Part shown: in pieces, positions 1-32,809 of the stretch
Layout of the letters: every line of letters starts with the position of its first letter
Numbering within the stretch: the stretch's first letter is position 1
The notes under the pieces: model-generated
Told to the model about the DNA's origin: nothing
The model's database searches: none
The model's input: the letters and a program-made list of their open reading frames with translations, nothing else
Source: Lachnospiraceae bacterium UBA1818
Lineage (GTDB): Bacteria; Bacillota; Clostridia; Lachnospirales; Lachnospiraceae
Assembly (NCBI GenBank): GCA_904419285.1
Contig: CAJFQZ010000024.1
Coordinates: forward strand, 1-32,809
Direction of reading: 5' to 3'
Length of the DNA: 32,809 bases
Program-made: the position numbers and the translations under genes

Positions 1-47
1 AAAGCATACTCATTATTAAATGAAACAACGATAGTTGCTTTAAACAT
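1..47 (-). CDS. 5' end of an unidentified gene, cut by the window edge
   Basis: On the minus strand an ATG at 45-47 follows a good ribosome binding site (AGAAGGTGG, about 4 nt upstream). It opens a frame reading MFKATIVVSFNNEYA before the window ends. The strong site and the absence of a stop suggest a real gene, but 15 residues are too few to identify it. Its AT-rich codons match the surrounding 400 bases and differ from the com operon, so it probably belongs to the putative inserted element. Confidence 0.45.
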   Translation of the reverse strand, partial: MFKATIVVSFNNEYA

Positions 48-150
48 AGGCCCACCTTCTCTTAAATAATGTCTTTTATGGATAACTACGAATTATCTTC
101 AATTTACATGAAGAAATTGACATTATCCTTTTATTAGCAATTCGATTAAT

Positions 151-211
151 ATAAAAACAAAACAGGTAATAAACTCATGGCAATTCTTAAATAGCCTAGT
201 CATTACCTGTT
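151..211 (-). terminator. leftward rho-independent terminator in the AT-rich segment
   Basis: A perfect 10-bp inverted repeat (161-170 with 202-211; AACAGGTAAT and its complement) encloses a 31-nt loop containing a short secondary GGC/GCC stem. On the minus strand it is followed by a U-rich tail (151-160). It would stop transcripts entering from the com operon before the gene that starts at 47. Confidence 0.6.
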
Positions 212-362
212 CACAATGTTCACCACATAATAATTATATCACAATCTTTTTATTATTCAATAAATCATATGTCGATGATGAAGAATATTTCTGTTTTACA
301 CAAAATACACTTTTATCTCTTTCTGTAATCCATGTTTATTTTCTCTCAATTTATAAACAATA

Positions 363-1013
363 TCAACACAAAACACATCGTTTTATCTTGGTATTATTTA
401 TGGCCAGCAGATGTCCGATCCCGTTCTTCTGATACAGTTTTTTCATCTCGTCATCCAGGCCGTTCTTGTCTCCCAGAAGGACAGCGCTCATTGTATTCCC
501 GTAGTATTCTCCCAGATGCCCTGTCAGGAACGTCTTCCATCTGCTGCGGAGCGCAGACAAAAATTCCTTCACCCGGTCCGCTTCGGAGGAGAGGACCGAA
601 AAGTCGTCTGCCCAGACCAGCACATGGATCCCCTGTCTCTGATAGTATGCCTTCTGGTCAAAATTTCCCGGATTGCGGGCAGGATCAAAAGGAGAGACCT
701 CCCCTGACACCTGTATGATATTTCCTGTTTTTATTTCTGCTGTTGAATTCTGTTCGATATAAACGAGAAGTTTGGATTCATTGATATGCTGTCCCCGAAC
801 AGAGACAGTGTTGTCTTTCAGAAAGACAGCCGTAACCTTTTCCTTTTCTTCTATTCTGTCAACCGTACCGGCCAGAGTGAGCCGCGTCCCCTCGGACGCA
901 GCCCTCTCCAGGGCCGACGGCTGCAGATCAGCCGCACTTTTCAGGCCGAATACCCGCACAGCCTGTACGGCAAGAAACAAAAGGCACGCCATACACAGTG
1001 GTCTTTTTATCAT
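363..1013 (-). pseudogene. comEC: ComEC N-terminal fragment (DNA uptake channel), truncated
   Basis: ComEC is the membrane channel that carries single-stranded DNA into competent cells and is normally about 700-800 residues. Only about 205 residues survive here: an N-terminal membrane helix (roughly 3-23), the DUF4131/OB-fold region, and the start of the competence domain up to GIGHLLAI. The family usually continues with SGLHI, but here the frame runs into NNTKIKRCVLC and stops. The channel helices and the C-terminal metallo-beta-lactamase-like domain are missing, so DNA uptake by this copy is very unlikely. The ATG overlaps the gerM stop (ATGA), so it was translated with the com operon. The rest of the gene may lie beyond an inserted element to the left. 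Confidence 0.8.
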
Positions 1014-1942
1014 TCATTTTCATCGACTGCGACCCAATCCATGTTTTTTGAAAGAGGCTGGGATAAATCCACAGTCTCCATATATTTCGCGTTCGATTCT
1101 CCGTTGATCGTGATCTGCACCTGAAAGGCATCCGTGCCCTCAACAAGTGAATTGACAAGAGAATAGACCGTGATCTCCGGAAGTACATCGTACACGCTGG
1201 TCAGAAATGTATTGTCAAAATTGACATAACAGATGCCGTCCTTTATCGTGACGCTGAGCAGGTTCGCATCCGGATTGATCGTAGGATATGCCCCTGTGCC
1301 TTTCGGTCCCTGCAGAAGCTTCTCAACGATCAGCTTTTCTTTTGAAATGTTGCTGCTGTACCTGACATCGACCTGCTGGCTGACCAGCTTGTCACCGGTA
1401 CTGTTTGCAAAATACAGTGTCAGAGTGTCCGTCTGATAGGAACTCGGAGAGGATCCCGTATTCTCTACAAAATCATCCTCATTCATCAGTCCGATGATAT
1501 AGCCGTCCCCGTCCTTCAGCGGATTTCCGTCCACTGTAAACGTGACGCCGTCAATGCCGTCGATCCGGAGCAGCGACTGTACAACAGCAGCTCTCACAAG
1601 CTTTTCCTCCAGATTTTCTATCTCAAGATAAGCACTGCTGAAATCCACGTCAAGTATGCTTCCCTTCAGATCACAGCTCTGAACTTCTACATTTTCAGGG
1701 ATGGCTGCCGTATACTCGATCTCCTCCGGCGACTTTTTCAGCTCCTCGAGCACTTTCTCGGCCGCTGCCTCCGTATCCTCCTGAGAGATATCGAAGGCAA
1801 CCTTGACCAGTCCGGTGCGTTCTGTATTCAGCCCATAGATATAGGAATCTCCTTCCCCTACGTCTGTCCGTCCTCCGCACGCGGTAAGAGACAGGAGCAT
1901 GCAGAAAACGAGCACAAAGGAAACGGTTCTTATTCTTTTCAT
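1010..1942 (-). CDS. GerM-like lipoprotein with two GerMN domains
   Basis: This is a 310-residue exported lipoprotein. A basic, hydrophobic signal peptide ends in the lipobox LTAC (Cys22). Two GerMN-type repeats follow, at about 40-155 and 165-300; the second has the typical pattern of a proline-rich turn and a YVNF strand (near GICYVNFDN). GerM proteins are linked to sporulation and germination in Bacillus and probably act at the cell envelope. The gene lies 18 bp after the sensor kinase and overlaps comEC by 4 nt, so it is inside the com operon. I infer an envelope role linked to the sensor kinase; GerM function outside Bacillus is not established. Confidence 0.85.
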   Translation of the reverse strand: MKRIRTVSFVLVFCMLLSLTACGGRTDVGEGDSYIYGLNTERTGLVKVAFDISQEDTEAAAEKVLEELKKSPEEIEYTAAIPENVEVQSCDLKGSILDVDFSSAYLEIENLEEKLVRAAVVQSLLRIDGIDGVTFTVDGNPLKDGDGYIIGLMNEDDFVENTGSSPSSYQTDTLTLYFANSTGDKLVSQQVDVRYSSNISKEKLIVEKLLQGPKGTGAYPTINPDANLLSVTIKDGICYVNFDNTFLTSVYDVLPEITVYSLVNSLVEGTDAFQVQITINGESNAKYMETVDLSQPLSKNMDWVAVDENE

Positions 1943-1960
1943 CTTCTTCTGCCTCCCTTT

Positions 1961-3436
1961 TTACGACGCCGCATAGATCAAAGGTATCCTCACTGTGAAC
2001 GTTGTCCCTTCCCCTTCTGTGCTGTGGACCTTGATGGAACCTCTGTGTACGATCACAGCATTTCTTGCAATGGCAAGTCCAAGGCCTGTACCGCCGATCT
2101 CCCGCGAATGCGACTTGTCCACACGGTAAAACCTCTCAAAAATATGCGCCTGGTCTTCCTCCGGGATTCCGATTCCCGAATCTTCTACTTTGATATAACA
2201 GAACTTGTGATCTGCATTCAGGGATACATGCACCCATCCGTTATCGTGATTATATTTGATCGCATTCTCAACCAGATTTGAGATGGCAAGAGAAAATTTC
2301 GTCTCATCGATCTCCGCCGTAACCGGCCGGAAGCTTTCCATCACCATCTCTACATTCTTTTTCTCAGCGATCGGCTTCAGCCTCTTCAGGATCTGTTCCA
2401 GAAGATCATTGATATTGACGGAACGGATATTGATATTCGGTCCTGTCTTATCCATCTTGACAAGAGAGAGGAGATCTGTGATGATCTGATTCTCTCTGTC
2501 AATCTCTTTCGCAATGTCCCCCATGAATTCCTGATACATCTCAACCGGGACATTGTCCTGCTCCAGCAGAGAATCCGCCAGCACCTTCATGGAAGTCATG
2601 GGTGTCTTCAGTTCGTGTGACACATTGGATACAAACTCCTCCCTGGATTCGTCAAGCAGTTTCAGTCTTCCCAGCATCTTGTTGAACGCCTCGCTCATCT
2701 GCTTTGTCTCAGTAAAAGTATCTACATGGAGCACGTCGTCACTGTATCCTTCCGTAACGCTCTCGATGGCGGCCGTGATCCTGTGGAGAGGATGCACCAC
2801 TCTGTCCGCCAGAAAAATACTGAGTATTGCAAGAAGGATCATGACAATTCCGATCATGGATCCTCCTACAGTATAGACCACATTCACGGTATCCTCGATA
2901 CTGTCTGTAGACACAGTAGCCAGCATGACGCCCGTAATTTTTCCCGCAGCCGAATCACTGATCGGAGAGGCCACCTCAATATAACGGTTTCCGCGGTCAA
3001 AATAACTGCTGCTTTCTCCTTTCATGCAGCGGACTACATTTTCCGAGACATCCGTCTTCCCCTCGTCGAGACTGTATGTATCCTTGACGACTCTTAAATT
3101 CTCGTCGATCACCATCACACGCCCGTTGTAAATCGTCGCCATCTGAGTCAGGTTGGCATTGATCACATTCGACGAGGTATCCTCGAGATAATGATAGGTA
3201 TTCAGCTGATTGCATAGGATTGTGCACTGATTCTGGATCTCCGCAGTCTGGAGATCCACCGCATGGGATTCATAGAACTTTGCGACCCCGAAAAGCACTG
3301 CAGCGCAGGGCAGAAGCCCTGCGAGCATCATAAACAGGATAATGCGGAACCGCAGATTTTTGAAGATTTTATCTTTAAACTTGAATTGAGTCTTAACCCT
3401 GGAAATAATAACCCACTCCCCACTTTGTATGTACAT
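1961..3436 (-). CDS. membrane sensor histidine kinase (WalK/PhoR-like)
   Basis: This 491-residue two-component kinase has a transmembrane helix at about 31-52, an extracytoplasmic sensor region at 53-188, a second helix at 189-210 and a HAMP linker at 211-262. The HisKA domain carries phospho-acceptor His274 in SHELKTP. The HATPase domain has the N box at Asn391, the G1 motif DSGIGIP (419-425) and the G2 motif GGTGLGLAI. The only upstream start in frame is the ATG at 3436, which overlaps the 3' end of the response-regulator gene by 44 nt, so translational coupling is likely. The ribosome binding site is weak, consistent with coupling. Its partner is the regulator encoded just upstream. The signal is unknown; I infer an envelope or periplasmic-side cue. 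Confidence 0.93.
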   Translation of the reverse strand: MYIQSGEWVIISRVKTQFKFKDKIFKNLRFRIILFMMLAGLLPCAAVLFGVAKFYESHAVDLQTAEIQNQCTILCNQLNTYHYLEDTSSNVINANLTQMATIYNGRVMVIDENLRVVKDTYSLDEGKTDVSENVVRCMKGESSSYFDRGNRYIEVASPISDSAAGKITGVMLATVSTDSIEDTVNVVYTVGGSMIGIVMILLAILSIFLADRVVHPLHRITAAIESVTEGYSDDVLHVDTFTETKQMSEAFNKMLGRLKLLDESREEFVSNVSHELKTPMTSMKVLADSLLEQDNVPVEMYQEFMGDIAKEIDRENQIITDLLSLVKMDKTGPNINIRSVNINDLLEQILKRLKPIAEKKNVEMVMESFRPVTAEIDETKFSLAISNLVENAIKYNHDNGWVHVSLNADHKFCYIKVEDSGIGIPEEDQAHIFERFYRVDKSHSREIGGTGLGLAIARNAVIVHRGSIKVHSTEGEGTTFTVRIPLIYAAS

Positions 3437-4079
3437 ATTTCGGTTCGCTCGGGTTCATCTCGATCTTCTCCCGCAGGCGGCGGATATGTACGTCAACTGT
3501 CCTCGCATCCCCCGGATAATCATATCCCCAGATCAGGTTCAGAAGGTTTTCTCTGCTGTAAACTTTGTTCGGATTCATGGCAAGCAGTTCGAGCACATCG
3601 AACTCCTTCGCCGTCAGGTTGATCTCCCGTTCTCCGATAAACACTCTTCTGCTCTCGCAGTCGATCTTCATGTTGCCTTTGACAAGTACCGGGCTTCCCG
3701 CCGGTTCTTTTCTCTTGGATGTCCGGCGCATGATCGCTTTGATCCTCGCCTTGACCTCAAGGATATTAAATGGCTTTGTGATATAATCATCGGCTCCGTA
3801 TTCCAGGCCGAGGATCTTGTCCATGTCCTCACTCTTTGCGGTCAGCATAACGATCGGCATATCTGAAAATTCACGTATCTGCTGGCAGACCTGAAACCCG
3901 TCAATCTTCGGAAGCATGACATCGAGAAGGACCAGGTCATATTCACAGTTCTTCGCATATTCCAGCGCTTCCTCGCCGTCATAGGCACAATCCACTTCCA
4001 TCCCTTCCTGCTCCAGGCTGAAGCGGATTCCCTTCACTATCAGTTTTTCATCGTCCACTACTAATATCTTTTTGCTCAT
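3393..4079 (-). CDS. OmpR/PhoB-family response regulator
   Basis: A 228-residue DNA-binding response regulator. The receiver domain (1-120) has the acidic pair Asp9/Asp10, phospho-acceptor Asp53 in LLDVMLP, Thr80 and Lys102 in ITKPF. The C-terminal winged helix (about 130-226) has the usual recognition region ending YVHTKWGVGYYF. It is closest in style to WalR/PhoP proteins. It lies between comEA and its cognate kinase, with which it overlaps. The direct repeats upstream of the comEA promoter (4874-4909) match the kind of site this family binds, so positive autoregulation of the operon is plausible. The ATG at 4079 follows GAGGAG at very short spacing, with an alternative AGGAAAAG further up. 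Confidence 0.94.
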   Translation of the reverse strand: MSKKILVVDDEKLIVKGIRFSLEQEGMEVDCAYDGEEALEYAKNCEYDLVLLDVMLPKIDGFQVCQQIREFSDMPIVMLTAKSEDMDKILGLEYGADDYITKPFNILEVKARIKAIMRRTSKRKEPAGSPVLVKGNMKIDCESRRVFIGEREINLTAKEFDVLELLAMNPNKVYSRENLLNLIWGYDYPGDARTVDVHIRRLREKIEMNPSEPKYVHTKWGVGYYFQG

Positions 4080-4111
4080 ACTCCTCTTTTCCTGACTTCC
4101 TGCTGCTATCG

Positions 4112-4783
4112 CTATATTGTAATGTCATCCTTTATTTTATTAAACACGCCTTCTTTGATACCCTCAATCTGCATCAGCTCTTCAATGCTCTGAAAACTCC
4201 CATGCTCTTCCCTGTATCTGAGGATGCTCTCCGCTTTCGCCTCGCCGATCCCCGTCAGTTCCATGAGTTCATCTTTACCGGCTGTATTAATATTGATCTT
4301 TCCGCTGCCCTCCACAGCGCCGGCCGCTTCTGTTCCCGAAACCGCCGCGCCGTTACCGTATGCATCCGCCTCATCGCGGCTCGGCACATAGATCCGTTCT
4401 CCGTCTGTCACGAGCCTTGCCTGGTTGATCCATTCAGGAGCCGCTTCCCCGGTGACTCCTCCGGCAAGTCCGATCGCCTCAAACACACGCCCGTCACTGT
4501 CTAATTGATATACTCCCGGAGAGTTCACCGCTCCGCACACATAGACAAAAACCGTATCTTTCCCGCTCTCTGTCTGACTGTCGGCAGGAGATTCCTCCGA
4601 CTCATGGGCTTTCTCTCCGTCTTCCGCGCCCTCTGTTCCAGGTTCTTCTGTCTGCTGAACTTCTTCTGAACCGCCCGTGATCTCCTTAAGACCGTCGTCT
4701 TTCCCACGGGTACAGCCCGCCAGGAGAAAGAACGCTGCTGCAAGGACACAGATCTTTCTTACTTTCTTTTTACTGTCTTGCAT
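4112..4783 (-). CDS. comEA: ComEA-like DNA-binding lipoprotein
   Basis: ComEA binds double-stranded DNA at the cell surface and hands it to ComEC. The ATG at 4783 is preferred because GAGGAG lies 4 nt upstream; a GTG at 4795 is the alternative. The 223-residue product has a signal peptide with lipobox LAGC (Cys24), an acidic Glu/Ser/Thr-rich linker at about 30-75, an SLBB domain at about 77-134 (VYVCGAVNSPGVY) and a C-terminal pair of helix-hairpin-helix motifs (ININTAGKDELMELTGIG, then IEGIKEGVFNKI). Most Bacillus ComEA proteins are anchored by a helix, so the lipoprotein anchor is worth noting. It heads the operon and is intact although comEC is broken. Confidence 0.88.
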   Translation of the reverse strand: MQDSKKKVRKICVLAAAFFLLAGCTRGKDDGLKEITGGSEEVQQTEEPGTEGAEDGEKAHESEESPADSQTESGKDTVFVYVCGAVNSPGVYQLDSDGRVFEAIGLAGGVTGEAAPEWINQARLVTDGERIYVPSRDEADAYGNGAAVSGTEAAGAVEGSGKININTAGKDELMELTGIGEAKAESILRYREEHGSFQSIEELMQIEGIKEGVFNKIKDDITI

Positions 4784-4838
4784 ATAACTCCTCACAGTCC
4801 GCAGGCTGTGAAAATACCCCTTTATGCCGGACAGTATT

Positions 4839-4867
4839 ATTGTAACGAATTTTTATCAGAATTACAA
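4839..4867 (-). promoter_or_regulatory. sigma-A-type promoter for the comEA operon
   Basis: Minus strand: -35 TTGTAA (4862-4867) and -10 TACAAT (4839-4844) are separated by 17 nt. This gives a leader of about 50 nt before the comEA ATG. The -35 box is imperfect, as expected for an activated promoter. Confidence 0.6.
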
Positions 4868-4873
4868 TAGACA

Positions 4874-4909
4874 TTTACATCTTTGTTACATATTTAACGT
4901 TTTGTTACG
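4874..4909 (-). promoter_or_regulatory. direct-repeat array resembling a WalR/PhoP box
   Basis: Just upstream of the comEA -35 box the minus strand reads TGTAAC-N5-TGTAAA (4874-4890), an exact match to the WalR consensus TGTWAH-N5-TGTWAH. Two further related half-sites (GTTAAA near 4893-4899 and CGTAAC at 4904-4909) continue at a 9-11 bp period. Tandem half-sites one helical turn apart, placed upstream of -35, are typical of activating OmpR-family regulators. The regulator encoded in this operon is the obvious candidate, but that is inference. Confidence 0.55.
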
Positions 4910-4922
4910 GTATTATTACAGT

Positions 4923-5354
4923 TTATTCCCACTGAAAAATCGCAATGCCGATGACCGCCAGAACAAGTCCTCCCAGTTTTCTCCAGTCCAGAGGCACCTT
5001 ATCCATCCCGAAAAGTCCGAACAGTTCGATCAGATACGAAACGGCGAGCTGTGCGATGACGATCAGAAGCGCCGACTTTGCCGGGCCCAGAGCATCCACA
5101 CTCTTGATCACCGTCCATGTGATCCCCGCGCCGATCACGCCGCCCAGGAGCATGTATTTTGGCTCCACCCGGGCGATCGCCGCCACACTGTCCCGTCCTG
5201 TAAAGAACCAGACCGCCAGACATACGGCAAATGCAGAAAACTGTACCCAGCCATTGCTCACCCATACCCCTGTCGTCTTCGTGACCTGGGTATTGAATAC
5301 TCCCTGAACGCTCATCAGCGCCCCGGATAAAAGTGCAATTAAAAAACCAAACAT
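4923..5354 (-). CDS. YdcZ/DUF606 small membrane transporter-like protein
   Basis: This is a 143-residue, very hydrophobic protein with about five transmembrane helices (near 2-20, 34-52, 68-88, 94-113 and 125-141). It matches the short DMT-superfamily YdcZ type, which usually works as a pair of identical or related halves. The start at 5354 is chosen because GGAGG (5363-5367) lies 8 nt upstream; the in-frame ATG at 5369 would put that site inside the gene. It follows argD in the same direction after 91 bp without a clear terminator, so it could be read with the arginine genes. Substrate unknown. Confidence 0.8.
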   Translation of the reverse strand: MFGFLIALLSGALMSVQGVFNTQVTKTTGVWVSNGWVQFSAFAVCLAVWFFTGRDSVAAIARVEPKYMLLGGVIGAGITWTVIKSVDALGPAKSALLIVIAQLAVSYLIELFGLFGMDKVPLDWRKLGGLVLAVIGIAIFQWE

Positions 5355-5460
5355 CTTCCTTACCTCCATGCAGTTAATGCCTGCTTTTCAGATAGTATGT
5401 CCGATGAATGGTTTCTTATTCGTTCTCTGATCTTCTGCCCTTTTCAGCTGTACATCCGTG

Positions 5461-6642
5461 TTATGCCAGCGCTCTTCTGAGCTTTTCTATCATTTCATCA
5501 ATGTGCTTTTCCTCGACGATCAGCGGCGGCACGAAACGAAGTACATTTCCATGTGCCTGGATCACCAGCAGTCCTTCCTCAATGGCACGGCTGTTCACTT
5601 CCGCGACCGGTTTTGTCAGAGCGATTCCCTGCATCAGCCCGGTTCCTTTGCGCTCTGCCACGCAGTCCACATCCTGAACAAGTTCATCCAGACGTTTCGT
5701 CAGATATGGCGACACTTTGTTTACATGTCCCACGATATCCTCACGCTCAAAGATCTCGATGACTTTTTTCACCGCTGTGCATGCAAGCGGGTTTCCGCCG
5801 TAGGTTGCGCCGTGATCCCCCGGCTTCAGGGAATATTCTGCCACCGCTTCGGTCATCGCAAATGCCCCCACCGGAATTCCATTTCCGATCGCTTTTGCCA
5901 TTGTGAGGATATCCGGCTTCACACCGAAGCCCTGCCATGCGAACATGCTGCCGGTCCTTCCCATACCGCACTGCACCTCGTCGCAGATCATGAGGATATC
6001 ATTTTCATCACAGATACGGCGGATGCCTTCCATAAACTCCCTGGTCGCCAGATTGATACCGCCCTCGCCCTGGAGCGGCTCCAGGATAATAGCGCAGGTT
6101 TTATCGCTGACCAGTGCCTTCACACTGTCCAGATTGTTTAATTCTGCGAATTTTACGCCCGGCACAAGAGGCTCAAACGGCTCTCTGTATGCATCATGGC
6201 CTGTCACGGATACTGCCCCGAAGCTTCTGCCGTGAAAGGAGTGCTCCATCGCGATGAACTCATATCTTCCGCTCTTCTTTGTGTAAGCGTATCTCCTCGC
6301 CGCCTTAAGGGCGCCTTCATTTGCCTCGCTGCCGCTGTTGGTAAAAAAGACCCTGTCCATCCCCGAGATCCGGTTCAGCGCTGCCGCCGCTTCGCCGCAG
6401 CTCTCGTGATAATACAAATTGGATGTATGATACAGTTTATCGATCTGCGCTTTCAAAGCGTCATTCAGTTCCTTGTTGTCATAGCCCAGTCCGCACACCG
6501 CAAACCCTGCTGCAAAGTCCAGATATTTCTTGCCTTCTGTGTCATACAGATACATTCCTTCTCCATGATCCAGCGCGATTGGAAAACGATTGTATACGTG
6601 TATCAGATTTTTTTCAGCTTCCTGTATTTTACTGTTCACCAT
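5461..6642 (-). CDS. argD: acetylornithine aminotransferase
   Basis: ArgD is a PLP enzyme that converts N-acetylglutamate semialdehyde to N-acetylornithine with glutamate as amino donor, in the cytoplasm. The 393-residue length fits the family. Visible are the phosphate-binding [10 protein letters not shown] (102-111), the HSFHGRSFG region, the cofactor-contacting DEVQ (221-224) and the Schiff-base lysine in MAKAIGNG (Lys250). The start overlaps the end of argB by 14 nt, so the two are translated together. It is the last recognised gene of the arginine operon. Confidence 0.95.
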
Positions 6643-7531
6643 GATAATACCTGCTTTCTTTATTATTCAGTATTGCTGTTCCGATTCCTCTGTTTGTAAA
6701 GATCTCAAGCAGGAGACAATGAGGGATCCTTCCGTCCAGGATATGTACGCGGGACACGCCGTTCTCAATCGCATCGATACAGTTCTGAAGCTTCGGGAGC
6801 ATACCGCCGCCGATGTATCCTTCCTTCATCAGCTCCTGCGCCTCGTCTACGCGGAGCTCTGAGATCAGAGTGTCCGGATCTTTTGGATCCTTGTACACAC
6901 CTTCGATATCGGTGAGGAATGCAAGTTTCTCCGCCTTTACCGCACGGGCAATGGCGCACGCTGCATCGTCTGCGTTAATATTATATGTATTGTAATCGTC
7001 GTCCAGACCTACCGGACATACGATCGGAAGGAAATCTTTTTCCAGAAGGTCAAAAAGAATCTGACCGTTTACTTCTTTGATCTCTCCCACATAGCCGATA
7101 TCCTGTCCGTCCGAGTACTTCTTATCCACCTTCAGGAGAGCCCCGTCTTTTCCGCTGATGCCGATGGCGCGCACGCCCAGCTCCTCCACAAGCTGTACCA
7201 GGCTTTTGTTGACCCTGCCCAGCACCATCTCGGCGATCTCCATTGTATCCGCATCGGTCACCCTGAGTCCGTTGATAAACTTCGGCTCCATTCCGACCTT
7301 GCCGACCCATTTGCTGATCTCTTTGCCGCCTCCGTGTACGATGATCGGCTTGAATCCGACGAGCTTGAGCAGTGTGACGTCCTCGATCACACGCTTTTTC
7401 AGATTCTCATCCACCATGGCGCTGCCGCCGTATTTCACCACGATGATCTTGCGGTTAAAGCGCTGGATGTACGGCAGAGCCTCGATCAGCACCTGCGCTT
7501 TGTCCAGATACTGCTGCATGTTCTTGTTCAT
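6629..7531 (-). CDS. argB: acetylglutamate kinase
   Basis: ArgB phosphorylates N-acetylglutamate, the second step of arginine synthesis. The 300-residue product carries KYGGSAM (33-39) and HGGGKEIS (66-73), the amino-acid-kinase ATP and substrate loops, and a C-terminal GGGMLPKL region. The start at 7531 is chosen because GGAGG lies 6 nt before it; the frame continues 13 codons upstream into the repeat palindrome at 7543-7581, which is not family sequence. An N-terminal helix of the type [10 protein letters not shown] is the hallmark of arginine-inhibited hexameric kinases, so feedback by arginine is likely (family knowledge). Confidence 0.95.
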
Positions 7532-7542
7532 AATTACCTCCT

Positions 7543-7622
7543 TCGGGGACGTAGTAAAATTCAATTTCACTACGTCCCCGATTGAAGTTCAGTGTGTCCC
7601 GAATTGAATCTTGCCCTGTCCC
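7543..7622 (-). repeat. 22-bp repeat array ending in a palindrome, copy 1
   Basis: Read on the minus strand, two 22-bp units starting GGGACA (7601-7622 and 7579-7600) are followed by a palindromic unit (7543-7581). The palindrome has 13-bp perfect arms (CGGGGACGTAGT and complement, plus one A-T pair) and continues after one mismatch to a 3-nt loop. It ends two bases before the argB ribosome binding site, so it would form a hairpin in the argJ-argB mRNA. The same arrangement, inverted, occurs at 9471-9571. It resembles REP-like dispersed elements; no transposase is present in the window. Confidence 0.8.
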
Positions 7623-7667
7623 TTTTTGAACATTTCTTTTTTAATATTTTGCTGAAATTCTTTGTAC

Positions 7668-8897
7668 TCAGCTGCGATAATCTGCATTGATATCAATATA
7701 GCCATGTGTCAGGTCGCAGCCCCATGCCGCAGCCTCTTCACTTCCCTCTTTGATATCGGCAATGGCAGTGACCTCCGGCTGGGAAAGGATTTCTGTTGCT
7801 TTTTCTTCGCTGTAGTCCACTGCGGTTCCATTTTCTATGATCTTCAGTTTTCCCGCTGTGCTCTCAAAATACAGATCTACTTTTTCCGGATCGAATTCAG
7901 CTCCTGAATATCCCATTGCACAGAGGATCCTGCCCCAGTTGGCATCATGGCCAGCGATCGCCGCCTTTGTAAGATTTGAGCAGACGATCGATTTCGCCAG
8001 GACTTTCGCCTGTTCCTTTGTGCGCGCGCCGATGATCTTCGCCTCGAATAAAGCTGTTGCTCCTTCCCCGTCACCTGCCATTTTCTTTGCAAGTGTTTCA
8101 TTTATATAATGGAGTGCCTCTTTAAACACCTCAAATTCCGGTGTGCCGAGTTTGATCTTTTCGTTTCCAGCCATGCCATTTGCCAGGACCAGCACCGTAT
8201 CGTTTGTAGATGTATCGCCGTCTACGGAAATCATGTTGTAAGTATCTTCCACATCACTGCTCAGCGCTGTCTGCAGTGCTTTTTTTGAAATCTTAGCGTC
8301 CGTAGTGATAAACGAAAGCATGGTGCACATATTCGGATGAATCATTCCTGAGCCTTTTGCCATTCCGCCGATGGTCACCTTTTTCCCGCCGATCTGGAAA
8401 CAGACGGCTGCTTCCTTTTTTCTCGTATCCGTAGTCATGATCGCTTTCGCAGCTTCTGTACCACTATTGAGATCGCTGTTTCTTGCAGCTGCAAGTTTTA
8501 CGATTCCCGCCTTGATCCTGTCCATTGGAAGCTGCATACCAATCACACCGGTGGACCCGATCAGCACTCCTTTTTCATCAATTCCGAGTACCCTGGCTGC
8601 TTCCTGCGCTGTCTCACGGCAGTAGCGCATTCCTTCCTCGCCCGTGCAGGCATTTGCAATACCCGAATTCACCACTACCGCCTGGGATTTCACCTTGCTT
8701 TCCACTACAGCTCTGTCCCATTTTACCGGCGCAGCCTTCACCACGTTCGTGGTAAATGTTCCTGCTGTTTTGCATGGCTTTTCACTATAAATAAGCGCCA
8801 TATCCGTACGTCCTTGATATTTGATCTCCGCTGCCGCGGCCGCTGCCTCAAACCCTTTGGCCGCTGTCACACCGCCTTTGATAATTTCCATTTTCAT
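7668..8897 (-). CDS. argJ: bifunctional ornithine acetyltransferase / N-acetylglutamate synthase
   Basis: ArgJ moves the acetyl group from N-acetylornithine to glutamate, recycling the acetyl group, and in many bacteria can also use acetyl-CoA. The 409-residue precursor has the self-cleavage site within KGSGMIHPNM-CTMLSF: cleavage is expected before Thr192, giving alpha and beta chains. Most relatives have Ala before this Thr; Cys is seen here. The start at 8897 (MKMEII) follows AAAGGA; an ATG two codons later is equally possible. A longer upstream frame runs into the GNAT gene and is not family sequence. Bracketing repeat arrays separate argJ from argB and the GNAT gene from argC. Confidence 0.94.
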   Translation of the reverse strand: MKMEIIKGGVTAAKGFEAAAAAAEIKYQGRTDMALIYSEKPCKTAGTFTTNVVKAAPVKWDRAVVESKVKSQAVVVNSGIANACTGEEGMRYCRETAQEAARVLGIDEKGVLIGSTGVIGMQLPMDRIKAGIVKLAAARNSDLNSGTEAAKAIMTTDTRKKEAAVCFQIGGKKVTIGGMAKGSGMIHPNMCTMLSFITTDAKISKKALQTALSSDVEDTYNMISVDGDTSTNDTVLVLANGMAGNEKIKLGTPEFEVFKEALHYINETLAKKMAGDGEGATALFEAKIIGARTKEQAKVLAKSIVCSNLTKAAIAGHDANWGRILCAMGYSGAEFDPEKVDLYFESTAGKLKIIENGTAVDYSEEKATEILSQPEVTAIADIKEGSEEAAAWGCDLTHGYIDINADYRS

Positions 8898-8970
8898 CCT
8901 GTCCTTTCCTGTACAGCACGCAGATCCCCGTCCGGAGATCTTATTGTAAGGCATAATGTTGTATGAATGC

Positions 8971-9417
8971 CTACTGTTCATTAAATGCCGTGATATTTTC
9001 TTCATTTAAAGTAAAATCATAATAATTCAGATCGAGCCGTTCCGTCCAGCCTATCGTATTCCAAAATGCATTTCCGATATCATTCTTTGTAAACGCGATC
9101 AAAGAAACTTTGTTGATATGCTCATCCTTAAGCGCCTTCATCGCATGGACAACCATATCCTTTCCAATTCCTCTGCGGCGGTACTGTTCATCCACACACA
9201 CATGGTACAGACATCCTCTTCTTCCATCGTGTCCGCAGAGAATGCTTCCAACGATTCTTCCATCTTCCTCTGCGACCACGCTGGTGGTTGGATTCCTCTT
9301 GAGGAAACGCTCCACCCCGTCTCTAGAATCATCTATGCTGCGAATGCCAAAACCCTTTATTTTTTTCCACAGCGCATATACTTCTTCATAATCATCGATC
9401 GTCATAACTCGTATCAT
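8971..9417 (-). CDS. GNAT-family N-acetyltransferase in the arginine cluster
   Basis: A 148-residue acetyl-CoA-dependent acetyltransferase. The core is visible: an EDGRIVGSIL strand, YHVCVDEQYRRRGIG (the acetyl-CoA pyrophosphate loop, motif A, Q/RxxGxG type) and a C-terminal NAFWNTIGW segment. The start at 9417 is chosen for the family-like MIRVMTIDDYEEV beginning and a GGAG 10 nt upstream. It sits between argC and argJ, 73 nt before argJ. A small stand-alone GNAT here could supply N-acetylglutamate (a short ArgA-like enzyme), but this rests on context alone; protein or metabolite acetylation is possible too. Confidence 0.85.
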   Translation of the reverse strand: MIRVMTIDDYEEVYALWKKIKGFGIRSIDDSRDGVERFLKRNPTTSVVAEEDGRIVGSILCGHDGRRGCLYHVCVDEQYRRRGIGKDMVVHAMKALKDEHINKVSLIAFTKNDIGNAFWNTIGWTERLDLNYYDFTLNEENITAFNEQ

Positions 9418-9470
9418 AATGTATTGTCTCCGTCCTGCCGCCTGTTCCTGCAGCAATTATTTTCAATTCA

Positions 9471-9571
9471 GGGACACCCCGTCCTTCATTTCGGGACACA
9501 GTGAACCGCAATTAGGGACACAGTGAATCGCAATTGGGGACGTAGTGAAACTGAACTTTACTACGTCCCCG
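9471..9571 (+). repeat. 22-bp repeat array ending in a palindrome, copy 2
   Basis: Three consecutive units of exactly 22 bp start GGGACAC at 9471, 9493 and 9515; the second and third differ at two positions only. A fourth unit beginning at 9536/9537 turns into a palindrome with 11-bp perfect arms (9536-9546 with 9560-9570, GGGGACGTAGT). The palindrome ends 2 bp before the argC stop codon on the opposite strand. Its sequence is nearly the reverse complement of copy 1 at 7543-7622, so the two copies form a large inverted pair around the GNAT and argJ genes. Confidence 0.85.
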
Positions 9572-9572
9572 A

Positions 9573-10613
9573 TTATGGAAACATAGGTACTAAATCCAGT
9601 CCCTCGCTCTCTTCAAGCCCGAACATCAGATTCATGTTCTGCACCGCCTGCCCTGCAGCGCCTTTCACCAGGTTGTCGATGGCGCCCATCATGATGATCC
9701 GGTTCGTCCTCGGATCGATCTTGAATCCGATATCCACGTAGTTGCTTCCTTCCACCCATTTTGTTTCCGGGCAGACATCCTGGTCGAGCACACGCACGAA
9801 CTTCTCTGAAGCGTAATATTTATCGTAAACAGCCTTAACGTCCTCCCAGCTTACGTCCTTTGTCAGCTTTGCATACTCTGTCGCAAGGATTCCTCTGTTC
9901 ATCGGTACCAGGTGGGGAGTGAAATTCAGAACGACTTTCTCTCCTGCGGCATATCCGAGCTGTTCTTCGATCTCCGGCGTATGCCTGTGGGTCGCGACAC
10001 CGTATGCCTTGATATTCTCGTTCACTTCGCAGAACAGATTCGGAAGCTTTGCGCCGCGTCCTGCTCCGGAGGTTCCTGATTTTGCATCGATGATCAATGT
10101 GCTCATGTCAATGAGCCCCTCTTTTGCCAGCGGGTATGCCGTCAGGATCGAACAGGTCGTATAGCATCCGGGATTGGCAACCAGCCTCGCCTTTCTGACG
10201 TCCTCTCTGTTGATCTCGCAAAGGCCGTAAACCGCTTCTTCTATAAACTGAGGCGCCTTGTGCTGGATCTTATACCACTCTTCATAAACTTTCACATCCT
10301 TGAGACGAAAATCCGCGCTCAGATCAATGATCTTCGTCTTTGAGAGGATTTCTTCATTTACAAGAGAAGCACACAGTCCCTGAGGTGTCGCCGTAAAGAT
10401 AACATCAACCTGGGAGGCCAGCTCTTCCATGTTGTCATCCATGCATACCGCGTCCACGATCTGAAACATATTCTGGTACACTTCTGCATATTTTCTATCG
10501 ATATAACTTCTCGACCCATACCATTTTATCTCTGCATCTTTATGCCCTGTCAATATCCGGACGAGCTCGCCGCCTGCATAGCCGGTAGCCCCGATAATTC
10601 CAGCTTTTATCAT
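9573..10613 (-). CDS. argC: N-acetyl-gamma-glutamyl-phosphate reductase
   Basis: ArgC reduces N-acetylglutamyl phosphate to the semialdehyde with NADPH. The 346-residue product shows the nucleotide-binding GATGYAG (8-14), the catalytic cysteine in ANPGCYTT (Cys150) and the HRHTPEIEEQL segment with the active-site histidine. The ATG at 10613 follows a GGAA-rich ribosome binding site. It is the first gene of the arginine operon, behind a promoter with ARG-box-like operators about 100 bp upstream. The repeat palindrome immediately after its stop codon could stabilise the mRNA or limit read-through into the GNAT gene. Confidence 0.96.
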   Translation of the reverse strand: MIKAGIIGATGYAGGELVRILTGHKDAEIKWYGSRSYIDRKYAEVYQNMFQIVDAVCMDDNMEELASQVDVIFTATPQGLCASLVNEEILSKTKIIDLSADFRLKDVKVYEEWYKIQHKAPQFIEEAVYGLCEINREDVRKARLVANPGCYTTCSILTAYPLAKEGLIDMSTLIIDAKSGTSGAGRGAKLPNLFCEVNENIKAYGVATHRHTPEIEEQLGYAAGEKVVLNFTPHLVPMNRGILATEYAKLTKDVSWEDVKAVYDKYYASEKFVRVLDQDVCPETKWVEGSNYVDIGFKIDPRTNRIIMMGAIDNLVKGAAGQAVQNMNLMFGLEESEGLDLVPMFP

Positions 10614-10709
10614 CTATCTTCCATTCCTTTCCAAATATATGTAAGCATTACATCTGATAATCATATACCACATCCTATGAGAAGTAAAGACTTTATCATA
10701 AATATTGCT

Positions 10710-10744
10710 TGCATAATAATACAACTTTTATGTATATTATGCAA
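10710..10744 (-). promoter_or_regulatory. argC promoter overlapped by two ARG-box-like sites
   Basis: Minus strand: -35 TTGCAT (10739-10744), 17-nt spacer, -10 TATTAT (10716-10721). Site 1 (10710-10723, TGCATAATAATACA on the plus strand) matches the ArgR consensus TGNATWWWWATNCA fully. Site 2 (10731-10743) has the same half-sites with a spacer one base shorter. The centres are about 21 bp apart, the usual spacing for ArgR hexamers, and both sites cover promoter elements, so repression by ArgR with arginine is expected. The rest of 10614-10709 is an AT-rich leader in which I see nothing further. Confidence 0.65.
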
Positions 10745-10796
10745 TAAAAATTTATATTTTTTCGCAAAAGGTTTGGAAACGGTCAGGCCGAAGGCA

Positions 10797-10878
10797 CTCT
10801 CTGCGCCGCAGCAAAGCCGTACCCTCTGCTGATAGATAAGGACAGTAAAACAGATAAGGACTCCTGAAGGGCAGAGAG
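10797..10878. other. GC-rich intergenic segment with a long-range inverted repeat
   Basis: Between the divergent argC and marR promoters lies a GC-rich stretch (about 10770-10888) with no ORF worth calling. CTCTCTGC (10797-10804) pairs perfectly with GCAGAGAG (10871-10878), enclosing 66 nt with a smaller CAGCA/TGCTG stem. It looks RNA-like but matches no riboswitch class I can name, and it lies upstream of the likely marR promoter, so it is not in that leader. Confidence 0.3.
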
Positions 10879-10888
10879 AAATCGCCCC

Positions 10889-10917
10889 TTGAATTCCAGT
10901 ATTTTCAGGTGTATACT
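10889..10917 (+). promoter_or_regulatory. promoter of the cysteine-rich MarR gene
   Basis: -35 TTGAAT (10889-10894), 17-nt spacer, -10 TATACT (10912-10917). This predicts a short leader of about 28 nt containing GGAG before the ATG at 10953. Confidence 0.6.
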
Positions 10918-10952
10918 TCTATTAAATATTTATTAATTAAGGAGTTAATAAA

Positions 10953-11417
10953 ATGAGCGATGAATTGAGAGAACAGTTTTTTACATCCATCCTTCATTTC
11001 CGGAAGCTGGAGTCCGCCCTTGCCAGTGAATGTGAAATGCAGATGAACGAGATGGTGATCCTTCACACGATTGCCGGGACCTGCTGCCGGGAATGTCCGT
11101 GCATGAATCTCGACGTCCCGAAGATCCAGAAAAAACTGCACATCTCCAAACCCGCTGTCTCCTACATACTGAATGCGCTTGAGAAAAAGAATTATATCAC
11201 CCGCGAGATCGATTCAAAAGACCGCAGAAAGGTTTCCATAAGCGCCACCCCCGAGGGAAGGGAGGCGGCCGAGAGATCCATGGCACATTACAATGAAATC
11301 TGGTCAGAGATCCTTGCGCAGTTTGGAGAGGATAATATGCGTCAGCTCATCGAACTGCTCCACTGCCTTGATGAGCTCTATGATTCAGCACAAAAAAAGC
11401 TGTCCACAGAAAATTGA
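10953..11417 (+). CDS. MarR-family regulator with a cysteine cluster
   Basis: A 154-residue winged-helix regulator. The HTH is at about 56-78 (IQKKLHISKPAVSYILNALEKKNYI) and the wing at 80-98 (DSKDRRKVSISATPEG). Just before the HTH is a compact cysteine group, Cys44, Cys45, Cys48 and Cys50 (TCCRECPC), plus Cys27. Such a group is unusual for MarR proteins and suggests redox, electrophile or metal sensing (inference). The ATG follows GGAG at 9 nt. It stands alone, divergent from argC and convergent with clpC, and its 3' end contains part of the clpC terminator. Confidence 0.88.
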   Translation: MSDELREQFFTSILHFRKLESALASECEMQMNEMVILHTIAGTCCRECPCMNLDVPKIQKKLHISKPAVSYILNALEKKNYITREIDSKDRRKVSISATPEGREAAERSMAHYNEIWSEILAQFGEDNMRQLIELLHCLDELYDSAQKKLSTEN

Positions 11418-11499
11418 TCCTGAACCGCTTCCCCTACAGGACTTTTCTATCTCATCCTTGTCCCCTATGGGAAGCGTCCGGTCATTCTGTGGACAGCTT
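11392..11499 (-). terminator. clpC terminator, nested hairpin overlapping the marR 3' end
   Basis: A 15-bp perfect inverted repeat (11397-11411 with 11485-11499, AAGCTGTCCACAGAA and complement) encloses a second stem CGCTTCCC/GGGAAGCG (11426-11433 with 11469-11476) and an inner GGAC/GTCC stem. On the minus strand the outer stem is followed by seven U (11392-11398). It should end the clpC transcript, and on the plus strand it is followed by a looser T-rich stretch. The last seven codons of marR lie inside the structure. Confidence 0.7.
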
Positions 11500-11620
11500 A
11501 TTCATTTTCTATTTTTCAATTTCCGGGCTGACTATTTCAGCCCGGTATCAGACTTTCCCGGCCGGCTATTTCTATTTCTTTCAGACATGACCAGGGTTCC
11601 AGCCACATCATCCTGCCGGA

Positions 11621-14089
11621 TCACGCCAGTGACGGTTCTTCTTTCCTCTCCTCCTTCCTCCTGACTTTCACCTGAACCTTTTCCTCGCTGCCGGTCACGA
11701 TCAGCTCATCCTGGTCCGACGGACTCTCCGCGAGTATCTCATCCGCGACGGCGTTCTGCAGCATGGACTGAATCGTTCTCTTAAGCGGTCTGGCGCCAAA
11801 TGCCGGATCATAGCCTTTCTCTGCCATAAGCTCTACCGCACTGTCCTCCACGTTCAGCCGGATTCCCTGCTTCCGCATTCTGGCCGTCAGTTTTTCGACC
11901 TGAAGATATGCGATCCTGCGCACATCTTCCTGCTTCAGCGGATGGAATACAATGACCTCATCCAAGCGGTTGATAAACTCCGGACGGAAGGTCATTTTTA
12001 CAGCTTCCATCACACGGTTCTTTATATTCTGTTCCCGGCGTTCTTCCTCACTCTCTTCATTTCTTGCAAATCCGAGGGAGCTTTTTCCGGTGATCTCCCG
12101 CGCTCCGATGTTGGATGTCATAACGATGATGGTATTTTTAAAGCTCACTGTCCGTCCCTGGGCGTCTGTGAGATGTCCGTCATCCAGGATCTGAAGGAGT
12201 GTATTCCATACATCCGGATGCGCTTTCTCGATCTCATCAAAGAGGATAATGCTGTATGGTTTTCTCCTCACCATCTCCGTGAGCTGTCCGCCTTCGTCAT
12301 AGCCTACATATCCCGGTGGGGATCCGATCAGCTTGGAGACGGTATACTGCTCCATATATTCAGACATATCAAGACGGATCATGGCATTCTCGTCGTTGAA
12401 CATCACATATGCCATCGCTCTGCAGAGTTCCGTCTTTCCCACTCCCGTAGGGCCGAGGAACAGGAAGGAGCCGATGGGCCGGTCCGGATCCGCAACGCCG
12501 GTACGTCCTCTCCGGATCGCCCTTGCCACTGCTGACACTGCGTCATCCTGGCCGATCACACGCCTGTGCAGTTCTTCCTCCAGAGTGCGCAGCCGTTTAT
12601 TCTCATCCTCCGTGAGCATGGTAACCGGAATTTTTGTCCATGCAGAGACTACTTCCGCAATATCTTCCGCATTTACAGCGCTGCACTGTTCTTTCTTCCA
12701 CTTCTCCTGCTCCTCGGCAAGTTCTGTCTTCAGCTCATTCTGCCTGTCCCGTAAGACAGCTGCCTTCTCATACTCCTGAGTATCTGCCGCCTTCTTCTTT
12801 TCTTTCTCGATCTCCTGGATCTCATTCTCCATTCGAAGAAGATAAGGCGGCGTGCTCATACCTCTCGTCTTGATCCTGGAGGCCGCTTCATCCATCAGAT
12901 CCACTGCCTTATCCGGAAGAAAACGGTCCTGAATATACCGGTCGGACAGTTCTACTGCCGCCCTTACCGCCTCATCCGTGATCGTAAGTCCATGGAACTC
13001 TTCATATCTTCCCTTAAGTCCCATCAGAATGCTGACTGCATCCTCCCTGTCAGGTTCTTCCACTGTCACGGGCTGGAATCTCCGTTCAAATGCCGCATCC
13101 TTCTCAATGTATCTCCGATACTCCTTGAGCGTTGTCGCTCCGATCACCTGCAGACCTCCTCTTGCAAGGACAGGCTTCAGAATATTGGCGGCATCCATTG
13201 TCTCACTCGCACCTGCGCCGGCGCCCATGATCATATGAAGCTCATCGATAAACAGGATCACATTCCCTTCCTTCTCCGCCTCTTCCAGGAAATCCTTCAT
13301 CCTTTCCTCAAAGTCGCCGCGGAATCTTGCTCCTGAAAGCATTCCTACCAGGTCGAGAGAAACGATCCTTCTGTTTTTCAGGCTGGCGGGAACTCGGCCT
13401 TCAGCGATCCTCTGTGCCAGGCCTTCCACAACCGCAGTCTTTCCCACTCCCGGCTCACCAGTAAGCACCGGATTATTCTTGGTCCTCCTGGAAAGGATCT
13501 GGATCAGCCGTTCGATCACATCTTCCCGTCCGATCATCGGATCATAAACTCCTTCCCTCGCCTTCTCAGTCACATCTGTACCGAACTTTTCCAGTACCTT
13601 TTCCTCTTCTTCCTCCTCGTCCTGCGCCTCTGCCGATTCCGGAAGCACCGGGGCAGCCCCGCTGCCCAGATCACGGCGGATCTCTTCCGGATCAGCCTTC
13701 AGAGACAGGAGCAGCTGAGATGCCGCGCAGTCCCCGGAATCCAGGATTCCCCTGAGCAGATCCTCAGGCTCCAGGTTCTCATGTCCCTGAGCCTTGGAAC
13801 GGCTTTCCGCAAGGTGAAGGACTTCCTCCACCTCCCGGGAAACCTGGATCCCGTGATAATCTCCTCCGGCACTGGCGTCAAAATCATATTGGCGCAGATA
13901 CTCTTCGATCAGTTCCCTGCTCAGTCCGTTTCTCCTAAGCGCGCGTCCTGCCGCGCCCTGATCCTGGGAGAGCGCCCAGAGCAGATGCTCACTGCCGATA
14001 AAGCTGTGCCCCATATAGGAGACAAAGCGGAGCGCCGACTGATAAACTTTCATCATTCGTTTTCCAAACAGATTCAGATTAATTTCCAT
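11621..14089 (-). CDS. clpC: ClpC-type AAA+ unfoldase of the Clp protease
   Basis: ClpC unfolds proteins and feeds them to ClpP in the cytoplasm. The 822-residue product has the N-terminal Clp repeat domain (about 5-145), an acidic linker (154-165), ATPase domain 1 with Walker A GEPGVGKT (211-218) and Walker B VILFIDE (277-283), a coiled-coil/UVR middle domain (about 415-470), and ATPase domain 2 with Walker A GPTGVGKT (546-553) and Walker B IILFDE (614-619). The LGF loop needed to dock ClpP is present at 672-674, so it should be a protease partner rather than a stand-alone disaggregase. It overlaps the upstream mcsA-like gene by 11 nt. A separate ATPase-only role is unlikely. Confidence 0.95.
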
Positions 14090-14447
14090 GGGTGCATACC
14101 TCCTTCTCTATTGTTGCGATATCATCCCTGATCTTTGCCGCCTCCTCGTAGTTTTCCCTCTCTGCCGCCTCTGCAAGGCGCACCCGGAGGGCGGCCAGCT
14201 TTCTCCTTTTCACCAGCCCGTCAACCGCAGTCTCCGGAAACGCACGGTCTCCGAGTCTCCGCGGTTCTCTCTTGCCCGGCCACCACCCGGTATACTTTTT
14301 AAAAGCCTCCGCCTGCCCGGATGATACTGCTCTCTGCCACATCTTCTGCAGGCATTCATTACAAACTGGAATCTGATAGACAGTTCCCATCCAGTTTATA
14401 TAAAACACTTTGTCCGTTTTATCTTTGTTACAGAACTGACACGTCAT
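14079..14447 (-). CDS. McsA-like zinc-finger / UVR-motif protein
   Basis: A 122-residue protein with two CxxC pairs (Cys3/Cys6 and Cys29/Cys32) that should bind zinc, and a C-terminal UVR motif (about 82-116, including RENYEEAAKIRDDI). This is the layout of McsA, the activator of the arginine kinase McsB and adaptor of ClpC. The ATG at 14447 is chosen because GAGGTG lies 7 nt upstream; a TTG two codons earlier is possible. It overlaps clpC. Neither mcsB nor ctsR is next to it, unlike the Bacillus operon, so it may serve as a direct ClpC adaptor. Confidence 0.8.
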   Translation of the reverse strand: MTCQFCNKDKTDKVFYINWMGTVYQIPVCNECLQKMWQRAVSSGQAEAFKKYTGWWPGKREPRRLGDRAFPETAVDGLVKRRKLAALRVRLAEAAERENYEEAAKIRDDIATIEKEVCTHGN

Positions 14448-14506
14448 GATCAATCACCTCTCATATACTATAATATCGCCGGACACAGCCCGACGTTATT
14501 CAAAAG

Positions 14507-14556
14507 CTTAATAGTTAAGTTTTTAATAATATAGAACAAAATTGTTCAAATGTCAA
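14507..14556 (-). promoter_or_regulatory. mcsA-clpC promoter with two palindromes
   Basis: Minus strand: consensus -35 TTGACA (14551-14556), 17-nt spacer, -10 TATATT (14528-14533). A 14-bp palindrome GAACAA-AA-TTGTTC (14534-14547) fills the spacer, and a 13-bp palindrome CTTAA-TAG-TTAAG (14507-14519) lies around the start of transcription. Both are placed like repressor operators. Neither matches the CtsR heptad repeat or the CIRCE element. The rest of 14448-14506 shows nothing I can name. Confidence 0.6.
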
Positions 14557-14595
14557 TATTTTGAGGATTTTTCACATCGCTTTCACAAAATATTG

Positions 14596-14648
14596 AAAAA
14601 AGCGGTATGCCGAAACATCCTGCCTCCTGCAGTGTTCCGGCATACCGC
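14596..14648 (-). terminator. proA terminator
   Basis: Perfect 11-bp arms GCGGTATGCCG (14602-14612) and complement (14638-14648), extended by four pairs after one mismatch. On the minus strand six U follow (14596-14601). It lies about 100 bp after the proA stop. The remaining bases up to 14753 hold no gene. Confidence 0.85.
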
Positions 14649-14753
14649 CGTCTTTTCTCACTTTATTCTTTTTCAGTTACAGGAAACCAGTTCCACGGTT
14701 ACCGCTCCGCTGCTTTTTCCCTGACAAATCGCAGAGGCATCCTGCCGTTGCTT

Positions 14754-16004
14754 CTATTTTCTGATCTGACCGTTTCCGAAAATGATATATTTCGTCGTGG
14801 TCAGAGCCTCAAGCCCCATCGGACCTCTGGCATGGAGCTTCTGTGTGCTGATTCCGATCTCCGCGCCGAATCCGAACTCGAATCCGTCGGTAAATCTTGT
14901 TGATGCGTTCACATACACTGCTGCCGCATCGATCTCATCCTGGAACTTCAGGGCATTATTATAGTCCCTCGTAATGATCGACTCAGAGTGTCCTGTATTA
15001 TATTTATTGATATGGGCGATCGCCTCATCGATCGAGTCTACGATCTTCACGGAGATGATGGCATCCAGATATTCTGTTCCCCAGTCTTCCTCCGTCGCAG
15101 GTACGATCTCCGTACTGATGGCGCGGGCGCGCTCATCACCCCGGATTTCTACGTTATGTGCTTTCAGCTTGGTCACGATGCGCGGAAGAGCCTCAGGAGC
15201 CGCCTCCGAATGGATGACAAGAGACTCGCACGCATTGCACACACCCATGCGCTGCGTCTTGGCATTCTCAACGATATCCGCCGCCATCGCCACATCGGCG
15301 GATGCGTCCACATAGACGTGACAGTTTCCTGTTCCGGTCTCGATCACAGGCACTGTACTGTTCTGGACCACATTTGCGATCAGCCCCGCTCCTCCTCTGG
15401 GGATCAGGACATCGATCAGCCCGTGCATTTTCATCATCTCATTGACAACCTCCCGGCTCGTATCCTCCACCAGAAGGATCAGATCCTGGGAAAGCTTCTC
15501 TTTCCTGAGGCCCGCTTTCACTGCGCGCACGATCGCCTGATTAGAATGGATCGCATCGCTGCCGCCTCGCAGGATCGACGCATTTCCCGTCTTAAAGCAG
15601 AGTCCGAAGGCATCGGCGGTGACGTTCGGACGTGATTCGTAGATAATGCCTACCACGCCCAGAGGAACTCTCTTCTTGCCGATCCGAAGGCCATTGGGAC
15701 GTGTCTTCATATAAAGTACCTCACCGATCGGGTCATCCAGAGCGGCAATCTGCCTGAGTCCCTCCGCCATATCCGCGATCCTCTTCTCCGAAAGTGCAAG
15801 CCGGTCGATCAGAGACTGCTTCGTCCCCTTCGTCTGTGCGGCCTCCACATCCTTTCTGTTTTCCTCAAGGATCATCTCCTGCTGTGCAAGCAGCTCGTCA
15901 GCGACTGCGAGCAGGCCTCTGTTCTTCGCCTCAGTCCCAAGCTTCGCCGCATCCGTTGAAGCATTCTTTGCAAGTCTTGCAAGCATTTCCATATAACTTT
16001 CCAT
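14754..16004 (-). CDS. proA: gamma-glutamyl phosphate reductase
   Basis: ProA reduces gamma-glutamyl phosphate to glutamate semialdehyde with NADPH, the second step of proline synthesis. The 416-residue length is standard. Visible are the nucleotide-binding [18 protein letters not shown] (116-133), the catalytic cysteine in GVCNACE (Cys256) and the C-terminal [24 protein letters not shown] signature. The partner proB (glutamate 5-kinase) is normally adjacent upstream but is not found here; upstream is a decayed gene instead. proA has its own terminator and appears to be transcribed alone. Confidence 0.96.
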
Positions 16005-16152
16005 GTTGTGAACTCCTTTCCCGATCCGTCATATATTTATTTTCCTGATATTCTCACAGGATATTAGCCTCTGCCTTATCTTGCTGTACTGTTTCCGGAT
16101 TCGCTGTCACCTATTATATCATTATTTTGTGAAATCTTCATTATCAGATGAC

Positions 16153-16399
16153 TCATCTTACATATACAATATAATCATCTTTCCGCGGCTTTGCCGCCGG
16201 CGCCTCTCCATCCGGATATCCCAGGATACAGTGTCCCACGCCTCTATAATCTCCTTCGATCCCCCATTTATGCAGAAGCTCTGCAGAACTCTCCCAGCGG
16301 GTCATTCGTCTTGCGCGTCTGCAGGAACTGCTCCCGCAGGCTGCTGTCATGAAGCGCCTTATTCTGGATCTCATCCAGCATCTCTACCGTATTCTTCAT
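16153..16399 (-). pseudogene. remnant: unidentified N-terminus joined to a nitroreductase C-terminus
   Basis: Two minus-strand fragments in different frames meet near 16270-16290. Upstream, an ATG at 16399 opens a 43-codon frame (MKNTVEMLDEIQNKALHD and on) that stops at 16268; I do not recognise it. Downstream, 16153-16278 encodes the typical C-terminus of a nitroreductase-family flavoprotein (GIEGDYRGVGHCILGYPDG, then KPRKDDYI and the stop). The flavin-binding body of the nitroreductase, about 120-150 residues, is missing. An internal deletion that fused two genes out of frame explains this best. Confidence 0.7.
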
Positions 16400-16434
16400 C
16401 ACACTGCCCCTTTCAACCGAATCCTCTTTTCAAG

Positions 16435-16959
16435 TCACACAATGTCAATCTGACAGGATTTCATCGCCTCCAGCGCCCTCTCATGGCTCTCCGGTGTCAC
16501 TCCGGCGCAGCAGGAGGCATCCACATGAATCTCAGCCTCCGGGAGATTTGCCTTCAGAAGAAGCGCATTGGAGATCACGCAGATATCTGTACAGACGCCG
16601 ATGAGGGTAATCTCCTCCACACCCGCCTCATCATCCAGCTCCTTCACATACGATCCGAGCTCCACGCTCCCGAACGTCGGCTTGTCGATCCTGACAGCCG
16701 CTTTTTCATCCAGCAGCGCATCGATCTCTCTGCGGATCTTCCATCCTTCTGTACCTTTCACGCAATGGATCACCGGAAGATGTCTTCCTTCCTCTGTATT
16801 CAGGTAATCCTCCGAGTGGGTGTCTCTCGTCGCGATGACCCTTCCTTCAAAGCTGCGGATTCTCTCCATAACCGCCGGTACGACCGCCTCCGCTTCCGCC
16901 GTCCCGAGAGATCCGTCGATAAAATCATTCTGCATATCAACAACTACCAGAACCTTCAT
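16435..16959 (-). CDS. isochorismatase-family cysteine hydrolase (nicotinamidase-like)
   Basis: A 174-residue cytoplasmic hydrolase. The catalytic triad can be read as Asp8 (VVDMQNDF), Lys93 (RIDKPTFGS) and Cys127 (GVCTDICVISNA); a cis-peptide-like VCTD turn precedes the cysteine. The residues DTHSEDY resemble the metal-binding segment of nicotinamidases, but His/Asp spacing is only partly conserved, so the substrate (nicotinamide or another amide) is uncertain. GGGAGG lies 6 nt before the ATG. The start overlaps the stop of the glycosylase gene by 4 nt, so the two form an operon. Confidence 0.88.
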   Translation of the reverse strand: MKVLVVVDMQNDFIDGSLGTAEAEAVVPAVMERIRSFEGRVIATRDTHSEDYLNTEEGRHLPVIHCVKGTEGWKIRREIDALLDEKAAVRIDKPTFGSVELGSYVKELDDEAGVEEITLIGVCTDICVISNALLLKANLPEAEIHVDASCCAGVTPESHERALEAMKSCQIDIV

Positions 16960-17771
16960 TTTCTTCCTCCCTTCAGGTCATAGTAAAATATGTACTGCTG
17001 CATTACTCCCGCACATCCTCGATACTGTTCGAACGGGAATCCGTCTCGGTAATGTTCATCCAGCACCTTCTGTATATGCGTGTCGACAGGGAAAGCATCC
17101 ATCTGATGCAGTGCAAAAAGACAGATGCAGTCCGCGACCTTCCTTCCGATCCCGGGAAGTTTCATAAGCTCTTCCCGTGCCCTGCCATATTCCATCTCCG
17201 GCAGCTCTGCAAGAGAAATGTCTCCGGCTGCGATCATCCGGGCACTTCCGCAGATATATCTGCTCCGATAACCGAGCTTCAGCTCCCGCAGTTCTTCCTC
17301 CGCAGCAGATGCGAGGGCATTTACATCCGGGAATGCATAATATGCCGTTCCGTCCGGCTTCCGGCACTCCCGGCCGTACCGCTCGCTCAGGGCCCGGATC
17401 AGCCCTTTGATCCGGCGGATATTATTCTGCTGGGACAGAATGAACGTGATGATCATCTCCCATGTATCCTGCTTCAAAATACGAATTCCGCTCCCGAACT
17501 CTGCCGCTTCAGCGAGATACTGATCTTCTCTGCTGATCTGTTTCAGATAGCTGTCATAATCTGTCCCCAGATCAAAATAATCCTGCCAGAAATCCTTATA
17601 TTCCTCTTCCGAACAGGAAAGGACTGTCTCCTTCTTTCCAGCCTCTATCCCCAGCCAGCGGTCCCCGGCGACCAGCTCATAAGTATTCCCGCCCGCCTGA
17701 TCGAGTCGGAAACACTGCCCTGATTCGCAGATCTGAGGAATCGAAAACCGGCAGTTCTCTATTGTAACCAT
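16956..17771 (-). CDS. OGG1-type 8-oxoguanine DNA glycosylase / AP lyase
   Basis: A 271-residue base-excision repair enzyme. The N-terminal OGG domain (about 5-105, with ESGQCFRLDQ) is followed by the HhH-GPD fold: FILSQQNNI, the hairpin KLPGIGRKVADCICLFA with catalytic Lys211, and Asp230 in FPVDTHI. The Lys-Asp pair makes it a bifunctional glycosylase/lyase expected to remove 8-oxoguanine. A promoter lies about 70 bp upstream, and the hydrolase gene overlaps its stop codon, so it heads a two-gene operon. Confidence 0.92.
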   Translation of the reverse strand: MVTIENCRFSIPQICESGQCFRLDQAGGNTYELVAGDRWLGIEAGKKETVLSCSEEEYKDFWQDYFDLGTDYDSYLKQISREDQYLAEAAEFGSGIRILKQDTWEMIITFILSQQNNIRRIKGLIRALSERYGRECRKPDGTAYYAFPDVNALASAAEEELRELKLGYRSRYICGSARMIAAGDISLAELPEMEYGRAREELMKLPGIGRKVADCICLFALHQMDAFPVDTHIQKVLDEHYRDGFPFEQYRGCAGVMQQYIFYYDLKGGRK

Positions 17772-17839
17772 AAGCTGCTCCTGTCATCTGTATTCAGCTC
17801 CGGTCTGCAGCATCTTCCTGCTTTCCGGAGATACGACTC

Positions 17840-17869
17840 ATTATAACACTTTTTCATCTTCACCTACAA
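17840..17869 (-). promoter_or_regulatory. promoter of the glycosylase-hydrolase operon
   Basis: Minus strand: -35 TTGTAG (17864-17869), 18-nt spacer, consensus -10 TATAAT (17840-17845), giving a leader of about 60 nt. Confidence 0.5.
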
Positions 17870-17891
17870 GCCTGCTCAGTCTCTTCGAAGG

Positions 17892-19271
17892 TCACCCCTC
17901 CAGCGTCTGCTGAATGATGCTCCGCATGATTTCTTCCGTCATCTGTCCGGGCACATACCCATAGATAAAGCCTTCCTTATCGATCATAAAAGTCGTCGGG
18001 AATGCAGTAATGCCGTACCAGTTGAACATATCATATCCCGTATCCATCAGGACAGGATAAGTATACCCGTTCTCTTCCAGGAACTGTGCGATCTCCTCCG
18101 CACTTCCTTCCTGTCCCATTCCAGGTGCCGCGGCGCCGAGGATAACGACCTCTGCCGCATCTCCCTGCGCGGAATACTCCTCATAAAGCTTCTGGATATC
18201 CGGCAGTTCCGCCCTGCACGGGCCGCACCATGTCGCCCAGAAATTAAGAAATACAACCTTCCCCCTGTATTCTGAGAGAGTATGTGTGTTTCCATACTGG
18301 TCTGTCAGTTCAAAGTCATATGCTGCCGTTTTCCTGTCTGTGCTCCCGCTGTCCTCTTTCCCTTCAGACGGCTGAGCGGCATCTGCATTCCCGGCTGTGC
18401 TGCCATCCTGCCCCTTATCTGAATCCGTTTTCGAACCTTCATCCGAATCCGTATTCTGCCCGCGGTCCGGATCTCCGGGCGCACCTTCTTCTGTATCTGT
18501 CTGAGCAGGAGCATTTTCCTGTACTGACGACAGGTATCCCGTAATATTGTTCATCGTACCGGTGAACATGAGAATCCCCATAAATACCATGAGGACGCCG
18601 CCCGCTTTGACAGTATACCTGACCGCGGTCCTGTGTCTTCTGAAGAATCCCAGAAGTTTTGCCGTGAAGATCCCCGCTGCCAGAAAAGGCAGGATAAATC
18701 CCAGAGTATATACGCCGATCAGCAGAAATCCCTTTGCGCTCGTCTGCGCGCTCCCGGCCATCAGAAGAACGCTGGCAAGAGCCGGTCCCACGCACGGTGT
18801 CCATGCGAAACTGAACGTAAATCCCATGATCAGTGCAGTCACCGGGGACATTGTCATCCGCTCGAGATGCAGCGGGATCCTGTGTTCCTCGCTGAGCAGG
18901 CGTGTCCTGCCGAAGAGTCCGAGCTGATACAGTCCGAAAAGGATCACGATGATCCCGCCGATCCGCGCGATCAGATCCCTCTGTTCTTTCAAAAATGTAC
19001 CCGCCGCCGAAGCTCCAAGCCCGAGAATAAAGAACGCGGCACTGATGCCCAGAGCAAAAAACAGAACGCGGAGAAACAGACGGACTCCTCCGCCTTTCTT
19101 CGCGTCATTTTCTGCAGTATCGCTGCCGGATGCACTCTCCGCGCCCAGCCCTCCGGAAAGATATCCCAGGTATAAGGGCACCAACGGAAGGACGCATGGA
19201 GAGAAAAAGCTCAGTATCCCCTGCAGGAATACTGTCAAAGCCGAAATCCCGGTTTCAATCGTAAATCCCAT
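17892..19271 (-). CDS. CcdA-type membrane reductase fused to a TlpA/ResA thioredoxin
   Basis: A 459-residue fusion. Residues 1-245 form a CcdA/DsbD-beta domain with about six helices and the conserved cysteines Cys26 (SPCVLPL) and Cys160 (TPCVGP) that pass electrons across the membrane. Residues about 254-315 are a low-complexity Asp/Gly/Ser/Thr/Gln linker. Residues 316-459 are a thioredoxin-like domain of the TlpA/ResA type with WCGPC (348-352). The fused domain should lie outside the membrane and receive the electrons directly, reducing extracytoplasmic disulfides; peptide methionine sulfoxide reductase and exported thiol proteins are possible clients. Transcribed alone as far as can be seen. 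Confidence 0.93.
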   Translation of the reverse strand: MGFTIETGISALTVFLQGILSFFSPCVLPLVPLYLGYLSGGLGAESASGSDTAENDAKKGGGVRLFLRVLFFALGISAAFFILGLGASAAGTFLKEQRDLIARIGGIIVILFGLYQLGLFGRTRLLSEEHRIPLHLERMTMSPVTALIMGFTFSFAWTPCVGPALASVLLMAGSAQTSAKGFLLIGVYTLGFILPFLAAGIFTAKLLGFFRRHRTAVRYTVKAGGVLMVFMGILMFTGTMNNITGYLSSVQENAPAQTDTEEGAPGDPDRGQNTDSDEGSKTDSDKGQDGSTAGNADAAQPSEGKEDSGSTDRKTAAYDFELTDQYGNTHTLSEYRGKVVFLNFWATWCGPCRAELPDIQKLYEEYSAQGDAAEVVILGAAAPGMGQEGSAEEIAQFLEENGYTYPVLMDTGYDMFNWYGITAFPTTFMIDKEGFIYGYVPGQMTEEIMRSIIQQTLEG

Positions 19272-19369
19272 ATCAATAAATGTCTCCTGTCGATTTTGAG
19301 CCAGTATATCATACTTTTCCGAAACAGAACAGCCGGAATTTTAAAAAGGCTGCAGACAGGCCATCACGA

Positions 19370-20047
19370 TCACACTCTTTCCAGCAGCCAGCGTATCCCC
19401 GCCGCCGTACGTTTTTCCGCATCCTGATAGTGGTTCCCGGGATTCATCTGAAGGATCGTATCGATCCCTTTCTCGCTGTAATACTTTTCCATCTTCTCTG
19501 TATTCTCCTGCACGGTTTTCATAAGAGGACTGCGTGTTTTCGCCTCTCTGCTTCCCAGCGAAAAATACAGATGATCCGGTATCCGTTTCATGGTATGCGA
19601 GGAAATATATTCTGTGATCCCGGGGTACCACAGGGAACCGGACATGCTGGCGGCTCTCGAAAAAAGGTCTGTCTGATACAGAGAATACAGGGAAAAGAGT
19701 CCTGCAAGGGAGTATCCTGCTATACCGCGCCACAGCACGGTTCCCCTGATCTCTTTTTCCGCCTCCGGTATGATCCTGCCAATTAAAAAATTCAGATAAT
19801 CGTCTGCTCCTCCCGTACACGGTTCTGCATTCTTGAAAACCGGAGGGATCTTCCAAGGCGACATATCATGGTTCCACTTCAGGCCGCTGACAGATACGAG
19901 CGTAAACGGCGGACAGCCTTCATCCCTGAGAATGCGCAGCACCTGCTCCCCTTCTCCATCGAAAGTATTGAGATAGATCACCGGACGGTCCGGTTCATCG
20001 CACGGATAGACGGAGATCTGTTTTTCTTTTATCTTAAACTGAGTCAT
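19370..20047 (-). CDS. Fes/BesA-like alpha/beta-hydrolase esterase
   Basis: A 225-residue esterase of the esterase-D/PF00756 type. The nucleophile elbow is GYSLAG, followed by LFSRAASMSGSLWYPG, and the C-terminal histidine is in NPGNHYQD. This pattern matches enzymes that hydrolyse ferric catecholate siderophores (IroE, BesA), and the Fur/PerR-like palindrome in front agrees with an iron link. No siderophore uptake genes are adjacent, so a general acyl esterase is also possible. The start at 20047 is chosen since the longer frame to 20101 runs through the promoter; GGGAAG lies 6 nt upstream. Confidence 0.82.
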   Translation of the reverse strand: MTQFKIKEKQISVYPCDEPDRPVIYLNTFDGEGEQVLRILRDEGCPPFTLVSVSGLKWNHDMSPWKIPPVFKNAEPCTGGADDYLNFLIGRIIPEAEKEIRGTVLWRGIAGYSLAGLFSLYSLYQTDLFSRAASMSGSLWYPGITEYISSHTMKRIPDHLYFSLGSREAKTRSPLMKTVQENTEKMEKYYSEKGIDTILQMNPGNHYQDAEKRTAAGIRWLLERV

Positions 20048-20076
20048 ATTTGTCTTCCCGCCTCCCTTATAACAGT

Positions 20077-20098
20077 TTCTATAATAATGATTATAGAA
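20077..20098 (-). promoter_or_regulatory. Fur/PerR-like operator over the esterase promoter
   Basis: A 22-bp palindrome with 9-bp perfect arms, TTCTATAAT-CATT-ATTATAGAA on the minus strand. It contains ATAATCATTAT, the core of the Fur box, and matches the PerR box closely. The TATAAT inside it can serve as -10, with TTGATT 16 nt upstream as -35. Binding there would block transcription of the esterase gene. Confidence 0.55.
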
Positions 20099-20158
20099 CA
20101 CCGGAGTCAGAAATCAAATGCTTTTCGCCCTGTCAAAGATCACTCGGTGTATCCCTTT

Positions 20159-21568
20159 CTACTTCCAGATTCCCCGTTTCTTTCGGATCGTATAGTACAT
20201 GCTGTTCTCCATCGCCAGTACTTTCTCCATCGGAACACTCTTGAATACCGGCATTTTCATCTTATATTTGATCCAGAAGAAGGAATACACTGCCAGGATC
20301 AGGAAAGTGATCCCGGTCACCAGCCAGATCATGTTCCTCTCCGCCGGATCGGTTGAAATATTCAGGATCATATATGCCGTCCCGGCAATACCGATCAGCG
20401 GGAACAGTGGTCCGCATGGCACTTTGAAAGACCGCGGCGCCTTCGGCAGGCGTCTTCTCAAGATCAGCACGTCAATATGGGCTAAGATATAGGATATCAT
20501 CCAGAACACTGATCCGACCAGTATGAGGAATGAGATCGCGTCTGCCGATCCGTCGCTGAGCGCGGCGAACACAAAGATAAATACACTGACAAAGATCACA
20601 CCGAAGTACGGAACATTATGTCGGTTTGTCTTTGCAAATATTCTTGGCATCATATTCATCTTCGCCATTCCCTGGCAGATCCCGGACAGTCCGTTGACTG
20701 TAGAATTCTGCGTACTCACTACGGCCAGCGCTGAAACCAGGGTCATCCAGATCCGCCCTGCCGATCCCAGGAGATTTTCCCCGTAAAGGAGATGAGGAGC
20801 TGCTGAATCTGCAAGTTCTCCCCAGGGCGTATAGTTATGAAATCCCAGCACCATGACCGACTGCACCACGCAGATCAAACCCAGTCCGATCATCATTCCC
20901 AGAGGGACATTTCTTTTGGCATTTCTGACGTTTTTCGACACAGGGATCACGTACTCCGCTCCGATAAACAGCCAGAAGGCCACTGCGATCATTGAGACAA
21001 CTCCTTTAAAATCGGAGGCCATATTATAGGGCTGCACTACTTCCTGTCCGGTTCCAAGGCCGAGCATGCCGATGATTCCGAGGACTAACATGGATCCTAC
21101 CAGCAGAAAGGCTACAACATCCTGAATTTTTGCAAACATATCCACACCATAAAGGTTTGCGATCATGACGATCACTGTCATGATCAGTGTGTAGGCAAGG
21201 CTCGGGATGGGAAGTTTGATCGTCGTTGCCATTGCATAGGAAAAAATGGAGGCTTCTACGCCGCAGGACATTATATTGCAGATAAGATATCCTCCCACCA
21301 TGGAGATCAGCGTAGGAAATGGTCCCATAGACGTCAGTGTATACTGCGCCAGGCCCCCTGTCGTATTCGGCATCAGAGCGTTCAGCTCAGACAGGGAAGC
21401 CACTGTGGTCATATTCAAAAGACATGCGATCACCATCGCTCCGATAAAAGTGACTCCGATGGCTCCTGCGCCCTGCCCGAGGGACACAAGACAGCTTGTT
21501 GCTATGACCAGTCCTACCGATATAGAGATCACGCTCCGGAGTCCAAGTGTTTTTTCTTTCTCATTCAT
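20159..21568 (-). CDS. APC-superfamily amino acid permease
   Basis: A 469-residue inner-membrane transporter with about twelve helices. The glycine-rich first helix (VGLVIATSCLVSLGQGAGAIG) is broken in the APC manner, and the helix 3-4 region and C-terminal hydrophobic pairs fit the family. AAAGGA lies 9 nt before the ATG. It follows the PII gene after a 100-bp gap that holds a hairpin, and is the last gene of the amine-oxidation locus. I infer that it imports the substrate of the flavoenzymes upstream and that PII may control it; the substrate is not readable from the sequence. Confidence 0.92.
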   Translation of the reverse strand: MNEKEKTLGLRSVISISVGLVIATSCLVSLGQGAGAIGVTFIGAMVIACLLNMTTVASLSELNALMPNTTGGLAQYTLTSMGPFPTLISMVGGYLICNIMSCGVEASIFSYAMATTIKLPIPSLAYTLIMTVIVMIANLYGVDMFAKIQDVVAFLLVGSMLVLGIIGMLGLGTGQEVVQPYNMASDFKGVVSMIAVAFWLFIGAEYVIPVSKNVRNAKRNVPLGMMIGLGLICVVQSVMVLGFHNYTPWGELADSAAPHLLYGENLLGSAGRIWMTLVSALAVVSTQNSTVNGLSGICQGMAKMNMMPRIFAKTNRHNVPYFGVIFVSVFIFVFAALSDGSADAISFLILVGSVFWMISYILAHIDVLILRRRLPKAPRSFKVPCGPLFPLIGIAGTAYMILNISTDPAERNMIWLVTGITFLILAVYSFFWIKYKMKMPVFKSVPMEKVLAMENSMYYTIRKKRGIWK

Positions 21569-21609
21569 GAGCTCTCATCCTTTCTTTCCGCAAATAAAAT
21601 AGAAACGCC

Positions 21610-21648
21610 GGCATATCAGGCCCACCTCGTTGTGAGATCTGATATGCC
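21610..21648 (-). terminator. intercistronic hairpin between the PII and permease genes
   Basis: Perfect 10-bp arms (GGCATATCAG at 21610-21619 with 21639-21648) and a 19-nt loop, followed on the minus strand by GGCGTTTCTATTTTATTT. The tail is not a clean U run, so it may be a partial terminator that lowers permease expression or a processing site. Confidence 0.5.
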
Positions 21649-21669
21649 AGCCTTATGTGACTCTGCATT

Positions 21670-22014
21670 TTAAAGAGCATCTATTCCTTCGTCCCCGGTG
21701 CGGACCCGGATCACGTTCGTAATGTCGTAAATAAAGATCTTGCCGTCGCCGATATGACCGGTATAAAGTTCCTGTTTGATAAGTTCTACGATCTTCGGTA
21801 CCTTCTCCTTTTCCACTACGATCGCGATCTGCTGTTTCGGAAGGAGCTCCATCTCATAGTTTTCATCAACCTCGTACTCTTTCGTCCCCTTCTCGATCCC
21901 GCAGCCGAGTACCTGCGTCACTGTCATTCCTCTTACTCCCGCCCTGCTCAGGGCAGCCTTAAGCCCGTTGAACTTAGACATCCCGGTAATAATCTCAATT
22001 CTCGCCAATTCCAT
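21670..22014 (-). CDS. PII-family nitrogen signalling protein
   Basis: A 114-residue PII protein. The T-loop spans about 37-56 and keeps the tyrosine equivalent to GlnB Tyr51 (Tyr53, in ENYEMELLPK). The B-loop TGHIGDGKIF and the C-terminal RVRTGDEG that bind ATP/ADP are intact, so it should sense energy and 2-oxoglutarate. The start at 22014 is chosen for homology and the AGAGGT site; its first codons overlap the AraC fragment. PII genes normally sit next to amtB or glnA; here the partner is an APC permease and an amino-acid oxidation gene set, which suggests a nitrogen-linked control of that transporter. Confidence 0.93.
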   Translation of the reverse strand: MELARIEIITGMSKFNGLKAALSRAGVRGMTVTQVLGCGIEKGTKEYEVDENYEMELLPKQQIAIVVEKEKVPKIVELIKQELYTGHIGDGKIFIYDITNVIRVRTGDEGIDAL

Positions 22015-22412
22015 AACTGTCAACCTCTCTTTCGTCACAATTGATCTGTTCTGCTTTTCTGCTGATAAGTTTTCTATATTTTTCCGGCGTTGTTCCCGCA
22101 AACATCCTGAAATCCTTCATCATGTGGGACTGATCATAATATCCGCAGCTCAGGGCAGCTTCCTGGCTTCCGCCTTTTCCTGCATTTTCTCCGATCCTGT
22201 TCAGAAGTGCCTGAAACCGGATGAAGCGCTCGAATTCTTTCGGCGAGATCCCATGGATCTGCCGGAAAACTCTTCGGATGTAGCACTCGGAATATCCTGT
22301 CTCCCGGCTGAGCATCTGGATGGTAATGCTGCCGCTGGTCGCATAGATCCTCTTTCTCATATACTCTTCCAGTTTGGAAAGCGTATCTTTGATCCGGCTT
22401 TTTCTGTTTCCT
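21995..22412 (-). pseudogene. AraC-type regulator, C-terminal HTH half only
   Basis: The frame encodes the two helix-turn-helix motifs of an AraC regulator (SITIQMLSRETGYSECYIRRVF, abbreviated here to its key residues, and ALSCGYYDQSHMMKDF) and ends with the family tail TTPEKYRK. The ligand-binding N-terminal half is missing: homology begins at about 22410, exactly where the cyclodeaminase-like gene on the same strand loses its own homology, in another frame. A deletion therefore joined the two genes. Possible internal starts exist, so a free DNA-binding domain could still be made. It overlaps the PII gene by 20 nt. Confidence 0.75.
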
Positions 22413-23069
22413 ATCACTGTCCCTGACCGCGCTCTCCACGGTATCGCATATTTCAATATTCTTAATCTGAGGCAGCTTCTCTCTCACAAATGCGGTAAAG
22501 GAATCCATCGACTTTTTTCCGCGCCCCTTAATCTTCACTGTATCCAGATTCGGGCACACGCTGACGAATGCCTCGAGAGAGGTCTTTCCCATCACACCAG
22601 GTCCGATGATTGCAGCCACTTTGGAGTCTTTCCTTGCAAGATATTTAGCCCCTACCCCCGGGATACCGCCCGTACGGTATGCACTCAGAAGATTGGCTGA
22701 CATAAGCGCGAGCGGCGCGCCGGTATCTTTGTCATTGAGCATCATCATCAGGATGGACCGCGGAAGCCCTTTTTTCTTATTTTCTACATTTGAGCCGTAC
22801 CACTTCATCCCCGCCATCTGATACCGCCCGCCAAGATAGGCCGGCATCGCCATGAAACGGCGGTCATCCGCGTTTTTCGGCATTCCCGGGAATTTAGGAT
22901 CATCCGGGAATGTGATCATACATCCGTGGGAATTGTGATTCTCCCCGCCCATCACATAGTCTCCTTTATACAGAGTGATCAGCAGATCTTCCATCACATC
23001 CACACATTCTTTCATATCCTCTACTCCGGCTTTGATCATATCCGGCTCACTTAAGTACAAAAAATCCAT
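22413..23069 (-). pseudogene. ornithine-cyclodeaminase-family protein, truncated by deletion
   Basis: The first 219 codons are good family sequence (MDFLYLSEPDMIKAG start, MAMPAYLGGR, MKWYGSN, ANLLSAYRTGG and the Rossmann motif IGPGVMGKTSLEAF). After AVRDSD the frame enters unrelated sequence that is the out-of-frame shadow of an AraC gene and runs on to a stop at 22134. About 100-140 residues of the NAD-binding half are lost. Relatives are called ornithine cyclodeaminase or tyramine oxidase subunit B and may act in amine or imino-acid metabolism. AGGAGAGGAAAGGT stands before the ATG, so the fragment may still be translated. Confidence 0.78.
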
Positions 23070-23138
23070 ACCTTTCCTCTCCTTTCAGTATACCATGCTG
23101 CTTTCCTTTTTTACTTCGTCATTTGTCACAAAATTTTA

Positions 23139-24266
23139 TCAGATTACCGCGCGAAAGCGGTCATAATGAAAAGCTGAAATATCCAGCGTCGTTTTCTCTT
23201 CCCTTGCAGCTTCCGACAGGAGCTTCCCTACGATCGGGGATATCCCGAATCCATGCCCTGTAAAGGCACATGCCAGGATCAGCCCCGGGACCTCTTCCAC
23301 ATTTCCGATCACCGGAACCCCGTCAATACATACATCTTCATACCCTGCCCATGTCCTTACGATCTTGGCTTCCGCAAGCCTTGGAATGTATTTCATGATT
23401 CCCCGGCAGATGCAGGAGGCAGTGATACTTGAAGTCTGGCTGCGTCCATCGCCCAGCGCAGTCTTCTCAAATCCGGACTCGCCTCCGAACACAAAGGATC
23501 CGTGCTCAGTCTGGTGTCCGTAAAAATCTGCATCCGCCGTCCCGAGCATCTGAGGGAACATTTCCGGCTCTGCCTCCGTAACGAGCGCTTCGATCAATTC
23601 ATTCGTCATGGGGATATCGATCCCGACCGTTCTCGTGATCCTCCGGGTGGCATATCCTGCCGCCACAATGACTTTCTCACCTTCAAAAACATTTTTCTGT
23701 GTGATCACCTTCCGAAGCTTTCCTTTTACCTTCCGCAGCTCCTTTACGGACTCTCCTGTATAGAACTGCACCCCCAGCCTTCGCGCGGCTCTATAATATC
23801 CGAGAGTCGTTATAAGAGGATTGGCATGTCCGTCGGTCGGGCACCAGCTTGCGCCGATCACTTCCTCGCTGAGATATGGATTGATCTCCCTCACCTCGTT
23901 TCCGTCGATCATGTGCACTTCAAGGCCGCATGCGGCCGCCCGGTCTGTCAGGCCTTGGAGGATCTCCAGATGCCGGTCCGTCTTGCCGAGCCTTAAGTTG
24001 CCTTCCTTGTGATACTCCACATTGACCCCCAGTTCATCGGAAAGATGAGGCCACATCTTCTCGACTGCGTACATGGCAAGAGGAAGCTCCCGTGGATCAC
24101 GTCCCGACTGGCGCACACCACCGCCATTCCTTCCGGAACCTCCGTTCCCTATGCTTTCGTCCTGCTCAAGAACGATGACAGAGGTTCCCTTTTTCGCCAG
24201 ATAATAGGCTGCCGCGCATCCGATCACACCGCCGCCTACAATGATCACATCAGCTGTATTATTCAT
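23139..24266 (-). CDS. DAO-family FAD oxidoreductase (HcnC / amino-acid oxidase-like)
   Basis: A 375-residue flavoprotein. The Rossmann FAD motif VIIVGGGVIGCAAAYYLAK is at about 8-26, followed by the DAO-family GRNGGGVRQSGRD loop, and the C-terminal GHGFGISPIVGK contacts FAD. In HcnABC-like and D-hydroxyproline dehydrogenase complexes this is the subunit that oxidises an amino or imino acid such as glycine, sarcosine or hydroxyproline. The start at 24266 is chosen because GGAGGG lies 8 nt upstream; it overlaps the BFD-like gene by 8 nt. With the three neighbours it should form a heteromeric dehydrogenase. Confidence 0.9.
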   Translation of the reverse strand: MNNTADVIIVGGGVIGCAAAYYLAKKGTSVIVLEQDESIGNGGSGRNGGGVRQSGRDPRELPLAMYAVEKMWPHLSDELGVNVEYHKEGNLRLGKTDRHLEILQGLTDRAAACGLEVHMIDGNEVREINPYLSEEVIGASWCPTDGHANPLITTLGYYRAARRLGVQFYTGESVKELRKVKGKLRKVITQKNVFEGEKVIVAAGYATRRITRTVGIDIPMTNELIEALVTEAEPEMFPQMLGTADADFYGHQTEHGSFVFGGESGFEKTALGDGRSQTSSITASCICRGIMKYIPRLAEAKIVRTWAGYEDVCIDGVPVIGNVEEVPGLILACAFTGHGFGISPIVGKLLSEAAREEKTTLDISAFHYDRFRAVI

Positions 24267-24588
24267 GATCTGCTCCCTCCTTTGCATAGATCCTCATCTC
24301 AAGCGGCCTCATGGGCGCCCTTGACGTTGCCGGTTCCAGGACATCCGGCGGGACCTGAAGTTCCTTTGCTACGATCCTCTTTACCAGTCTGGCGCAGGTC
24401 TGCCCCTGGCACAGCCCCATTCCGCACCTTAAATATCTTCTGATCTCGGCAATTGTGTACATCCCGTCGTGTACTGCCTTTCGGATCTCTCCTTTCGTCA
24501 CCTCTTCACACCTGCAGATGATCCTGTCGTCATCCGGTTCAGGTATGTATGCTCCGAGCTGATCGCTTCTGTCGTATATATTTTCCAT
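24259..24588 (-). CDS. BFD-like [2Fe-2S] protein
   Basis: A 109-residue protein with the BFD-type cluster ligands CxC (Cys25, Cys27) and CGMGLC (Cys55, Cys60), followed by QGQTC. These small domains bridge electrons between the two flavoprotein subunits of HcnABC-like complexes, where they are often fused to the large subunit; here the domain is separate. The ATG at 24588 follows GAGGG at 8 nt; a GTG at 24603 is the alternative. It overlaps the next gene. Confidence 0.88.
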   Translation of the reverse strand: MENIYDRSDQLGAYIPEPDDDRIICRCEEVTKGEIRKAVHDGMYTIAEIRRYLRCGMGLCQGQTCARLVKRIVAKELQVPPDVLEPATSRAPMRPLEMRIYAKEGADHE

Positions 24589-24617
24589 AATGTCATCCCT
24601 CACCTTTCACTGAAGAT

Positions 24618-26192
24618 CTATGCCTTAAAAAATCGAGCCTTCATCGCCATATCCGCCGGGACCTTGATGGTCAGAAGATTCGTATGGTCAAACGCTTTCG
24701 ACGTTCTGACAGAGATCACTTCTGCCTCACATACCTTTCTGCCGTCGCGCCCAAATCCATATCCCCTGTCCCCTTTTTCCGGAAGAGGCAGAAATTCATA
24801 CGGAATCGTAACAGCCGCATATCCGGGCTCGTAAGTCTCATCCACCAGAAAGACTGCCTGGCCGGAACAGGAGGCTACGCACATACCGCATCCGATACAC
24901 ACCGCATCTGCATCGACAGCCGGGAGCGCCGTGATATGATCTCCGATCTTAATGCAGTGCTTCGGGCAGGCGTCCTGACACGGATTACAGGGGATATTCT
25001 GAGTACACTCCATGACCGGATGGACTCCGACTCTGTGGACGACTCCCGGGAATCTTTCAATCTCTTCGTCGGACAGATACCCTTTCGTCAGAAGCGTCTC
25101 TGATACGGGTATTCCTTCTTCTGTTTTCTCAATCCGTTTTCCTCTGTTCTGAGGTGCGAACATTCCCTGCCGCAGGCCCTCCAGAGCAGCCTCATTTGCA
25201 CCTGTCTCACGCTCCAGCTCTTCTTTTCCGATAAATCCCAGATAGTCTGCAGCGGCAATTCCGGCGATCCTTCCTTCGATCATAGCCGAGCTTGCCTCCT
25301 CGATGCCGGATACATCCCCCGCCACGAAGATTCCCGGTACAGAAGTCTGGCCATATTCGTCCACAATCGGCACCTGTCCGCCTTTTCTCGGGTTATCCTC
25401 CATCCGGCACCCTGCCATCTTGAGCAGCTGAGACATCGGAGAAAGCCCGACGGCAAGACAGATCGTATCCACATCAAAATGTTTTTCCGTTCCCGGGATA
25501 AACTGAAAGCGCTCATCCACTTCCGCGATCGTCACACCGGTCACATGATCTGTTCCGTCTGCCTTTACGATCGTATGAGACAGGTAGAATGGAATTCCCA
25601 TTCTTGCCAGCTTGGCAGCATGCACGCCGTATCCTCCGATCCGCGGCGCGGCATCCACAAGAGCCTCCACATGACATCCGCACTGTGCCAGCTGGAAGCT
25701 GACCACAAGTCCCACGTTTCCGGTTCCGAGCATCAGGATCCTGTCGCCGGGCTTCACTCCGTGAAGATTCATCAAGGTCTGAGCCGCTCCTGCACCGATC
25801 ACCCCCGGCATCGTCCAGCCTTCGAATGTAACCATATTTTCAGACGCCCCTGTCGCAATAATGATCGAATCTCCCTTATAATGAAAGATCTCATCCTGCT
25901 TTTTTACAACGATCTCTTTATTCTGATACAGACCGATCACCGTGGAGCTCAGCTCAGTCCTGACTCCTGCCTCAGCCGCCTCCTGCAGGAGTTCCTGTCC
26001 GATCACGATCCCCCTGGTCTTTGCCCTGTGTTCCTTTGACCCGAAAAACTTATGGATCTGTTTGAACAGCTGTCCTCCAGGTTTCGCATTCTCATCAAAC
26101 ACGATCACTTTCATTCCCCGTTTTGCCGCTTCAACCGCTGCCGACAGACCTGACGGTCCTGCTCCGACAACGATAAGATCATATCTCTCCAT
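24618..26192 (-). CDS. FAD/NAD oxidoreductase with C-terminal ferredoxin domain (HcnB-like)
   Basis: A 524-residue subunit. FAD binding is shown by VVGAGPSG (8-15) and the later GIFVAGDVSG (287-296); a second nucleotide fold has LMLGTGNVG (153-161). The C-terminal part has two iron-sulfur groups: Cys402/405/409/413 and CIGCGMCVASC (Cys432/435/438/442). HcnB-type proteins lack the second 4Fe-4S module, so electrons here may leave through ferredoxin or another low-potential carrier, fitting an anaerobe. The start at 26192 is chosen from the family-like MERYDLIVVGAG and GGGGA upstream; the longer frame overlaps the previous gene. Confidence 0.92.
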   Translation of the reverse strand: MERYDLIVVGAGPSGLSAAVEAAKRGMKVIVFDENAKPGGQLFKQIHKFFGSKEHRAKTRGIVIGQELLQEAAEAGVRTELSSTVIGLYQNKEIVVKKQDEIFHYKGDSIIIATGASENMVTFEGWTMPGVIGAGAAQTLMNLHGVKPGDRILMLGTGNVGLVVSFQLAQCGCHVEALVDAAPRIGGYGVHAAKLARMGIPFYLSHTIVKADGTDHVTGVTIAEVDERFQFIPGTEKHFDVDTICLAVGLSPMSQLLKMAGCRMEDNPRKGGQVPIVDEYGQTSVPGIFVAGDVSGIEEASSAMIEGRIAGIAAADYLGFIGKEELERETGANEAALEGLRQGMFAPQNRGKRIEKTEEGIPVSETLLTKGYLSDEEIERFPGVVHRVGVHPVMECTQNIPCNPCQDACPKHCIKIGDHITALPAVDADAVCIGCGMCVASCSGQAVFLVDETYEPGYAAVTIPYEFLPLPEKGDRGYGFGRDGRKVCEAEVISVRTSKAFDHTNLLTIKVPADMAMKARFFKA

Positions 26193-26239
26193 CTCATCCG
26201 TCCCCTTTCTCTGATTTACTGCTCTGCCGTATCCGCATG

Positions 26240-26560
26240 TCAATAAGTCTGTTCTGCAGATACTCCATACTGGGTCTGTACTTTCATTCCTTCTCTCAGA
26301 GGAGTCACACAGGTTCTGACATTCGGCACTCCGTCCACTACCATAACACAGTCCGTGCATCTTCCGATGGCACAGAAGATGCCTCTCGGCTCATGCCTTT
26401 TCTTTGTATAGCGATGGACCATGACGCCTGCCGCCTTCAATGCCGCGGCGATCGGCTCGCCTTCATACCCCTGCAGTTTTTTCCCATCGTATGTAAAACT
26501 TACGAGCTTTCCTTTCTCTATCTCTCCAAGGATCGGATGCTCTAAAATACGTGTGCCCAT
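26240..26560 (-). CDS. plant-type [2Fe-2S] protein (HcnA-like)
   Basis: A 106-residue ferredoxin-like subunit with the ligand pattern Cys63-x4-Cys68-x2-Cys71 and Cys84 (GIFCAIGRCTDCVMVV, then RTC). HcnA-type proteins pair with HcnB and HcnC to form a three-subunit amino-acid dehydrogenase. The ATG at 26560 follows GAAGG 8 nt upstream; the longer frame goes into the terminator region and is rejected. It is the first gene of the oxidation operon, opposite the LysR gene. Confidence 0.88.
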   Translation of the reverse strand: MGTRILEHPILGEIEKGKLVSFTYDGKKLQGYEGEPIAAALKAAGVMVHRYTKKRHEPRGIFCAIGRCTDCVMVVDGVPNVRTCVTPLREGMKVQTQYGVSAEQTY

Positions 26561-26610
26561 ACCTGATACCTTCTTTCTCTGATTTCTCTCCAGAGACCCT
26601 GCCAGAATAT

Positions 26611-26648
26611 AAAAAAAGGGTGTCTGCTGGCAGTTTGCAGACACCCTT
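26611..26648 (-). terminator. strong terminator in the leader of the oxidation operon
   Basis: A perfect 10-bp stem GGGTGTCTGC (26618-26627) with its complement (26637-26646), two more A-U pairs, a 9-nt loop, and seven U on the minus strand (26611-26617). It lies only about 50 nt before the first gene of the operon. It either ends a short upstream transcript or works as an attenuator. I see no clear promoter between it and the ATG at 26560. Confidence 0.8.
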
Positions 26649-26655
26649 GGCTGAC

Positions 26656-26880
26656 TTAATAATTTGTCTCTGTTGATTTATCTGGTATGATATTCTCTTT
26701 TTCCGAAAATGTATTGTAAAAAACGATACTAATCGTTTTTCTCCCCTCTGTCAGTCTGTCCATGGGCGGCGCTTCACTGTTCAGGCACGGATCTGTCAGC
26801 CGTTCCGGACTGAATTTCCAGCAATTCGCCCGCAGGCTTGCCTTGAAATCCGGATTCCTGTAAAATACAGTTATGTGCAT
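26656..26880 (-). CDS. small ORF of 74 codons ending just before the leader terminator
   Basis: A minus-strand frame opens at 26880 with GGAG 12 nt upstream and stops at 26656, just before the terminator at 26611-26648. It encodes MHITVFYRNPDFK and a polar C-terminus (KENIIPDKSTETNY) and resembles nothing I know. The position could mean a real small gene, a leader peptide, or the eroded end of a lost gene. The overlapping region is also the probable LysR promoter zone, so chance is a fair alternative. Confidence 0.2.
   Translation of the reverse strand: MHITVFYRNPDFKASLRANCWKFSPERLTDPCLNSEAPPMDRLTEGRKTISIVFYNTFSEKENIIPDKSTETNY
26719..26740. promoter_or_regulatory. 22-bp palindrome, possible operator
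   Basis: Perfect 9-bp arms (AAAAACGAT and ATCGTTTTT) around ACTA, in the gap between the divergent LysR and iron-sulfur genes. It could be an operator or a small A/T-flanked hairpin. A weak plus-strand promoter for lysR can be drawn at 26839-26867 (TTGCCT, 17 nt, TAAAAT). The rest of 26561-26950 shows only the small frame and the terminator described separately. Confidence 0.4.
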
Positions 26881-26950
26881 TTTCAGTGTATCTCCACGTC
26901 CTGTAAATGCAGATCCATGCATCCCCGGACATGATGAAAGGAGCCTGCTT

Positions 26951-27793
26951 ATGATTGAAATCCATTTATTTGAACAGCTTGCAGCTTTCGCCTCCTGCGG
27001 CACCCTGTCTGCCGAAGCGGAACAGCTCCATATATCCCAGCCGGCCTTAAGCCGCTCCATGAAGCGTCTGGAAGACGAACTGGGTGTAAAACTCTTTGAC
27101 CGGCAGAAGAGCCGGCTCACTCTCAATGAAAACGGCGAGCTTACAGTAAGGTACGCCCGGAACCTGCTCATGCAGGAGAGGACCATGATCGAACAGATCC
27201 GGGAATTTGACCGGAAGAAGCGAACCATCTCCGTAGGATCCTGCACCCCGGTCCTGATCCCTGATTTTGTCTCCCTTCTCTCCAGCCTTTATGAGGGAAT
27301 GACCATCTCCACGGAAGTGACCGGAGACCCGCATCTGGAGGAGCAGATCAGGGAAAATAAATATCAGATCGCCATCCTGCACGAGGAACCGGATACAGAT
27401 GACTTCTATTCACTGCCCATTGAGAGCGAGCACCTCTACGTCTCACTGCCGCCGGTCCATCCGCTGGCTGACGCTGCCGGACTGTACTTAAAGGATCTGG
27501 ACGGCCAGACCTTTCTGCTCTACTCCCAGATCGGATTCTGGGACGGACTGTGCCGCCGTAAGATGCCGTCCTCCCGTTTTCTCCTGCAGCAGGAAATGGA
27601 CGTCCTGGGAGAACTTGTGGAGAACTCCGCATTCCCCGCGTTCACCACAGATTACGTCATGAAGCGCTCCCGGCAGGAAACTGACCGCGTGATCATCCCG
27701 ATTCTGGATGAAGAGGCAAATGTCACATATTACTGCACATGCCTGAAATCTGAAAAAGCAAGATTTATGCCCGTGTTCCGTCATTTTCGCTGA
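26951..27793 (+). CDS. LysR-family transcriptional regulator
   Basis: A 280-residue regulator. The N-terminal HTH (MIEIHLFEQLAAFASCGTLS, then HISQPALSRSMKRLEDELGVKLFDR) is canonical, and the substrate-binding domain starts near residue 90 (RTISVGSCTPV). It is divergent from the oxidation operon, and LysR genes usually control their divergent neighbour, so it is the probable activator. AAAGGAG lies 7 nt before the ATG at 26951; the longer frame has no family similarity. Confidence 0.92.
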   Translation: MIEIHLFEQLAAFASCGTLSAEAEQLHISQPALSRSMKRLEDELGVKLFDRQKSRLTLNENGELTVRYARNLLMQERTMIEQIREFDRKKRTISVGSCTPVLIPDFVSLLSSLYEGMTISTEVTGDPHLEEQIRENKYQIAILHEEPDTDDFYSLPIESEHLYVSLPPVHPLADAAGLYLKDLDGQTFLLYSQIGFWDGLCRRKMPSSRFLLQQEMDVLGELVENSAFPAFTTDYVMKRSRQETDRVIIPILDEEANVTYYCTCLKSEKARFMPVFRHFR

Positions 27794-27867
27794 CTGTCTC
27801 CCCGGATCAGTTCTGGTGTGCTCACTGCAAAAGCGGACATCATAATCTTCTGCTCTGTCCTGCATCC

Positions 27868-27911
27868 AAAAAAAGAGCCGGAGGAAGACTTTTTCGTCGC
27901 CATCCTCCGGC
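27868..27911 (-). terminator. terminator of the aldo/keto reductase gene
   Basis: Stem GCCGGAGGA (27877-27885) with complement 27903-27911, followed on the minus strand by CTC and seven U (27868-27874). It lies 55 bp after the reductase stop codon and between two convergent genes. Confidence 0.75.
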
Positions 27912-27965
27912 GGTCATATCAATGATCATTCAGCATATTATCTGCCGCAATTTTAATCCATCTGT

Positions 27966-28817
27966 TTACTCATGTATTTTCATGCCGTGAAGCATCTTTA
28001 CAAACGACGGATCATCATGATCTACGATCTCGCTGTGACCAAGATCCAGCTTTGCGATCTCCGCCATATCATCTGCACTGAGCTCGAAATCCCAGATGTC
28101 CATGTTCTGCTCTATACGGTCTTTGTGCACAGACTTCGGAATAACGACTACATTTCTCTGGACATTCCATCTCAGAGCGACCTGTGCAGCGCTCTTTCCA
28201 TATTTCTCACCGATCTTTGTCAGCACCGGGTGGGTAAAGATGCCATGACTGCCCTCTGCGAACGGTCCCCACGCTTCCGGAACAACTCCGTACTCCTTCA
28301 TAAGCGCAAGTGCATTCTCCTGCTGAAAGAACGGATGAAGTTCAACCTGGTTTACTGCCGGCTTTACTTCCACAGTCTCACAGAAGTCTGCAAGACGTGC
28401 CGGATAGAAGTTGCATACGCCGATGGCACGGAGCTTTCCTTCCTTATAAGCCTCCTCCATCGCGCGGTATGCTCCGATGTAATCTCCCATCGGCTGATGG
28501 ATCAGATACAGATCCAGATAGTCCAGCCCAAGATTGTCAAGAGATCTCCTGATCGCTTTCCCAGCTTCCTCATAGCCTGCATCCTGTATCCAGAGCTTTG
28601 TAGTGATGAACAGCTCCCCGCGGGGAACACCGCACTTCTTCACTGCCTCGCCGACTGCTTTTTCATTCATATATGCTGCCGCTGTATCGATCAGACGATA
28701 TCCGCTCGCTATGGCATCCAGAACGGCCTGCTCGCACTGCGCCGGGTCCGGCACCTGGAATACTCCGAATCCTTCCATAGGCATTTTTAATCCGTTATTT
28801 AATGTTACATATTCCAT
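27966..28817 (-). CDS. aldo/keto reductase
   Basis: A 283-residue NADPH-dependent carbonyl reductase of the 2,5-diketo-D-gluconate/prostaglandin-reductase type. The tetrad is complete: Asp44 and Tyr49 (IDTAAAY), Lys74 (TTKLW) and His107 (LIHQP). IPKSVHKDRIEQN carries the cofactor-phosphate contacts. The start at 28817 follows AAGGAGG; an earlier ATG would swallow that site. Monocistronic, with its own promoter and terminator. Substrate unknown; detoxification of aldehydes or reduction of sugar-derived ketones is usual. Confidence 0.93.
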   Translation of the reverse strand: MEYVTLNNGLKMPMEGFGVFQVPDPAQCEQAVLDAIASGYRLIDTAAAYMNEKAVGEAVKKCGVPRGELFITTKLWIQDAGYEEAGKAIRRSLDNLGLDYLDLYLIHQPMGDYIGAYRAMEEAYKEGKLRAIGVCNFYPARLADFCETVEVKPAVNQVELHPFFQQENALALMKEYGVVPEAWGPFAEGSHGIFTHPVLTKIGEKYGKSAAQVALRWNVQRNVVVIPKSVHKDRIEQNMDIWDFELSADDMAEIAKLDLGHSEIVDHDDPSFVKMLHGMKIHE

Positions 28818-28869
28818 GCTTGATTCCTCCTTGAATATCCGTTGAGACATCTTTCTCTTTACATCTTAT

Positions 28870-28911
28870 ATTGTAGATTGCTCCTTCCGAAAAGTACAAT
28901 GCCGATTCGGC
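28870..28911 (-). promoter_or_regulatory. aldo/keto reductase promoter with adjacent palindrome
   Basis: Minus strand: -35 TTGTAC (28894-28899), 18-nt spacer, -10 TACAAT (28870-28875). An 11-bp palindrome GCCGA-T-TCGGC (28901-28911) sits just upstream of the -35, where an activator could bind. Confidence 0.45.
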
Positions 28912-28998
28912 AGAACACTATAACGTAAACGCATACTATATTGGAAAAAGAGGACTTCTGCCGCGATATATGCGGTCAGTTTTCCTGTATGATTTTCA

Positions 28999-29027
28999 TT
29001 GTAATCCTGTTCCACGCATAGTATAAT
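28999..29027 (+). promoter_or_regulatory. promoter of the SMR transporter gene
   Basis: -35 TTGTAA (28999-29004), 17-nt spacer, consensus -10 TATAAT (29022-29027), about 35 bp before the start codon; GGAGG lies in between. Confidence 0.65.
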
Positions 29028-29064
29028 CTGAGTCGTACCGCATACAGAGAAATGGAGGATAAAA

Positions 29065-29391
29065 ATGCAATATATACTATTATGCACTGCGATCATACTT
29101 GAAATCATCGCAACTACATTGTTAAAGACTTCCGAGGGCTTCACGAAACTGCTGCCGGCATTCGGCTGCATCGTCTTATACATCTGCTGCTTCTATGCAT
29201 TCTCAAAAGCGCTCCTGCGCATCGACCTGGGCGTGGCGTACGCTACGTGGTGCGCCGGAGGCATCGTGGCGACAACGATCATATCCGCCCTTGTATTCGG
29301 CCAGAAGATCAACACGATTGGAGTCATCGCGATCGTCCTGATCATCGCCGGCTGCGTGATCCTGAATCTCTTCGGTACTTCGGGAAACTGA
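29065..29391 (+). CDS. small multidrug resistance (SMR/EmrE) family transporter
   Basis: A 108-residue, four-helix membrane protein. The essential membrane glutamate is Glu13 (AIILEIIATTLLK), the equivalent of EmrE Glu14, and the helix 3-4 region YATWCAGGIVATTI and FGQKIN is typical. SMR proteins exchange protons for cationic drugs or guanidinium. The usual Tyr-Trp pair is partly kept (AYATW). GGAGG precedes the ATG. It has its own promoter and terminator. Whether it is a Gdx-type guanidinium exporter or a drug pump cannot be told; no guanidine riboswitch is visible. Confidence 0.9.
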   Translation: MQYILLCTAIILEIIATTLLKTSEGFTKLLPAFGCIVLYICCFYAFSKALLRIDLGVAYATWCAGGIVATTIISALVFGQKINTIGVIAIVLIIAGCVILNLFGTSGN

Positions 29392-29425
29392 CAGATTGAT
29401 AAGAGTATAGTCCCTCTGATACCGG

Positions 29426-29475
29426 AAAAGCACCAGAACGGGCAGGCGGTCTGTCCCCGGTTCTGGTGCTTTTTA
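29426..29475 (+). terminator. terminator after the SMR gene, likely bidirectional
   Basis: A 14-bp perfect stem (AAAAGCACCAGAAC at 29426-29439 with 29460-29473) followed by T residues on the plus strand and, in reverse, by U on the minus strand. It lies between the convergent SMR and MATE genes and can serve both. Confidence 0.8.
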
Positions 29476-29531
29476 TGTAAAATCTCTGTTGCTCTTTTAC
29501 TTCAATGCCGCTCCGTCTTTGAAAGCATTTC

Positions 29532-30977
29532 CTACTCTCTCACCACGTTTGGCTTTTCTATATTTTTCAGCGTTTTCTTGAACTGGACCGCAAACAGGAC
29601 CGCCGTAAATGTCACTGCAAGAAAGTCCGCGATCGGTTCCGCCATATATACAGCGATCGTCTGGTCGGAACGGATAATATGGGGCATGATATAGATCAGC
29701 GGGATCAGCAGGATGAACTTTCTCATGACAGCGACTATGATAGATTCTGCCGCTTTTCCCAGCGCGTTAAAGGTCATCTGGCACGCCATCTGTATGCCAA
29801 AGAGGAACATAGAGCCCATATAAATCCTCAGCGCTGTCTTCGTGTATTCCATCAGCCGGGCATCAGATGTAAACATCGCCGCAAATCCTCCCGGCAGCAG
29901 CATGACAAGCAGCCACAGGAACACCGAATAGCACAGGCTGACTTTGAGCAGAAGCTTGAATGCCGCTTTTACTCTCCCGGAATCTCCGGCTCCGTAACAG
30001 TAACTGATGATCGGCTGTGCTCCCTGCCCAAGCCCCTGAAGGGGCAGCATTGCGAACTGCATGACACTCGTCAGGATCGTCATAGCTCCGACTGCAATAT
30101 CTCCGCCGTAATTCTGAAGAGAACTGTTAAAACATACGGAGATCACACTCTCGCTGGCCTGCATGATAAACGTAGCGACTCCAAGCGCCAGACAGGGAAG
30201 TATGATTTGGGGTGTGAATCCGAGATTCTTTCTCTTGATCTTCAGGAACGTCTTTTTCCCGCACAGGAAGCTGACCACCCAGATACAGGAAAGCGCCTGT
30301 GATATGATCGTTGCGAGAGCTGCTCCCCGCACATCCATGTCGAATCCAAAAATGAAGATCGGATCCAGGATGATATTTGCAACCGCGCCGATCAGGACGG
30401 AAAGCATTCCTGTCTTTGCAAATCCCTGCGCTGTGATAAAAGCGTTCATGCCGAGCGTGATCTCTACAAAGATCGTTCCCAGGGCATAAATGTTCATGTA
30501 GCTGACGCCGTACTCGATCGTGTTCTCACTGGCTCCGAATGCCATAAGGAAATCCCTGTTCCAGATCAGCAGCGCGGCTGTAAGAATGATTGAAATAATG
30601 ATCTGGAGCATGAAACAGTTTCCAAGCGTCTTCTCCGCTGATTCCTTATCCTTTTTTCCCATGAAGATCGACGCTCTCGGCGCGCCGCCGTACCCCACCA
30701 GAGCCGCAAAAGCGGAAACGATCATGATCAGCGGCATACAGACTCCCACACCTGTCAGAGCGGTCGCTCCGATATCCGGAATATGCCCGATATAGATCCT
30801 GTCGACGATATTATAAAGCATGTTGATCAGCTGAGCCGCCACTGTCGGCAGTGCCAGCTTGAGGAGCAGCTTTCCCAGCGGTTCTGTCCGAAGGAATTCT
30901 TTATCCTCACTTCCACCTGCGGCTGTCTGTGCTTCTTTTCGGTCCTGTTGTCTCTGGTCCTGTTCTTTCTGTCTCAT
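29532..30977 (-). CDS. MATE-family efflux transporter
   Basis: A 481-residue inner-membrane exporter with about twelve helices. The family signature is at the start of the membrane domain (LALPTVAAQLINMLYNIVDRIYIG) and repeats in the second half (LPCLALGVATFIMQASESVISV). The start at 30977 gives an ATGA overlap with the MarR stop and has AAGG 8 nt upstream; the ATG at 30983 is the alternative. MATE proteins expel cationic drugs or metabolites with sodium or proton gradients. The upstream MarR gene probably controls it. Confidence 0.93.
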   Translation of the reverse strand: MRQKEQDQRQQDRKEAQTAAGGSEDKEFLRTEPLGKLLLKLALPTVAAQLINMLYNIVDRIYIGHIPDIGATALTGVGVCMPLIMIVSAFAALVGYGGAPRASIFMGKKDKESAEKTLGNCFMLQIIISIILTAALLIWNRDFLMAFGASENTIEYGVSYMNIYALGTIFVEITLGMNAFITAQGFAKTGMLSVLIGAVANIILDPIFIFGFDMDVRGAALATIISQALSCIWVVSFLCGKKTFLKIKRKNLGFTPQIILPCLALGVATFIMQASESVISVCFNSSLQNYGGDIAVGAMTILTSVMQFAMLPLQGLGQGAQPIISYCYGAGDSGRVKAAFKLLLKVSLCYSVFLWLLVMLLPGGFAAMFTSDARLMEYTKTALRIYMGSMFLFGIQMACQMTFNALGKAAESIIVAVMRKFILLIPLIYIMPHIIRSDQTIAVYMAEPIADFLAVTFTAVLFAVQFKKTLKNIEKPNVVRE

Positions 30978-31423
30978 GACCATTCCCTTCCTTCCATTGC
31001 TTTTTTCGTATTATCAAACAGCTTTTTTAAAAACCGGTCCTGTGTCTCCAGTTCTTCCTTCGTAAAGCCGTCCAAAACTGTTTCCAGAAATTCATCCCGC
31101 ACTTCATTGACCGTCTCCGTCACCGGCCCTGCCTGGGGCTTCAGCCTCAGATGGATCTTTCTCCTGTCCTCTGTATCGGGGATCCGTTCCAGAAGGGACT
31201 TCTGTATGAGAGATTCTACACCTTTCGATACAGCTCCTTTGGAGAGCAGCCGCAGCTCAACAATATCAGCCGCCGTATCTTTCCCGGGATTGTTCTGCAG
31301 GAAGCTGATGATATCAGCCTCTATCATCGTAAGATCATGTTCCATACATACTTTTTTCAATAACTTATCATACAGGCGGAACAGACTCCGCATTCCGATA
31401 AATATTTCTGTAGTCCTCTTCAT
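30974..31423 (-). CDS. MarR-family regulator of the MATE exporter
   Basis: A 149-residue winged-helix protein. The HTH (VELRLLSKGAVSKGVESLIQKSLLERI) and the wing (DTEDRRKIHLRLKPQAG) are clear. GGGGGC lies about 7 nt before the ATG. It is the first gene of a two-gene operon with the MATE transporter, and a palindrome in its leader (31447-31458) suggests that it represses itself and the pump until a drug binds. Confidence 0.91.
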   Translation of the reverse strand: MKRTTEIFIGMRSLFRLYDKLLKKVCMEHDLTMIEADIISFLQNNPGKDTAADIVELRLLSKGAVSKGVESLIQKSLLERIPDTEDRRKIHLRLKPQAGPVTETVNEVRDEFLETVLDGFTKEELETQDRFLKKLFDNTKKAMEGREWS

Positions 31424-31446
31424 CTCGCTGCCCCCTTTTTAGTTTC

Positions 31447-31458
31447 ACTGTAAACAGT
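31447..31458 (-). promoter_or_regulatory. probable MarR operator
   Basis: A perfect 12-bp palindrome ACTGT-TT-ACAGT lies between the -10 box and the ribosome binding site of the marR-MATE operon, within a region holding further GTTT/AAAC half-sites. Size and place fit autorepression. Confidence 0.5.
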
Positions 31459-31486
31459 TTCTTTATAAACCTTTTTCCAATAAAAC

Positions 31487-31514
31487 ATTATAGCTCAGCA
31501 TTTCGCTTTGTCAA
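31487..31514 (-). promoter_or_regulatory. marR-MATE operon promoter
   Basis: Consensus -35 TTGACA (31509-31514), 16-nt spacer, consensus -10 TATAAT (31487-31492) on the minus strand. Such a strong promoter fits a repressor-controlled operon. Confidence 0.8.
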
Positions 31515-31527
31515 TAGACGTCAAGTT

Positions 31528-31554
31528 AAAAAAGCCCGCCGCATGTAATGCGGC
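31528..31554 (-). terminator. ABC exporter terminator
   Basis: Stem GCCGCAT with a 3-nt loop and complement (31538-31554), followed on the minus strand by GGGC and six U (31528-31533). A second small stem CTCTGC/GCAGAG lies at 31565-31585. The marR -35 box begins 14 bp further on. Confidence 0.75.
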
Positions 31555-31633
31555 AGACTCTTCTCTCTGCGCCTGCCGGGCAGAGCCTTTCATACTCTCC
31601 GCTCCTCGGCAGCCGCTCTTTTTTATTCTTAAC

Positions 31634-32809
31634 TTATGATGCAAAATTACCTGTATACAGCTGATAATACTTGCCTTTCGCAGCGATCAGCTCATCGTGG
31701 GTTCCTCTCTCGATGATACGTCCCTGCTCCATAACCATGATACAGTCAGAGTTCTTGACTGTAGACAGACGGTGGGCGATAACAAATGTAGTACGTCCCT
31801 TCATCAGTGCGTCCATGCCTGCCTGAACCAGTTTCTCGGTACGCGTATCAATGGAGGACGTCGCCTCGTCGAGGATCAGCGCCGGCGGATCTGCAACTGC
31901 CGCACGAGCAATGGCAAGAAGCTGTCTCTGGCCCTGACTTAAGTTTGCTCCGTCTCCCGTGAGCATCGTGTCGTATCCGTCCGGCAGACGGCGGATAAAT
32001 CCGTCCGCGTTGGCCAGTTTCGCAGCTTTGATGCAGTCCTCATCGGTTGCGTCCAGCTTGCCGTAACGGATATTGTCCATCACAGTTCCGGTAAACAGGT
32101 GGGTATCCTGGAGCACCATGCCCAGAGATTTCCTCAGATCCGGCTTCTTGATCTTGTTGATATTGATACCGTCGTAACGGATCTTGCCGTCTGCGATATC
32201 ATAGAAGCGGTTGATCAGGTTGGTGATCGTCGTCTTTCCTGCTCCTGTTGCCCCGACAAAGGCAATCTTCTGTCCCGGTTTCGCATACAGACTGATATTG
32301 TGAAGCACGATCTTATTCTCGTCATAACCGAAGTCTACGTCGTCAAGGACAACTGCGCCTTCCTGTTTTGTATAGGTTACAGTTCCTTCTGCCTTGTGGG
32401 GATGTTTCCATGCCCAGATATTCGTCCTGACCGGTGACTCCGTCAGGTTGCCGTTCTCGTCTTCCACGGCATTGACAAGCTCTACATATCCTTCGTCTTT
32501 TTCCGGTTCCTGATCCATCAGATCGAAGACACGCTGTGCGCCGGCTGCGGCGTTGACAACGAAGTTGATCTGCTGGCTGACCTGAGTGATCGGGTTCGTA
32601 AAGCTCTTATTCAGTCCGACAAATGTGACAACCGTACCGATAGTCACTCCTGCCAGACCGTTGATTCCCAGGATCGCTCCCACGATCGCGACCAGCGCGT
32701 AACTGATCCAGCCGATATTGGCATTGATCGGCATCAGCAGGTTCGCATAACGGTTCGCCTTGTTCGTACTGTTTCTCAGCTTCTCATTCACTTCGTGGAA
32801 ATCTCTCAT
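31634..32809 (-). CDS. ABC exporter (membrane plus ATPase), 3' part only
   Basis: The frame is open at the right edge, so the 391 residues seen are the C-terminal part of a membrane-ATPase fusion of usual length about 580-620. It shows the last transmembrane helices (about 30-65), then the nucleotide-binding domain: Walker A GATGAGKT (186-193), Q-loop Gln234, signature LSQGQ (290-294), Walker B LILDEA (311-316) and H-loop in IAHRLS. The stretch between residues 100 and 150 is longer than in most relatives. It is of the heterodimeric multidrug exporter type; a partner subunit may lie upstream outside the window. Confidence 0.92.
   Translation of the reverse strand: MRDFHEVNEKLRNSTNKANRYANLLMPINANIGWISYALVAIVGAILGINGLAGVTIGTVVTFVGLNKSFTNPITQVSQQINFVVNAAAGAQRVFDLMDQEPEKDEGYVELVNAVEDENGNLTESPVRTNIWAWKHPHKAEGTVTYTKQEGAVVLDDVDFGYDENKIVLHNISLYAKPGQKIAFVGATGAGKTTITNLINRFYDIADGKIRYDGININKIKKPDLRKSLGMVLQDTHLFTGTVMDNIRYGKLDATDEDCIKAAKLANADGFIRRLPDGYDTMLTGDGANLSQGQRQLLAIARAAVADPPALILDEATSSIDTRTEKLVQAGMDALMKGRTTFVIAHRLSTVKNSDCIMVMEQGRIIERGTHDELIAAKGKYYQLYTGNFAS

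Follow-up and report, generated by a model that had tools for sequence, protein, structure and literature searches.

The window analysed here, the whole stretch of 32,809 nucleotides of contig CAJFQZ010000024.1 from Lachnospiraceae bacterium UBA1818, carries an operon that combines a flavo-iron-sulfur enzyme complex with a PII protein and an APC permease. Profile searches recovered all the genes that a sequence-only reading had listed for this region (HcnABC-like subunits, BFD-like protein, cyclodeaminase-family protein, PII, APC permease and LysR regulator), each in the place assigned to it. The genes and accompanying elements are as follows.

20159..21568, minus strand: APC permease (PF13520, 4.9e-32), with the C-terminal tail VLAMENSMY at residues 450-458
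21585..21669, minus strand: stable hairpin in the PII-APC intergenic stretch (-34.6 kcal/mol, z -5.60)
21670..22014, minus strand: dedicated PII protein of 114 aa (PF00543, 85.9 bits; cut-off 25)
21995..22404 (boundary approximate), minus strand: AraC-family C-terminal (HTH) remnant (PF12833, 2.2e-14)
22413..23069, minus strand: truncated cyclodeaminase-family (OCD) gene (PF02423), residues 1-219 of about 378 by alignment
23139..24266, minus strand: HcnC-like DAO-family flavoprotein (beta, catalytic; PF01266, 1.9e-70)
24259..24588, minus strand: separate BFD-like [2Fe-2S] protein (PF04324, 3.3e-12; CxC...CxxxxC in 74 of 74); the start is ATG at 24588 or GTG at 24603
24618..26192, minus strand: HcnB-like FAD/NAD(P)-fold subunit (alpha) with a C-terminal double [4Fe-4S] motif (PF07992, 2.9e-39)
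26240..26560, minus strand: HcnA-like small [2Fe-2S] subunit (gamma; PF13510, 5.3e-32; cysteine motif in 75 of 75 homologues)
26612..26652, minus strand: hairpin of terminator type (12-pair stem, loop of 9) with a T run, in the leader upstream of the HcnA-like gene
26711..26729, minus strand: predicted 19-bp palindromic operator GTATCGTTTTTTACAATAC
26951..27793 (probable start; open reading frame from 26873), plus strand: divergent LysR-family regulator (PF00126 and PF03466)

The linkage of PII, APC permease and iron-sulfur flavoenzyme noticed in the window proved to be conserved across relatives, and the PII-permease pair is not limited to this strain. Among 200 Lachnospiraceae genomes, one per genus, PII, APC permease and cyclodeaminase-family genes occur together in 15, with the flavoenzyme on the same stretch in 14 of these. 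PII lies directly before APC in all 43 distinct loci where HcnB, APC and PII each score above 150 bits, although other blocks are reordered: OCD precedes PII in 32 and HcnC precedes OCD in 27 (AraC was omitted from the orders). The BFD gene sits between HcnB and HcnC in all 43. Across 107 distinct loci, obtained from 113 by merging 6 duplicates, 51 of the 55 APC-type PII genes directly precede APC; of the remaining four, one is fused to AmtB. This order is far from chance. A sister operon type carries a PotABCD-like importer, with PII directly before PotA in 20 of 20 loci and an HcnB-like gene in 10 of the 11 PII-ABC loci that have at least 5.5 kb on each side of OCD. One comparison of relatives covered the best 80 of 560.

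Three permeases of the PII-linked clade, at L049, L072 and L103, have the tail described below and no PII directly before them. At L103 the PII gene is one gene away, G083, the genome that holds L049, has another PII-APC pair (L045) at a different place, and no PII was found on the contig of L072. Certain loci encode these enzymes while lacking both PII and a permease of this clade, so the chemistry does not depend on PII. The window's own genome holds no second APC permease of the same type. Within its genus, 18 of 58 genomes (own included) matched a 1470-base query, the others over short stretches only; in the three best matches (G600, G624 and G638) a cyclodeaminase relative stands beside TRAP-transporter-like genes, checked against Pfam in L210 only, and the stretch around it gave no PII match.

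In the window and its relatives, the alpha (Pyr_redox), beta (DAO) and gamma ([2Fe-2S]) subunits are encoded together, as in HcnABC and the opine, D-hydroxyproline and archaeal L-proline dehydrogenases. The extra ferredoxin-type domain suspected on the HcnB-like subunit is confirmed by two [4Fe-4S]-type cysteine motifs, present in 72 and 73 of the 73 homologues above 900 bits, and electron transfer to ferredoxin through this added domain is possible. According to the available part of PMC4575208, the HcnABC/opine dehydrogenase type has a second [2Fe-2S] (BFD-type) motif inside alpha, whereas in the window BFD is a gene of its own, alpha gains two [4Fe-4S] motifs, and the operon also has PII and a permease.

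As to the substrate class, amines are favoured over amino acids. An amino-acid pathway (for example for D-proline, pipecolate or an opine-like compound), in which the flavoenzyme makes an imino acid that the cyclodeaminase-family enzyme reduces, is nevertheless a serious contender, if one to which we give somewhat less than an even chance. The best solved relative of the HcnC-like protein, 1y56_B (2.7e-39), is labelled sarcosine oxidase and is presumably a proline dehydrogenase subunit, and the OCD relatives include 4m54, which we take to be SbnB, as well as pyrroline-2-carboxylate reductase and alanine dehydrogenase. Likewise, opine and D-hydroxyproline dehydrogenases are described as alpha4beta4gamma4 enzymes of the HcnABC kind (PMC4575208, available part). 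Gene neighbourhoods point toward amines instead: in Gordonia (L127) an OCD-subfamily gene adjoins a copper primary-amine oxidase (NF008559, 920 bits), and some ABC-type loci place OCD beside agmatine deiminase, N-carbamoylputrescine amidase and PotABCD-like genes, a context that is indirect for the window because the first two of these genes were not seen in APC-type loci.

The cyclodeaminase-family gene does not hold up as an intact member of the set in this strain. A deletion of about 0.9 kb (by alignment to the closest relative, locus L040, about 915 bp are absent) fuses what is left of the gene, out of frame, to an AraC gene that is truncated as well, such that past residue 219 the OCD frame is out of register and enters the C-terminal half of the AraC gene. 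Though 219 residues only, the product scores 388 bits against NF004848 ('tyramine oxidase subunit B', an OCD subfamily; cut-off 362), covering the first 225 of 379 profile positions. The same profile matched in four control genomes, C. glutamicum among them, with one of the four over the cut-off; the C. glutamicum match is probably the ocd gene of amt-ocd-soxA. Because the OCD-family and AraC regulator genes are both truncated, the pathway may be altered or decaying in the window's strain. An assembly error that hides intact genes seems unlikely: the assembly is a draft of 51 contigs and both genes are intact in relatives, both in keeping with such an error, but the genes flanking the fused stretch are intact.

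Regulators vary around the locus. The divergent LysR gene is indeed present in the window, but it is not a constant neighbour in relatives, some of which have a divergent LysR of another type, while 20 of 42 loci examined have an in-operon AraC of one type in its place. Each of these 42 loci has HcnA, an upstream stretch of no less than 200 bp and an APC above 600 bits (the window is not among them), and the 19-bp operator accompanies the in-operon AraC gene in 19 of 20, against 1 of 22 loci without AraC. The exceptions are L096, with the motif and an AraC match of only 152 bits, and L092, with AraC and motif copies elsewhere in the operon. Allowing up to three mismatches, the operator turns up in 23 of the 54 APC-PII loci, counting the window, in none of the 20 ABC-PII loci and in 3 of the 34 that lack PII. 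In the window's own genome it is the only match at 0-3 mismatches, and one mononucleotide shuffle of the 1.72 Mb gave 0 matches. A role as a global nitrogen operator was rejected for this genome, given the single occurrence.

Of 75 regions upstream of HcnA, the window's among them, 14 have a terminator-like hairpin, versus 0 of 75 after one shuffle each, and the RNA fold of 26600-26700 has a z of -4.79. The leader hairpin is absent from a standard terminator scan, its loop exceeding the scan's loop limit. A leader riboswitch was also considered and rejected: no Rfam family matched at gathering thresholds, and two weak leader matches had E values of 1.7 and 4.5. Since, in addition, the stretch from operator to hairpin looks too short for an aptamer, the leader element is a plain attenuator or terminator at most. 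With a stable hairpin separating PII from APC in the window, co-transcription of the two genes is less than certain.

Three PII-like genes, one of them weak, are present in the window's genome, and one adjoins AmtB (L067); the window PII is therefore an extra copy. It keeps GDGKIF and K58, while R47 is replaced by V and Q39 by E. Among PIIs above 150 bits (54 APC-type, including the window, and 19 ABC-type), the nucleotide-site residues of the APC-linked proteins are well kept, with GDGKIF in 53 of 54 (one GDGKIV) and both K58 and [RK][VI]RT in 54 of 54. Residue 39, which as Q we take to serve 2-oxoglutarate/Mg binding, is E in 38 of the 54 and Q in 16, so 2-oxoglutarate may not be an effector.

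The T-loop differs according to the partner. R47, presumably the T-loop arginine that enters the Amt channel, is absent from both sets of APC-linked PIIs (0 of 54 and 0 of 6) and present in 37 of 37 AmtB-linked ones (16 of 16 adjacent and 21 of 21 fused frames caught by the pattern, which took 21 of the 25 PII-AmtB fused frames). T-loops of APC-linked PIIs span 24 residues in 47 cases and 25 in 1 (48 readable of 54), compared with 28-31 residues in 18 of 19 PotA-linked PIIs. Fusions of PII to APC were sought and rejected: all 25 long PII frames (L154-L178) contain AmtB sequence, as do L213, L214 and L217, and none of these is a PII-APC fusion. L215 is a frame of 286 aa with PII only.

The permease has an AA_permease domain and an APC (LeuT-type) fold (model mean pLDDT 83.7), and in Foldseek it matches LAT1, BasC, AdiC and the bacterial CAT homologue 6f34, with E values from 9e-14 to 6e-13. 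PII-linked permeases share the tail V-[ML]-A-M-E-N-x-x-Y, which their PII-less relatives lack. A regular expression finds it in 55 of the 58 PII-clade APCs (two of the three misses are cut off at a contig end and the third reads VMAMEDERY) and in 0 of 8 APCs of the PII-less clade, a count from which the Gordonia permease (L127, no motif) was left out. A class-wide sample of 391 genomes gave 11 APC places at E 1e-60, and the tail is present in all six of the PII-adjacent APCs and in none of the five others; the six are not independent, as one is the window and five had already been found through PII. Within this sample, L228 is a short frame whose end is not comparable. L229 has a partly motif-like tail, VIAMD, with no tyrosine and no adjacent PII. 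PII-linked and unlinked permeases also differ in APC profile score, but this gap is partly built in, the profile having been made mostly from linked ones, and is not counted as evidence.

Because PII-linked APCs fall mostly in one clade, few independent events underlie the differences in tail and T-loop. The main second event is a separate PII-APC pair (L187) beside allophanate hydrolase and urea carboxylase genes, whose permease tail reads VMMMESPEY and whose T-loop lacks R47. The surrounding 19.5 kb of L218 gave no dehydrogenase or OCD profile match, and a search for L187-type permeases in 398 phylum-level genomes at E 1e-90 matched only the window's own permease.

Adjacency and the matching changes in PII and importer suggest that the sensor directly opens and closes the importer, and the partner-specific T-loop and tail changes support a physical PII-permease pair; gating of import by PII is the best reading of these data. 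We consider it probable overall that the operon imports and oxidizes a nitrogen compound, with a dedicated PII gating the APC permease through its tail. The permease would import a nitrogen-containing small molecule, which the HcnABC/opine-dehydrogenase-like complex, by analogy with its relatives an FAD-FMN-iron-sulfur enzyme, would oxidize to an imine or aldehyde that would release ammonia, helped in relatives by the cyclodeaminase-family enzyme and sometimes a RidA-family protein. In a nitrogen-rich cell the PII paralogue, in its ADP state or at low 2-oxoglutarate, would bind the cytosolic C-terminal tail and slow or stop import, avoiding over-production of ammonia. More generally, dedicated PIIs might act as plug-in gates, one type holding an APC permease by a tail peptide and another a PotA-type ATPase, each with a T-loop that evolved to suit its partner, a generalization for which we see the chances as evenly balanced.

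PII proteins bind enzymes and regulators elsewhere, and both operon types keep PII together with the same enzymes, so the PII here might regulate the dehydrogenase complex or the operon's transcription factor, its place before the permease gene being operon history only. We find this doubtful, since PII keeps its position before the transporter (43 of 43 and 20 of 20) while HcnC and OCD change neighbours, since T-loop length tracks transporter type (24-25 for APC, mostly 28-31 for PotA), and since the L187 pair occurs apart from any dehydrogenase or OCD match in its 19.5 kb. C. glutamicum GlnK, which acts on the regulator AmtR (PMC9397018, available part), offers a precedent for such a target. 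That the window PII is an ordinary second GlnK still serving AmtB, linked to the permease merely by shared expression under nitrogen limitation, is very improbable: its kept nucleotide-site residues would fit, but R47 separates APC-linked from AmtB-linked PIIs completely and the genome's separate AmtB-GlnK pair has R47.

Gating by PII would resemble GlnK-AmtB, where a PII gene likewise adjoins a membrane transporter gene and direct contact gates a nitrogen source. However, the partner in the window is an APC permease rather than an Amt channel, the genome has its own AmtB-linked PII elsewhere, the window T-loop lacks R47 and the permease has a specific tail. A non-Amt target has precedent in cyanobacterial PII, which binds the nitrate and urea ABC transporters through NrtC/NrtD and UrtE (PMC6603209, available part), and PII control of a non-Amt nitrogen importer is what we propose here. 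As that part of the source describes it, one PII serves several systems there, whereas here the operon of the importer includes a dedicated PII gene; an APC-type target would, moreover, be a secondary transporter. The amt-ocd-soxA operon of C. glutamicum, part of the nitrogen (AmtR) regulon, is likewise nitrogen-controlled and joins genes for OCD and sarcosine oxidase to one for a nitrogen transporter, but in the available part of PMC1578569 the control is transcriptional, the transporter is Amt and no PII is in the operon. Among the entries listed by searches of the open-access PMC literature, none names a PII-APC operon.

If the proposal is correct, PII would directly control a LeuT-fold secondary transporter and a polyamine-type ABC importer, extending its reach over transporters from ammonium channels and some ABC importers to the large family of APC permeases, and would illustrate how PII can be re-targeted by changes in one loop. 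The tail motif with an adjacent PII would then mark nitrogen-controlled uptake of amines or amino acids in gut and rumen bacteria, many of which carry this operon for the breakdown of nitrogen-rich compounds. The proposal also predicts a nitrogen role for an uncharacterised flavo-iron-sulfur pathway of many gut anaerobes.

Every gene that the sequence-only reading had named is present in the window, including the divergent LysR gene. The features of the locus are as follows.

26560 to 26240, minus strand: HcnA-like gene, first in transcription order
26192 to 24618, minus strand: HcnB-like gene, after the HcnA-like gene
24588 to 24259, minus strand: BFD-like gene, after the HcnB-like gene
24266 to 23139, minus strand: HcnC-like gene, after the BFD-like gene
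from 23069, minus strand: cyclodeaminase-family gene, after the HcnC-like gene
22014 to 21670, minus strand: PII gene, after the cyclodeaminase region
21568 to 20159, minus strand: APC permease gene, last in transcription order
divergent from the minus-strand genes: LysR gene
roughly 150 bp upstream of the HcnA-like gene: 19-bp palindrome, GTATCGTTTTTTACAATAC
26612 to 26652: terminator-like hairpin, after the palindrome, between the promoter region and the first gene

The cyclodeaminase-family gene is present but broken. It exceeds the cut-off of NF004848 ("tyramine oxidase subunit B") with its first 219 residues only, where it ends, compared with about 378 in intact relatives. Adjoining it in a different frame is an AraC regulator's C-terminal half, and about 915 bp are absent relative to the closest related locus (L040), outside two alignable blocks. 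Intact cyclodeaminase and AraC genes occupy the same place in many relatives; the gap may be a true deletion or an assembly error. The flavoenzyme genes carry conserved motifs: both [4Fe-4S]-type motifs of the HcnB-like protein are kept among homologues scoring above 900 bits (72 of 73 and 73 of 73), as are the BFD motif (74/74) and the HcnA motif (75/75). Between the PII and permease genes, 21585-21669 forms a very stable hairpin followed by a T-rich stretch, which may lower or stabilize the permease mRNA.

Conservation of gene order, on which the earlier proposal had been made to depend, holds well beyond this strain. PII lies directly before the APC gene in all 43 distinct loci that combine HcnB, APC and PII. 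The HcnB-BFD and BFD-HcnC orders are equally constant (43/43 each) and HcnA-HcnB nearly so (41/43), while OCD-PII (32) and HcnC-OCD (27) are less constant in the same loci, OCD being the cyclodeaminase-family gene. In a sister type, where PII accompanies a PotABCD-like ABC importer, PotA directly follows PII in 20 of 20 cases. The PII-transporter pair is thus a fixed unit. All but four of the 75 PII genes from distinct loci immediately precede a transporter gene. Of the four, one lies where the contig ends (L069), one is a second PII in an AmtB frame (L075), one has the order PII-OCD-APC (L103) and one is a weak match (L110). Among 16 stretches surrounding other stand-alone clostridial PIIs, 13 have an AmtB neighbour, no transporter is visible near two (L184 and L192), and an APC permease accompanies one (L187). 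Two tandem PII-AmtB pairs were also seen in one clostridial genome (L216, 6839-10453).

Sampling one genome per genus in the family (200 genomes, the source of the window included) revealed NF004848 matches above cut-off in 26, from which 33 stretches were fetched. PII, an APC permease and a cyclodeaminase gene occur together in 15 of the 200, with the flavoenzyme on the same stretch in 14; the fifteenth (G066) lies on a short contig from which the flavoenzyme is absent. PII with a PotABCD-like importer was found in five. Searching species genomes with the cyclodeaminase alignment yielded at least 560 relatives, and the best 80 of these are mainly from Lachnospiraceae and other Clostridia, with Sharpea, Olsenella, Acetobacterium and Gordonia also represented, judging by record titles. 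Both sets pooled give 113 loci, of which 107 are distinct and 59 extend at least 5.5 kb on each side of the cyclodeaminase. Because the 107 were picked by cyclodeaminase similarity, the following shares of the 59 are not population frequencies: flavoenzyme with APC and PII, 32; flavoenzyme with ABC importer and PII, 10; flavoenzyme with APC and no PII, 3; flavoenzyme lacking APC, a full ABC set and PII, 4; APC and PII without flavoenzyme, 3; none of these elements, 5; other combinations, 2.

The PIIs of these loci differ from AmtB partners in the T-loop. The arginine that we take to be R47 in E. coli GlnK numbering is found in 0 of 54 APC-linked PIIs; a second comparison, with the window and L187 among its members, likewise gives 0 of 6. 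It is present in all 16 PIIs adjacent to AmtB, among them the GlnK of the same genome, in 21 of 21 AmtB-fused frames caught by the pattern (all 25 fused frames were confirmed to carry AmtB sequence) and in the two PIIs with no transporter visible nearby. ABC-linked PIIs lack it as well (0/19), and their T-loops are mostly longer (28-31 residues in 18 of 19). Across 391 genomes of the class, only the window's own genome and four others have a PII exceeding 160 bits against the APC-linked profile, and all four of the latter reside in the same operon type.

On the permease side, a pattern search found V-[ML]-A-M-E-N-x-x-Y past the last membrane helix in 55 of 58 permeases of the PII-linked clade, two misses being cut by contig ends and the third reading VMAMEDERY. 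The motif is found in none of eight members of the PII-less clade, and A452 and M453 are invariant in a 31-sequence alignment. The permease tail mirrors the PII T-loop pattern; most PII-linked permeases form one clade, and the tail result therefore rests on few independent events. At 11 class-wide APC places (E 1e-60 or better, 391 genomes), the tail is present in 6 of 6 PII-adjacent permeases versus 0 of 5 others, where the six are not an independent set, since one is the window and five had already been found via PII, and the five include one frame cut short and one partial tail. A structural model (mean pLDDT 83.7) predicts two short helices for the tail, 447-453 and 456-464, with mean confidence of 85, 71 and 64 in the last three blocks. 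The permease shares its fold with LAT1, a bacterial CAT homologue, BasC and AdiC.

L187 is a separate PII-APC pair (3109-4933) in another nitrogen-releasing context. Its neighbours are an allophanate hydrolase (above cut-off), a urea carboxylase part (below cut-off, 758 aa versus 1201 in the model), xanthine phosphoribosyltransferase and a xanthine permease; no dehydrogenase or OCD match was found within 19.5 kb around the pair. The PII T-loop lacks R47 and the permease has the same kind of tail, reading VMMMESPEY, although a weakly supported grouping in an unrooted tree places this permease with PII-less APCs.

Neighbouring genes provide clues to the substrate class. The nearest solved protein to HcnC is 1y56_B, and solved OCD relatives include 4m54 ("putative ornithine cyclodeaminase", which we take to be SbnB), pyrroline-2-carboxylate reductase and alanine dehydrogenase. 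Five distinct loci, three ABC-PII and none APC-PII, have genes from the agmatine deiminase and N-carbamoylputrescine amidase clusters (the one member of each that was compared with NCBIfam exceeds its cut-off). A YqhD-like iron alcohol dehydrogenase, similar below the curated cut-off, is found in 14 of 19 ABC-PII loci and one APC-PII locus. RidA-family genes (PF01042) occur in seven distinct loci and in L181-L183, two members of each group having been checked. Because the same OCD subfamily adjoins a copper primary-amine oxidase in Gordonia (L127), together with an aldehyde dehydrogenase and an APC permease, the NF004848 name probably reflects that setting. These contexts suggest imine chemistry that releases ammonia, and a substrate class of amines or polyamines, indirectly for the APC type. 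The flavoenzyme complex resembles opine and D-hydroxyproline dehydrogenases, which contain two FAD, one FMN and a [2Fe-2S] cluster (PMC4575208).

The sister operon (L052, L054, L055, L059, L063 and others) combines a PII with a mostly long T-loop, a PotABCD-like importer (PotA of L052 exceeds the TIGR01187 cut-off), two cyclodeaminase-family genes, the flavoenzyme, a YqhD-like alcohol dehydrogenase and sometimes aguA and aguB. Another uncharacterized set, in three species of the window's genus (L210-L212), places a cyclodeaminase-family gene with TRAP-transporter-like, enolase-like and MOFRL-family genes (Pfam check on L210).

Control of the operon probably involves the palindrome, which occurs once in the genome at up to three mismatches. 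APC-PII loci carry it in 23 of 54 cases, against 0 of 20 ABC-PII loci and 3 of 34 others. Because its presence tracks that of an AraC gene within the operon (19 of 20 with AraC versus 1 of 22 without; Fisher p 1.3e-9, relatedness uncorrected), AraC is the likely reader of this putative operator. In the window the site is perfect and the AraC gene truncated. The terminator-like hairpin, whose counterparts occur in 14 of 75 upstream regions, is a possible attenuator. A LuxR-type gene (L144, 2742-3491, and relatives) near 16 of 19 ABC-PII and four APC-PII loci probably regulates them.

No PII-APC operon was named in the open literature searched. The nearest precedent is cyanobacterial PII, which controls nitrate and urea importers (PMC6603209). 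Related genes of C. glutamicum, amt-ocd-soxA, are nitrogen-controlled at transcription (PMC1578569). The best reading of the sequence patterns is that the window PII would act as a gate dedicated to the importer: under nitrogen abundance, PII would grip the permease by its tail and halt import of a compound whose oxidation would release ammonia.
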